Source: a virus. Taken from it: a DNA stretch of 34,860 bases. How positions within the stretch are numbered: the first letter of the stretch is position 1; the number at the start of each line of letters is the position of its first letter. Location: positions 1 through 34,860 of the IMG/VR virus record IMGVR_UViG_3300031918_000095. The stretch is one strand, 5' to 3'. Of this stretch, positions 1-34,860 are shown piece by piece. The position numbers and the translations under genes are program-made. The notes below the pieces were generated by a model that was not told where the DNA came from, ran no database searches, and saw only the letters and a program-made list of their open reading frames with translations.

Positions 1-515
1 TTACCGCTTACAAAGATGGCGTAGCAGCTTCAATCTTCACAGCAAACGATATGTACGAGATGGGTATAAACTACCAATTAAAGGCCTACGACAAAACTAC
101 AGATACTACAAAGACAGTAAATCAGTCTCCTGATCGTGCTAGTTATGTTCAAGATTCACTTCTTGATACTACAAACGTAACTGCTGCAACAAACTACTAC
201 CCATCAACTCTAGGTATGAGTATGGACGGATTCAAGGATTTATCTTTGACAGGTAAGTTTATTGACGCAGATAATACGACTACAATGACAGTAGAGGCTA
301 CCAATGATGAAGACGCAACAAACGCAGATTGGGTTCAGGTTTATGGATTTGATACAAAGGGTAATGCTATGACAAATAGCGTTGTAGCTGCTTCAACAAC
401 TACTACTTTTGCCTGGGATTTTGATAATTTAAATTATTCATTATTCAGAGTAAAAGTCGTAAACGGTGATAACACCAACACAATGATTATTAAAGCAAGA
501 CGTAAATCTTTATAA
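1..515 (+). CDS. Structural protein, 5'-truncated (head-proximal)
   Basis: The reading frame is open from base 3 through the window edge. The ATG at 51 is therefore probably internal and the gene begins outside the window. The visible part (about 170 residues) is rich in Thr, Asn, Asp and Val and looks like a beta-sandwich virion protein. It has repeated Thr runs and ends in a short basic tail, KARRKSL. It is followed four bases later by another small virion-like gene. Since the major capsid gene starts at the other end of the window, this may be the next gene in the head cluster, or the C-terminal part of a capsid-associated protein. I do not recognise a specific family. Confidence 0.7.
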   Translation, partial: TAYKDGVAASIFTANDMYEMGINYQLKAYDKTTDTTKTVNQSPDRASYVQDSLLDTTNVTAATNYYPSTLGMSMDGFKDLSLTGKFIDADNTTTMTVEATNDEDATNADWVQVYGFDTKGNAMTNSVVAASTTTTFAWDFDNLNYSLFRVKVVNGDNTNTMIIKARRKSL

Positions 516-519
516 TTTT

Positions 520-936
520 ATGATACAGCAATCATTAAATCAAACAGCAGAAGGTGGATTCTATATCTACCTAATAAACAAAACAGGAGCTAATTCTGTA
601 AAAGGGACAGTTGTTATTGCTTCATCTACCACGGATAACGGATGTGAAAAAATAGCAAGTAACGTTCCTGATGCTATTGGGGTAATCTATAATGATGGAA
701 TACCAGATGGATCTCCTGTTCAGGTGGTTGTTTCTGGAATTGCTGATGTATACTTCATTGGTAGTACAACAAGAAAACACCTAGCAAGAACATTTGTTAC
801 TGCTGATGCTGGGTTTGTCGCAGGACAGGCTCTTTCAGAGGCTATGCCTGGATCTCCATTTACAACAGACAAACATTTCTGTGAAATAGGTCATGTATTA
901 GCTTCAAGAACTGGTGCTGGTCTAGCACGAGTTTAA
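520..936 (+). CDS. Small head decoration/stabilisation-like protein
   Basis: 138 residues, Gly/Ala/Val-rich, with no membrane span or signal peptide. Alternating short hydrophobic strands suggest an all-beta protein. Size and place (just after the head region, before the adhesin genes) match capsid decoration proteins, and the Gly-Val-Ile-Tyr-Asn and Val-Ser-Gly-Ile-Ala segments resemble DUF2190-like decoration proteins. That family link is from memory of the pattern, not a search. The start follows the previous stop by four bases with no Shine-Dalgarno sequence, as for most genes here. Confidence 0.6.
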   Translation: MIQQSLNQTAEGGFYIYLINKTGANSVKGTVVIASSTTDNGCEKIASNVPDAIGVIYNDGIPDGSPVQVVVSGIADVYFIGSTTRKHLARTFVTADAGFVAGQALSEAMPGSPFTTDKHFCEIGHVLASRTGAGLARV

Positions 937-958
937 TTACATTTTAACTAATTAATTT

Positions 959-1168
959 ATGGATGAAAAAAAGAAAAAAGAAATACGCTTAATAATAGAC
1001 AAAGAACTATCTAATTACGAAGATAAAGCAGAACTTGCTAAATACATAGAACACGCTTATATCTTTGGCCCATTGGGTAAATCAGAGCATTACAATATTG
1101 ATGAGATAATGGCTTTGATAAACGAAACCTTAGTAGAATTAACACCAGTAGAAATGAAAGAAGAATAA
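959..1168 (+). CDS. Small acidic hypothetical protein
   Basis: 69 residues, highly charged: the N-terminus is Lys-rich (MDEKKKKEIR) and the C-terminus is acidic (VEMKEE). It is predicted to be helical. It lies between the decoration-like gene and the first LamG protein, in the same orientation, four bases before the next ATG. No family is recognised. Its position suggests a virion-assembly accessory or head-tail joining helper, but nothing in the sequence proves that. Confidence 0.6.
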   Translation: MDEKKKKEIRLIIDKELSNYEDKAELAKYIEHAYIFGPLGKSEHYNIDEIMALINETLVELTPVEMKEE

Positions 1169-1172
1169 ATCA

Positions 1173-2336
1173 ATGGCAAAAGAATCATTAAAACCAAATA
1201 GTCCAGAATGTATCTTTAGAGAGACTTTCAATTCCGAGCAAGCAACTCGTGATCTTGGAGGTGTCCCCACTGCGGTTACCTATCTAAATGGTGTTGGTTC
1301 TTGTGTTGCTGCAAGTAGTAGTTATATAAGATACCCCCAATTAAACCTCAAAGGAACTTACAGTATAAGAATTAGAGTAGCTTCTATCACTCCAGTTGCA
1401 GCAAGTATTTTGATTGATTTCAGAGGAACCGCTGGAACTGGTACAGGACAAATACAGATTACAAGCCCAACACTTGTAGTTTCTCCATCAAACGGAACAG
1501 TATATATTGACGGAGTTGCAAGTAGCGCAGCCTTAACTTCCTCTAATAAAGAAATTGTAGTTACTGGAATGACAATATCTGGTTCCGAAATATACTTCAA
1601 TGGTAGATATTCAATCCAAAACTTCGGGACTGCTGGATATGAACTTGTAGAAATCTACGAAGGAACCCTATCTGCTTCACAAGTAGCTTTAATGGCTAAG
1701 AATGCACAAAATCAAAACTTTAAATCCCCAACAATAAATTGTCTTATCTGCCTAGACTCTTTCACTGGAGTAATTAAAGACAATACTTTTTCAAATACAA
1801 TAACCCCAACAAATACCAATGTGGTAATGGATGGCTCTAGTTATGCTATGAACTTAAATGGTGCTGACTCAAAAGTAGACTGTGGAAGTGATATTGTAGG
1901 GACTAAAAGTATAACTACTTGTATTTGGGTAAGAGCTAATAGCGTTGGAGAAACAGCAGGTAGAATAATTGATAATTCTAAATGCGTTCTTTACACTACC
2001 GTTAATTCCCTTGTTTTTACTCGTGATTTCGTATCGTTTGCTAGTCCAGTCGCTTCGTCAATTCCTTTTGGGAAATATAACTTTGTAGCAATTACTTCAA
2101 CTTCAACGGGATCATCTACTTTCTATACTGGAAATAAAAAAGTAAACCCAATAATAAACGGTGGAGCAGGACAGGCAGGAGGAACTCCAGCAGCAGGAAC
2201 AAACGTGATAATCGGTAATAATACAGGACAGACCAGAACTTTTGATGGAGATATAAAGATGGTTAGAATTTTTGAAGGAATATTATCAATAGAAGAAATT
2301 ACTCAAATATGGTCAGCAACTAAATACTTAATATAA
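1173..2336 (+). CDS. LamG/concanavalin-like virion adhesin, two domains
   Basis: 387 residues with two jelly-roll-like halves (about 45-165 and 200-385). Each follows the Laminin_G_3 pattern: a strand-rich body, a late Asp-Gly-Asp-Ile or Tyr-Glu-Leu-Val-Glu-Ile strand, then an (S)xxEI/SQVxx helix cap. These domains commonly bind carbohydrate on phage tail fibres and capsids. No signal peptide. The next gene, also LamG-type, begins two bases after this stop, so the two are probably co-translated. Receptor or glycan binding is inferred from the fold. Confidence 0.7.
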   Translation: MAKESLKPNSPECIFRETFNSEQATRDLGGVPTAVTYLNGVGSCVAASSSYIRYPQLNLKGTYSIRIRVASITPVAASILIDFRGTAGTGTGQIQITSPTLVVSPSNGTVYIDGVASSAALTSSNKEIVVTGMTISGSEIYFNGRYSIQNFGTAGYELVEIYEGTLSASQVALMAKNAQNQNFKSPTINCLICLDSFTGVIKDNTFSNTITPTNTNVVMDGSSYAMNLNGADSKVDCGSDIVGTKSITTCIWVRANSVGETAGRIIDNSKCVLYTTVNSLVFTRDFVSFASPVASSIPFGKYNFVAITSTSTGSSTFYTGNKKVNPIINGGAGQAGGTPAAGTNVIIGNNTGQTRTFDGDIKMVRIFEGILSIEEITQIWSATKYLI

Positions 2337-2337
2337 T

Positions 2338-4647
2338 ATGGCAAAAATATTCAGCGTAAATTTTAATAAGGGGAGCATAAACGATAGATATGGAGCTATT
2401 GCTACTCTTGGTGCTACCGCTAAACTTAAGGGAGACGAGAAAGGTCTTGCCCTTAGATGTAATAATGTGGCAAGTGACTGGATTTCTTATGGAAATATTG
2501 CCGAAATAAATGCTATAGGAACTGGAGAATTTACCTTTGTAGTAGGTTGTAATATTAAGGGATTTTTAAATCACGGGAGTGTTTACAATACTTTAATGGG
2601 TAAATCCCAATCCATGGGAACTGACGGAGTTTCAATGTCATTTCTTAGTTCTACTTTTTTTAGATGTATTATTGTAGTTTCTAACCTTGACGCAACTATA
2701 AATCTTGTAAATGAAAACAATATACTTATTCTAACTAGAAATGCGGCAGGACTTTGTACTCTTTACCAAAATGGAGTAGCGGTAGGTACAGTAAGTCAAG
2801 CAGGAAGTATTTCAACAACTGATCCTTTTAATATAGGATATTCTGGAGGAACTACAGCTAGAACACCAAATGCCTCAATATACTTAGGAGAGGTTTATAA
2901 TCACTGTCTTTCTACTGCAGAAATAGCAAAATTGACTGCAAACTTTATGAGCCAAATGCCACTTTCTGATAATAAAAATATGGAGTATTTTAACTCTGAT
3001 GATTTGTCCGCAGAGAAAGATACTGGACTCCTATGTGCTTATAATATGAAGAAGAATAAAAATACTATTGTAGATGTAAGTGGTAATGGAAAAAACGGAA
3101 TAGCGACAAACGTAACATCTACTAAAGATGGATTACTTTTTAGTGGTAATGGATATATGCAAACTCCTTCTCCAGAATATTCAGTACAAGGCTCAATGAG
3201 TTTAAGAGTAAACTTCAAAGATGTTACTAACTCGGGGTATTTATTTAGAGCAAATCCTTCAGGAGCCTCTGGTATGGACCTCTTGGTAAGTACAGGAAAT
3301 TTGACATATCAGATTAAGGCTGCAGGACAAATTAGCGCGGCTGTCTATGCTAACGTAGACACTACAGTAACGGTAACTTGGTTACTCAACGGGAGTAAGT
3401 CATTTTATGTAAATGGAATATTGATAGGTTCAGACGCTTATAGTTCAGAGTTTACAGAAGATACAAATTTCGCATTAGGAGCAAACTATGGAAATGGTAC
3501 TTATACTAAATGCGAAATAAAAGACTTTAAATTATATAATAGAGTATTGTCAACTCAAGAAATAACAGACTACCATAATTCTTGGGCTGATCAAATAGCT
3601 CTCAAAGAATCATTCAAATACGAACCAGCAGACGGAACAAGTATCGTTCCTAATGGATGGCAGTTGATAACTGGAGCTTATAAAGTAGGAGAATATCAAA
3701 TAAAAAGTGGAGAATATATAACTGGTGGAAATATGGAAGGAGGCCTAGTTGGTACTCTATCAAACATCGCAGGAGGGGCAACTGCTACTTATACCTTAAA
3801 CACAACATCTCCAATATCAGGAACACAAGATGCTAGATTGCAAGTAACTGTAGCTGGGGCAAACAGTGGTTATCCTAGAATACAGTGGGGCTTAACAAGT
3901 GTCGTTGGAAAAACATATAAATTATCCTTTGATTATAAAGTAAATTCTGGTTCTGCTTATATTCAAGTAAGAAGAGGTGTTGTTTATGCTAACGCCTTTA
4001 CTCTAACTGGTAGTGGAACACAAACAATAAACCTAGCTTGTGATGGGACAACTCAATTGGGAGATTTGGCTTTCAACGGAACACAGTTGTTTGATATTCA
4101 AATTGATAATGTATCAATAACTGAAACTTCTCCTCTCCCTACAATTCAAAATGGTACAAAATATCTTGAAAATGTAACCGCAGGAGCATTGGTAATACCT
4201 AGTAAAACCGCTTATGGAACTTGGGAATTTGATTTATACAAAGGAGCAGATACTAACGTAATGCAAGTTGGATTTATAAACAAAAATACAGCCGTGGTAG
4301 GAGCAGGTAGTTATAGATTAGACTTTAAAGCAGATGAAGCAATAAGTTTCATTAAAACATCTGAAGGAGTTATAAACGTAACTGCTACTTCATATTTTGC
4401 AAACAATACTTTTTATAGAGTAAAAATAACTCGCACACCAGCTGGAATATTCACTTTTTACATTAAAGGTGGATCATTTACTCCGACTGCAGGACAAGGT
4501 GGATGGACTCTTATAAGTATGGCAGGAGGAAGTGGAACGAACCCTACAACTGACAATGTCTATCCAACATCAAATTACTTAGTATTAGAGATAGATGCAA
4601 CAGATAGAATAGCTAACATTATCATTAAAAAGGGCATAGAAGTATAA
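2338..4647 (+). CDS. Large multi-domain LamG/CBM-like adhesin
   Basis: 769 residues. A LamG-like domain spans about 1-205, ending in a YLGEVYNHCLSTAEIAKL-type motif. A second spans about 225-415, ending DFKLYNRVLSTQEI. A carbohydrate-binding-like domain (about 460-615) has the CBM_4_9-style pattern of a Gly-Asn-Met-Glu start, a Tyr-Lys-Leu-Ser-Phe-Asp-Tyr core strand and an Ile-Asp-Asn-Val-Ser-Ile end. A fourth jelly-roll segment (about 620-769) closes the protein. This modular array suggests a host-surface fibre or capsid adhesin. It lies directly behind another LamG gene and ahead of the lysis genes. Confidence 0.7.
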   Translation: MAKIFSVNFNKGSINDRYGAIATLGATAKLKGDEKGLALRCNNVASDWISYGNIAEINAIGTGEFTFVVGCNIKGFLNHGSVYNTLMGKSQSMGTDGVSMSFLSSTFFRCIIVVSNLDATINLVNENNILILTRNAAGLCTLYQNGVAVGTVSQAGSISTTDPFNIGYSGGTTARTPNASIYLGEVYNHCLSTAEIAKLTANFMSQMPLSDNKNMEYFNSDDLSAEKDTGLLCAYNMKKNKNTIVDVSGNGKNGIATNVTSTKDGLLFSGNGYMQTPSPEYSVQGSMSLRVNFKDVTNSGYLFRANPSGASGMDLLVSTGNLTYQIKAAGQISAAVYANVDTTVTVTWLLNGSKSFYVNGILIGSDAYSSEFTEDTNFALGANYGNGTYTKCEIKDFKLYNRVLSTQEITDYHNSWADQIALKESFKYEPADGTSIVPNGWQLITGAYKVGEYQIKSGEYITGGNMEGGLVGTLSNIAGGATATYTLNTTSPISGTQDARLQVTVAGANSGYPRIQWGLTSVVGKTYKLSFDYKVNSGSAYIQVRRGVVYANAFTLTGSGTQTINLACDGTTQLGDLAFNGTQLFDIQIDNVSITETSPLPTIQNGTKYLENVTAGALVIPSKTAYGTWEFDLYKGADTNVMQVGFINKNTAVVGAGSYRLDFKADEAISFIKTSEGVINVTATSYFANNTFYRVKITRTPAGIFTFYIKGGSFTPTAGQGGWTLISMAGGSGTNPTTDNVYPTSNYLVLEIDATDRIANIIIKKGIEV

Positions 4648-4669
4648 ATTATTAATTAACAACAAGACA

Positions 4670-4966
4670 ATGGAAACCGAAGAACCAAAATCATTTACAA
4701 ATAGAGAGTTATGGATGCTAATAGATAAAAATAGTCAAACGAATTTATTACAACATAAATCAATCACCGACAGTCTCCAGGAGTTTCATAAAACAACAAA
4801 GGAAACCCTAGACTTAATTTTAGCCCAAACGTCAAAGACCAATGGCAGAGTGAATAAACTAGAACTGTGGCAGAGTTATGTAAAAGGTGCGACATATTTG
4901 GTTCCGTTAGTGATTAGTGCTTTGGTATCTGGGATTGTCGGATTATTGTTTTTTTACTTTAAATAA
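4670..4966 (+). CDS. Tail-anchored small membrane protein, XhlA-like
   Basis: 98 residues. The N-terminal 70 residues are polar and helical, with heptad-like spacing. One strong C-terminal membrane span (about 76-97, rich in Val/Leu/Ile/Gly) ends in FYFK. This layout matches XhlA/hemolysin-type lysis accessory proteins that sit beside the endolysin and holin. The stop TAA is followed at once by the ATG of the peptidase, so coupling is likely. Involvement in lysis is inferred from layout and neighbours. Confidence 0.6.
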   Translation: METEEPKSFTNRELWMLIDKNSQTNLLQHKSITDSLQEFHKTTKETLDLILAQTSKTNGRVNKLELWQSYVKGATYLVPLVISALVSGIVGLLFFYFK

Positions 4967-5872
4967 ATGAAAATACTCACACTAAATTGTAAACCAGACC
5001 TTTCTTACTTCACTTCTCGTGGGTTGCAATTAGATTGTGTCTACAAGAAGATAAATAAGATATTCCCCGTTGAAATTGGAAATCCTGCTATAGCCCAAGA
5101 TGGCACAACCGTTCCTACCGCTTACCCAAACCCAGTAGATTACTTTAATGCTAACTTTAATACAGGAGAATATGACATAATAATGCTTGGTTATACACGA
5201 AATGAGTATAGAAAATACAAGAAAGAAATGGCAAACACAGGAGGTAAAACTTTCCTTATGCCACTTATGCCAAAAAGGACCTATGTAGTAGTTTACTGTG
5301 TGGAAGAAAACAGATACGCCACCCACGAAGTAATTCACGCTCTTTCTGCCATTCTTCTAACTAAGTATGGAAAGATAGTCCATGATTATATGGATACTGA
5401 CTGCTTAAATCGCCCTTATTTCTTAAATAATGATCCAGAGAACCCCCTCAGTAATTACTCACAGACATGGAGCGAGATTAAACCATACTTAAATCTTCTC
5501 AATGGAATAATAGAAGCTCCTAGATGGAAATATTTTAATAAAGATGAAGGAACAGGAAGTCTGGGATATAAAATATCAGACCTTGACCCAATACTCGTTG
5601 ATAAATTAGATATAGTTCGTGGGCTTTGTGGCTTTCCATTTAAGATAAATTCAGGCTACCGAACCGAAGCTGAGAACAAAGCAGTTGGAGGAGTAGATGG
5701 TTCAGCTCATACAAAAAGACTTGCAGTTGATATCGCTTGCACAGATGCTACTAAAAGACTTACAATAGTAGGTAATGCCTGGAATAATGGATTTGTAGGC
5801 ATTGGGATAGCAAGTAGTTTTATCCATTTAGATATTGATTCTTCTTTGTCGAGGAGAATCTGGTTATATTAA
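4967..5872 (+). CDS. Endolysin: zincin-like N-domain + M15 peptidase
   Basis: 301 residues. The C-terminal half (about 200-301) is a peptidase M15A/VanY-type D,D- or L,D-carboxypeptidase/endopeptidase: SGYRT (229-233), GSAHTKRLAVDI with zinc ligands His248 and Asp255, and FIHLDI with His287. It would cut stem peptides in peptidoglycan. The N-terminal half contains a separate HEVIH motif (120-124) and a later His139-Asp140, the signature of a zincin metallopeptidase. Two metal sites in one lysin are unusual. No signal peptide, so export would rely on the holin-like product of the next gene. Confidence 0.8.
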   Translation: MKILTLNCKPDLSYFTSRGLQLDCVYKKINKIFPVEIGNPAIAQDGTTVPTAYPNPVDYFNANFNTGEYDIIMLGYTRNEYRKYKKEMANTGGKTFLMPLMPKRTYVVVYCVEENRYATHEVIHALSAILLTKYGKIVHDYMDTDCLNRPYFLNNDPENPLSNYSQTWSEIKPYLNLLNGIIEAPRWKYFNKDEGTGSLGYKISDLDPILVDKLDIVRGLCGFPFKINSGYRTEAENKAVGGVDGSAHTKRLAVDIACTDATKRLTIVGNAWNNGFVGIGIASSFIHLDIDSSLSRRIWLY

Positions 5873-5891
5873 TAAATTAAATTAAATAAAT

Positions 5892-6134
5892 ATGTTAAAA
5901 TTATCATGGGTTAACGTTAAAAGTGCATTAGTTTATGGAGGTTTATGGGCCTTGCTTGCAGTAATGGTAGAAATAAAAGCAGTAGGAAATATCTTTGCTT
6001 TAGATTGGCAGGCTTTAGCAAACGTAGGAGTAATGGCTTTCATAGCATTTGTTATCGTATTATTAAAGAATTTATTCACTACTGATAATGGTAACTTTAT
6101 GGGAGTAGTTAAAGTCGCCCCACCAACAAAATAA
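5892..6134 (+). CDS. Holin-like small membrane protein
   Basis: 80 residues with two predicted membrane spans (about 12-32 and 42-60), joined by a short turn. The C-terminus is polar and ends VVKVAPPTK. Size, topology and position right after the endolysin fit a class II holin that opens the inner membrane at lysis. The family is not certain, but this is the best holin candidate in the window. Confidence 0.7.
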   Translation: MLKLSWVNVKSALVYGGLWALLAVMVEIKAVGNIFALDWQALANVGVMAFIAFVIVLLKNLFTTDNGNFMGVVKVAPPTK

Positions 6135-6135
6135 A

Positions 6136-6408
6136 ATGTCCGAATACTTAGACGAAAATAGAATATCCGCAATACTGGCAATCTCTAATGATGACGGAGA
6201 AACTATTTTACCTGTCTATGGAAATCCCGCAAACCATTCTCTAAAAGTAGACGACACAGGTGGAGGATCAGACAATGGAACTCCTACTTATATGAAAGAT
6301 GATAACAGAAGAGTAGCGTTTTATGCAGTTTCAGCGGTTGACGGAGAAACTCCAGTCGCAGTTTACGTCGATAGTGCAACAAATCAATTATTAATAACAA
6401 CAACATAA
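6136..6408 (+). CDS. Small repeat-module virion protein
   Basis: 90 residues containing two copies of a module of about 25 residues: AISNDDGETILPVYGNP and AVSAVDGETPVAVYVDS, each followed by a short beta strand. The same module occurs a third time at the N-terminus of the next gene, a tail fibre. It is therefore probably a fibre-base or tail-spike accessory protein. The start lies two bases after the holin-like stop. No catalytic motif is visible. Confidence 0.65.
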   Translation: MSEYLDENRISAILAISNDDGETILPVYGNPANHSLKVDDTGGGSDNGTPTYMKDDNRRVAFYAVSAVDGETPVAVYVDSATNQLLITTT

Positions 6409-6410
6409 TT

Positions 6411-7625
6411 ATGGCAGAGGCAAAGAGAGATCAAAATTATATACCAACATTATTAGGAGTATCATCAGTCGATGGGAAAACCCCCGTAGTTTTATATGCA
6501 GACCCAGTCACACATAGACTTTATGTGGATATGCCAACAGGGACAGGAGATGTAACAGGCCCAGCGAGCGCTGTGGACGGTAATTTCGCCTCTTTCGATG
6601 GAACTACAGGAAAGATTATAAAAGATAGTGGCAAAAAAATCGCTGATTTTATGGTAGCCAATGGCGCTATTGTAGGCGCAACAAAAACAAAGATAACCTA
6701 CGACGCAAAAGGTTTAGTAACTGCTGGTGCTGACGCTACAACTGCTGATATTGCTGATTCAGCTAATAAAAGATATATAACTGACGCTCAACAAAGTGCA
6801 TTACACGGAGTAAACGACGCCAACACAACATCAAACTCTTACGCAGACGGAAAAGTAGAAGACAGCATTGTAGACGGACACACAACGGTAGCTCCTTCAG
6901 GGAACGCAGTATTTGACGCCTTAGCCGCAAAAGTACCAACAACAAGAACATTGACTATCAATGGAACTGCTTTAGATTTAAGTGCAGATAGAAGCTGGAC
7001 AATATCATCAGGAGCTTTATGGACTCTTATGCCAGGAACTCCAACTAGAGTAGGAAATACTTCCTTCACCGTTACGGGAGATGTCACTGCTTATGTAGCA
7101 AAAGGAATGATCGTAAAATGGACAGAGAGTAGTGCAGTAAAATGCGCTATGGTTTCTATTCCTTCGACTTATGGCGCTCCAAATACTACTATCACAATCA
7201 TTGGAGACACAATGGCTTCAATAGACGCTTCATCTTTAAAATACTGTATGCTCGGTGCAGAGAACTTCTATGAAAGATTTTCAGTAGCTGGTACTCTTGG
7301 AGCTACAGGAACTGATATCGCCAATGCTTTCTACGGACACGAGCCTATGCGCTTACTCGGTGCTGATTTACAAGTAGGAACCGCTGGTACAACAAACAGT
7401 ACAACCATTGATATAAACATCAATGGGACAACAGCATTTACTACAAAACCAACCCTTGCAACAACCGTGGCTGCTTCCCCTACACCATTCACCGCAGATA
7501 ACGGAAAATCAATTGCATTAAATGATAGAATTTCTATAGATATAGATGCTGTTCAAACAACCGCTGCTATTGATCTATACGTAAAAATGTATGTATTACC
7601 AACTAGATATTTAAGTCTTTCATAA
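6411..7625 (+). CDS. Tail fibre protein
   Basis: 404 residues. The N-terminus has the module GVSSVDGKTPVVLYADP (about 16-32) shared with the upstream small protein, then GDVTGPASAVDGNFASFDG (about 47-65), a classic tail-fibre linker. A repetitive Ala/Thr/Asp-rich shaft follows, with a TITGAGLVTAGAD-like stretch and YITDAQQSALHG. The C-terminal 200 residues look like a beta-rich head domain and may bind the host surface. The gene begins two bases after the previous stop. Confidence 0.75.
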   Translation: MAEAKRDQNYIPTLLGVSSVDGKTPVVLYADPVTHRLYVDMPTGTGDVTGPASAVDGNFASFDGTTGKIIKDSGKKIADFMVANGAIVGATKTKITYDAKGLVTAGADATTADIADSANKRYITDAQQSALHGVNDANTTSNSYADGKVEDSIVDGHTTVAPSGNAVFDALAAKVPTTRTLTINGTALDLSADRSWTISSGALWTLMPGTPTRVGNTSFTVTGDVTAYVAKGMIVKWTESSAVKCAMVSIPSTYGAPNTTITIIGDTMASIDASSLKYCMLGAENFYERFSVAGTLGATGTDIANAFYGHEPMRLLGADLQVGTAGTTNSTTIDININGTTAFTTKPTLATTVAASPTPFTADNGKSIALNDRISIDIDAVQTTAAIDLYVKMYVLPTRYLSLS

Positions 7626-7627
7626 TT

Positions 7628-7705
7628 ATGGGATACTTCAAACCATTATCTAAAACTAAATTCATAAACGATGCAAACCTAGTTTCTTACTGTGTTATAA
7701 TTTAA
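7628..7705 (+). pseudogene. Remnant of a LamG gene 5' end
   Basis: A 25-codon reading frame (start MGYFKPLSKTKFINDANLVS) ends in TAA just before the endonuclease ATG. The sequence reads like the N-terminal strands of a LamG adhesin, and its start parallels the intact LamG gene downstream (MSLGEFIPSSNTKLLLHL). It is best explained as the stub of a LamG gene whose remainder was lost or split when the endonuclease gene arrived. A genuine 25-residue peptide is possible but less likely. Confidence 0.5.
7693..7701 (+). promoter_or_regulatory. Extended -10 promoter of the endonuclease gene
   Basis: TG-t-TATAAT, a perfect extended -10 element with no good -35. It ends eight bases before the endonuclease ATG at 7710, so the transcript would start at or next to the start codon (leaderless). 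Homing endonuclease genes often carry their own promoter. Confidence 0.5.
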
Positions 7706-7709
7706 AGAT

Positions 7710-8435
7710 ATGATTAAAACTTGCCTACAATGTAAAAAGGAATATAAATCAAGAGGAAAAATCAGAAATAAATCTGGTAAGTATTGTTCTAAACTTTGTA
7801 TGGCAGAAGTTCAAAAAACTCAATCTAATTGGAATAAAGGAAAATCTTGGAGTAAGGCACAAAAAGAAAAATTATCTAAGGCACATATTGGGCAGAAATC
7901 TTGGAATAAAGGTACTAAAGGAATAATGAAAGCAAATAAAACTTCAATCAAAAAAGGAGATAAAAGAAATGTTGGAAGAATAGTATCTGAAGCGACTAGA
8001 TTAAAAATGTCTTTATTGAAAAAAGGGAAGAAACAGAATTACATTAGAAAACCATTATCAATGGAAACTAGAATGAAAATGAGAATATCAAAATTGACAA
8101 ATCCACCAATGGTTTTTAAAGATACTAAGATAGAATTAAAAATAGAAGCAGAATTAATTAAAAGAGGTATAAACTACCAAAAACAAACACCTCTTTGTAA
8201 AGTATCAAGAGTAGACTTCTATCTTCCTGAATATCACATCGTAATCCAAGCAGATGGGTGCTACTGGCATAATTGTCCGATACACGGAAATGGGGAAATA
8301 AAAGACTGTACTAATAAAGCCAAAAAACAAGATGAGGTTTTAACTTTTAATGGTTTTAATGTGTATCGTTTCTGGGAACACGAAATAAATAAATCAGTTG
8401 AAGAATGTATTAATAAAATAAAACTAATTATATGA
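7710..8435 (+). CDS. NUMOD3 + Vsr-like homing endonuclease
   Basis: 241 residues. The N-terminus carries a small Cys finger (CLQCKKEY...YCSKLC, about 5-30). Next come repeated NUMOD3-type DNA-binding segments (SNWNKGKSWSKAQKEKLSKA and QKSWNKGTKG, then a SEATRLKMSLLKKG copy; about 38-130). The C-terminus is an EDxHD/Vsr-type nuclease: Glu in KIEAEL, Asp in RVDFYLPEY, the ADGCYWHNCP core, and FWEHEI near the end. Such enzymes nick DNA and spread their own gene. The stop TGA overlaps the ATG of the following LamG gene (ATGA). It is flanked by a LamG stub and an intact LamG gene, so it is probably a recent insertion. Confidence 0.85.
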   Translation: MIKTCLQCKKEYKSRGKIRNKSGKYCSKLCMAEVQKTQSNWNKGKSWSKAQKEKLSKAHIGQKSWNKGTKGIMKANKTSIKKGDKRNVGRIVSEATRLKMSLLKKGKKQNYIRKPLSMETRMKMRISKLTNPPMVFKDTKIELKIEAELIKRGINYQKQTPLCKVSRVDFYLPEYHIVIQADGCYWHNCPIHGNGEIKDCTNKAKKQDEVLTFNGFNVYRFWEHEINKSVEECINKIKLII

Positions 8436-9109
8436 GTTTAGGAGAATTTATACCATCATCAAATACAAAGTTACTTTTGCACCTTAATGGGAGTAGTGTA
8501 GATTCGTCAGGTCTAGGAAATTCGGGAACAGACACAGCAATTACATATTCCCAAGCTAATGGAAAATTTGGACAGGGGGCAGGGTTTAATGGGAGTAGTA
8601 GTAAAATAATAGTTGGAACAGGATTAAATACTGCATTAATTAGTAATGCCTGGACAATTTCACTTTGGTTAAAACCAACAGCTGTAAATATTTTTGATAT
8701 ATTTATGGCTAATGACCACAATAGCGGAGCAAGACAGTTCGCATTAAGTTATGGAGAAGATAGTGGTGGTGGCGAAATAACTACTGGAAAATTATCCTTT
8801 GAAAGAGCTGGCATTCCTATTTTATATGATAGTGGAGTAGCTCTAACAACAAATTGGAATCATACAGTTCTAACTTATAATGGAACAAATTTAATTTCTT
8901 ATATAAATGGTAATTTTAATACTACAACTGCGATGTCGGCCTTACCAACATCAGCAAATTCTGTCTATTTAGGACAGAGACAGTACCCAACCGCAGAAAG
9001 ATTTTATACAGGTAATATGGATGAAGTAATAATAGAAAATGTAGCTTGGAGTGCAGAGAAAGTTAAGAAGTATTATACTTATGCAAAAGGACGCTATGGA
9101 ATATGTTAA
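8432..9109 (+). CDS. LamG-domain virion adhesin
   Basis: 225 residues forming a single Laminin_G_3 domain: LLLHLNGSSVDSSGLGNSG at the start, GAGFNGSSSKI, a WTISLWLKP strand, W..TVLTYNG, then YTGNMDEVIIENVAWSAEKV at the end. This is the standard single-domain form, probably binding glycans at the virion surface. Its ATG overlaps the TGA stop of the inserted endonuclease. The original upstream neighbour was probably the tail fibre or the broken LamG gene. Confidence 0.8.
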   Translation: MSLGEFIPSSNTKLLLHLNGSSVDSSGLGNSGTDTAITYSQANGKFGQGAGFNGSSSKIIVGTGLNTALISNAWTISLWLKPTAVNIFDIFMANDHNSGARQFALSYGEDSGGGEITTGKLSFERAGIPILYDSGVALTTNWNHTVLTYNGTNLISYINGNFNTTTAMSALPTSANSVYLGQRQYPTAERFYTGNMDEVIIENVAWSAEKVKKYYTYAKGRYGIC

Positions 9110-9188
9110 AATAATAATAATCAGTTTAATAATATTAATAATAACTTACTTCGCAGGCAAATTTATCAACTGGGGATTAAACAAATAA
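9096..9188 (+). CDS. 30-residue membrane peptide
   Basis: Too short for routine callers. The frame MEYVKIIIISLIILIITYFA... is almost one continuous membrane span, followed by KFINWGLNK. It overlaps the end of the LamG gene by 14 bases in another frame and ends six bases before the next ATG, so it fits the tight spacing of the operon. It may be a lysis or membrane accessory peptide. Function unknown. Confidence 0.5.
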   Translation: MEYVKIIIISLIILIITYFAGKFINWGLNK

Positions 9189-9194
9189 AAACAT

Positions 9195-11297
9195 ATGGCA
9201 TATAGACTTGAAAACAACGACATAGTAATAGACGGATGGGAGAATGGAATAAGTGATAATCCTTATACTGGTATTTTTGATATGAGGAATGTAGATCCAA
9301 GTACTGTTCCAGGAGAAGTTTCTGTCGCAATGAAAACCGAAACTATGTACACTCAGGCAAGTATTGCTACTAAGTCTTATACAGTAGATGCTGGAACTGA
9401 TGTTTTTACTTATGATGGGATAGTCCCCCTAGAAGTAAATACTGCTATATATTTTGTAAACTCAGGAGGAGCAGTACCCGCAGGACTAACTGCATATCAA
9501 AAATATTACATTAAAACAATTCCAACTCCAACCACTTTTACTATTTCAACCTCAGCAGGTGGAACACAACAATTAGTGACAGATACAGGATCAGGAACAA
9601 ATACTTTTAATACTTGTGACATGGGTGTTCCTGTTTCATATACAAAGGTAGATATTCCTAATAGCGATTACAAGGTATGGTTTTGTCTAGACTCTAATAG
9701 TAGAGTTTGGGTATTAAATACCTATATTCTTTCTGGGGGAACAACCAACAAGTGGGTTTATTGTGCTGGTAGGTATGATGAATCCACAAATAATCAACTT
9801 GGACTCTTTAATATTTGTGGATGGAAAGGGTATTTATTTGCAACTACTGCAACAAGTATAGTATGTAAAAGAGTAGGAGACCCTACTAATAATAATTACC
9901 CATCATTATCGTACATAACAAGTTCTGCAGATAACTTTATAAGTAGTTGGACTGTGATCACATCTTCTTGGTCCTTTGTTAATAGACCGATAGTGGTAGA
10001 CCCTATAGATGGAAATTTAAGATTTGGATTACAGAATACATTAGGCTCATTGCTTCAAATTGCGGGGAAAACATTTCATCCTACTGCTGGAGCAGTTTCA
10101 GCCGCAGATGGGGCTACTACAAATGGAAGTACTACTATAACAACTACTACAAATTTCTTCACTTCCTCAATGGTAGGAAGTGTCATAACTGGAACAGGGA
10201 TACCCGCAGGAGCTATTATAACTGCACGAACTAGTTCTAAAATTGCAACAATTAGTGACACAGCTACTGCTTCAAACACAGGTCTAACATTTACTGTTCC
10301 TACTTCATGGACGTTCAATGCTTCATCTTTGACTCTTCAAAATGCGGATATGATTACAAGTCTAGAGTTTCAAGGACAGTCAATTTTAATTGGAGCGTTA
10401 GGTAAATATATATATCCGTGGGATAGAATCTCTTTAGGTTATACAACCCCGATATATTTGTCCGAAAACTTCACTCAAAAAATGGTAACAGTAAATACTA
10501 CCACTTATGTATTTTGTGGGTATAAAGGGAGAATATATCAAACAAATGGTTCAAATGTATCTTTCTATAAACAAATGCCCCAACAGTTAAGTAAAACTGT
10601 TAATCCATACTACTTATTTAGTGATGCTGTTTATAATAGAAATAAACTTTATTTTGGAGTTCAATGTTTTACAAATGCAGGAGTAGTAATACCAGAATAC
10701 GGTGGGCTTTGGTGTATTGATTTAGAAACGGACGCACTCTTTCAAGTTGATATAACTACTAAAAATACTACCGCTGGATTTGTTTCTTCTTTATTACAGT
10801 ACGAATACAAGACTCAGTCTATGACTATGCCATTAGGTGATGGTTATGGCTTGATGATAGGATGGACCGCTACAAATTCAGTATCCTCTGCAGGTTTTGG
10901 TAGTGGCTATATTAGTGCCGAATGGAATGGATCATCTCCTACATATGGAGGTACAGATAAAGGTATCTCAGTTCCTTACTCTGGAGGAGAGTCTTATATA
11001 GTATCAGATCTTATTCCAGTAGGACAACTCAAGACCAAGAGAACATTTGAAAACCTAGAATACAAACTGTCTACTCCTTTAGTTTCGGGAGAATCAGTAA
11101 CACTTTCATATCGAACAGATATTAATTCAGCGTTCACAGATGTCCCAATAACTTCAGGTGGAGGAGTGGGAGATGTGTCTGGGCTCACTGATACCGTAAA
11201 CTTTGAAAATGCACAATGGGTGCAGATTAAAGCTACAATGACAAGTACCTCAACCACACCAAGTTTTGTAAGAATTAAAGAAATTAGAATACGATAA
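9195..11297 (+). CDS. Putative tail nozzle/tubular protein
   Basis: 700 residues, beta-rich, opening MAYRLENNDIVIDGWENGI. It contains repeated propeller-like strands (Trp-Val-Tyr-Cys-Ala-Gly; Gly-Leu-Phe-Asn-Ile-Cys-Gly-Trp) and an inserted small domain at about 300-370 (Thr-Asn-Gly-Ser-Thr-Thr-Ile through Gly-Leu-Thr-Phe-Thr-Val). It sits with a smaller adaptor-like gene and a PG-binding ejection protein. In podoviruses the large beta-propeller nozzle (T7 gp12, P22 gp10 type) occupies this position. The role comes from size, fold impression and neighbours; no diagnostic motif is present. Confidence 0.55.
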   Translation: MAYRLENNDIVIDGWENGISDNPYTGIFDMRNVDPSTVPGEVSVAMKTETMYTQASIATKSYTVDAGTDVFTYDGIVPLEVNTAIYFVNSGGAVPAGLTAYQKYYIKTIPTPTTFTISTSAGGTQQLVTDTGSGTNTFNTCDMGVPVSYTKVDIPNSDYKVWFCLDSNSRVWVLNTYILSGGTTNKWVYCAGRYDESTNNQLGLFNICGWKGYLFATTATSIVCKRVGDPTNNNYPSLSYITSSADNFISSWTVITSSWSFVNRPIVVDPIDGNLRFGLQNTLGSLLQIAGKTFHPTAGAVSAADGATTNGSTTITTTTNFFTSSMVGSVITGTGIPAGAIITARTSSKIATISDTATASNTGLTFTVPTSWTFNASSLTLQNADMITSLEFQGQSILIGALGKYIYPWDRISLGYTTPIYLSENFTQKMVTVNTTTYVFCGYKGRIYQTNGSNVSFYKQMPQQLSKTVNPYYLFSDAVYNRNKLYFGVQCFTNAGVVIPEYGGLWCIDLETDALFQVDITTKNTTAGFVSSLLQYEYKTQSMTMPLGDGYGLMIGWTATNSVSSAGFGSGYISAEWNGSSPTYGGTDKGISVPYSGGESYIVSDLIPVGQLKTKRTFENLEYKLSTPLVSGESVTLSYRTDINSAFTDVPITSGGGVGDVSGLTDTVNFENAQWVQIKATMTSTSTTPSFVRIKEIRIR

Positions 11298-11298
11298 T

Positions 11299-11904
11299 AT
11301 GGATGAATACATAACAAAAAAAGATGCAGAAAAGATGGTACAAGATGGCATAAATTCTTATATGAATGCCAAGCAATTTACTTTGTCTAAAATTCCTGCA
11401 CACAAACATAATGGCCTAGACGTACAAAAAATAGAGGAAAATGATTTACTCCCAGCTAATCAATACTTTATGAATTGGGTCTCTACTACAAGTGAGGTTT
11501 TTACAATATCAAAAATACCAAATTTTAGTCTCCTAACATTTTATGGAGTAGCTACGAATGGTGCTTATGGAGGTGGACCTTATAATGAAAAAGCTACAAT
11601 AGCAGGAGAGGCTCGAGTTGGAAAAGTTTTTAGTATTGATACTGCAAGCGGACAAGATTATTACTCTAGTGGTAATACAATTTCAAACTTTTCTCAGGCT
11701 TGTACTTCTGCTTATACTGACGTAACTTCATTATCAAAACAATTTGTTTCCTCTTCAGCTGCATATTTTGCTTTCGTAGATAGTACTGGAGCAGGAAATA
11801 CTGTAGCTTCGGCTAAAATTACTGCCATCACTGAGACTTCTATTGAAATAACAGTAGCAATAACATCAAATTGGTATATCAGAGGATTCTTATTCCTATC
11901 ATAG
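11299..11904 (+). CDS. Tail-associated protein, HKHNG motif
   Basis: 201 residues. The N-terminal helix (about 1-30) leads to IPAHKHNGLDVQKI, a short motif often seen at the base of small phage fibre proteins, then a compact beta domain rich in Ser/Thr/Ala. Its ATG comes one base after the stop of the nozzle-like gene, suggesting translational coupling. It is probably a short fibre or a plug attached to the nozzle. Ends in TAG. Confidence 0.5.
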   Translation: MDEYITKKDAEKMVQDGINSYMNAKQFTLSKIPAHKHNGLDVQKIEENDLLPANQYFMNWVSTTSEVFTISKIPNFSLLTFYGVATNGAYGGGPYNEKATIAGEARVGKVFSIDTASGQDYYSSGNTISNFSQACTSAYTDVTSLSKQFVSSSAAYFAFVDSTGAGNTVASAKITAITETSIEITVAITSNWYIRGFLFLS

Positions 11905-11905
11905 T

Positions 11906-11934
11906 TTTACATTATTATTATTTAATTATACAAT
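11906..11934 (+). promoter_or_regulatory. Sigma-70 promoter, leaderless spacing
   Basis: TTTACA (11906-11911), a 17-bp spacer and TACAAT (11929-11934). The ATG of the next gene (11941) lies exactly where transcription should begin, seven bases past the -10 box. It fits a late promoter driving the adaptor, ejection and lytic-enzyme genes. Confidence 0.55.
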
Positions 11935-11940
11935 ACATAT

Positions 11941-12834
11941 ATGAGAAGTTACACAGAAAGAAGAAACACATGGGGGAAACTTACTGCCAACACATCGACA
12001 GATAATTTGGCGTTAGGTGATCAACTTATGAACGATGCAGATCGTTATTTAATAACAAAGTATTTCTTCAATGAAAGAAGTGCTGTTGTTCCAGGGGGAA
12101 CTGTTGCAAGTCAACAGGACTATGATTTACCATTTAATATTAAAACATTGATAAGTGTTTACGTCTCTGTAGGGAATATACGCTATCAACTTACAGAGGC
12201 TCCAAATAGACAATTCTGGGATTCATTAAACTTCGTCCCTTACACTTCAGATATCCCACAATTTTATTATATTTATAATAAAAAGTTGTATGTCTTTCCA
12301 ACCCCTGCATCAAGTGCAAATCCTATTACCTACAACTTTAAAGCAAGAATTAAAGACTTGAGTGTCGCTGATTATGTTGCAGGAACTGCTTACGTTACAA
12401 CAGGAACTACCACCATAACAGGAGTAGGAACAACTTGGACTCCTACAATGGCAGGCAGATGGATTCGAATAACTCAACCTACAGGAGACGGAGAATGGTA
12501 TGAAATAGCTTCCTCATCTTCTACGACCTCTATAACTCTAGTAAATCAATACCAGGGACCTACCATTTTAGTTGGCGCTGCGAGTGCTTACACAATTGGT
12601 GAAATGTCTATCCTAGCAGAAGATTATCAAGACCTCCCACTTTATAGAGCGTTGAGTATTTACTTTACTTCCCGTGTCCCAGATCCAACCCGCGCATCTT
12701 CTTACTTAGATTTATGGAACTCTGGAATAGAACAATTAGACGCAGAATTTGGCTCCAAGTCGTGGTCCGTGGCGATTACCCCCGCAGATCAAGAAGTCAA
12801 CAACCCTAACTTATTTACTAGAAGTTTATCTTAA
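11941..12834 (+). CDS. Head-tail adaptor/tubular protein-like
   Basis: 297 residues. The start, RSYTERRNTWGKLTANTS, leads into a helical region, then a strand-rich middle with an inserted immunoglobulin-like element (about 145-215: TTGTTTITGVGTTWTP ... GDGEWYEIASSSSTTSI). The C-terminus is helical (DLWNSGIEQLDAEFGS). This helix / beta-insert / helix arrangement is typical of the ring adaptor below the portal in short-tailed phages (P22 gp4 or T7 gp11 roles). The insertion resembles the one in the 700-residue neighbour. Role inferred from context. Confidence 0.55.
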   Translation: MRSYTERRNTWGKLTANTSTDNLALGDQLMNDADRYLITKYFFNERSAVVPGGTVASQQDYDLPFNIKTLISVYVSVGNIRYQLTEAPNRQFWDSLNFVPYTSDIPQFYYIYNKKLYVFPTPASSANPITYNFKARIKDLSVADYVAGTAYVTTGTTTITGVGTTWTPTMAGRWIRITQPTGDGEWYEIASSSSTTSITLVNQYQGPTILVGAASAYTIGEMSILAEDYQDLPLYRALSIYFTSRVPDPTRASSYLDLWNSGIEQLDAEFGSKSWSVAITPADQEVNNPNLFTRSLS

Positions 12835-12840
12835 TAATAT

Positions 12841-14472
12841 ATGGCAACATTTAATACCGATCCAAACCAAATGAATAAAACAGCTCCAACCCTACCCAAC
12901 TTGGGGTTATCTGTGAAATCTTATCAAGACCCAGCTTTGACTACACCTCCAAAGGCTAAAATATCTATGGGGGTCCAGGCAAAAGCTCCAGTCTTGAATA
13001 TTGATCCTAAACAGTCAGTTCTTCCCGCGAATCAAACTGTTCAACCAGTAAAAACTACCTCAACCACTTCTAAAGTGGACCAGAGTGTTTTATCCCAACA
13101 GAAGGCTCTAAACGCTAAAGGGGCAAACCTTGTCGAGGATGGAATAATGGGACCTAAAACTCAGGCGGCAATAAAGCAATACAGTACTCCTACGGTTAAT
13201 CCAACTCCAGTAGTTTCTACATGGCAAAACTTCAAACCAACAGTCACCCCAGAGGCTACAACCCCCGTAAAAACGTCCACAACGCCCGTAGGCGCAGATA
13301 TATCGAATACTGGACTACTAGGCACTCTAGCAGGTAAAGGGACCACTCCTATCGCGCAATTCACAGAAAAGAACAAGTCTATAGAAGATATTTCTCAAAA
13401 AATTGCTGACTTAGATAAGGCTCAGGCGGATCAACTTGCGGCTATTGGACTGGAACCAGGAACAATAGAATATAAAGAGGGTAAGGGAAGAGTTCTTCAA
13501 CAGCAATATTTAGACCAAAAAAATGCTCTTACTGGACAGTTAAATGCTCTTACTGGACAGTTAGGAGCTTTAAATACCCAGCAAGGACTACAAACAGGAG
13601 CTATACAGTCAGCATTGAGTGCCTCACAACCAACAATGCAATTTGGTATGCTTACAAATCCTCAGACAGGTAAGGCTATTGATCCAACCATACTTAATTC
13701 CGCTATATCCTCCGTACAACAATATCTTAATGCTGGTACTGATATAAAAGATCCAGCTGTCCAAGCTATTTTACAACCATTAGGCTTAGCTGGATCTATC
13801 TCACTTCAAGCTGCTATGAATCAAATGACGGGTCAAGGATTTAATCCAACAGCCCAAAGTACACAAACACAGACCAGTATGGGTATAGGGGCAAATTTGC
13901 AAGAACAAGGCGCTCAACTTTCAACTACAATGGGACAGTTCGAAGCAGTCGCTCCCCAGGTAATAAACTTCCTTGATACTGCGGGGATAAACAATTCTAG
14001 TTCTCCCTGGGTAAACAAAACAATTAAAGACTACATTGCTGCTAATATGACTCCAGATAATGCCGCTATCGTGAACTCAATGTTTAATGAATTGAAACTA
14101 ACCTCAGCTCAAATCTTGGGAAGAAGTGGTCAGCTTACTCCAACCGAAGTAACAAACATGGTAAATAGTGCAGACCTTTCAAACCTTAACCCAGCTCAAC
14201 TTAAAAATTATGTAACAGCTATAAATAATCTTGGAAATACAACTCTCCAAAATTTCCAGACAAAGCAATCAGACGCTTATGGAACTTCTGGTGGATATGG
14301 TGGAACTCCAGCAGTAACAGGAACTCCATACTCTTATGGACAAGTTAACTCTGGGGCTGCTACGGGACTTGGAACCGCTGTAGGTTTAATCCCCGCTATC
14401 TTAGGAGGTATTGGTGCTTCAAAACTAGGCACAGGAGTATCTGGATTATTTAGTAAAATATTTAATAGATAA
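12841..14472 (+). CDS. Internal virion/ejection-like protein, PG-binding motif
   Basis: 543 residues. Residues 81-114 form a peptidoglycan-binding-1 repeat (SVLSQQKALNAKGANLVEDG, then IMGPKTQAAIKQY). The Pro/Thr-rich flanks look like linkers. Gln/Leu-rich coiled-coil segments occupy about 175-260, including a seven-residue motif NALTGQL repeated in tandem. The C-terminus (about 505-530) is a Gly/Leu/Ile membrane-seeking helix. A protein that binds wall, forms coils and inserts in membrane, followed by a transglycosylase gene, fits a podovirus ejection protein. The start is preceded by TAATAT. Confidence 0.6.
   Translation: MATFNTDPNQMNKTAPTLPNLGLSVKSYQDPALTTPPKAKISMGVQAKAPVLNIDPKQSVLPANQTVQPVKTTSTTSKVDQSVLSQQKALNAKGANLVEDGIMGPKTQAAIKQYSTPTVNPTPVVSTWQNFKPTVTPEATTPVKTSTTPVGADISNTGLLGTLAGKGTTPIAQFTEKNKSIEDISQKIADLDKAQADQLAAIGLEPGTIEYKEGKGRVLQQQYLDQKNALTGQLNALTGQLGALNTQQGLQTGAIQSALSASQPTMQFGMLTNPQTGKAIDPTILNSAISSVQQYLNAGTDIKDPAVQAILQPLGLAGSISLQAAMNQMTGQGFNPTAQSTQTQTSMGIGANLQEQGAQLSTTMGQFEAVAPQVINFLDTAGINNSSSPWVNKTIKDYIAANMTPDNAAIVNSMFNELKLTSAQILGRSGQLTPTEVTNMVNSADLSNLNPAQLKNYVTAINNLGNTTLQNFQTKQSDAYGTSGGYGGTPAVTGTPYSYGQVNSGAATGLGTAVGLIPAILGGIGASKLGTGVSGLFSKIFNR
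13521..13562 (+). repeat. Tandem 21-bp repeat, two copies
   Basis: Two identical, adjacent 21-bp units, 13521-13541 and 13542-13562. Each encodes seven residues, NALTGQL, in the coiled-coil part of the ejection-like protein. Exact identity suggests a recent slippage duplication that adds one heptad to the coil. Confidence 0.9.
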
Positions 14473-14475
14473 TAT

Positions 14476-15048
14476 ATGGACAAAGAACAAAAAATAAACG
14501 CAATAGTGAAAGCCATAGGTTACGCTGAAAACGGAGGTAAGCCTGACACTAGTAAATTAAAAGCTGGAAAGACTGGAGAATTAAAGTCAATCTTCCAGTT
14601 TACTCCTAGCACTTGGAGGGGTTATTCGAAAGAAGTATTCGGTAAAGAAATGCCTCTTACCCCAGATAATGAAACTTATGTAGTATCAAATAAAGTATCT
14701 AAATGGCTTGATAAAGGGTGGGATACAAAACAAATCGCCTCAGCCTGGAATGCAGGAGAAGGCGAAAAAGACGCGCATACTGGTAAGTTTTCTGATGGAT
14801 CACCATCTAGGAGTATCAATAAGAAGTATAACGTTAGATTTGATGTTCCTTCATATGCTAGCAAAGTAGATAGTTACGCTACAAGTTTCTTAAAAGGAGA
14901 CAACCAACAAGCTAAACCAACTTCAAATACTTCTAATCCAATGGATACAATTAAACAGTTACTTCAGATTTCTAGTTCAAAGGGAGAGATGGCCCAAGCT
15001 CCAAAACAAACTGGTGGTCTAATGCAAGGACTTGCTGGGAAGGTTTAA
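14476..15048 (+). CDS. Virion lytic transglycosylase/lysozyme-like enzyme
   Basis: 190 residues. The lysozyme-like fold is marked by the likely catalytic Glu18 in IGYAENGGK, then GELKSIFQFTPSTWRGYS (about 34-51) matching the SLT-type (S/G)xxQ(F/I)xPxTW motif, and IASAWNAGEG (about 85-94). It should cleave the glycan backbone. The tail (about 140-190) is disordered and Gln/Ser-rich. It immediately follows the PG-binding ejection-like protein, which suggests wall drilling during DNA entry instead of, or besides, final lysis. Last gene of the rightward structural cluster. Confidence 0.75.
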   Translation: MDKEQKINAIVKAIGYAENGGKPDTSKLKAGKTGELKSIFQFTPSTWRGYSKEVFGKEMPLTPDNETYVVSNKVSKWLDKGWDTKQIASAWNAGEGEKDAHTGKFSDGSPSRSINKKYNVRFDVPSYASKVDSYATSFLKGDNQQAKPTSNTSNPMDTIKQLLQISSSKGEMAQAPKQTGGLMQGLAGKV

Positions 15049-15105
15049 TTTTTTATCCCTCATACTAGTTAACATATAAGCTAATATAAAAATTAGTATT
15101 TTCAT
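15019..15105 (-). CDS. Possible 28-residue membrane peptide
   Basis: The frame starts MKILIFILAYMLTSMRDKK after the AATTAT-ATG context used by its neighbours. The first 14 residues are hydrophobic. Its 3' end overlaps the end of the lytic-enzyme gene on the other strand by 30 bases. It is plausible as the last cistron of the leftward operon, but so short that it could be chance. Confidence 0.3.
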   Translation of the reverse strand: MKILIFILAYMLTSMRDKKLNLPSKSLH

Positions 15106-15109
15106 ATAA

Positions 15110-15208
15110 TTATACCCAATGTTGGGTGCATCTAAATACTAGGTGATACATTGTAGTCATCATTCCCAGCGCGACAAATATTATTATAATTGTTTGATAT
15201 TTTTTCAT
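15110..15208 (-). CDS. 32-residue single-span membrane peptide
   Basis: Sequence pattern: MKKYQTIIIIFVALGMM then a short polar end (YHLVFRCTQHWV). A positive start and one span suggest an inner-membrane peptide. The start follows the previous stop by two bases (TAAATATG). Its role is unknown. It belongs to a series of tiny membrane peptides in this operon. Confidence 0.5.
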   Translation of the reverse strand: MKKYQTIIIIFVALGMMTTMYHLVFRCTQHWV

Positions 15209-15210
15209 AT

Positions 15211-15360
15211 TTATTTCTTCTTAATTTTAAATCCTCTCCCTTCATCACTGCAAATCTTATCACAATACTTCCGACCTCTAAGGTATTCCTTTTCAGGCAC
15301 AGTAAATTCCTTGTTACAGTTAGCACATATTAGGGATACTTTTATGTATGAGCGGGGCAT
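15211..15360 (-). CDS. 49-residue zinc-ribbon protein
   Basis: Two Cys pairs, ICANC (12-16) and YCDKIC (33-38), separated by about 17 residues, form a treble-clef/zinc-ribbon pattern; the C-terminus is basic (GFKIKKK). Such mini-ribbons often bind nucleic acid or proteins. The NUMOD3 endonuclease of this phage carries a similar Cys module at its N-terminus, so the two may share ancestry. The gene lies upstream of a membrane peptide in the same operon. Confidence 0.65.
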   Translation of the reverse strand: MPRSYIKVSLICANCNKEFTVPEKEYLRGRKYCDKICSDEGRGFKIKKK

Positions 15361-15386
15361 ATAATTTATCTACTCTATGGGGGAAA

Positions 15387-15728
15387 TTACTTCTTTTTAC
15401 CCTTATTTTTAACTATTAAAGTTGCTTCACTTAATATTGCCTCAACATTGCTAATCTTTTCTTTTTCTATATCTTTTAAGTATTTTTCTAATTCATCAAA
15501 TGCTTCTTTTATAGCATACTCAATTCCGTGCAATACATTTAACCAACCATTTCTATACTCCACACCTCTACCAATAAATACATATTCCATCTTTTCCCAA
15601 TCACTTGGTATACCATTCATTATATTTTTAGCTCGGACTAACGAAACTTCTTTTTTATCATAGTCAGTTTTTATTGATACTTTTATATCTCCATAGAGAT
15701 AAGATTTTATTTCTATATGTTTAATCAT
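15387..15728 (-). CDS. Hypothetical protein, 113 aa
   Basis: Mixed alpha/beta. The first half has strands (IEIKSYLYGDIKVSI, YVFIGRGVEYRN). The second half is a charged helix (IKEAFDELEKYLKDIEKEKI). The end is Lys-rich (VKNKGKKK). No known family is recognised. It is part of the leftward operon; the start is preceded by an A/T-rich stretch with no Shine-Dalgarno sequence. Confidence 0.6.
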   Translation of the reverse strand: MIKHIEIKSYLYGDIKVSIKTDYDKKEVSLVRAKNIMNGIPSDWEKMEYVFIGRGVEYRNGWLNVLHGIEYAIKEAFDELEKYLKDIEKEKISNVEAILSEATLIVKNKGKKK

Positions 15729-15738
15729 ATTCTTCCCC

Positions 15739-15924
15739 CTATTTTATTGAGCTAGGGGATTGCTCGTTAGTTGATAATGGCTTACCATTTATAGTTATTG
15801 TAATATCTTTATCTACTCCAACCATTTTTTTCATAAATTCAGATAATCTAAAAGCATCACAATATTTTCTATGTTTTCCATTAGGTGTTTTATCACATAT
15901 ACAATCTTTTAAATTTCCTTTCAT
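15739..15924 (-). CDS. Small Cys-containing hypothetical protein
   Basis: 61 residues beginning MKGNLKDCICDKTPNGKHRKYC, with three Cys (positions 8, 10 and 22) and several His/Lys that could bind a metal. A short acidic/hydrophobic C-terminal part follows. The gene ends in TAG, ten bases before the next ATG. Possibly a DNA- or protein-binding accessory factor; function unknown. Confidence 0.55.
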   Translation of the reverse strand: MKGNLKDCICDKTPNGKHRKYCDAFRLSEFMKKMVGVDKDITITINGKPLSTNEQSPSSIK

Positions 15925-15934
15925 ATCTCCTTGC

Positions 15935-16564
15935 TTAATTACTGTTATTTATAATGTTTCTAGCTTTTATAAGCCAATCCCAACCTGATTGTCTTTTATC
16001 TAACAGAGTATTTGCAAATTCTTTCATTAAATCTTGAATCTCCTTAATCATTTCCTGTTTAATTTTGGAGGATTGAGAAGAGAGGAGGGATTTGATAAAA
16101 GATTTTACTACTCTACTTGAAACAATGAACTGACCTTTTGCGTGAACCATTTCTTCAAACTCTATCTCCCATTCTTCCATCTCAGTACTCTCTGAGGTGA
16201 GGTTAGGGGTAGGTAAATAATCAAAGAACATCATTTCTCCTTCACATTCAGGACATTCATTACTATCTGATAGCCAAGTAGTGAACTCTCTTTTACATTC
16301 TCTACACATAGCTTTGATGTCCCTCTCATCTCTTTCTAGGGGAATGGACTGGGGTTCAAAGTTAGGACAGTTTGCTTCTACTTTTCCACAACAATCATCG
16401 TGGTTACATTCTCCATCACAACAGATATGTTTACTTACTTCTACTGATGGTTTATGACAAAGACAACATCTATTTCTACATTCCCCTTTAGCCCAAAATC
16501 TTGTAGTTTTTTCTTGATTACACATCACACAACATTCTTTTGATTTTTCGTTTGAGTTTTCCAT
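15935..16564 (-). CDS. Cys-rich multi-zinc-finger protein
   Basis: 209 residues. The first 130 hold about 20 Cys in paired motifs: CCVMC, CRNRCCLC, CCDGEC, CCGKVEANC, CRECK, CPEC. Together they should bind several zinc ions. The second half is a helical, charged segment (about 135-205) that may oligomerise. It could be a regulator or a host-protein decoy. Multi-ribbon proteins of this type are seen in phages, but no precise family is recognised. It is the largest member of the distal microprotein operon. Confidence 0.65.
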   Translation of the reverse strand: MENSNEKSKECCVMCNQEKTTRFWAKGECRNRCCLCHKPSVEVSKHICCDGECNHDDCCGKVEANCPNFEPQSIPLERDERDIKAMCRECKREFTTWLSDSNECPECEGEMMFFDYLPTPNLTSESTEMEEWEIEFEEMVHAKGQFIVSSRVVKSFIKSLLSSQSSKIKQEMIKEIQDLMKEFANTLLDKRQSGWDWLIKARNIINNSN

Positions 16565-16568
16565 ATAG

Positions 16569-16730
16569 TTATTTAATCTTACTAATCTTTACTTTAGAAA
16601 CTACTGCTGTTTTACATAGACCTTTATTTGCTGATTTTTCTGTAGGATATAAAAACCCTATTCTATTTTCTTCACTGCAATCGCATTGAACTAAAAACAT
16701 CTCCATTGGTAATTTTTTTATTCTTTTCAT
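16569..16730 (-). CDS. 53-residue CxC protein
   Basis: Basic N-terminus MKRIKKLPMEMFLVQCDCSE with a CDC pair (16-18) and a third Cys near residue 39. Beta strands are likely in the rest. Its ATG overlaps the TGA stop of the upstream membrane protein (ATGA). It sits just ahead of the multi-zinc-finger gene. Probably a small metal-binding protein; role unknown. Confidence 0.6.
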   Translation of the reverse strand: MKRIKKLPMEMFLVQCDCSEENRIGFLYPTEKSANKGLCKTAVVSKVKISKIK

Positions 16731-16855
16731 ATAGTTATTACTATTCCAAAACCTAATAATGCCACGACTATAGCACTTTTTGAATAAGATAATTCTAGTA
16801 AAATAATCTCCTCTCTACTCCACCAGTTGTTAAAAAATGTTATTGCTTTAATCAT
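16727..16855 (-). CDS. 42-residue C-terminal membrane protein
   Basis: The N-terminal 22 residues are amphipathic (FFNNWWSREEIILLEL). Residues about 26-42 form a hydrophobic span (SAIVVALLGFGIVITI). It ends in a TGA that overlaps the next ATG, which indicates translational coupling. A poly-TA stretch precedes the start codon. Confidence 0.5.
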   Translation of the reverse strand: MIKAITFFNNWWSREEIILLELSYSKSAIVVALLGFGIVITI

Positions 16856-16876
16856 ATATATATATATCTTTCCCTC

Positions 16877-17041
16877 TTAATCTATGAGGGGGGAGTTAGT
16901 TAGTAATAATTTCCCTTTTCCACCACAAGGGCATTTTTCTTTTGAAACAAACCAATTTTTGTTGCTCTTTTCTTCATCTTTTGGCATATCCTTTCCACAC
17001 TTATCACAAAGTATTTTAATTTCTATTTTAGGTTTCTTCAT
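16877..17041 (-). CDS. 54-residue zinc-ribbon protein
   Basis: Begins MKKPKIEIKILCDKCGKDMP and has a second Cys pair, CPCGGKG (37-43): a CxxC...CxC zinc ribbon with a basic surface. Start and end are set by an ATGA overlap with the preceding cistron. An opposite-strand frame in the same place is a shadow. Probably nucleic-acid or protein binding. Confidence 0.65.
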   Translation of the reverse strand: MKKPKIEIKILCDKCGKDMPKDEEKSNKNWFVSKEKCPCGGKGKLLLTNSPLID

Positions 17042-17199
17042 ATATTTATATTTAATAATAGTTCTTCTTTTTCTTGTTTAGTAATTTTACCCTCCTTAAA
17101 CGAGTTTGCTACATTTAGTAAAAATCCTTGTAAAGATATTTTACCTATAAATAATTTAGCTAATTTTAATGTTTCAAAAGTATATGTCGGAGTTTTCAT
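17038..17199 (-). CDS. Small helical hypothetical protein
   Basis: 53 residues, MKTPTYTFETLKLAKLFIGK..., mostly helical, with a charged end KITKQEKEELLLNINI. Its TGA stop overlaps the next ATG, so it is translationally coupled to the zinc-ribbon gene. The sequence resembles a short EF-hand-like or recoverin-type helix pair only superficially. Function unknown. Confidence 0.55.
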   Translation of the reverse strand: MKTPTYTFETLKLAKLFIGKISLQGFLLNVANSFKEGKITKQEKEELLLNINI

Positions 17200-17233
17200 T
17201 TTTTGAACTGGTTAATATTTGTAACCAGTTGAT

Positions 17234-17407
17234 TTAATCTTTTAATGAGTGAAACCAATTACCTTGGCTGTCTTTTAATACTACATCATCACAATATTTA
17301 CATTTGTATTGTGGATATGGATTTTCATACATATTCTCAACTTCTATTGGATATGTAGGATAACCCCAGTGTAATTTATCATGTAAAAACTTTTTAATCT
17401 TTTTCAT
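17234..17407 (-). CDS. 57-residue CxxC protein
   Basis: MKKIKKFLHDKLHWGYPTYP at the start, then YKCKYCDDVVLKDS (about 34-47): one zinc knuckle with nearby His/Asp that could complete the site. The start context is AAATAT-ATG with no Shine-Dalgarno sequence. It follows the pentapeptide-repeat gene, whose 3' end shares a 19-bp repeat with another gene of this operon. Confidence 0.6.
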   Translation of the reverse strand: MKKIKKFLHDKLHWGYPTYPIEVENMYENPYPQYKCKYCDDVVLKDSQGNWFHSLKD

Positions 17408-17414
17408 ATATTTC

Positions 17415-17433
17415 TTAGATGGCTATTTAATAA
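17415..17433. repeat. 19-bp direct repeat, copy 1
   Basis: TTAGATGGCTATTTAATAA, identical to 17855-17873. On the minus strand it spans the stop codon of the upstream gene and the start of the next intergenic leader. Either a duplication scar or a conserved translation/processing signal. Confidence 0.85.
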
Positions 17434-17848
17434 TTTTAACATTCTTACCGAGTTGTTTACAGACTTCGGAGAGAGTTAGTTCTTCAACCTTTTCATCTTC
17501 TTTAATTTCAAGTTTACCCTCTAAACAAATTGGCTCTTTACTTGGAGTTCTTTTTGCTTTGATAGATAGACATTTAATATTTTGATATACACAACAAAAT
17601 GCGTAATATAAGATGTCCCCAGCGTTGATGTTCCTAGCGGTGATGTCCCAAGCGGTGATGTTCCAAGCTTTGATGTCCAAAGCGGTGATGTTCAAAGCGT
17701 TGATGTTCCAAGCGTTGATGTTCCCAGCGGTGACTATAATACTTGCTGGTATGGAGATAGAACACTCAAATATTACATCTCCCTCTATTGCTAATACTCC
17801 ATTTTTAATGTCTTTAATAACGTCTTCATTTGTTTTATATATTTTCAT
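17423..17848 (-). CDS. Pentapeptide-type repeat protein
   Basis: 141 residues. A central block (about 40-80) repeats five-residue units of the form (N/D)-I-(N/T/K)-A-(W/L/R/G), eight in a row, giving a right-handed beta-helix-like rod with Ile/Ala inside. Known pentapeptide-repeat proteins mimic DNA and inhibit gyrase, but their consensus is A(D/N)LXX; here the register N-I-x-A-x is related but shifted. The C-terminal 45 residues are a mixed, charged domain. A regulatory or DNA-mimic role is speculative. Ends in TAG. Confidence 0.65.
   Translation of the reverse strand: MKIYKTNEDVIKDIKNGVLAIEGDVIFECSISIPASIIVTAGNINAWNINALNITALDIKAWNITAWDITARNINAGDILYYAFCCVYQNIKCLSIKAKRTPSKEPICLEGKLEIKEDEKVEELTLSEVCKQLGKNVKIIK
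17612..17731. repeat. Eight tandem 15-bp coding repeats
   Basis: Eight adjacent 15-bp units of the pattern GATGTYCMMAGCGKT on the plus strand. They encode the five-residue repeats of the pentapeptide protein on the minus strand. Units differ by one to four bases, which means the array is ageing rather than newly amplified. The repeat period equals five codons. Confidence 0.95.
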
Positions 17849-17854
17849 AATGTT

Positions 17855-17873
17855 TTAGATGGCTATTTAATAA
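17855..17873. repeat. 19-bp direct repeat, copy 2
   Basis: Identical to 17415-17433. It again covers the stop codon of a small gene (the 52-residue protein) on the minus strand and the bases that precede the next start. Confidence 0.85.
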
Positions 17874-18021
17874 ATGGTTTTACGACTTTTATAAGTTCCC
17901 TAATTCTTTGTAAACTCCAGCAATCACAACTCCAATATGGTGGTTTATATCCTTTAGGTGGTTTACCGTGTTCAAAAGTTATCATTTTTTCTTGAAGTTT
18001 TAATAAATCTTTCTTTTTCAT
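17863..18021 (-). CDS. 52-residue hypothetical protein
   Basis: MKKKDLLKLQEKMITFEHGK, a Pro/Tyr-rich loop (PPKGYKPPYW), CDCW, then an amphipathic helix (LQRIRELIKVVKPFIK). The ATG at 18021 is preferred over the upstream one because the in-frame extension runs into the folded RNA element. This gene is the first one behind that element and may be controlled by it. CxC suggests a metal or disulphide. Function unknown. Confidence 0.6.
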   Translation of the reverse strand: MKKKDLLKLQEKMITFEHGKPPKGYKPPYWSCDCWSLQRIRELIKVVKPFIK

Positions 18022-18037
18022 AATATTTAATGTTCTT

Positions 18038-18151
18038 GATGATGTGGCTATGGCGTCCCCGAACGGAGTTACACCGTTACCATCTAATATCTCCATACGT
18101 CTATGTAGACCTTTACGACTTTTACGCTGGGGACATCATAACCACACCATC
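18038..18151 (-). ncRNA. Candidate structured RNA/leader with long stem
   Basis: On the minus strand, 18129-18151 and 18038-18060 pair over 23 positions: 19 Watson-Crick, three G-U and one A-C. The three G-U pairs are A-C mismatches on the plus strand, so the minus strand is the likely RNA sense. The 68-nt interior holds two further hairpins: 18099-18110 (GUCU-ACAU-AGAC) and 18062-18078 (AACGG, 7-nt loop, CCGUU). The element lies between two cistrons, 17 bases ahead of the next ATG. It may be a cis regulator, a processed RNA or an RNase site. I do not recognise a known class. Confidence 0.55.
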
Positions 18152-18160
18152 GATATGTTA

Positions 18161-18586
18161 TTAACTTAATAAATCCACGACCGTTATTGCTAATACATAT
18201 CCTAAACACACCAATCCAAACAAACCAATAATAATAAGAATTTTCCAGTAGTTGAATTTCTTGGGAGGGGTGTAGCCTTTGTAGCGAGGAGTATCTTTAG
18301 GACAATCATATCCATGCTCTTTTTTACAAGCCCCACACCAATCTATTCTAGGAGAAACTTCTATTGTTATCTCATTATCCAACTTCTGTAATTCCACCTC
18401 TCTTTTACGCTTGATGACTCGTTGTCTATGATGGAGGTATTCATCGATTCTAGCCCTAGTTTCAGGCTGAATAAGGGGGTAATTGCAGCGACAGTGAGAG
18501 AACTCACAAATTCCACCGAGATTAGCACATAGAGGCTTGCGGATATATTTGCGTTTGTGTACATTTTTTTTATAAATTGCGTTCAT
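18161..18586 (-). CDS. Cys-rich protein with C-terminal membrane anchor
   Basis: 141 residues. The N-terminal half is basic with CANLGGICEFSHCRC (about 20-34) and WCGACKKEHGYDC (about 83-95), likely zinc-bound. A charged helix lies between them (about 48-75). One membrane span (about 113-137, ILIIIGLFGLVCLGYVLAI) ends the protein. It is probably anchored with the zinc part in the cytoplasm. It sits between a membrane peptide and the structured RNA. Function unknown. Confidence 0.6.
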   Translation of the reverse strand: MNAIYKKNVHKRKYIRKPLCANLGGICEFSHCRCNYPLIQPETRARIDEYLHHRQRVIKRKREVELQKLDNEITIEVSPRIDWCGACKKEHGYDCPKDTPRYKGYTPPKKFNYWKILIIIGLFGLVCLGYVLAITVVDLLS

Positions 18587-18590
18587 AAAA

Positions 18591-18725
18591 TTAAAATATC
18601 CAACTTATAACTTTTAATCCAATCCACAACCCACCAACCACACAAACACCCCAGAAAGCAACTTGAACTAAACATCCAACTGCCCCTAATGTTATTCCTA
18701 TTATTCCTGCTAAAATATCTTTCAT
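18591..18725 (-). CDS. 44-residue two-span membrane peptide
   Basis: MKDILAGIIGITLGAVGCLV then QVAFWGVCVVGGLWIGL: two Gly-rich hydrophobic stretches and a short aromatic end. Too short for routine calling. The start is preceded by AATTAT-ATG, the motif used across the operon. Possibly a small inner-membrane effector, for example superinfection exclusion; this is a guess. Confidence 0.55.
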   Translation of the reverse strand: MKDILAGIIGITLGAVGCLVQVAFWGVCVVGGLWIGLKVISWIF

Positions 18726-18729
18726 ATAA

Positions 18730-18879
18730 TTATTTATTAATTAATAATTTACTCCACCTCTTCTTTGCTCCCTTTTTGCCAATTTTAGAATAGTGATCTT
18801 TGGGCATATTCTTCTTGGTTGTTTGCCCCGCCTTCCTTCCCCACTCCACGAAGTCCTTTCTGCTTAATTCTTTTACCAT
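18730..18879 (-). CDS. 49-residue KGG-type basic protein
   Basis: MVKELSRKDFVEWGRKAGQT, then KNMPKDHYSKIGKKGAKKRW (about 23-42). This follows the GRKGG...H(Y/F)SKIGKKGG pattern of stress-induced KGG-repeat proteins, small basic proteins of uncertain function. I use the ATG at 18879 because the in-frame upstream extension has no motif. Its first half overlaps the end of the upstream gene in another frame by 95 bases. Confidence 0.6.
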   Translation of the reverse strand: MVKELSRKDFVEWGRKAGQTTKKNMPKDHYSKIGKKGAKKRWSKLLINK

Positions 18880-19171
18880 ATATGTGTTTTTTTTGTTTAT
18901 ATATACACCACCACAATGCGGGCGGATTAATGAATTGTTCTGCGGAGTGATATGTATCATATATCTGCTTCTTAGTCCAACCTTTAGTAATTCCCTGGAT
19001 AGCTCCTAGCTTTAGATTTAGCATCAAAGCCGTCTTCTCTCTCAGGTCTGTTATTTCATTTAATCCGCCTCTCTTTTTTACCTTAACAGTAGGCAATACT
19101 CTATCAGCTAAAGAACTTATCTTGTAAATTGGTTTAGCTATATTGTCATTGTCAAAGTATTGTGGTTCCAT
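18785..19171 (-). CDS. Hypothetical protein, helical, 128 aa
   Basis: Starts MEPQYFDNDNIAKPIYKISS two bases after the SSB-like stop. A helical middle (REKTALMLNLKLGAIQGI, WTKKQIYDTYHSAEQF) looks like a small DNA-binding fold. The last 32 residues overlap the KGG-type gene out of frame and are unusually Lys/Gly-rich for this family size. Either the overlap is real or the original stop was lost by a frameshift near 18880. Function unknown. Confidence 0.55.
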   Translation of the reverse strand: MEPQYFDNDNIAKPIYKISSLADRVLPTVKVKKRGGLNEITDLREKTALMLNLKLGAIQGITKGWTKKQIYDTYHSAEQFINPPALWWCIYKQKKHIYGKRIKQKGLRGVGKEGGANNQEEYAQRSLF

Positions 19172-19174
19172 ACA

Positions 19175-19714
19175 TTAAAACGGTATATCTTCAGGCTTAG
19201 CTTCTGCTTCTGCTTCTTTTATAGGATAGTCTCCCTTAAAAAGTTTTGATAAGTCTGCTTCACTTGTTTCGTGGGCTTCTACTTGTTCCTGGGTGAGCGC
19301 CTTTGAAGGTGTTCCCTGGACCGTGTAAGAAGTCTTATCTCCGACCTTAGATTTGTTAATAATGATGTCGTAATTCTTTAAATCTCCAAAGTCTTCTACA
19401 TTTTGCTCTAGTTGGACTAAAGCGTTCATTATAGTTTTCTGAGTGATTTCTAAAATCTGTACTCTTTTGTCTGCGTGAGACCAGACAACCATAGCCCAGA
19501 AGTAGTTAATGTTAGGTTTCCCGTCTTTAGTAAGGTCAACTTGTTCAGCTGTAATCTTACAGACATCTCCCTCGTGACGAAAAGGTTTCTTGTCTTTCCA
19601 ACCCTCCCATCCAGTAACTGCATCTGATAAAACTCGATAACGATTATTACCCTCTTGAATTTTTGCGAACGATCCAGTTGAAGCTGGAATAACTGTGTCT
19701 TTTGGTATTGCCAT
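19175..19714 (-). CDS. Putative single-stranded DNA-binding protein
   Basis: 179 residues. An OB-like beta core (about 15-120) contains YRVLSDAVTGWEGW, NYFWAMVVWSHADKRVQILE and an ITQKTIMNAL helix. The C-terminal 45 residues are acidic and end EDIPF, the typical tip by which SSB proteins bind replication and recombination partners. It should coat ssDNA during phage replication or recombination. It is the first gene of the operon driven by the promoter at 19875-19902, with a leader of about 150 nt. The family is inferred from the acidic tip and fold pattern. Confidence 0.65.
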   Translation of the reverse strand: MAIPKDTVIPASTGSFAKIQEGNNRYRVLSDAVTGWEGWKDKKPFRHEGDVCKITAEQVDLTKDGKPNINYFWAMVVWSHADKRVQILEITQKTIMNALVQLEQNVEDFGDLKNYDIIINKSKVGDKTSYTVQGTPSKALTQEQVEAHETSEADLSKLFKGDYPIKEAEAEAKPEDIPF

Positions 19715-19874
19715 ATAATTATGTGTGTTTGTTATTTGTTTGTTAATGTTTCCAGCCTCGACCTATGCTGACGACTTGCAACTAGTTTCCAGTTCTTTAC
19801 GATAGTACCAGCGTGAGCCACCACTACGTCTTTCCTTTCTACTAATTACAATGCGTCAACAGATGTATACCTAC

Positions 19875-19902
19875 ATCATAGCAAAGGTATTGTTATAGTC
19901 AA
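19875..19902 (-). promoter_or_regulatory. Leftward promoter of the SSB/microprotein operon
   Basis: Minus strand: TTGACT (19897-19902), 16-bp spacer, TATGAT (19875-19880), with a TGC extension before the -10. The spacer contains CAATACCTTTGC, which recurs at the promoter 22732-22760. It gives an untranslated leader of about 150 nt before the ATG at 19714. That leader holds no gene I can support. Confidence 0.6.
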
Positions 19903-19924
19903 GTAAAAGTGGGGATAACTTTTA

Positions 19925-19954
19925 TTGACAAATAAGACTACTCTGTGCTATGAT
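19925..19954 (+). promoter_or_regulatory. Rightward promoter, consensus -35
   Basis: TTGACA (19925-19930), 18-bp spacer, extended -10 TGC-TATGAT (19949-19954). It is back-to-back with the leftward promoter 19875-19902. It points into the opposite strand of a leftward operon with only about 100 nt before a terminator. Confidence 0.6.
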
Positions 19955-19960
19955 ATAAAT

Positions 19961-20062
19961 ACATCCTTAATGGATTGTTACGCGTTTAGTTTTGTATCGT
20001 TAAAAACATAACCTTTAAAATTGCAATGAAGAAAAATAGATCTCGAAAGGGGTCTATTTTTT
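19961..20062 (+). ncRNA. Candidate ~100-nt RNA with own promoter and terminator
   Basis: Lies between the promoter 19925-19954 and the terminator 20033-20062. It contains a small hairpin near its 5' end (ATCC-TTAAT-GGAT) and only frames of 13 and 17 codons. Its 3' end is antisense to the last codons of the winged-helix gene. Could be a regulatory RNA, or a leader peptide gene. Confidence 0.45.
20033..20062. terminator. Bidirectional terminator with GAAA loop
   Basis: Arms 20033-20044 and 20049-20060 pair over 12 positions (two G-U) around a GAAA tetraloop. A-tracts and T-tracts flank both sides. It would end the leftward operon 23110-20054 and the short rightward RNA. Confidence 0.75.
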
Positions 20063-20344
20063 ATTATAGTTCCCCATAAACATAGCCAACTGCTCGTGCT
20101 CGGTAGGGATATACTTGTAATAGACACTCTCAACCTTGTGACCTTCTGGCTTCATTAACTTCTTTTCTATGTGGCCTTCCTCCGCTAAAATACGGAGAGC
20201 GCGGCCAACAGTCTCGTGTTTACGCCCAGTCATAGAATGCATAACATCCTGGATAGCCTGAGAGTTTACAAACCCCTGGTGGCCATTTCTCCAATTGATT
20301 TTAAAACGTTTCATTATGAGTTGTGGTAGTGTTTCTTTTTTCAT
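20054..20344 (-). CDS. Winged-helix DNA-binding protein
   Basis: 96 residues from the ATG at 20344. A TTG three codons upstream is less likely, since other starts here are ATG. Helices (LPQLIMKRFKIN, NSQAIQDVMHSMTG), a recognition-helix region KHETVGRALRILAEEGHIEK and a beta wing (KVESVYYKYIP) form a winged helix as in MarR/replication-initiator families. Probably an early transcription or replication regulator. It overlaps the preceding 48-residue gene by 44 bases and its stop lies in the terminator. Confidence 0.6.
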   Translation of the reverse strand: MKKETLPQLIMKRFKINWRNGHQGFVNSQAIQDVMHSMTGRKHETVGRALRILAEEGHIEKKLMKPEGHKVESVYYKYIPTEHEQLAMFMGNYNKK

Positions 20345-20447
20345 AATATTCAATAAGTTTATCTGTTAGTCCTTCTTCATCAATATTACCATCGACCATT
20401 TGTGTTTCCATAAAATCAGAAATTATTTTCTGTATATCTTCTTTCAT
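20301..20447 (-). CDS. 48-residue acidic helical protein
   Basis: MKEDIQKIISDFMETQMVDG, then an acidic helix NIDEEGLTDKLIEYYEKR and a Thr-rich end. It begins two bases before the end of the nuclease gene and runs 44 bases into the winged-helix gene. Short, but codon use and the tight fit to neighbours support it. Function unknown. Confidence 0.5.
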   Translation of the reverse strand: MKEDIQKIISDFMETQMVDGNIDEEGLTDKLIEYYEKRNTTTTHNETF

Positions 20448-20448
20448 G

Positions 20449-21177
20449 TTAGTAAGGCTTGAAGTCTATCTTCTTCATAGCCTTGAATAATTCTAAAGCG
20501 TGGACAAACGCTTCCTTAAATATCTTGGTTCTTTTAAATGTTTTGATTTTCATCTTTCCGTCCTTTCTAATGTTTACTACAATGTAACCCTCAGCCTTAG
20601 GATCTCCCATTTCTTCGAGCATAAGGTCATAGGCTCCACATTGTAGAAAGTGTTCAGGGTAGATACCGCTTGAAGTCTTGATGTCTCCCACGTAACGCTT
20701 ACCATCGATAGTGCAGATAAAGTCAACTATGCCACCGAGCCACATTTTCTCAGAGTAAACATTTTTCTCACTTCCTAAAAATGTTACATTGTTACTTTGT
20801 ACCCATTCTACGAAGTTCATAAACATCTCCTGGATTTGTTTATCATACCCACAGAATATTGCAATAGGTACATTTACATCACACCCAGACTTGATCCATT
20901 TCTCGATAGCTTGGTGAGCGGTGGTCCCAATGTCCCCTGCGGCCTCTTTCGTGCGCCTGTGGGCGGTTTTGGCCTCAATAAATAGGTCTGTGGTAGGAGT
21001 TCCAGTAGCGATATATACCTCCCAGTTCTTTTGAATATACTCAACCGCTTGATTTGCGCTCCATTGAATAAGTGAAGGCTTACTTATAACCCCTAAAACT
21101 GTTGTCACCCCATAGAGTCTTTTACCTCCTAATGAGTGAACGTGCTTAGCTTCATTAAATTCGTAAAGTTTTTTCAT
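20449..21177 (-). CDS. PD-(D/E)XK nuclease, RecB/Cas4-like
   Basis: 242 residues. The core shows GTTAHQAIEKWI (about 83-94, motif I), MWLGGIVDFICTIDGKRYVG (about 144-163) with the catalytic Asp in VDF, then DIKTSSGIYPEHFLQCGAYD (about 164-183) containing the DxK pair and the QxxxY motif. This is the RecB-family exonuclease fold found in phage recombination nucleases. The ATG overlaps the previous stop by one base (TAATG). With the SSB-like and NinG-like proteins it suggests a recombination-based step in DNA processing. Confidence 0.8.
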   Translation of the reverse strand: MKKLYEFNEAKHVHSLGGKRLYGVTTVLGVISKPSLIQWSANQAVEYIQKNWEVYIATGTPTTDLFIEAKTAHRRTKEAAGDIGTTAHQAIEKWIKSGCDVNVPIAIFCGYDKQIQEMFMNFVEWVQSNNVTFLGSEKNVYSEKMWLGGIVDFICTIDGKRYVGDIKTSSGIYPEHFLQCGAYDLMLEEMGDPKAEGYIVVNIRKDGKMKIKTFKRTKIFKEAFVHALELFKAMKKIDFKPY

Positions 21178-21326
21178 TATATAAAATCTCTATCTAAATC
21201 TGATAATTCTTCGATGCTTTCTCTTTCATCTCTCTCGGCTTGCTCAGCCTCTTCCCTTAACTTATCTAACTTACAGTAATCGTAGTCTGAATCGTTCTCT
21301 GGAACATCTATAATTGAATCTGCCAT
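21177..21326 (-). CDS. 49-residue acidic protein
   Basis: MADSIIDVPENDSDYDYCKL, then a charged coil KLREEAEQAERDERESIEEL. Strongly acidic; it might mimic DNA or bind the nuclease. Its stop overlaps the nuclease start by one base (TAATG), a sign of translational coupling. Not recognised as a family. Confidence 0.6.
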   Translation of the reverse strand: MADSIIDVPENDSDYDYCKLDKLREEAEQAERDERESIEELSDLDRDFI

Positions 21327-21337
21327 TTTACTCAAAT

Positions 21338-21937
21338 TTATACTTCTGATACTGACAATAATTCCTGAAATATTGGAATCATTCGTTTCTCTTCTCCACG
21401 ACCTCTAGGATGATGAAAGGCACAAAGTGTAATGCCATTGTTAATTACATATCTTAATTCTGGATAATCTATCCAATTAAATATATGGTGTGATTCTAGG
21501 CGACCCCTACAATCACTATTTAATAATCTACATTTATAATTATCTCTAATTTTTACTTCTGTTCTCCATTCAATATATTGAACATCTTTATCTTTTCTTT
21601 CTGATTTTTTAAGTTTAGTTCTATCTGTAATCCATCTATAAGATTTTTCTTTTAAATGAGAGAGTCTTATTTTATTTTTATGTTCTTCTGAAAGTTTTAT
21701 TCCCCTATTCTTACCAATTTTACCTATAGACGATTTACTTATTTTTTCTCTAGTCTCCTTACTAACAATATTACCATTCCTAAATCCAAAGTTTTGATTA
21801 TTTCTATAGGCTATTTTAGAAGTGCAAGATTTACAACATTTATGTTTTGAATAATTATAAAAAGCATAAAAAGTTTTATATGATACATTTTTTTCAATAC
21901 CACATAAACTACATTTAATTTTGAATTTATTTTTCAT
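21338..21937 (-). CDS. HNH homing endonuclease with NUMOD3
   Basis: 199 residues. N-terminal Cys4 module (CSLCGIEK, CCKSC). NUMOD3 segments follow (SKETREKISKSSIGKIGKNR, SEEHKNKIRLSHL; about 58-94). The C-terminus is an HNH nuclease (CRLLNSDCRGRLESHHIFNW, NNGITLCAFHH). It is a mobile intron-less homing endonuclease lying between two early genes. Its AT-richness is slightly higher than that of its neighbours. Part of a set of four such genes in the window. Confidence 0.85.
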   Translation of the reverse strand: MKNKFKIKCSLCGIEKNVSYKTFYAFYNYSKHKCCKSCTSKIAYRNNQNFGFRNGNIVSKETREKISKSSIGKIGKNRGIKLSEEHKNKIRLSHLKEKSYRWITDRTKLKKSERKDKDVQYIEWRTEVKIRDNYKCRLLNSDCRGRLESHHIFNWIDYPELRYVINNGITLCAFHHPRGRGEEKRMIPIFQELLSVSEV

Positions 21938-21953
21938 AACTATCCAAGATATT

Positions 21954-22226
21954 TTATATAATATCTCTTAAAAATAAATTTGATAATAATGCTATCGCGT
22001 CCTCGTATTGGTTGACTGAACCCTCGGGACGATTAACATCTGACTCAACCTCTTTCCTTTTCTCTTCTAAAACCTCCCAAGCGAGATGGATGGCTTCCTT
22101 GTAAGTCATAGGATGTAAATTGATAATCCTATTCTCTTGGGGAATGCCACATCTCTCTTCCTCTGACTGAACCTCTGCTCTTTGGTTCCTGATAAACTCG
22201 GGAGTGTAATCTTTAATACTTATCAT
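21954..22226 (-). CDS. Hypothetical early protein, 90 aa
   Basis: MISIKDYTPEFIRNQRAEVQ..., then two helical segments (MTYKEAIHLAWEVLEEKRKE, YEDAIALLSNLFLRDII). Polar and helical, no Cys pairs. The start lies inside the last codons of the preceding gene (14-base overlap). Its location among early genes suggests a host-takeover or replication accessory protein. Not recognised. Confidence 0.6.
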   Translation of the reverse strand: MISIKDYTPEFIRNQRAEVQSEEERCGIPQENRIINLHPMTYKEAIHLAWEVLEEKRKEVESDVNRPEGSVNQYEDAIALLSNLFLRDII

Positions 22227-22407
22227 TTAATATTTTTATTATGTCTTCTAAATCTAAATTCTCCGACCAGACCTCAAACAAATCTTCTACATTATCTTTA
22301 GTAACTCCCATACCTCCAAACTCTCTTTCTTGATTTATAAAATACTCTTGTAACTTTTCTTCTGACTCGGGAGTTATATTCTCCCAGAACAATTCTAGCT
22401 CGTTCAT
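22213..22407 (-). CDS. Acidic early protein, 64 aa
   Basis: MNELELFWENITPESEEKLQ ... VEDLFEVWSENLDLEDIIKI: strongly acidic, two or three helices, no metal motif. Net charge and size resemble phage DNA mimics and host-enzyme inhibitors, but this is only an analogy. Overlaps the next gene by 14 bases. Confidence 0.6.
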   Translation of the reverse strand: MNELELFWENITPESEEKLQEYFINQEREFGGMGVTKDNVEDLFEVWSENLDLEDIIKILNDKY

Positions 22408-22408
22408 A

Positions 22409-22600
22409 TTATTTATCTAATTTCCTCCACTTACTCATTGCGTCTGATACATCCATCAACCCTTGAATGTAACCTGTGTTATATTCCCCGCTAGACTTGA
22501 ACCCTGTCCTATTTTTTATATCTGCTTGATTCTCCTCATATAACCTCTGGCACGACTTGAGAAAAAAATCCATCATTGCAAATTCTTCTTTAATTTTCAT
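22409..22600 (-). CDS. Early hypothetical protein, 63 aa
   Basis: MKIKEEFAMMDFFLKSCQRL ... TGYIQGLMDVSDAMSKWRKL. I take the ATG at 22600; a GTG six codons upstream is in frame but overlaps the membrane peptide. Amphipathic helices; no motif recognised. It ends one base before the next ATG on this strand. Confidence 0.55.
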   Translation of the reverse strand: MKIKEEFAMMDFFLKSCQRLYEENQADIKNRTGFKSSGEYNTGYIQGLMDVSDAMSKWRKLDK

Positions 22601-22604
22601 AAAA

Positions 22605-22685
22605 TTAATATAAAACACAATAAACTAATAATGCTGCTATACCTGCTACACAAACCCAAGCGACAACTTCTTTTAATATTTTCAT
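22605..22685 (-). CDS. 26-residue membrane peptide
   Basis: MKILKEVVAWVCVAGIAALL ends VYCVLY: one membrane span after a short positively charged start. It is the first cistron behind the promoter 22732-22760, with a leader of about 40 nt. Too short for gene callers, but the start context matches its neighbours. Confidence 0.5.
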   Translation of the reverse strand: MKILKEVVAWVCVAGIAALLVYCVLY

Positions 22686-22731
22686 AAATAATTTTTATTA
22701 ATTGTGAGGTGACCAAACCTCCTCTACTTAC

Positions 22732-22760
22732 ATACTAGCAAAGGTATTGCTATGAGTCAA
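22732..22760 (-). promoter_or_regulatory. Leftward promoter sharing element with 19875
   Basis: Minus strand: TTGACT (22755-22760), 17-bp spacer containing CAATACCTTTGC, TAGTAT (22732-22737). The spacer and -35 match the promoter at 19875-19902 nearly base for base, suggesting co-regulation by one factor. Confidence 0.6.
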
Positions 22761-22795
22761 GTGTTTTTATTACTAACCTGTGGATAAGTATTTGA

Positions 22796-23110
22796 CTATA
22801 ATTTTCTATGCATATCTTTATGGTGTACTGGGCATAACCATATAACTTCCAATGGTTTTGAATAATCAAAATGATGTCCCTCAGCATTTTGATTTCCACA
22901 TACCTCACAGAGACCTCTAACAATTTTATTATTAGCAATTTCGTGATAAAGCAATTTTCTAACTTTATCTTTTTCTGTTCCATTTTTACTTCTCCATTTT
23001 TTTATATATTGTCTATTATATATCTTTAATTTTTCATTATTTTTTTTTCTATAATTAGAATACCACTTTCTATACTCTTCTTTTGATTTAAAACTTTCTA
23101 CATTAGGCAT
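22796..23110 (-). CDS. HNH endonuclease-like zinc protein
   Basis: 104 residues. The N-terminal half is a basic helix (YRKWYSNYRKKNNEKLKIYN). The C-terminal half is a compact HNH/treble-clef core: RGLCEVCGNQNAEGHHFDYS, then EVIWLCPVHHKDMH. Cys pairs and the HHxxD/HKxxH pattern imply a zinc-bound nuclease fold. It is the first gene of the leftward early cluster. The ATG lies four bases past a 32-nt palindrome that covers its promoter. Could be a small homing endonuclease. Confidence 0.7.
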   Translation of the reverse strand: MPNVESFKSKEEYRKWYSNYRKKNNEKLKIYNRQYIKKWRSKNGTEKDKVRKLLYHEIANNKIVRGLCEVCGNQNAEGHHFDYSKPLEVIWLCPVHHKDMHRKL

Positions 23111-23113
23111 AAA

Positions 23114-23145
23114 ATATTTTAATATTATTTATAATATTAAAATAT
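23114..23145. repeat. 32-nt perfect palindrome, probable operator
   Basis: Two 15-bp arms, fully complementary, around a TT centre (arm pattern ATATTTTAATATTAT). It overlaps the -10 box (23141-23146) and start site of the leftward promoter and ends three bases before the ATG at 23110. A binding site for a dimeric repressor is the simplest reading. A hairpin in the mRNA leader is an alternative. Confidence 0.7.
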
Positions 23146-23169
23146 ACTCCTATGTAAACAACTTGTCAA
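23141..23169 (-). promoter_or_regulatory. Leftward consensus promoter
   Basis: Minus strand TTGACA (23164-23169), 17-bp spacer, TATATT (23141-23146). It drives the HNH-like gene at 23110. The palindrome 23114-23145 lies across the -10 box. Confidence 0.7.
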
Positions 23170-23178
23170 TAACTTTAT

Positions 23179-23207
23179 TTGACACTCATTTTATTTTGTA
23201 TTCTATT
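23179..23207 (+). promoter_or_regulatory. Rightward promoter, divergent from 23141
   Basis: TTGACA (23179-23184), 17-bp spacer, TCTATT (23202-23207). The two TTGACA boxes of the divergent pair are nine bases apart. TTGTTTAC occurs on this side at 23218-23225 and inverted at 23154-23161, perhaps a shared operator. The -10 is weak. Confidence 0.4.
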
Positions 23208-23289
23208 GGTAATTAACTTGTTTACTTATTTTATTAGGTATAGTATTATTTGAATGTAACTTAGTTACCACAAGAAACCCAAAAGATTC

Positions 23290-23350
23290 AAAACCTTTTC
23301 ACGGGTGCTTAATTAAGAAATTAGTTAAGCTCTTGTGAAAGGGTTTTTAT
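23290..23350 (+). terminator. Nested hairpin with T-run
   Basis: Arms 23290-23302 and 23335-23347 pair over 13 positions (one G-U). Inside is a second stem (GCTTAA at 23307-23312 with TTAAGC at 23325-23330). The right arm runs into TTTTTATTTT. It fits an intrinsic terminator or attenuator ending an RNA from 23179-23207. Confidence 0.6.
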
Positions 23351-23411
23351 TTTAATATGGTTGGCGGACCTATTTGCCATATTAATCTTACTTGATTAAA
23401 TTATAGGACTT

Positions 23412-23570
23412 TATAATGATGTGACTGGCAGAATCCAGCTACCCTAAGTTATAGAAGTGAATCTTGCGTTTTTAGTAAAATGTCTTGGCGCAAGAAACCC
23501 ACAGATAGCTCGTGCGAGCTTCCTCTGATAGTGAGACATAAGAATTAGAGAAGAGAAATTCTCACAAAAT
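23412..23570 (+). ncRNA. Candidate folded RNA in the control region
   Basis: Begins behind a perfect TATAAT (23412-23417). In order it holds: CUGG-CAGAAU-CCAG (23425-23438); a stem CUUGCG/CGCAAG (23463-23468 with 23489-23494, extended by one pair on each side); and a hairpin AGCUC-GUGC-GAGCU (23507-23520) flanked by CAGA/UCUG. GC content is clearly above the flanks. A 22-codon frame (23480-23548) lies within it and cannot be excluded as a leader peptide. No 3' terminator is obvious. I do not recognise a known RNA family. Confidence 0.4.
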
Positions 23571-23636
23571 AATTCACTAGAATAGACTATAATACTAAAT
23601 GGCTTTTAATTTCCTATACCTAAATTATAAATATAC

Positions 23637-23664
23637 TTGATTAAAATATTTTTAGTAGTATTAT
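23637..23664 (+). promoter_or_regulatory. Promoter of the ParB-like gene
   Basis: TTGATT (23637-23642), 16-bp spacer, TATTAT (23659-23664). The ATG at 23671 is the seventh base after the -10 box, so the message is predicted to be leaderless. Confidence 0.5.
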
Positions 23665-23670
23665 ATTAAT

Positions 23671-24162
23671 ATGAACACACAACTAATTTGGTTAAATACT
23701 AAGAAAAAAGTTTCTGATATAATTCCTTATGAGAGGAATCCTAGGAAAATAACAGAAGCACAAATAGAATATCTTAAGAAGAGTTTATATAGATTTAATT
23801 TAGTAGATGTACCTATAATTGATTTTGATGGAGTCTTAATTTCTGGTCATCAGAGATGTAAGGCTCTTTCTTTATTGGGTAGAGACTTTGAGGAAATTGA
23901 TGTAAGAATACCAAATAGAAAACTAACTGAAAAAGAATTTAAAGATTTAAATCTAGAATTAAATAAATTGCGCGGAACTTTTGATTTTGATATTTTAGGA
24001 GCTGATTTTGAAATGGAAGAACTTAAGGATTTAGGATTTGATAATACAGAACTTGGATTAGGTTATCCAGAAGAAGAAAGTTTATCTTTAGATAATTTTG
24101 ATGACTCTAAAGAAAAGAAAGAACATACTTGCCCTTCTTGCGGAGAAAAATTCACTGATTAA
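23671..24162 (+). CDS. ParB/sulfiredoxin-domain protein with zinc tail
   Basis: 163 residues. The ParB-like nuclease/CTPase fold shows VSDIIPYERNPRKI (about 14-27), IEYLKKSLYRFNLVDVPIID (about 33-52) and the signature LISGHQRCKALSLLG (about 57-71). The C-terminus has a CPSCGEKF zinc knuckle. In phages this lone domain often accompanies DNA methyltransferases, but none is visible here. The tail end (CPSCGEKF) may bind a partner. Likely DNA-associated; the exact role is open. Confidence 0.75.
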   Translation: MNTQLIWLNTKKKVSDIIPYERNPRKITEAQIEYLKKSLYRFNLVDVPIIDFDGVLISGHQRCKALSLLGRDFEEIDVRIPNRKLTEKEFKDLNLELNKLRGTFDFDILGADFEMEELKDLGFDNTELGLGYPEEESLSLDNFDDSKEKKEHTCPSCGEKFTD

Positions 24163-24165
24163 TAT

Positions 24166-24312
24166 ATGAAAAATTCACTTTATGATTACATTGTAACTAA
24201 GTTTATAGAAAATTATTATGCTAAAAAGAAAATTCAAGAGCAACATAAGAAAGATACAAGACGAGTTATGGCAAGAGTGCAGAAGAATAAGTCTCGCAAG
24301 ATACATAGATAA
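24166..24312 (+). CDS. Possible 48-residue basic peptide
   Basis: MKNSLYDYIVTKFIENYYAK followed by a Lys/Arg/Gln-rich end (KKIQEQHKKDTRRVMARVQ). It uses the TAATAT-ATG context but overlaps the NinG-like gene for 95 bases in another frame. Either a short coupled cistron or chance. An ancient frameshift that separated the N-terminus of the NinG-like protein is a third option. Confidence 0.35.
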   Translation: MKNSLYDYIVTKFIENYYAKKKIQEQHKKDTRRVMARVQKNKSRKIHR

Positions 24313-24616
24313 GGATGGTAAGCATCACTGTTACACTTGTGATAAAGAAGTAGATGGAAGTAACCGCCAACTTGGACATTTCATCCCTAACTCGGTAGGA
24401 GGGGCTATTCTCCGATACAACTTAGATAACCTTAGAATACAATGCTATTATTGCAATATTAACCTAGGAGGAAATGGTTCAATGTTCTCAAGGAACCTAT
24501 TGAGAGATAAAGGACAGAAATACCTAGACGACCTCTTCCTTTTAAGGCAACAGAGTGTAAAAGCGATATACCACTACCTAAAACTACTAGAGGAATACAA
24601 AAAAATAGAGAAATAG
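24218..24616 (+). CDS. ninG: NinG/Rap-like recombination protein
   Basis: 132 residues. Pattern of lambda NinG (Rap): LWQECRRISLARYIDKDG, HCYTCDKE (about 38-45), QLGHFIPNS (about 51-59), RYNLDNLRIQCYYCNINLGG (about 66-85), then helical DLFLLRQQSVKAIYHYLKLL. Cys pairs and His make a metal-bound HNH-related fold. NinG promotes recombination and resolves branched DNA in lambdoid phages. It probably works with the RecB-like nuclease and SSB-like protein encoded on the other strand. Ends in TAG directly before the promoter of the chaperonin operon. Confidence 0.7.
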   Translation: MLKRKFKSNIRKIQDELWQECRRISLARYIDKDGKHHCYTCDKEVDGSNRQLGHFIPNSVGGAILRYNLDNLRIQCYYCNINLGGNGSMFSRNLLRDKGQKYLDDLFLLRQQSVKAIYHYLKLLEEYKKIEK

Positions 24617-24646
24617 TTGACAGTTTTATATGAGGTGGAGTATAAT
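24617..24646 (+). promoter_or_regulatory. Consensus promoter of the chaperonin operon
   Basis: TTGACA (24617-24622), 18-bp spacer, TATAAT (24641-24646): both boxes perfect. The expected start near 24653 leaves a leader of about 25 nt. It begins immediately after the NinG-like stop and serves eight genes up to the terminator at 27855. Confidence 0.8.
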
Positions 24647-24677
24647 ATCACTATTATTAGTAATTTTAGTATAAATT

Positions 24678-24854
24678 ATGTCTAAAGAAGAAAAAAGTGC
24701 AGAACAAGTAGAGTTCGAAAAGGTCGCAGGCGAAGCCGCCAAAGAAGTTAACGAACTTTTATCAAGTAAGGGCTTAGTTTTAAGTATCCAGATGATTTAT
24801 GGAGACTCTGGTATCACAGCAAAGCCTGTAATTATAAAAGACCCAAATGCTTAG
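24678..24854 (+). CDS. 58-residue acidic protein, chaperonin operon
   Basis: MSKEEKSAEQVEFEKVAGEA, a helix (AAKEVNELLSSK), then beta strands GLVLSIQMIYGDSGITAKPV. First cistron behind the consensus promoter. It overlaps the next gene by eight bases. It may be a small regulator or a chaperone-substrate adaptor. Not recognised. Confidence 0.6.
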   Translation: MSKEEKSAEQVEFEKVAGEAAKEVNELLSSKGLVLSIQMIYGDSGITAKPVIIKDPNA

Positions 24855-25095
24855 TTTTTTATTAGGGCTAGTGCTTGGACTAGTTGGAGGATTCATCGGA
24901 GGATTATTTTTCTATGCCAAACGAGTGCATAAGAATATCAAGACCGAAGAAGTAACCCGCGCAACTATTAACTCAATCATAAATGAGCAAACTCCAAAAG
25001 GAGAGTTCATCACTGTGAATAAAACAGAGCAAATTATTAAAGACCACTCAGGAGATCTCGCCCTGGGAGATATATTAGAAGATGAAGACAGATAA
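24847..25095 (+). CDS. Membrane-anchored small protein, 82 aa
   Basis: A Gly/Leu-rich N-terminal membrane span (MLSFLLGLVLGLVGGFIGGL), then a basic segment (YAKRVHKNIK) and a polar tail with an acidic end (LGDILEDEDR). The span could be a signal anchor with the body in the cytoplasm. Overlaps the preceding gene and ends one base before the next ATG (TAATATG). Confidence 0.55.
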   Translation: MLSFLLGLVLGLVGGFIGGLFFYAKRVHKNIKTEEVTRATINSIINEQTPKGEFITVNKTEQIIKDHSGDLALGDILEDEDR

Positions 25096-25096
25096 T

Positions 25097-25405
25097 ATGA
25101 TAAAGAAAAAACAATTATTAAGAATACTCATACAAATTGAAGCTAATCAAAACAAGTTAATCGACCTTGAAAAAAATCAATTGCTTCATGTGGGAGGAAA
25201 GCACGATTTAGAAATAAGAGAAAAACTCCAAGCGATATATGATTATCTAGGAGTTAAGGAAACTATAAAGAAAGAAATTGAAACAAGCCCTCAAATAATA
25301 ACAAGATATGGCATTACAGCTTCTTGGGGAAGTTATTATGAAAAACAACCAGAAATAGATACCATTAAAAAGACATTAGTATTAGTTAAGAATAAAAAGA
25401 AGTAA
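25097..25405 (+). CDS. Coiled-coil hypothetical protein, 102 aa
   Basis: I use the ATG at 25097, which forms the common TAA-t-ATG junction with the previous stop; an ATG five codons upstream is also in frame. N-terminal coiled coil (IKKKQLLRILIQIEANQNKL), then a mixed domain (TRYGITASWGSYYEK). It precedes the GroEL-type gene by one base. Function unknown; a phage-specific partner of the chaperonin is possible. Confidence 0.6.
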   Translation: MIKKKQLLRILIQIEANQNKLIDLEKNQLLHVGGKHDLEIREKLQAIYDYLGVKETIKKEIETSPQIITRYGITASWGSYYEKQPEIDTIKKTLVLVKNKKK

Positions 25406-25406
25406 T

Positions 25407-26921
25407 ATGAGTAAGCAAGTAAATTTCAGCAGAGATGCTAAAGATAAAATCAAGGTAGGAATAGACATCGTAGTGAAGTCTATTCGCACAACCATCGGTC
25501 CTAAAGGGCGTAATGCTTTCATAGATGACCAGATGCAACCTAAGATAACCAACGATGGAAAGACCATCGCCAACTCAATAACATTAGAAGATAAGTTCGA
25601 GAATATGGGTGCGTGGCTTGTAAAGAACGCCGCAGGCCAAACAGACGATGAGGCAGGAGACGGAACTTCCACTACCTCTGTCCTTTTGAAAGCAATAATA
25701 GACGAAGCCCAGAAGAGACCAGAGAGTCCAATGGACATCAAACGCTCACTTATAAAATGGGGGGACAAGGTAAATGAATACATAAAAGACATGGCTAAGC
25801 CTGTAAAGGACAACCAGCTCGCAAATGTAGCAACTATCTCCGCAGAAGATGAGACCATAGGTAATTTGATAACAGACATTATAAACAAAGTAGGACGAAG
25901 AGTCCCTATCAATGTAGAGGACAACGTTCTCCCTCAGATAGAATACGAAATATCCCAGGGGCTAGAGACCAACGTAGGGTTCGCCCACCACGCATTTATA
26001 AATAATATAAGAAATGGAACAGCAGAACTGGAAAATGTTAGAGTGTTTGCAACAGACAGACGAATCTCTTCACTCCCAGACCTTATGGTCTTATTGCAAC
26101 TCCTGGAGACAAACAAGATCACAACCCTGGTAATCCTAGCAAGTGATATAGATAACGCAGTGCTTGGAACCCTAGTAAACTCAAAGTCAGCAGGAATGTT
26201 CAACTCACTAGTAATCCAAGCCCGTAATGCAGACCTAGAAGATATGGTAGCAATGTCTGGCGCAACTCTCGTATCAGAACTCACAGGTATAAAGCTATCA
26301 GAAGTAAAGCTAGAACACTTGGGTAAGGTAGAGAGAATCGTCTCAAGTAACAAAAAGACTTTAATCATAAACAACTCTCCAAAAGCTAAAGAGAAAGAAG
26401 AAACCCTCCGCGCAATGGTAGAGAACACAAAGAACATCTACGAGAAGAAGTTCCTAAACGACAGAGCAGATAAACTCGCAGGAGGAGTAGCAACCATCAA
26501 GGTAGGCGCTCACGTAGATACAGAACGAGAATACCAGAAGTATAAGATAGAAGACGCCATAAACGCCACAAAATCAGCCCTAGAAGAGGGAATTGTAGAG
26601 GGTGGAGGTATGTGTCTCTACCGCATAAGTAACAAGCTAAAGGGCAACTCAGCAGGAGAAGTGATCCTACGAAACGCGCTCAAAGAACCTCTACGAGCAA
26701 TCATAGAGAACTGTAACGAAGATTACACATCGATAGTAAAGAAACTCCCAAACAAGAAAGGCTACGATGCAAAGAACGACAAAGCAGTAGATATGATAAA
26801 GGCAGGTATTATAGACCCAGCAAGAGTAACAAGGTGTGCAGTAACAAACGCATTACAAAGTGCAGCTAATTACATTACCATGGAGGTTTGTATCACTGAT
26901 AAACAAGATGATAAAAAATAA
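25407..26921 (+). CDS. groL: Phage-encoded GroEL-type chaperonin
   Basis: 504 residues, shorter than bacterial GroEL (about 540). Equatorial motifs are present: TIGPKGRNAFID (29-40), ITNDGKT with Asp50, EDKFENMGAWLVKNA (61-75) and GDGTSTTSVLL (84-94, the ATP loop with Asp85). The hinge/ATPase Asp383 is in IEDAINATKSALEEGIVEGG, and DPARVTRCAVTNAL lies near the end. The apical domain (about 186-360) is diverged: APGFGDRRK, near-invariant in GroEL, is missing and the stretch is about six residues shorter (IQARNADLEDM), while GYLSPYF becomes GFAHHAF. There is no GGM tail; the end is DKQDDKK. An ATP-driven folding chamber for phage proteins, such as the capsid, is the likely role. Confidence 0.9.
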   Translation: MSKQVNFSRDAKDKIKVGIDIVVKSIRTTIGPKGRNAFIDDQMQPKITNDGKTIANSITLEDKFENMGAWLVKNAAGQTDDEAGDGTSTTSVLLKAIIDEAQKRPESPMDIKRSLIKWGDKVNEYIKDMAKPVKDNQLANVATISAEDETIGNLITDIINKVGRRVPINVEDNVLPQIEYEISQGLETNVGFAHHAFINNIRNGTAELENVRVFATDRRISSLPDLMVLLQLLETNKITTLVILASDIDNAVLGTLVNSKSAGMFNSLVIQARNADLEDMVAMSGATLVSELTGIKLSEVKLEHLGKVERIVSSNKKTLIINNSPKAKEKEETLRAMVENTKNIYEKKFLNDRADKLAGGVATIKVGAHVDTEREYQKYKIEDAINATKSALEEGIVEGGGMCLYRISNKLKGNSAGEVILRNALKEPLRAIIENCNEDYTSIVKKLPNKKGYDAKNDKAVDMIKAGIIDPARVTRCAVTNALQSAANYITMEVCITDKQDDKK

Positions 26922-26922
26922 T

Positions 26923-27144
26923 ATGGAAGATATAAATTTAATTGAAAAACTTACTAAAGAAATTGGCTCTAAGTATATGCTTAGAATAGAAAGATGGAAA
27001 GATGAGTATAAACATTGGAGAGCTGGGTTAGATTGGTATGGAGAAAATGATTATACTTTTATTTGTGAAAAACCTACATTAGAAGAATGTTTATTATTAA
27101 TTAAAGAATTTATAGATAAAGAATATGAAACCACTCGGAAATAA
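26923..27144 (+). CDS. Small acidic protein between GroEL and GroES
   Basis: 73 residues from the ATG at 26923, which sits one base after the GroEL stop (TAATATG). MEDINLIEKLTKEIGSKYML, then aromatic-rich WRAGLDWYGENDYTFICE and a helix. Its last 20 bases overlap the GroES-like start. It lies between the two chaperonin genes and is absent from bacterial groESL operons, so it is a candidate phage-specific cofactor. Family unknown. Confidence 0.6.
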   Translation: MEDINLIEKLTKEIGSKYMLRIERWKDEYKHWRAGLDWYGENDYTFICEKPTLEECLLLIKEFIDKEYETTRK

Positions 27145-27409
27145 GATAATGCTAGATATAAAAGAAGTTAAAATTGGCGCAATACAATCTGACGCAATAG
27201 AAGAACATGGAACTATAATTGCGATAGGAGGTAATGCTTTCGTTACACTAGTAAAAAATAACCCAGATATTACAGACGAAGAGAATACAAATGATTTAAT
27301 AGGTAAAACTCTATACTTCAAAGCCTGGGCAGTAGACGTTATAACTAAAGGTCAAGACAAATACTACTTTATAAGTTCAGATAGTGACGCGATATGCGCC
27401 ATCGAATAA
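27125..27409 (+). CDS. groS: GroES-type co-chaperonin
   Basis: 94 residues. The GroES pattern is clear: MKPLGNKIMLDIKEV (cf. IRPLHDRVIVKRKEV), HGTIIAIGGNAF (cf. RGEVLAVGNGR), DLIGKTLYFKAWAVDVITK (cf. VGDIVIFNDGYGVKS) and FISSDSDAICAIE (cf. LIMSESDILAIVE). The mobile loop that docks on GroEL is shortened and lacks the usual GGIVL; the segment reads KIGAIQSDAIEE. An insert of about 14 residues (LVKNNPDITDEE) occupies the roof-loop area. T4 gp31 is a precedent for a phage GroES, but here the partner GroEL is encoded too. Confidence 0.8.
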   Translation: MKPLGNKIMLDIKEVKIGAIQSDAIEEHGTIIAIGGNAFVTLVKNNPDITDEENTNDLIGKTLYFKAWAVDVITKGQDKYYFISSDSDAICAIE

Positions 27410-27410
27410 T

Positions 27411-27602
27411 ATGAAAAAAATAATATCACCAGAGCAAGCAAAAGAAAATAAAAGAGTATTAAATGTTAATAAGTTTATAAGAGTATTCAATGCTTCTAAA
27501 AACCACGAAGAACGCGCCGCTCTAATGAGTAAAATAGAAAAGTATACCACTAGATATGACGCTCTAAGAGTAAAGGAAGCAGAAGAAAAGGCTAAAAAAT
27601 AA
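27411..27602 (+). CDS. 63-residue basic helical protein
   Basis: MKKIISPEQAKENKRVLNVN then FNASKNHEERAALMSKIEKY and a charged end EAEEKAKK. Start chosen by the TAATATG junction after the GroES stop. All-helical and Lys/Glu-rich. Function unknown; part of the chaperonin operon. Confidence 0.55.
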   Translation: MKKIISPEQAKENKRVLNVNKFIRVFNASKNHEERAALMSKIEKYTTRYDALRVKEAEEKAKK

Positions 27603-27603
27603 T

Positions 27604-27822
27604 ATGTGTGGCGACAATAAAAACTCAGTACATAAGATGAAAGACTTAGTAAACGATGAGCGAATACTCATAGCTTATTGTGAAAGGTGTAAATTCCGCG
27701 CTTATATCAGAAAGTACGATGGAAGAACAGACCCTAAGTATGGAAAGATATTCAGGAGAGACACACTACAACCAGGAAGTAACTTGTACTGGAAAGAGTA
27801 TGGACACATGAAGGTAGTATAG
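27604..27822 (+). CDS. 72-residue zinc-knuckle protein
   Basis: MCGDNKNSVHKMKDLVNDER, AYCERCKFRAYIRKYDGR (about 25-42) with one CxxC and an early Cys/His, and a Trp/Tyr-rich end (NLYWKEYGHMKVV). Last gene of the chaperonin operon; ends in TAG about 30 bases ahead of the terminator. Possibly nucleic-acid binding. Confidence 0.6.
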   Translation: MCGDNKNSVHKMKDLVNDERILIAYCERCKFRAYIRKYDGRTDPKYGKIFRRDTLQPGSNLYWKEYGHMKVV

Positions 27823-27854
27823 TATAATAAAGTTGTGACACTTATATCACATTA

Positions 27855-27886
27855 AAAAGGCCTCAACTTTCGTTGGGGCTTTTTTA
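27855..27886. terminator. Bidirectional intrinsic terminator
   Basis: GCCTCAAC (27860-27867), TTTC loop, GTTGGGGC (27872-27879), one T-G pair, followed by TTTTTT and preceded by AAAAAG. It ends the chaperonin operon on the plus strand and the HNH gene on the minus strand. Confidence 0.85.
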
Positions 27887-28171
27887 ATTCTTCTCGTAGT
27901 ATTTGTCTAACCACTCGAATATGAACCGTTCTCCAGTTTCACCATCTTGGGTGTGCCAAAAATAGTTTACTAGATACTCAATACATTCAACAGGATCTTT
28001 ATTGTCAAAGACGTGGTGGAAATGTTGGTGTTTGTCAATATCCAAGATTGCGATATTTTCAATGGTACTTCTACCTCCCCGTGAGGAAGGTACAACGTGA
28101 TGCCGATTAGTGTGGTCGTTCTTCGGTTTAGGCTTTGGCAAGGGCTTCATAAAGACCTTTAATCTTTTCAT
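27884..28171 (-). CDS. HNH-type protein, 95 aa
   Basis: Basic start MKRLKVFMKPLPKPKPKN, then the HNH-like core NRHHVVPSSRGGRSTIENIA (about 22-41) and IDKHQHFHHVF (about 45-55), with a helical end. It lacks Cys pairs, so it is a compact HNH without the usual zinc ribbon. Its start overlaps the previous stop (ATGA). HNH proteins beside terminase genes help cut DNA at packaging in some phages; this may be one, or a mobile element. Confidence 0.7.
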   Translation of the reverse strand: MKRLKVFMKPLPKPKPKNDHTNRHHVVPSSRGGRSTIENIAILDIDKHQHFHHVFDNKDPVECIEYLVNYFWHTQDGETGERFIFEWLDKYYEKN

Positions 28172-28389
28172 TTTTTCACTTCATTAAACATATCAAGGAA
28201 ATCAATTGATGTAGGATACCTCAAGTCAAAGAGGCGTTCATTAGAGCTAGAAACAGTGTAAATGCGTTCCACTGAATCTGTTTTAGGAGCATAGAGAAGT
28301 CTTTTGTTTTCTCTACCAAGAATTGTAAGTTCTGCGAAGTGACTGAGTCTTTGCCAGCCAACATTCAAAAGTCTTTCTTCTGTTGTCAT
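28168..28389 (-). CDS. Hypothetical protein, 73 aa
   Basis: MTTEERLLNVGWQRLSHFAE then beta strands (NKRLLYAPKTD, ERIYTVSSSNER) and a helix (SIDFLDMFNEVKK). Its TGA stop overlaps the HNH start (ATGA), implying coupled expression. No family recognised. Confidence 0.6.
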   Translation of the reverse strand: MTTEERLLNVGWQRLSHFAELTILGRENKRLLYAPKTDSVERIYTVSSSNERLFDLRYPTSIDFLDMFNEVKK

Positions 28390-28429
28390 TGTATTAAGTT
28401 TTAAAGTGCCTTTAATATAATTGTAGACC

Positions 28430-28457
28430 TTGCATAGAAAAATACAAGTAGTATAAT
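28430..28457 (+). promoter_or_regulatory. Promoter of first intergenic RNA
   Basis: TTGCAT (28430-28435), 16-bp spacer, TATAAT (28452-28457). No gene starts within its transcript before the terminator at 28560-28624. Confidence 0.6.
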
Positions 28458-28463
28458 TAATAT

Positions 28464-28624
28464 GTTAACTTGGTAAAACGAAATGGTATAAACCTGCGTT
28501 GAGACAAGCCAATATCAAACAGGAGTACACAGACGTCCACACTCAGCTAATAGTTCACTAAAAATACTCGGGGCATAGAAACATATTTCTTTTATATTAA
28601 TCTATTTGCCTTGAGTATTTTTTT
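28464..28624 (+). ncRNA. Candidate ncRNA 1 upstream of terminase
   Basis: About 160 nt between a promoter and a terminator, with no frame longer than a few codons. Visible pairing: CCUG 28493-28496 with CAGG 28520-28523, and GUUGAG 28498-28503 with CUCAGC 28542-28547. These two cross each other, which would make a pseudoknot. A GAGU/ACUC pair lies near 28522-28544. The family is unknown. Its position beside packaging genes and its size recall the packaging RNA of phi29, but no sequence match to that RNA is claimed. Confidence 0.5.
28560..28624 (+). terminator. Terminator of ncRNA 1
   Basis: AAAAATACTC (28560-28569) pairs with GAGTATTTTT (28613-28622). An inner stem GGCA+TAGA / TCTA+TGCC has a two-base bulge. 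The T-run reaches 28624. Confidence 0.7.
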
Positions 28625-28628
28625 ATAT

Positions 28629-28656
28629 TTGACAAGCAATACAGAAGGAATACAAT
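28629..28656 (+). promoter_or_regulatory. Promoter of second intergenic RNA
   Basis: TTGACA (28629-28634), 16-bp spacer, TACAAT (28651-28656). It starts right after the previous terminator. Confidence 0.6.
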
Positions 28657-28662
28657 TATAGT

Positions 28663-28835
28663 AATAGCTGGGTTATGGTAGGCACTTCGGCACAATAGTT
28701 CTTGTTTACACTCAATTAAATAAAGCACAAAAATTATATTTTGGAACAAACAATGCAATGAGAAAACCTTATTACTTATTAAATATTGATTAACCTCCCT
28801 ACCAAGAAAAACTCCATCGATATGGGGTTTTTCTT
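28663..28835 (+). ncRNA. Candidate ncRNA 2 upstream of terminase
   Basis: About 170 nt between the promoter 28629-28656 and the terminator 28807-28832. UGGUAGG (28676-28682) near the 5' end is perfectly complementary to CCUACCA (28798-28804) just before the terminator, so the RNA ends may be clamped together. Only very short frames are present. No known family recognised. The two units together fill the 490-base gap between the leftward pair and the terminase genes. Confidence 0.5.
28807..28832 (+). terminator. Terminator before the terminase genes
   Basis: AAAAACTCCAT (28807-28817), CGAT loop, ATGGGGTTTTT (28822-28832): 11 pairs with one T-G, then TTC-TTTT. It ends ncRNA 2. Confidence 0.75.
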
Positions 28836-28842
28836 TTATTAC

Positions 28843-28872
28843 TTGTCAAAAGAATAAACTATGGTGTATACT
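28843..28872 (+). promoter_or_regulatory. Late promoter of the packaging genes
   Basis: TTGTCA (28843-28848), 18-bp spacer, TATACT (28867-28872). The ATG at 28879 lies at the expected transcription start, so the small-terminase message is predicted to be leaderless. Confidence 0.6.
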
Positions 28873-28878
28873 TATTAA

Positions 28879-29253
28879 ATGACAACAACTAATCCTGAAA
28901 ATACAGGAAGAAAGCAGGATGGAACATTTGCTCCAGGAGTAAGTGGAAACCCTGCAGGTAAACCAAAGGGAGCAAGACATCTCACTACTTTATTATTTGA
29001 AGCACTACAAAAGAAGATCCCAGGAAGAGATGAAACTTATCAAGACAAGTTAGTGGAAAGAATACTTACCGAAGCTATTGTTAAGGGTAAGGGAGATATG
29101 ATAAAACTCGCAATGAATTACATTGATGGAATGCCACAGCAAGGAATAGACATCACAACAAACGATGAACCTATCAATGGTCTTAATGATATAAACGTGC
29201 TTGAGATAGCTCGTCGAGTCTCAGCCGAATTGAAAGCTAAAAAAACAAAGTAA
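28879..29253 (+). CDS. Small terminase subunit-like protein
   Basis: 124 residues. The N-terminus has the DUF5681 motif GTFAPGVSGNPAGKPKGARH (about 20-39), followed by a helical core (LTTLLFEALQKKIPG, YQDKLVERILTEAIVKG). DUF5681 proteins usually sit just upstream of the large terminase and act as small-subunit DNA-recognition factors. That is the position here. The start is fixed by the leaderless promoter. Confidence 0.7.
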   Translation: MTTTNPENTGRKQDGTFAPGVSGNPAGKPKGARHLTTLLFEALQKKIPGRDETYQDKLVERILTEAIVKGKGDMIKLAMNYIDGMPQQGIDITTNDEPINGLNDINVLEIARRVSAELKAKKTK

Positions 29254-29254
29254 T

Positions 29255-29389
29255 ATGAATAAAGCAAAAATGGTATGTGTTTCTAAAATGTCTATGTTAA
29301 AAGAGCATAAGAAACTTATCCCAATGTTAGAGAAGGTAAATCCTAAAGAGGCTAAAGCCCAAACTAAGGAGATGAAGAAATATAAATAA
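29255..29389 (+). CDS. 44-residue basic peptide
   Basis: MNKAKMVCVSKMSMLKEHKK then KLIPMLEKVNPKEAKAQTKE: Lys/Met-rich and helical. The TAATATG junction links it to the small terminase, and its stop overlaps the large-terminase start by one base (TAATG). Too short for most callers. It may be a packaging accessory. Confidence 0.55.
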   Translation: MNKAKMVCVSKMSMLKEHKKLIPMLEKVNPKEAKAQTKEMKKYK

Positions 29390-30981
29390 TGGACGAGAAA
29401 CTAAAAGAAATGCTAGGTCTAGTGGATATCCATATCTTCCTAGAGACTAACAACATAAAGAACGAACAGGGAGAAAAGCTAGACTTCCACAATCACGCCT
29501 TCTTATGGGACATTTTCGCAGACCAAGCTCCACACCAAGCTATAATGAAAGCCGCGCAGATAGGATTTACTACCACAGCAATACTTAAAAGCCTATGGTT
29601 AGCATACACAAAGAAGATGGATATGATTTACACCATGCCAACCTTCTCAGACGTGCAGACCCTGGTTACATCAAAGGTGGACCGCATAATAGAACAGAAC
29701 CCAATACTCCAGGAATGGGTAGAAAAGAAAGATACCATACAGCAGAAGCGTGTGGGTAATTCTGTTATATACTACCGTGGAACGTGGAGTGAACGTGAAG
29801 CCCTATCAACATCCTCAGACTTAAACGTCCACGATGAGGTGGACCGCTCTAACCTTAAGGTGGTGGACCAATACTATTCACGTCTCCAACACTCAAAGTA
29901 TGGCTGGCAGTGGCTATTTAGTAACCCAAGTGTTCCAGAGGTAGGAGTTCATAAACTATGGTCCAGGAGTGACCAGAAGCATTGGTTCGTAAAATGCCCG
30001 CAATGTAATAAAAAGCAATACATGGTAATGGAGAACATTATGAAGAAAGAAGGAAGTGAGGACTATTACTATGGTTGTAACAACTGTAAGACAGAACTAA
30101 ATAGAAACGATGGAGAGTGGATCGCCCGCTGGAAGGACAGAACATATAACAAAGATACAAATCCAAATGGAGTAAATGGCTACTGGATTTCATTATTGAT
30201 GGCTCCGTGGGTGTCCGCTAACACAGTCAAACACTTAGAGAAAACAAAGCCCGCTGACTTCTTTGCTAACTTCGTACTAGGGATACCTTACACTGGCTCA
30301 GGTAACACGGTCCAGAAGGATATGATTATGCGTAACCTTACTGACGCAATAAACGAACAAAAAGGACGCATTGTTATTGGAGTAGACCCAGGAAGTGATA
30401 TCAGATATGTGATAGGTAACCGAGACGGGATATTCTATTACGGAGACTGTAAGGGTTATGGAGAACTCGAGGCTCTTATGAAGCGCTGGCCTAAAGCAAT
30501 TATGGTAATCGACTCAGGAGGAGACTTGATAGCAAGCCGTGAGTTACGATCAAGATACAAAAACCGCATATTCCTAGCTTACTACCGCTTAGACAGAAAG
30601 AGCGAAGAGTTATTCTCATGGAACGATGATGAGGGTTCAGTAACAGTTGACCGCAACAGAGGCATTCAGCTATTGATAGATGAGTTCACAGACAGAAGAA
30701 TACCAATCTATGGGACCGAAACTGACTGGTATGATTACTGGGTTCATTGGTCCCACATCTATCGAATAAGTGAAGAGGACCAACTAGGTAAACTTCGCCA
30801 CAAGTGGATGAGAAGTGATCGTGACGATTTCGTCCACGCAACACTTTACTGGAGAGCAGGAATGGATAGGTTTATGGATGGAGAAGGAGCAATCATTAAC
30901 ATACAAGAAAGTATAGGAGAAACGGGTTACACTACCACTGCCGATGGAAAAAACTTGTTTCGTCCACAAAGAATATACTAA
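29389..30981 (+). CDS. terL: Large terminase subunit (GpA-type)
   Basis: 530 residues. ATPase: Walker-A-like AAQIGFTT (55-62, the relaxed form of this family) and Walker B LNVHDE (145-150). A zinc ribbon follows: CPQC (203-206) with CNNC (230-233), typical of lambda GpA-type enzymes. The C-terminal RNase H-like nuclease has GVDPGSD (Asp333), VIDSGGD (Asp375) and DRDDFVHA (Asp480). It cuts and translocates DNA into the procapsid through the portal encoded downstream. The preceding microprotein overlaps its ATG by one base. Confidence 0.9.
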   Translation: MDEKLKEMLGLVDIHIFLETNNIKNEQGEKLDFHNHAFLWDIFADQAPHQAIMKAAQIGFTTTAILKSLWLAYTKKMDMIYTMPTFSDVQTLVTSKVDRIIEQNPILQEWVEKKDTIQQKRVGNSVIYYRGTWSEREALSTSSDLNVHDEVDRSNLKVVDQYYSRLQHSKYGWQWLFSNPSVPEVGVHKLWSRSDQKHWFVKCPQCNKKQYMVMENIMKKEGSEDYYYGCNNCKTELNRNDGEWIARWKDRTYNKDTNPNGVNGYWISLLMAPWVSANTVKHLEKTKPADFFANFVLGIPYTGSGNTVQKDMIMRNLTDAINEQKGRIVIGVDPGSDIRYVIGNRDGIFYYGDCKGYGELEALMKRWPKAIMVIDSGGDLIASRELRSRYKNRIFLAYYRLDRKSEELFSWNDDEGSVTVDRNRGIQLLIDEFTDRRIPIYGTETDWYDYWVHWSHIYRISEEDQLGKLRHKWMRSDRDDFVHATLYWRAGMDRFMDGEGAIINIQESIGETGYTTTADGKNLFRPQRIY

Positions 30982-30986
30982 AATAT

Positions 30987-31015
30987 TTTACAAATAAAAA
31001 TATTAGGTTTATAAT
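30987..31015 (+). promoter_or_regulatory. Promoter of the portal operon
   Basis: TTTACA (30987-30992), 17-bp spacer, TATAAT (31010-31015). Start near 31022, leaving a 25-nt A-rich leader before the portal ATG. Confidence 0.65.
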
Positions 31016-31046
31016 TATATTATAAAAAAATTAAACACAAAACATT

Positions 31047-32903
31047 ATGGGAATAATAAATAATCGTAACGCGTTCAATTCAGTTAGAGGAGTCCAGCAA
31101 CTCTTTGGCCCTTTAAATAAAGGAAAAAAATCACTTGATGAAGATGAGGGTGAAGAACAGTTGCAGCCAGAGTTTGAATCAACAATGACCGAAGAAGAAA
31201 TCATTGCGCTAACTGCGCAGTGGATTTCCGAAGATGCAACTTATCAGAAAGACATCAAGACACAACAAAAAGACAATGTCAATTATTGGTTAGGAAAGCA
31301 TTACAATGACCTACAAACATCAGGGACAAAGCGTCCACTGACTGATAATCTTATCTTTGAAGCAGTTGAAACGTTCCTACCTATTGCTACCCGCGCAACC
31401 CCAGAAGCTAACGTGTCTACTACTATGGGACAGCAAGACAAGCTAACGAAAGCACTACAACCAATACTTAACTATCAAGGAGAAAGAACCTTAATGAGAA
31501 TGAAGTTGAAGGGCGCAACCCGCGACTGGGTCCTTAATCTTTTAGGTTGTATTAAGATTGTCTGGGATACTACAAAACAAGACTATGATATTAAGAAAGT
31601 CAGCGCAACCCGTTTGATATTTGATAAGAATGCTGAAATAGATGTAGACGGAACTTATTATGGAGAGTTCCTCGGAGAAAGAAAGCGCGCATCTGCTCGT
31701 AAGCTCTCACGAATGTTCCCAAAGAAAGAATCTTACATCAGAACTATGTGTCAGGGAAACTTTGGAACCAACCTCAATTACATTGAATGGAATACAAACT
31801 ACGACCTATTCTTTACTTTAGAACATCAAGTCCTCGGAAAGTTCAAGAACCCACACTGGAACTATGACGGAGAAGTAGAGAGAGAAGATCCAAACACAAA
31901 AGCAAAGAAGAAGGAATTTGTTAAGGGAAAAAACCATTTTGATAGACCAATGATACCTTATGTCTTCCTTTCAATCTTTAATCTAGGAAAGCGTCCACAC
32001 GATGAGACTTCCCTAGTCTTCCAGAACATCCCACTACAAGACACTATCAACAAGAGATACCAGCAAATAGACCGCAACGTTGAGGCCCAGAACAATGGTA
32101 TTGTTTTATCAGGTAAATACTTTACAAAAGAACAGGCCGCAGAAGCTGCTACCCAGCTTGCTCGTGGTAACCCACTATGGGTCCCAGAAGGAGACATCAG
32201 CCAGGCATACAAGAGAGATAACGCCCCACAGCTACCAGGAGATGTCTTTAATCACTTGAGAGACGCCCGCAATGAGCTCCGTAACATCTTTGGAACTTCA
32301 GGTTCAAGCCCAGAAGGAACCAAGAGCCAGGAGAGTGTTCGTGGAAAGATACTCATAAATCAATTAGACAGTTCTCGTATTGGTGGAGGGATTACAGAAT
32401 ATATAGAGCTTATGGCTGGAAACCTTTACAACTGGTTCGTCCAGATGATGTATGTTTATTACACAGATGAAAAGACATTCCCAATAGGCTTGGACCGCAA
32501 CAAGGATACAATGGTCGCGATAATCAACACAGACTTCACTCAACCAGTTCACGTAACAGTCAAGTCGGGTTCCCTAGTACCAAAGGATCCACTAACACAG
32601 AGAAACGAGGCTATGGACCTATGGAGCGCGCAAGGAATAGACCCTATCTCATTCTACGAGAAATTAGACTTCCCTAACCCTTATGAATCCGCAAAAGACT
32701 TATTGACATGGACTATGATAAAAGAAGGAGCATTACAACCACAAGCTATGTTCCCAGACTTTGGAGGACCACAGACCGCAGTTCAAGGAGTAGGTAACAG
32801 TGGAGTAGTAAGCGCAGAAGAAAGTAATCAAGCAAGAAACAATACTCCAGCTGAGGCTGTCGGAGCCACATCAGCACAATTATTAGGTAGCGTAAAATTA
32901 TAA
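31047..32903 (+). CDS. Portal protein
   Basis: 618 residues, the usual size for podovirus portals. An acidic N-terminal arm (DEDEGEEQLQPEFE) leads to helices starting EEEIIALTAQWISE. The wing contains beta strands (DYDIKKVSATRLIFDKNAEI). A long helical stem follows (PLQDTINKRYQQIDRNVEAQ, about 325-345), then a Gln/Ala-rich C-terminus. It forms the dodecameric ring where DNA enters the head. It follows the large terminase and has its own promoter. Confidence 0.8.
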   Translation: MGIINNRNAFNSVRGVQQLFGPLNKGKKSLDEDEGEEQLQPEFESTMTEEEIIALTAQWISEDATYQKDIKTQQKDNVNYWLGKHYNDLQTSGTKRPLTDNLIFEAVETFLPIATRATPEANVSTTMGQQDKLTKALQPILNYQGERTLMRMKLKGATRDWVLNLLGCIKIVWDTTKQDYDIKKVSATRLIFDKNAEIDVDGTYYGEFLGERKRASARKLSRMFPKKESYIRTMCQGNFGTNLNYIEWNTNYDLFFTLEHQVLGKFKNPHWNYDGEVEREDPNTKAKKKEFVKGKNHFDRPMIPYVFLSIFNLGKRPHDETSLVFQNIPLQDTINKRYQQIDRNVEAQNNGIVLSGKYFTKEQAAEAATQLARGNPLWVPEGDISQAYKRDNAPQLPGDVFNHLRDARNELRNIFGTSGSSPEGTKSQESVRGKILINQLDSSRIGGGITEYIELMAGNLYNWFVQMMYVYYTDEKTFPIGLDRNKDTMVAIINTDFTQPVHVTVKSGSLVPKDPLTQRNEAMDLWSAQGIDPISFYEKLDFPNPYESAKDLLTWTMIKEGALQPQAMFPDFGGPQTAVQGVGNSGVVSAEESNQARNNTPAEAVGATSAQLLGSVKL

Positions 32904-32904
32904 T

Positions 32905-33102
32905 ATGTTAAACAGAATAAAACCTTTTGGATATTCTCCAGACCACATAGCAAAGAAAAATAAAGAAATCCAAGATAAGTATAAAGAGCAAGATAAAAAG
33001 AAAGCAGTAGCTAAGAAGATGAAAACCTTTCATGGTCGCCCAATAGAAGAGCTTAAAAAAGAAGCTGGACTAGGTAAACATAAAGAACGCTATGAAAGAT
33101 AA
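32905..33102 (+). CDS. Small basic head-region protein, 65 aa
   Basis: MLNRIKPFGYSPDHIAKKNK then Lys-rich helices (EQDKKKAVAKKMKTFHG, ELKKEAGLGKHK). TAATATG junction to the portal. The next gene starts inside its last codons. It belongs to a group of tiny basic proteins between portal and scaffold. Function unknown. Confidence 0.6.
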   Translation: MLNRIKPFGYSPDHIAKKNKEIQDKYKEQDKKKAVAKKMKTFHGRPIEELKKEAGLGKHKERYER

Positions 33103-33244
33103 CAAATATATCAACGACATCACTGAAGACCAAGAAGACTCAAGAAAGAATGGTGACGTCCAAATAATAGAAGCAGGAGAGAAAGAAAAGTGTGAAGACT
33201 ATCCCAAGTCGGGGAATCAGTCAAGTGAATATTATAAAAAATAA
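33092..33244 (+). CDS. 50-residue acidic head-region protein
   Basis: MKDNKYINDITEDQEDSRKN then VQIIEAGEKEKCEDYPKSG, ending SEYYKK. Begins 11 bases before the end of the previous gene and ends two bases before the next ATG. Its acidic charge contrasts with the basic neighbours. Function unknown. Confidence 0.55.
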   Translation: MKDNKYINDITEDQEDSRKNGDVQIIEAGEKEKCEDYPKSGNQSSEYYKK

Positions 33245-33246
33245 TT

Positions 33247-33429
33247 ATGTCAGCAAAAATATCTACAAGAAAATATCTAGCAGCAAAAATGTCACAAGGC
33301 ATAGGTTTTCGTTCTAAGGCAGTCGGAGACGAAAAAACCTGTCCTGAGTGTGCTGGGAAGAATGGAAAATACAGCACAGGAGGAAAGCCACCTTATCACC
33401 CTAACTGTAGATGCTCCGCTGGAGAATAA
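33247..33429 (+). CDS. Mini protein with Mu-F/SPP1-gp7-type Cys motif
   Basis: 60 residues: MSAKISTRKYLAAKMSQGIG, GDEKTCPECAGKNGKYSTGG (about 27-46) and PPYHPNCRC (about 48-56). CPEC...HPNCRC is the C-terminal signature of minor head (Mu F-like, SPP1 gp7-like) proteins, which are normally 250-400 residues. Only the motif-bearing end is present here, so it is either a stripped-down minor head protein or a remnant under selection. Confidence 0.65.
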   Translation: MSAKISTRKYLAAKMSQGIGFRSKAVGDEKTCPECAGKNGKYSTGGKPPYHPNCRCSAGE

Positions 33430-33433
33430 ATAT

Positions 33434-33637
33434 ATGGGAAAAATGAATGAAAGCACAATAGATAATCATATGTTTGTGAAGTCTCATAAAAAAGCTGTAG
33501 CTCATAAAATGCCAGTCAAACATGAGACAAGTAAATTTTTCACTAAATTGACAGGGAAGACTCAAAAAGAACAGATGGATAAACACGAAGAGAATAGAGC
33601 TTATCAAAGAAGACATGGTCGAGCTTGGAATGATTAA
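33434..33637 (+). CDS. 67-residue basic protein
   Basis: From the ATG at 33434 (AAATAT-ATG): MGKMNESTIDNHMFVKSHKK, then HKMPVKHETSKFFTKL and a basic end QRRHGRAWND. Rich in His and Lys. A longer in-frame start overlaps the mini head protein and is less likely. Function unknown. Confidence 0.5.
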   Translation: MGKMNESTIDNHMFVKSHKKAVAHKMPVKHETSKFFTKLTGKTQKEQMDKHEENRAYQRRHGRAWND

Positions 33638-33649
33638 TTTAAATATTAT

Positions 33650-33910
33650 ATGATTTCATCAAAAGAAAAACTAGAGAAAGCAAGTAAAGAGTTCCACGCT
33701 CATCAAAAGGACTGGAAGTCTTCACTAGGAACAAAAGAAGAGTTTGAATCAGCTCACAAGAAAGTGGCAAAGAAGATGGGTGCTGTGAAAGGATATAAAC
33801 ACGCAGTAGCTCACACCACAAATGGGGAAAAGAAAGGATATAAAGACCCAAAGACAGGTCTGACACATCCATCAAAAGGAGCATTTAAGGATAGGTATCA
33901 AGGCAAGTAA
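33650..33910 (+). CDS. 86-residue basic head-region protein
   Basis: MISSKEKLEKASKEFHAHQK, AHKKVAKKMGAVKGYKHA, then Gly/Lys-rich KKGYKDPKTGLTHPSKGAFK. Basic, partly helical. It could bind DNA or line the portal. It precedes the scaffold by about 75 bases that hold a short inverted repeat and no gene. Confidence 0.55.
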   Translation: MISSKEKLEKASKEFHAHQKDWKSSLGTKEEFESAHKKVAKKMGAVKGYKHAVAHTTNGEKKGYKDPKTGLTHPSKGAFKDRYQGK

Positions 33911-33985
33911 TTAAAAAGTGCGTTATGGGTTTACTAGGCTAGTGACCCCTGGGGCTAATCCCAAAAAACTTACCCGTAAAAATAT

Positions 33986-34777
33986 ATGACTTTAGAAATA
34001 GACGAAACAATGTCTAACGAAGTAGCTTTTGAAGGAGATAGTAAACAAGAAGACATCTTTAAGTTTGCAGAACCAGAAGAAGCAAAGGAAGAGGCAACCG
34101 ACTCTGACTCACAAGAGGATAATAAAGGTGAAGTATCCGAGGCTGAAGAGGCTGAAGAAAAAAGGGTTCCTTATAGTAGATTTAAGGCAGTAAAAGAAGA
34201 GAGAGATAGTTATGAATCAACGATAGCTACGCTTGAGGAAAGACTATCTAAATTGGAAATTACTCGCCAAGAGTCAAGCTCCGAAGGAGAACTAACAGTA
34301 CCAAAAGAATGGGTTGAATTGTATGGAGATAGCGACGTGTCTAAGCGAGCTTATAAAATACAATTGCAACGTGAAGCACAGATAGAAGAGCGCGCAATAG
34401 AAAAGGCTCTCGATAAGTTTAGAGGAGAGGCAGATTCACAAGAGAAAGCGCTGGAACAGAATGAAGAAATTATAGATGATGGATTAGAACAATTACAAGA
34501 GTCACTAGGGAAGAAATTCTCTCCTGCTGTTGAAGAGTCAATCCTTTCTATCGTTGATGAGTTCTCACCAGTAGGGTCCGATGGTAAATACATCTCACTC
34601 TTCCCTTTTGATAAAGCCTATGAAATCTACACACTTAGAAATAAGGGAGCAATACAAAAAACTGTACAAGCCCGCAATCAAGTCGCTGACCTCACAAACA
34701 ACGGTTCTCAAGGAGAAGCAGAAGGCCAGGAGGGATCATTCAAACGTGGATGGGACTCATGGAGAGAAGCAGTTTAG
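33986..34777 (+). CDS. Scaffold protein
   Basis: 263 residues. An acidic, low-complexity N-terminus (EPEEAKEEATDSDSQEDN) leads to a long coiled coil (about 62-100: YSRFKAVKEERDSYESTIAT) with helical regions to about 235 and a polar tail. The composition and the place just before the major capsid gene are typical of phage scaffolds that guide procapsid assembly and then leave. No protease motif is seen. Ends in TAG. Confidence 0.8.
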   Translation: MTLEIDETMSNEVAFEGDSKQEDIFKFAEPEEAKEEATDSDSQEDNKGEVSEAEEAEEKRVPYSRFKAVKEERDSYESTIATLEERLSKLEITRQESSSEGELTVPKEWVELYGDSDVSKRAYKIQLQREAQIEERAIEKALDKFRGEADSQEKALEQNEEIIDDGLEQLQESLGKKFSPAVEESILSIVDEFSPVGSDGKYISLFPFDKAYEIYTLRNKGAIQKTVQARNQVADLTNNGSQGEAEGQEGSFKRGWDSWREAV

Positions 34778-34813
34778 CCTTATCAGATTATCAATTAATT
34801 TAAAAACATTATT

Positions 34814-34860
34814 ATGGCATTTACAAACAGAGTTGACACAATCACACTTGACTATCTTGT
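34814..34860 (+). CDS. Major capsid protein, N-terminus only
   Basis: ATG at 34814, preceded by ATTATT with no Shine-Dalgarno sequence. The first 15 codons read MAFTNRVDTITLDYL and the frame is open to the window edge. Its position directly after the scaffold identifies it as the likely HK97-fold major capsid protein. Too short to confirm by motif. Confidence 0.6.
   Translation, partial: MAFTNRVDTITLDYL

Follow-up and report, generated by a model that had tools for sequence, protein, structure and literature searches.

The window, which is the whole 34,860-nucleotide stretch of IMG/VR virus record IMGVR_UViG_3300031918_000095, carries a compact plus-strand gene cassette that begins at a consensus sigma-70 promoter, TTGACA-18-TATAAT (positions 24,617–24,646; 12/12 match), located right after the stop codon of a NinG-like nuclease gene. 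This is the only TTGACA-18-TATAAT site in the whole window, against a chance expectation of 0.05. Eight reading frames follow on the same strand, encoding 58, 82, 107, 504, 73, 94, 63, and 72 amino acids, and several of them are joined by the same TAATATG junction, in which a single base separates the stop codon from the start codon. The cassette closes with a terminator hairpin (27,851–27,888, assigned to neither strand) that lies between convergent genes, with an HNH gene beyond it. An 81-nt stretch spanning the hairpin folds at -23.8 kcal/mol (z = -5.7), and 0 of 200 shuffles were equally stable; because an A-run precedes the hairpin and a T-run follows it, the terminator should be usable in both directions. 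The promoter, eight frames, and terminator described in a first-pass annotation of this DNA are thus all present at these coordinates.

Downstream, also on the plus strand, are a candidate terminase small subunit (28,879–29,253), proposed from its position and from homologues that precede the large subunit (TerL) in the related loci L036 and L040; a GpA-type terminase large subunit (29,389–30,981), whose homologue in L033 matches Pfam GpA_ATPase; and a portal protein (31,047–32,903; PHROG 156 portal, 4e-15). The contig, which is linear and lacks end repeats, breaks off within the start of the capsid gene and therefore falls short of a whole genome. The earlier description of the phage as short-tailed is not shown: we recognised neither a tail-tube nor a tape-measure gene in the window, but many of its large genes have no match.

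The 504-amino acid protein (25,407–26,921) is a group I chaperonin, as had been proposed from the sequence. It matches PHROG 5725 (chaperonin groEL) at 5e-108 and Pfam Cpn60_TCP1 at 5e-46, and aligns over its full length to solved GroELs at about 1e-90. It scores above the cut-offs of two NCBIfam models (NF009487, 413 bits against 352; NF000592, 400 against 397) and below that of the stricter equivalog TIGR02348 (400 against 582). The ATP- and magnesium-binding residues T30, G32, P33, D52, D87, T89-T91, D398, G414-416, and D495 are kept or conservatively replaced (T90S). Its AlphaFold2 (AF2) model has the three-domain fold and is closest to GroES-bound GroEL chains (5opx, 8wuc, and 1aon; TM 0.80-0.84).

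The 94-amino acid protein (27,125–27,409) is a real but diverged co-chaperonin, judging by the Cpn10 matches of its relatives and by its predicted fold. The first-pass annotation had called it GroES-type and looked to Cpn10 profiles for confirmation. Taken alone, the window protein matches neither Pfam PF00166 (Cpn10) nor NCBIfam GroES, a result that by itself would have counted against the assignment. This is overturned by the wider family, in which six of eight members, and thus six of the seven relatives, match Pfam Cpn10 (best 2.4e-7) and five of eight match NCBIfam GroES, together with the Cpn10 fold of the model. A four-member family profile matches solved co-chaperonins at 1e-5 to 2e-3, ahead of anything else, and the phage GroES profile also recovers the annotated Salmonella GroES and groEL-flanking genes in Patescibacteria genomes. 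When the AF2 model was compared with the PDB, ranks 1-32 were all Cpn10 proteins at probability 1.00, with T4 gp31 (1g31) at rank 16. Residues 16-22, at the expected position of the mobile loop, have a pLDDT below 50 and are predicted to be disordered. The family conserves a P, a G, the motif FKAW[AG]VD, and the mobile-loop pattern. A 14-residue insertion occurs in the window protein and in none of its relatives; this is probably why it fails single-sequence profiles, and the lid could be altered in the window phage specifically.

The remaining six frames are small, and for most of them the relatives gave no counterpart. Those of 58 (24,678–24,854), 107 (25,082–25,405), 73 (26,923–27,144), and 63 amino acids (27,411–27,602) lack homologues among the related loci that we fetched; the 58- and 107-amino acid frames also lack Pfam and PHROG matches, and the 63-amino acid frame has a weak match to PHROG 33156 (0.001). 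The 82-amino acid protein (24,847–25,095) has an N-terminal membrane helix and homologues upstream of GroEL in L035 (phmmer, 8.7e-17) and L001 (by alignment). The very AT-rich 73-amino acid frame (GC 26%), located between GroEL and GroES, had been put forward as a candidate new chaperonin cofactor. The equivalent slot is empty in two close relatives (L031 and L035). Elsewhere its content varies: L033 and L038 have a different protein of 66-68 amino acids there, L001 and L039 encode small membrane proteins, and L040 carries an HNH gene as well as a further small gene. With no homologue and a slot that is variable or empty, the 73-amino acid protein is therefore not plausible as a required cofactor, and we rejected it. 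The 72-amino acid CxxC zinc-finger-like protein (27,604–27,822) is found downstream of GroES in 8/8 related cassettes. We considered it as a chaperonin partner and dropped the idea, as an apparent homologue in L041 adjoins a membrane gene without a chaperonin; this gene is more probably part of the neighbourhood of the terminase.

To place the cassette among other phages, we used GroEL, GroES, and terminase as queries to gather relatives, all from separate assemblies. Eight related phages or fragments including the window share the order GroEL, GroES, zinc-finger-like gene, terminase small subunit (in some), TerL, and portal, the others being L001 (40.4 kb), L031 (11.9 kb), L033 (7.7 kb), L035/L036 (38.7/11.4 kb, counted as one lineage), L038 (40.2 kb), L039 (38.7 kb), and L040 (39.8 kb, a contig in a metagenome-assembled genome, MAG). 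The 2,249-bp cassette is identical in L035 and L036, which derive from two metagenomes. In a phylogenetic tree, seven GroELs of this group form a phage-only clade with 100/100 support. That the region is an assembly chimera or stray host DNA, with a GroEL that would cluster inside one host genus, had been raised as a risk in the first-pass annotation; given the recurring cassette order, the identical cassette from two metagenomes, and the phage-only clade, we consider this refuted, and nothing in its favour was found. Between close pairs, GroEL identity is 65-68% and dN is 0.23-0.28, while synonymous sites are saturated; GroES and TerL pairs behave in the same way, and close GroEL and GroES pairs taken together show 65-74% identity and dN of about 0.2-0.3. 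The pair is conserved and under purifying selection, so it passes down with the phage and is maintained for its function. In L041, which is related through its terminase, no chaperonin separates the membrane gene from the zinc-finger-like gene, and the pair may therefore be dispensable in related phages. A 24,298-amino acid open frame with a GroEL-like end in G040 proved to be an artefact of masked N and was discarded.

Several observations bear on the host, for which Patescibacteria are favoured and Bacteroidota are possible. The sibling phage L040 sits in a 1.0-Mb MAG, G001. Sampled genomes of the phylum of G001 are mostly 0.5-1.2 Mb, and ribosomal protein L30 is missing in 56 of 59; small genomes and L30 loss fit Patescibacteria. 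The next-nearest terminase group, whose loci are without a chaperonin cassette, lies in contigs of 819 kb and 1,097 kb from that phylum, and such terminases were found in 5 of 379 of its genomes (other than G001) versus 0 of 296 other Bacteroidota-phylum genomes. Shine-Dalgarno sites are rare in the window (0/26), in the other clade loci (1/55), and in G001 outside the phage (0/30), and Bacteroidota are likewise low. A careful tree placed the phage GroEL clade beside Patescibacteria GroELs (98/97). With a larger reference set, the position of the clade was not settled, and none of the groupings with Bacteroidota, Bacillota, or gammaproteobacteria was rejected in AU tests; given these tests and the unstable placement, we claim no donor lineage for the GroEL. 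The substitution K51N was dropped as a Patescibacteria marker because it also occurs in four of nine Bacillota. A literature search for chaperonin-bearing phages of Patescibacteria returned nothing relevant.

Next, we compared the phage GroEL clade with cellular and other phage GroELs at known contact positions. Three segments are shortened in all seven complete clade GroELs, namely ~106-110 (containing A108/A109), ~426-437 (containing E434), and ~274-284. No deletions of that size occur at these places in the GroELs used for comparison (Patescibacteria, 14; Bacillota, 9; Bacteroidota, 12; sister phages, 8), and loss of the E434 loop also occurs in L029 (an elemovirus) and L066. K105, A109, and E434 make up one (the left) of the two sites through which the rings of E. 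coli GroEL touch, the right one being R452/E461/S463/V464. Solved mutants with A109C, K105A, and E434K are named in titles among the PDB matches of the window GroEL model. The right-hand site is partly changed in the clade, with R/K452 kept and V464 altered. At the GroES-contact positions 234/237/264, 14 of 14 Patescibacteria GroELs have L/L/V (or L), whereas the residues are scattered in the phage clade, and the mobile loop of the clade GroES is ~4-7 residues shorter than the bacterial loop. R197 is replaced by V or T in clade GroELs; the R197-E386 pair has been called key for GroEL function (PMC9598537). Read from the sequences, these differences suggest a private, co-evolved ring-lid interface and changed ring-ring contacts. 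A more detailed picture, in which a virus-private ring and lid has lost one inter-ring site, forms single or loosely paired rings, works with a co-evolved short-loop GroES, and serves head-protein folding in small phages of ultra-small Patescibacteria, is offered tentatively and is rather unlikely to hold in full.

We think it reasonably probable that the locus encodes a phage-owned group I chaperonin pair, private to a lineage of 35-40 kb phages and most likely folding the phage's own late proteins without the host machine. The 504-amino acid protein would form seven-membered ATP-driven rings, to which the 94-amino acid lid would bind by fitting its shortened mobile loop into a changed hydrophobic groove; ring and lid would have co-evolved as a private machine of these phages. 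The pair would be transcribed as a single unit directly upstream of the packaging and head genes, and its clients would be phage late proteins, capsid or other head proteins first, so that assembly could proceed independently of host GroEL/GroES. We infer ring assembly, mutual binding, the altered ring-ring contact, the substrate, and the timing of expression. In a sister phage group whose genes are ordered differently (L012 and L026), and in phage ctf1B273, GroEL is located between the terminase and portal genes, and in Vibrio phages it is found between the tail sheath and tail tube genes. Because GroEL recurs among virion genes in this way, virion-protein folding is the best guess, although a position near head genes is indirect evidence for the substrate. 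Host-independent folding of the capsid or other phage proteins, as the first-pass annotation proposed, is thus plausible for a conserved pair under purifying selection beside packaging and head genes.

Two other modes of action are less likely than virion-protein folding. The pair could replace the host chaperonin, folding many phage and host proteins in a cell where host GroEL is absent, scarce, or unsuitable. The MAG that holds L040 indeed shows only the phage GroEL, and among 39 genomes sampled from its phylum 5 have no GroEL; however, the other 34 do have one, the completeness of that MAG is unstated, and L040 is placed in that cell by binning alone, which leaves this explanation unlikely. 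Alternatively, the phage ring could work open and without a lid, the GroES-like protein being a relic or having another job. The chaperonins of phages EL, OBP, and AR9 are reported to need no co-chaperonin, and the substrate named for them is endolysin rather than capsid, which also speaks against head proteins as clients of the window pair (PMC9598537, PMC7185714). The divergence and 14-residue insertion of the window GroES would fit a lid-free mode. GroES follows GroEL in 8/8 lineages, however, under purifying selection and with its P, G, FKAW[AG]VD, and mobile-loop pattern conserved, and we judge lid-free action improbable. More remote still is interference, with phage subunits mixing into or competing with host GroEL/GroES to redirect the host machine: GroEL subunits can mix in principle, and the GroES-binding groove is unlike the host type, but the deletions in the equatorial contact loops argue against co-assembly, and a complete ATPase with its own lid exceeds what interference requires.

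Phage-encoded GroEL with GroES is already known. The earlier statements that few phages encode GroEL and that carrying both genes is unusual overstate the rarity: in the isolate collection, 260 phage records match GroEL, and GroEL with an annotated GroES occurs in elemoviruses, immutoviruses, Cellulophaga phage phi40:1, and the crAss-like phage cr111_1. The Flavobacterium elemoviruses and phi40:1, both short-tailed (the elemoviruses by their vB_FspP names), share the gene pair with the window phage and differ in genome size (60-73 kb), Bacteroidota hosts, and gene surroundings; their GroELs are about 31-33% identical to the window protein, and the elemovirus GroES is about 22% identical. The uncultivated phage ctf1B273 (MW202497.1, 42.9 kb) is likewise small, and its GroEL sits between its terminase and portal genes; in contrast, it has no annotated GroES in the stretch shown, its GroEL is 31% identical, and its terminase and portal are missed by the window profiles. 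Bacterial GroEL/GroES share both families, catalytic residues, fold, mobile-loop position, and gene co-location with the window pair, whereas in the window GroEL comes first, reversing the order, at about 35% identity, and the clade has the deletions at 106-110, 426-437, and 274-284, no GGM tail, no R197, and a short GroES loop. The EL, OBP, and AR9 chaperonins are also phage-encoded, GroEL-like, and probably altered in their ring-ring contacts, but belong to giant phages, whereas the window lineage has a dedicated GroES in each of its eight cassettes. T4 gp31, a phage-owned lid with the Cpn10 fold, works with host GroEL; the window phage adds its own ring. What is new here is the lineage, the 35-40 kb size class, the interface deletions specific to this clade, and a lid that is both dedicated and diverged.

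Whereas the biochemically studied phage chaperonins cited above are lid-free and T4 gp31 borrows the host ring, these phages carry a conserved viral pair. With a fully viral ring and lid in genomes of 35-40 kb, they provide a small natural system for asking why viruses take protein folding into their own hands, and a clade naturally without the A108/A109 and E434 elements would test whether loss of inter-ring contacts permits GroES-dependent folding.

Adjacent genes of the chaperonin cassette (window 25093-27606) recurrently met at TAATATG, a junction in which one base separates the stop codon from the next start codon. This sequence was observed 18 times in the window, against 11 expected. 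Across the whole window, a Shine-Dalgarno motif was found at the starts of 0 of 26 long ORFs, compared with 16% inside genes. These motifs were nearly absent from gene starts in related phages as well, and gene starts on the other contigs of G001, a MAG containing the sibling phage L040, likewise almost never carried one. Of the gene for the major capsid protein, the window contains just the first 47 bases (34814-34860) before the contig breaks off; L030, a 6.5-kb contig with a terminase identical to that of the window, extends this interrupted gene beyond the window end.

One clade member, the GroEL of L001 (L001:8001-9521), has the nucleotide-binding motif GDAT rather than GDGT (G88A). A second phage-only GroEL clade comprises L012, L016, L018, L019, L021, L022, L024, and L026. 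GroEL lies between terminase and portal in L012 and L026, the two loci of this clade that were read, with GroES directly upstream of GroEL in L026. The terminase large subunit of L033 (L033:4668-7205), a related phage locus, has an insert of ~320 aa after residue 129 that begins with C and is followed by T. This insert reads like a putative intein; a Pfam search of the subunit returned GpA_ATPase as its sole match.

The small gene upstream of GroEL (window 24847-25095) encodes a protein with a short motif at or near its C-terminal end, as do the corresponding genes in L001, L033, L035, L038, L039, L040, and L041. Examples of these motifs are LGDIL, LGDVL, IDEVL, IDDLL, LKELL, IDDIL, and IEDIL; the small gene of L041, a relative by terminase that has no GroEL, has LEEL. 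At L041:1039-1682, a membrane gene adjoins a zinc-finger-like gene, with neither GroEL nor GroES between them. This may be an empty site of the chaperonin cassette.

Follow-up and report, generated by a model that had tools for sequence, protein, structure and literature searches.

In lambda, the short 6S RNA, which is made from pR' and limited by the terminator tR', belongs to a late antitermination system that operates with Q. Lambdoid phages also carry morons, additional DNA segments that come with promoters and terminators of their own and are classically protein genes. Phage Xp10 switches on its late genes with the help of P7, which assists RNA polymerase in bypassing the intrinsic terminators that precede them (PMC6624301). 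Phage regulatory small RNAs (sRNAs) include the lambda OOP and aQ RNAs as well as cyanophage CfrI, which adjoins a homing-endonuclease gene (PMC12197685). Finally, the packaging RNA (pRNA), with a length of 174 nt, is reported to occur only in phi29-type phages, where it goes together with a terminase whose nuclease domain is vestigial (PMC11476376). We compared these systems with a non-coding gap that directly precedes the terminase genes of a tailed phage.

The DNA analyzed, referred to here as the window, is an IMG/VR record of 34,860 bases. Its gene content includes a large terminase subunit (TerL) of the GpA type, a DUF5681 protein as the small terminase subunit (TerS), a P22-like portal, and a phage GroEL. 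The genome is longer than the window, about 38 kb, since a near-identical contig (L003/L008) runs beyond the right end of the window without reaching its start. One relative, L010 (record G004; 38,660 bases), is largely collinear with the window. The phage probably infects Patescibacteria, because the TerL relatives retrieved by an alignment scan of GTDB include loci titled Parcubacteria, Jorgensenbacteria, and Nealsonbacteria, and because a 1.0-Mb uncultured bin (L098) has the same gene order, namely, GroEL, GroES, orf72, TerS, and TerL. The phage GroEL and a GroES-like gene, the latter assigned by position, occupy 25407-27409, and their order beside orf72-TerS-TerL is kept in many relatives. 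Shine-Dalgarno-like sequences are almost absent window-wide (6 of 55 genes), and several genes, for example those at 23671 and 28879, have a -10-like box positioned for a leaderless mRNA.

The gap spans 489 nt (28390-28878) and is bounded by ORF73 on the minus strand and TerS on the plus strand. It is non-coding on the plus strand: each frame contains 9-13 stops, and the codon-usage scores are negative. Two mini-ORFs, MLTW (28462) and MVGTSAQ (about 28676), are too short for judgement. The simplest reading of the order of elements is P1-RNA1-T1-P2-RNA2-T2-P3-TerS. The features of the region, in which transcription and the exact ends of the RNAs are predicted, are as follows.

27852..27887, plus strand: T0, terminator after orf72, probably bidirectional; 16-bp stem TTAAAAAGGCCTCAAC/GTTGGGGCTTTTTTAA, loop TTTC, T-rich on both sides
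27884..28171, minus strand: HNH endonuclease-like gene, small (95 aa), matching PF01844 at E=2.5e-4, slightly above the curated cut-off
28168..28389, minus strand: ORF73, small protein in one operon with the HNH gene; fold model of low confidence (pLDDT 51)
28430..28457, plus strand: P1, putative RNA1 promoter, TTGCAT-16-TATAAT, read from the sequence, with a score at chance level
28464..28626, plus strand: RNA1, predicted non-coding transcript of about 160 nt, no reading frame
28560..28622, plus strand: T1, intrinsic terminator of RNA1; 16-nt arms, 88% complementary, followed by T7; local fold of -22.5 kcal/mol
28629..28656, plus strand: P2, RNA2 promoter, TTGACA-16-TACAAT, near-perfect by consensus score (11/12)
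28663..28838, plus strand: RNA2, predicted non-coding transcript of about 175 nt, no reading frame
28804..28835, plus strand: T2, intrinsic terminator of RNA2; 14-bp stem, loop CGAT, T-rich tail; local fold of -15.8 kcal/mol
28843..28872, plus strand: P3, predicted TerS promoter, TTGTCA-18-TATACT, 10/12 by consensus score
28879..29253, plus strand: TerS, assigned by position, homology to the L010 gene, and DUF5681 (PF18932, E=1.3e-9)
29389..30981, plus strand: TerL, GpA type, 530 aa (phrog_675, E=9e-96; PF05876, E=1.4e-19)

An earlier, sequence-only reading had described two tandem promoter-RNA-terminator units devoid of reading frames. This description held strongly for RNA2 and more weakly for RNA1, the promoter of which scores at chance level; the predicted RNA lengths and the location before TerS and TerL also agreed with that reading. 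ORF73 had no match in PHROGs, Pfam, PDB, or IMG/VR, and no IMG/VR relative of the HNH gene was found. ORF73 has the same length as P7 and was considered as a P7-like antiterminator; this candidate was rejected, as there was no PDB sequence match and the fold model was too poor for comparison.

The terminators are the best-defined elements of the gap. A hairpin of -15 kcal/mol or better was present in 2% of 300 dinucleotide shuffles of the gap, and none of the 300 contained two. T1 and T2 are thus plus-strand intrinsic terminators far beyond chance expectation. T0 is probably the left boundary of the insert described below and the end of the upstream operon. Since T0 ends that operon and ORF73 and the HNH gene run in the opposite direction, T1 and T2 require plus-strand transcripts that begin within the gap.

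P2 is a near-consensus promoter and among the best in the window. Its class (11/12) is enriched in this genome, with 7 sites in the window as compared with 0-4 in 20 shuffles, and such a site was present in 3.3% of the gap shuffles. P1 combines a perfect TATAAT with a -35 element that matches in only 3/6 positions, and 9/12 sites occur at chance rate in this DNA; it is well placed and is predicted to be a weak promoter of RNA1. It overlaps a possible divergent minus-strand promoter for ORF73 (TTGTAT-16-TACAAT). The predicted start site of P3 is the A of the ATG at 28879, and the terminase is predicted to be expressed from P3 as a leaderless message; in L010, TATTAT is found 6 nt before the probable TerS ATG. 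A motif at the three promoters, ACAAGYARTA, was considered as a common operator. It has 3 sites in the window, all of them within the gap, versus 0.53 expected. This candidate was dropped because the motif had been chosen after seeing the sequence and because, in a calibrated test, four 10-mer sites occurred in 18% of shuffles and the 13-nt inverted pair in 17%.

The analysis of RNA folding revealed that the excess folding energy of both RNAs sits entirely in the terminators. Full-length RNA1 folded better than its shuffles (z=-3.35), whereas its body without the terminator did not (z=-0.12), and the corresponding value for the RNA2 body was z=+1.16. The structures proposed earlier did not withstand comparison with shuffled sequences: the best pair of crossing helices, taken as a pseudoknot in RNA1, was equalled or surpassed by 45% of shuffles, and the clamp said to join the ends of RNA2 (AGTAATAG/TTATTACT, 8 pairs as scored) was reached by 13%. 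The Rfam search suggested at the time returned no match at the gathering score, and the gap gave none naming pRNA even at E<=10. No sequence related to RNA1 or RNA2 was found among described RNA families. The two RNAs were related neither to each other nor to other intergenic RNAs of the phage and are not copies. Pairing of their bodies with the 55 phage translation starts was not above chance, being equalled by 83% and 50% of shuffles, respectively. A type III toxin-antitoxin RNA, in which tandem repeats precede a terminator and a toxin gene, was also considered and rejected, since the gap contains no tandem-type repeat family and RNA1 and RNA2 are unrelated.

The sole other copy of this DNA was found in a near-identical contig (L002), which extends over part of RNA2 and shows 100% identity in that part. 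BLASTN searches with the gap in the records of 26 relatives returned nothing else apart from weak matches under 42 nt. There was no match in the phage collection or in 7 GTDB genomes from the TerL scan, nor in 287 genomes of the phylum of the Jorgensenbacteria match (Patescibacteria-type), a search that had no positive control. Scans of IMG/VR with exact 14-16-mers retrieved the near-identical contig and chance matches in unrelated or coding DNA. In the two closest relatives, L010 and L011, neither the HNH gene nor ORF73, RNA1, or RNA2 is present between orf72 and TerS. L010 (TerL 78% identical, TerS 43% identical) has 107 nt between orf72 and a long TerS frame, and in L011 (TerL 68% identical) TerS follows orf72 with essentially no spacer. 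Given these two spacings, HNH-ORF73-RNA1-RNA2 is most simply seen as a block of about 950 bp that was inserted in this phage lineage, a view that rests on two relatives. Downstream of orf72 in L010, the sequence TTGCTT-17-TATAAT is separated by about 120 nt from a strong terminator (1028-1059), after which comes the TATTAT before TerS. This stretch resembles a single promoter-RNA-terminator unit, although its terminator may correspond to T0 and mark the end of the upstream operon. Non-coding and possibly structured stretches were also noticed directly before TerL in L043 (4887-5124) and L010 (1505-1917), with GAGGAG/CTCCTC pairings.

We tentatively propose, with a probability of roughly 0.45, that the gap contains two independent sRNA genes within a lineage-specific, moron-like insert, that these RNAs regulate by base pairing, and that the terminase is expressed separately from P3. 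The plus-strand half of the insert would comprise the two sRNA genes and the minus-strand half ORF73 and the small HNH gene. The insert would bring its own promoters and be enclosed by T0 on the left and T2 on the right, so that it would neither read into the late operon nor be read into. A host RNA polymerase of the sigma-70 type would transcribe P1-RNA1-T1 and P2-RNA2-T2 and release RNAs of the predicted lengths, each with a body that is mostly single-stranded and a strong terminator hairpin at the 3' end. Because this shape is that of ordinary base-pairing bacterial sRNAs, pairing with phage or host messages is their most likely activity; bodies no more structured than shuffled sequences fit such sRNAs and not a structured RNA machine.

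Of the features that define a phage sRNA gene, namely, its own promoter, an intrinsic terminator, and the lack of a reading frame, all are clearly present in RNA2, and in RNA1 with a weak promoter. Like OOP, aQ, and CfrI (PMC12197685), RNA1 and RNA2 are short intergenic non-coding transcripts, here predicted, with their own promoters, and like CfrI they lie close to an endonuclease gene, in that case a homing-endonuclease gene. The known RNAs are expressed, several with known targets, whereas RNA1 and RNA2 are putative transcripts that resemble accessory RNAs of a kind ordinary for phages. Promoter-RNA-terminator units recur in this genome, as further ones are located at 19925-20062 and 23221-23346. 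Like the morons of lambdoid phages, the insert is additional DNA that has promoters and terminators of its own and separates genes which in relatives lie next to each other or almost so, and it is missing from the otherwise syntenic L010 and L011. It differs in that half of it is non-coding and that the insertion is supported by only two close relatives; the likeness to morons is confined to layout. If transcribed, RNA1 and RNA2 would provide sRNA candidates from a phage that probably infects Patescibacteria, a very large group of which little has been cultured, and would show that moron-like inserts are able to carry RNA genes.

A different possibility is that the gap is a late-gene antitermination leader, in which short transcripts from P1 and P2 stop at T1 and T2 early in infection until a phage protein acting on RNA polymerase allows readthrough into the terminase-portal-capsid operon. 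As in lambda and Xp10, terminator-limited short transcripts would lie upstream of the late genes and collinear with them, and P7 (PMC6624301) provides a precedent. The main support comes from the possible promoter, the approximately 120 nt, and the strong terminator just before TerS in L010, but this terminator may merely end the upstream operon of L010, and the GroEL-bearing relatives other than L009 and L010 have no strong terminator in this position. The locus also departs from both models in having two tandem units that are not conserved in relatives, and none of the proteins scanned against PHROGs and Pfam was recognized as a Q-like antiterminator. Furthermore, TerS would have a direct promoter in the predicted P3, located beyond both terminators, which would make a late-control role unnecessary for terminase expression. 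We regard a leader of this kind as unlikely. Insulation alone, with T1 and T2 placed back-to-back to block stray transcription from the ORF73/HNH side and the RNAs as functionless by-products, appears similarly improbable. It would agree with unstructured RNA bodies that have no detectable phage targets and with the lack of conservation beyond this lineage. However, a pure insulator needs no promoter, and P2 is one of the best in the window; in addition, the left side is already insulated by T0, and the neighboring genes are transcribed away from the gap. Far less likely still is a stronger version of the sRNA proposal, according to which RNA1 and RNA2 form a new trans-acting pair at the packaging/late switch that arrived with ORF73 and the HNH gene and is needed for terminase timing.

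Two further explanations link the gap to DNA packaging. Its position directly before TerS, a TerL of the GpA type as in lambda, and the fact that contig L002 happens to end within the gap at 28683 would suit a cos- or pac-type recognition site of the terminase, with the AT-rich promoter-like patches being incidental. Such a site has a low probability, as the iterated and inverted motifs of the gap are not significant in the shuffles described above, assemblies span the gap, and two U-tailed terminators would be left unexplained. The sequence-only reading had instead drawn an analogy to the packaging RNA of phi29-type phages, offering a role in packaging or late control as a testable idea; on the packaging view, one of the RNAs would be a structural part of the packaging motor. 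RNA1 and RNA2 share with pRNA (PMC11476376) the length class and a position close to the terminase genes, but this analogy, tempting as it was, is unsupported, largely refuted, and now removed. In addition to the lack of an Rfam match, the bodies fold no better than shuffles, with the proposed helices at chance level, and thus do not show the stable conserved fold of pRNA with its three-way junction and intermolecular loops. The phage has TerS and a full-length TerL of the GpA type in a genome of about 38 kb, in contrast to the gp16-type ATPase with its vestigial nuclease in a small protein-primed genome, and relatives with the same terminase do not have the RNAs.

Several other elements were noticed in the window. 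The unit at 23221-23346 (plus strand) consists of TTTACT-17-TATTAT followed by a terminator hairpin of 21 bp (23294-23343; z=-5.65). Next to it, a GC-richer and apparently structured non-coding stretch (23400-23580, plus strand) precedes a ParB-like gene and looks more RNA-like than RNA1 and RNA2. In the same place, G004 (L113/L114) has a foldable non-coding stretch (31440-31665; z=-2.5) with a 12/12 promoter upstream (31357-31384); neither stretch had a match in Rfam. The unit at 19925-20062 (plus strand) has the promoter TTGACA-18-TATGAT and a terminator at 20031-20062, and its predicted RNA of about 105 nt is antisense to a minus-strand operon. On the minus strand, a foldable leader of 150 nt (19715-19870; z=-2.7) precedes an SSB-like gene and shows weak similarity (69% over 52 nt) to the region upstream of the same gene in G004. 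Exact and one-mismatch copies of the palindrome TAGCAAAGGTATTGCTA, a possible repressor operator, are located at 22736-22752 and 19879-19895, at two promoter-like sites of the minus strand. Eight 15-nt repeats (17597-17748, minus strand) lie within the gene at 17423-17848, which encodes a pentapeptide-repeat-like protein (NITAWDITAWN...).
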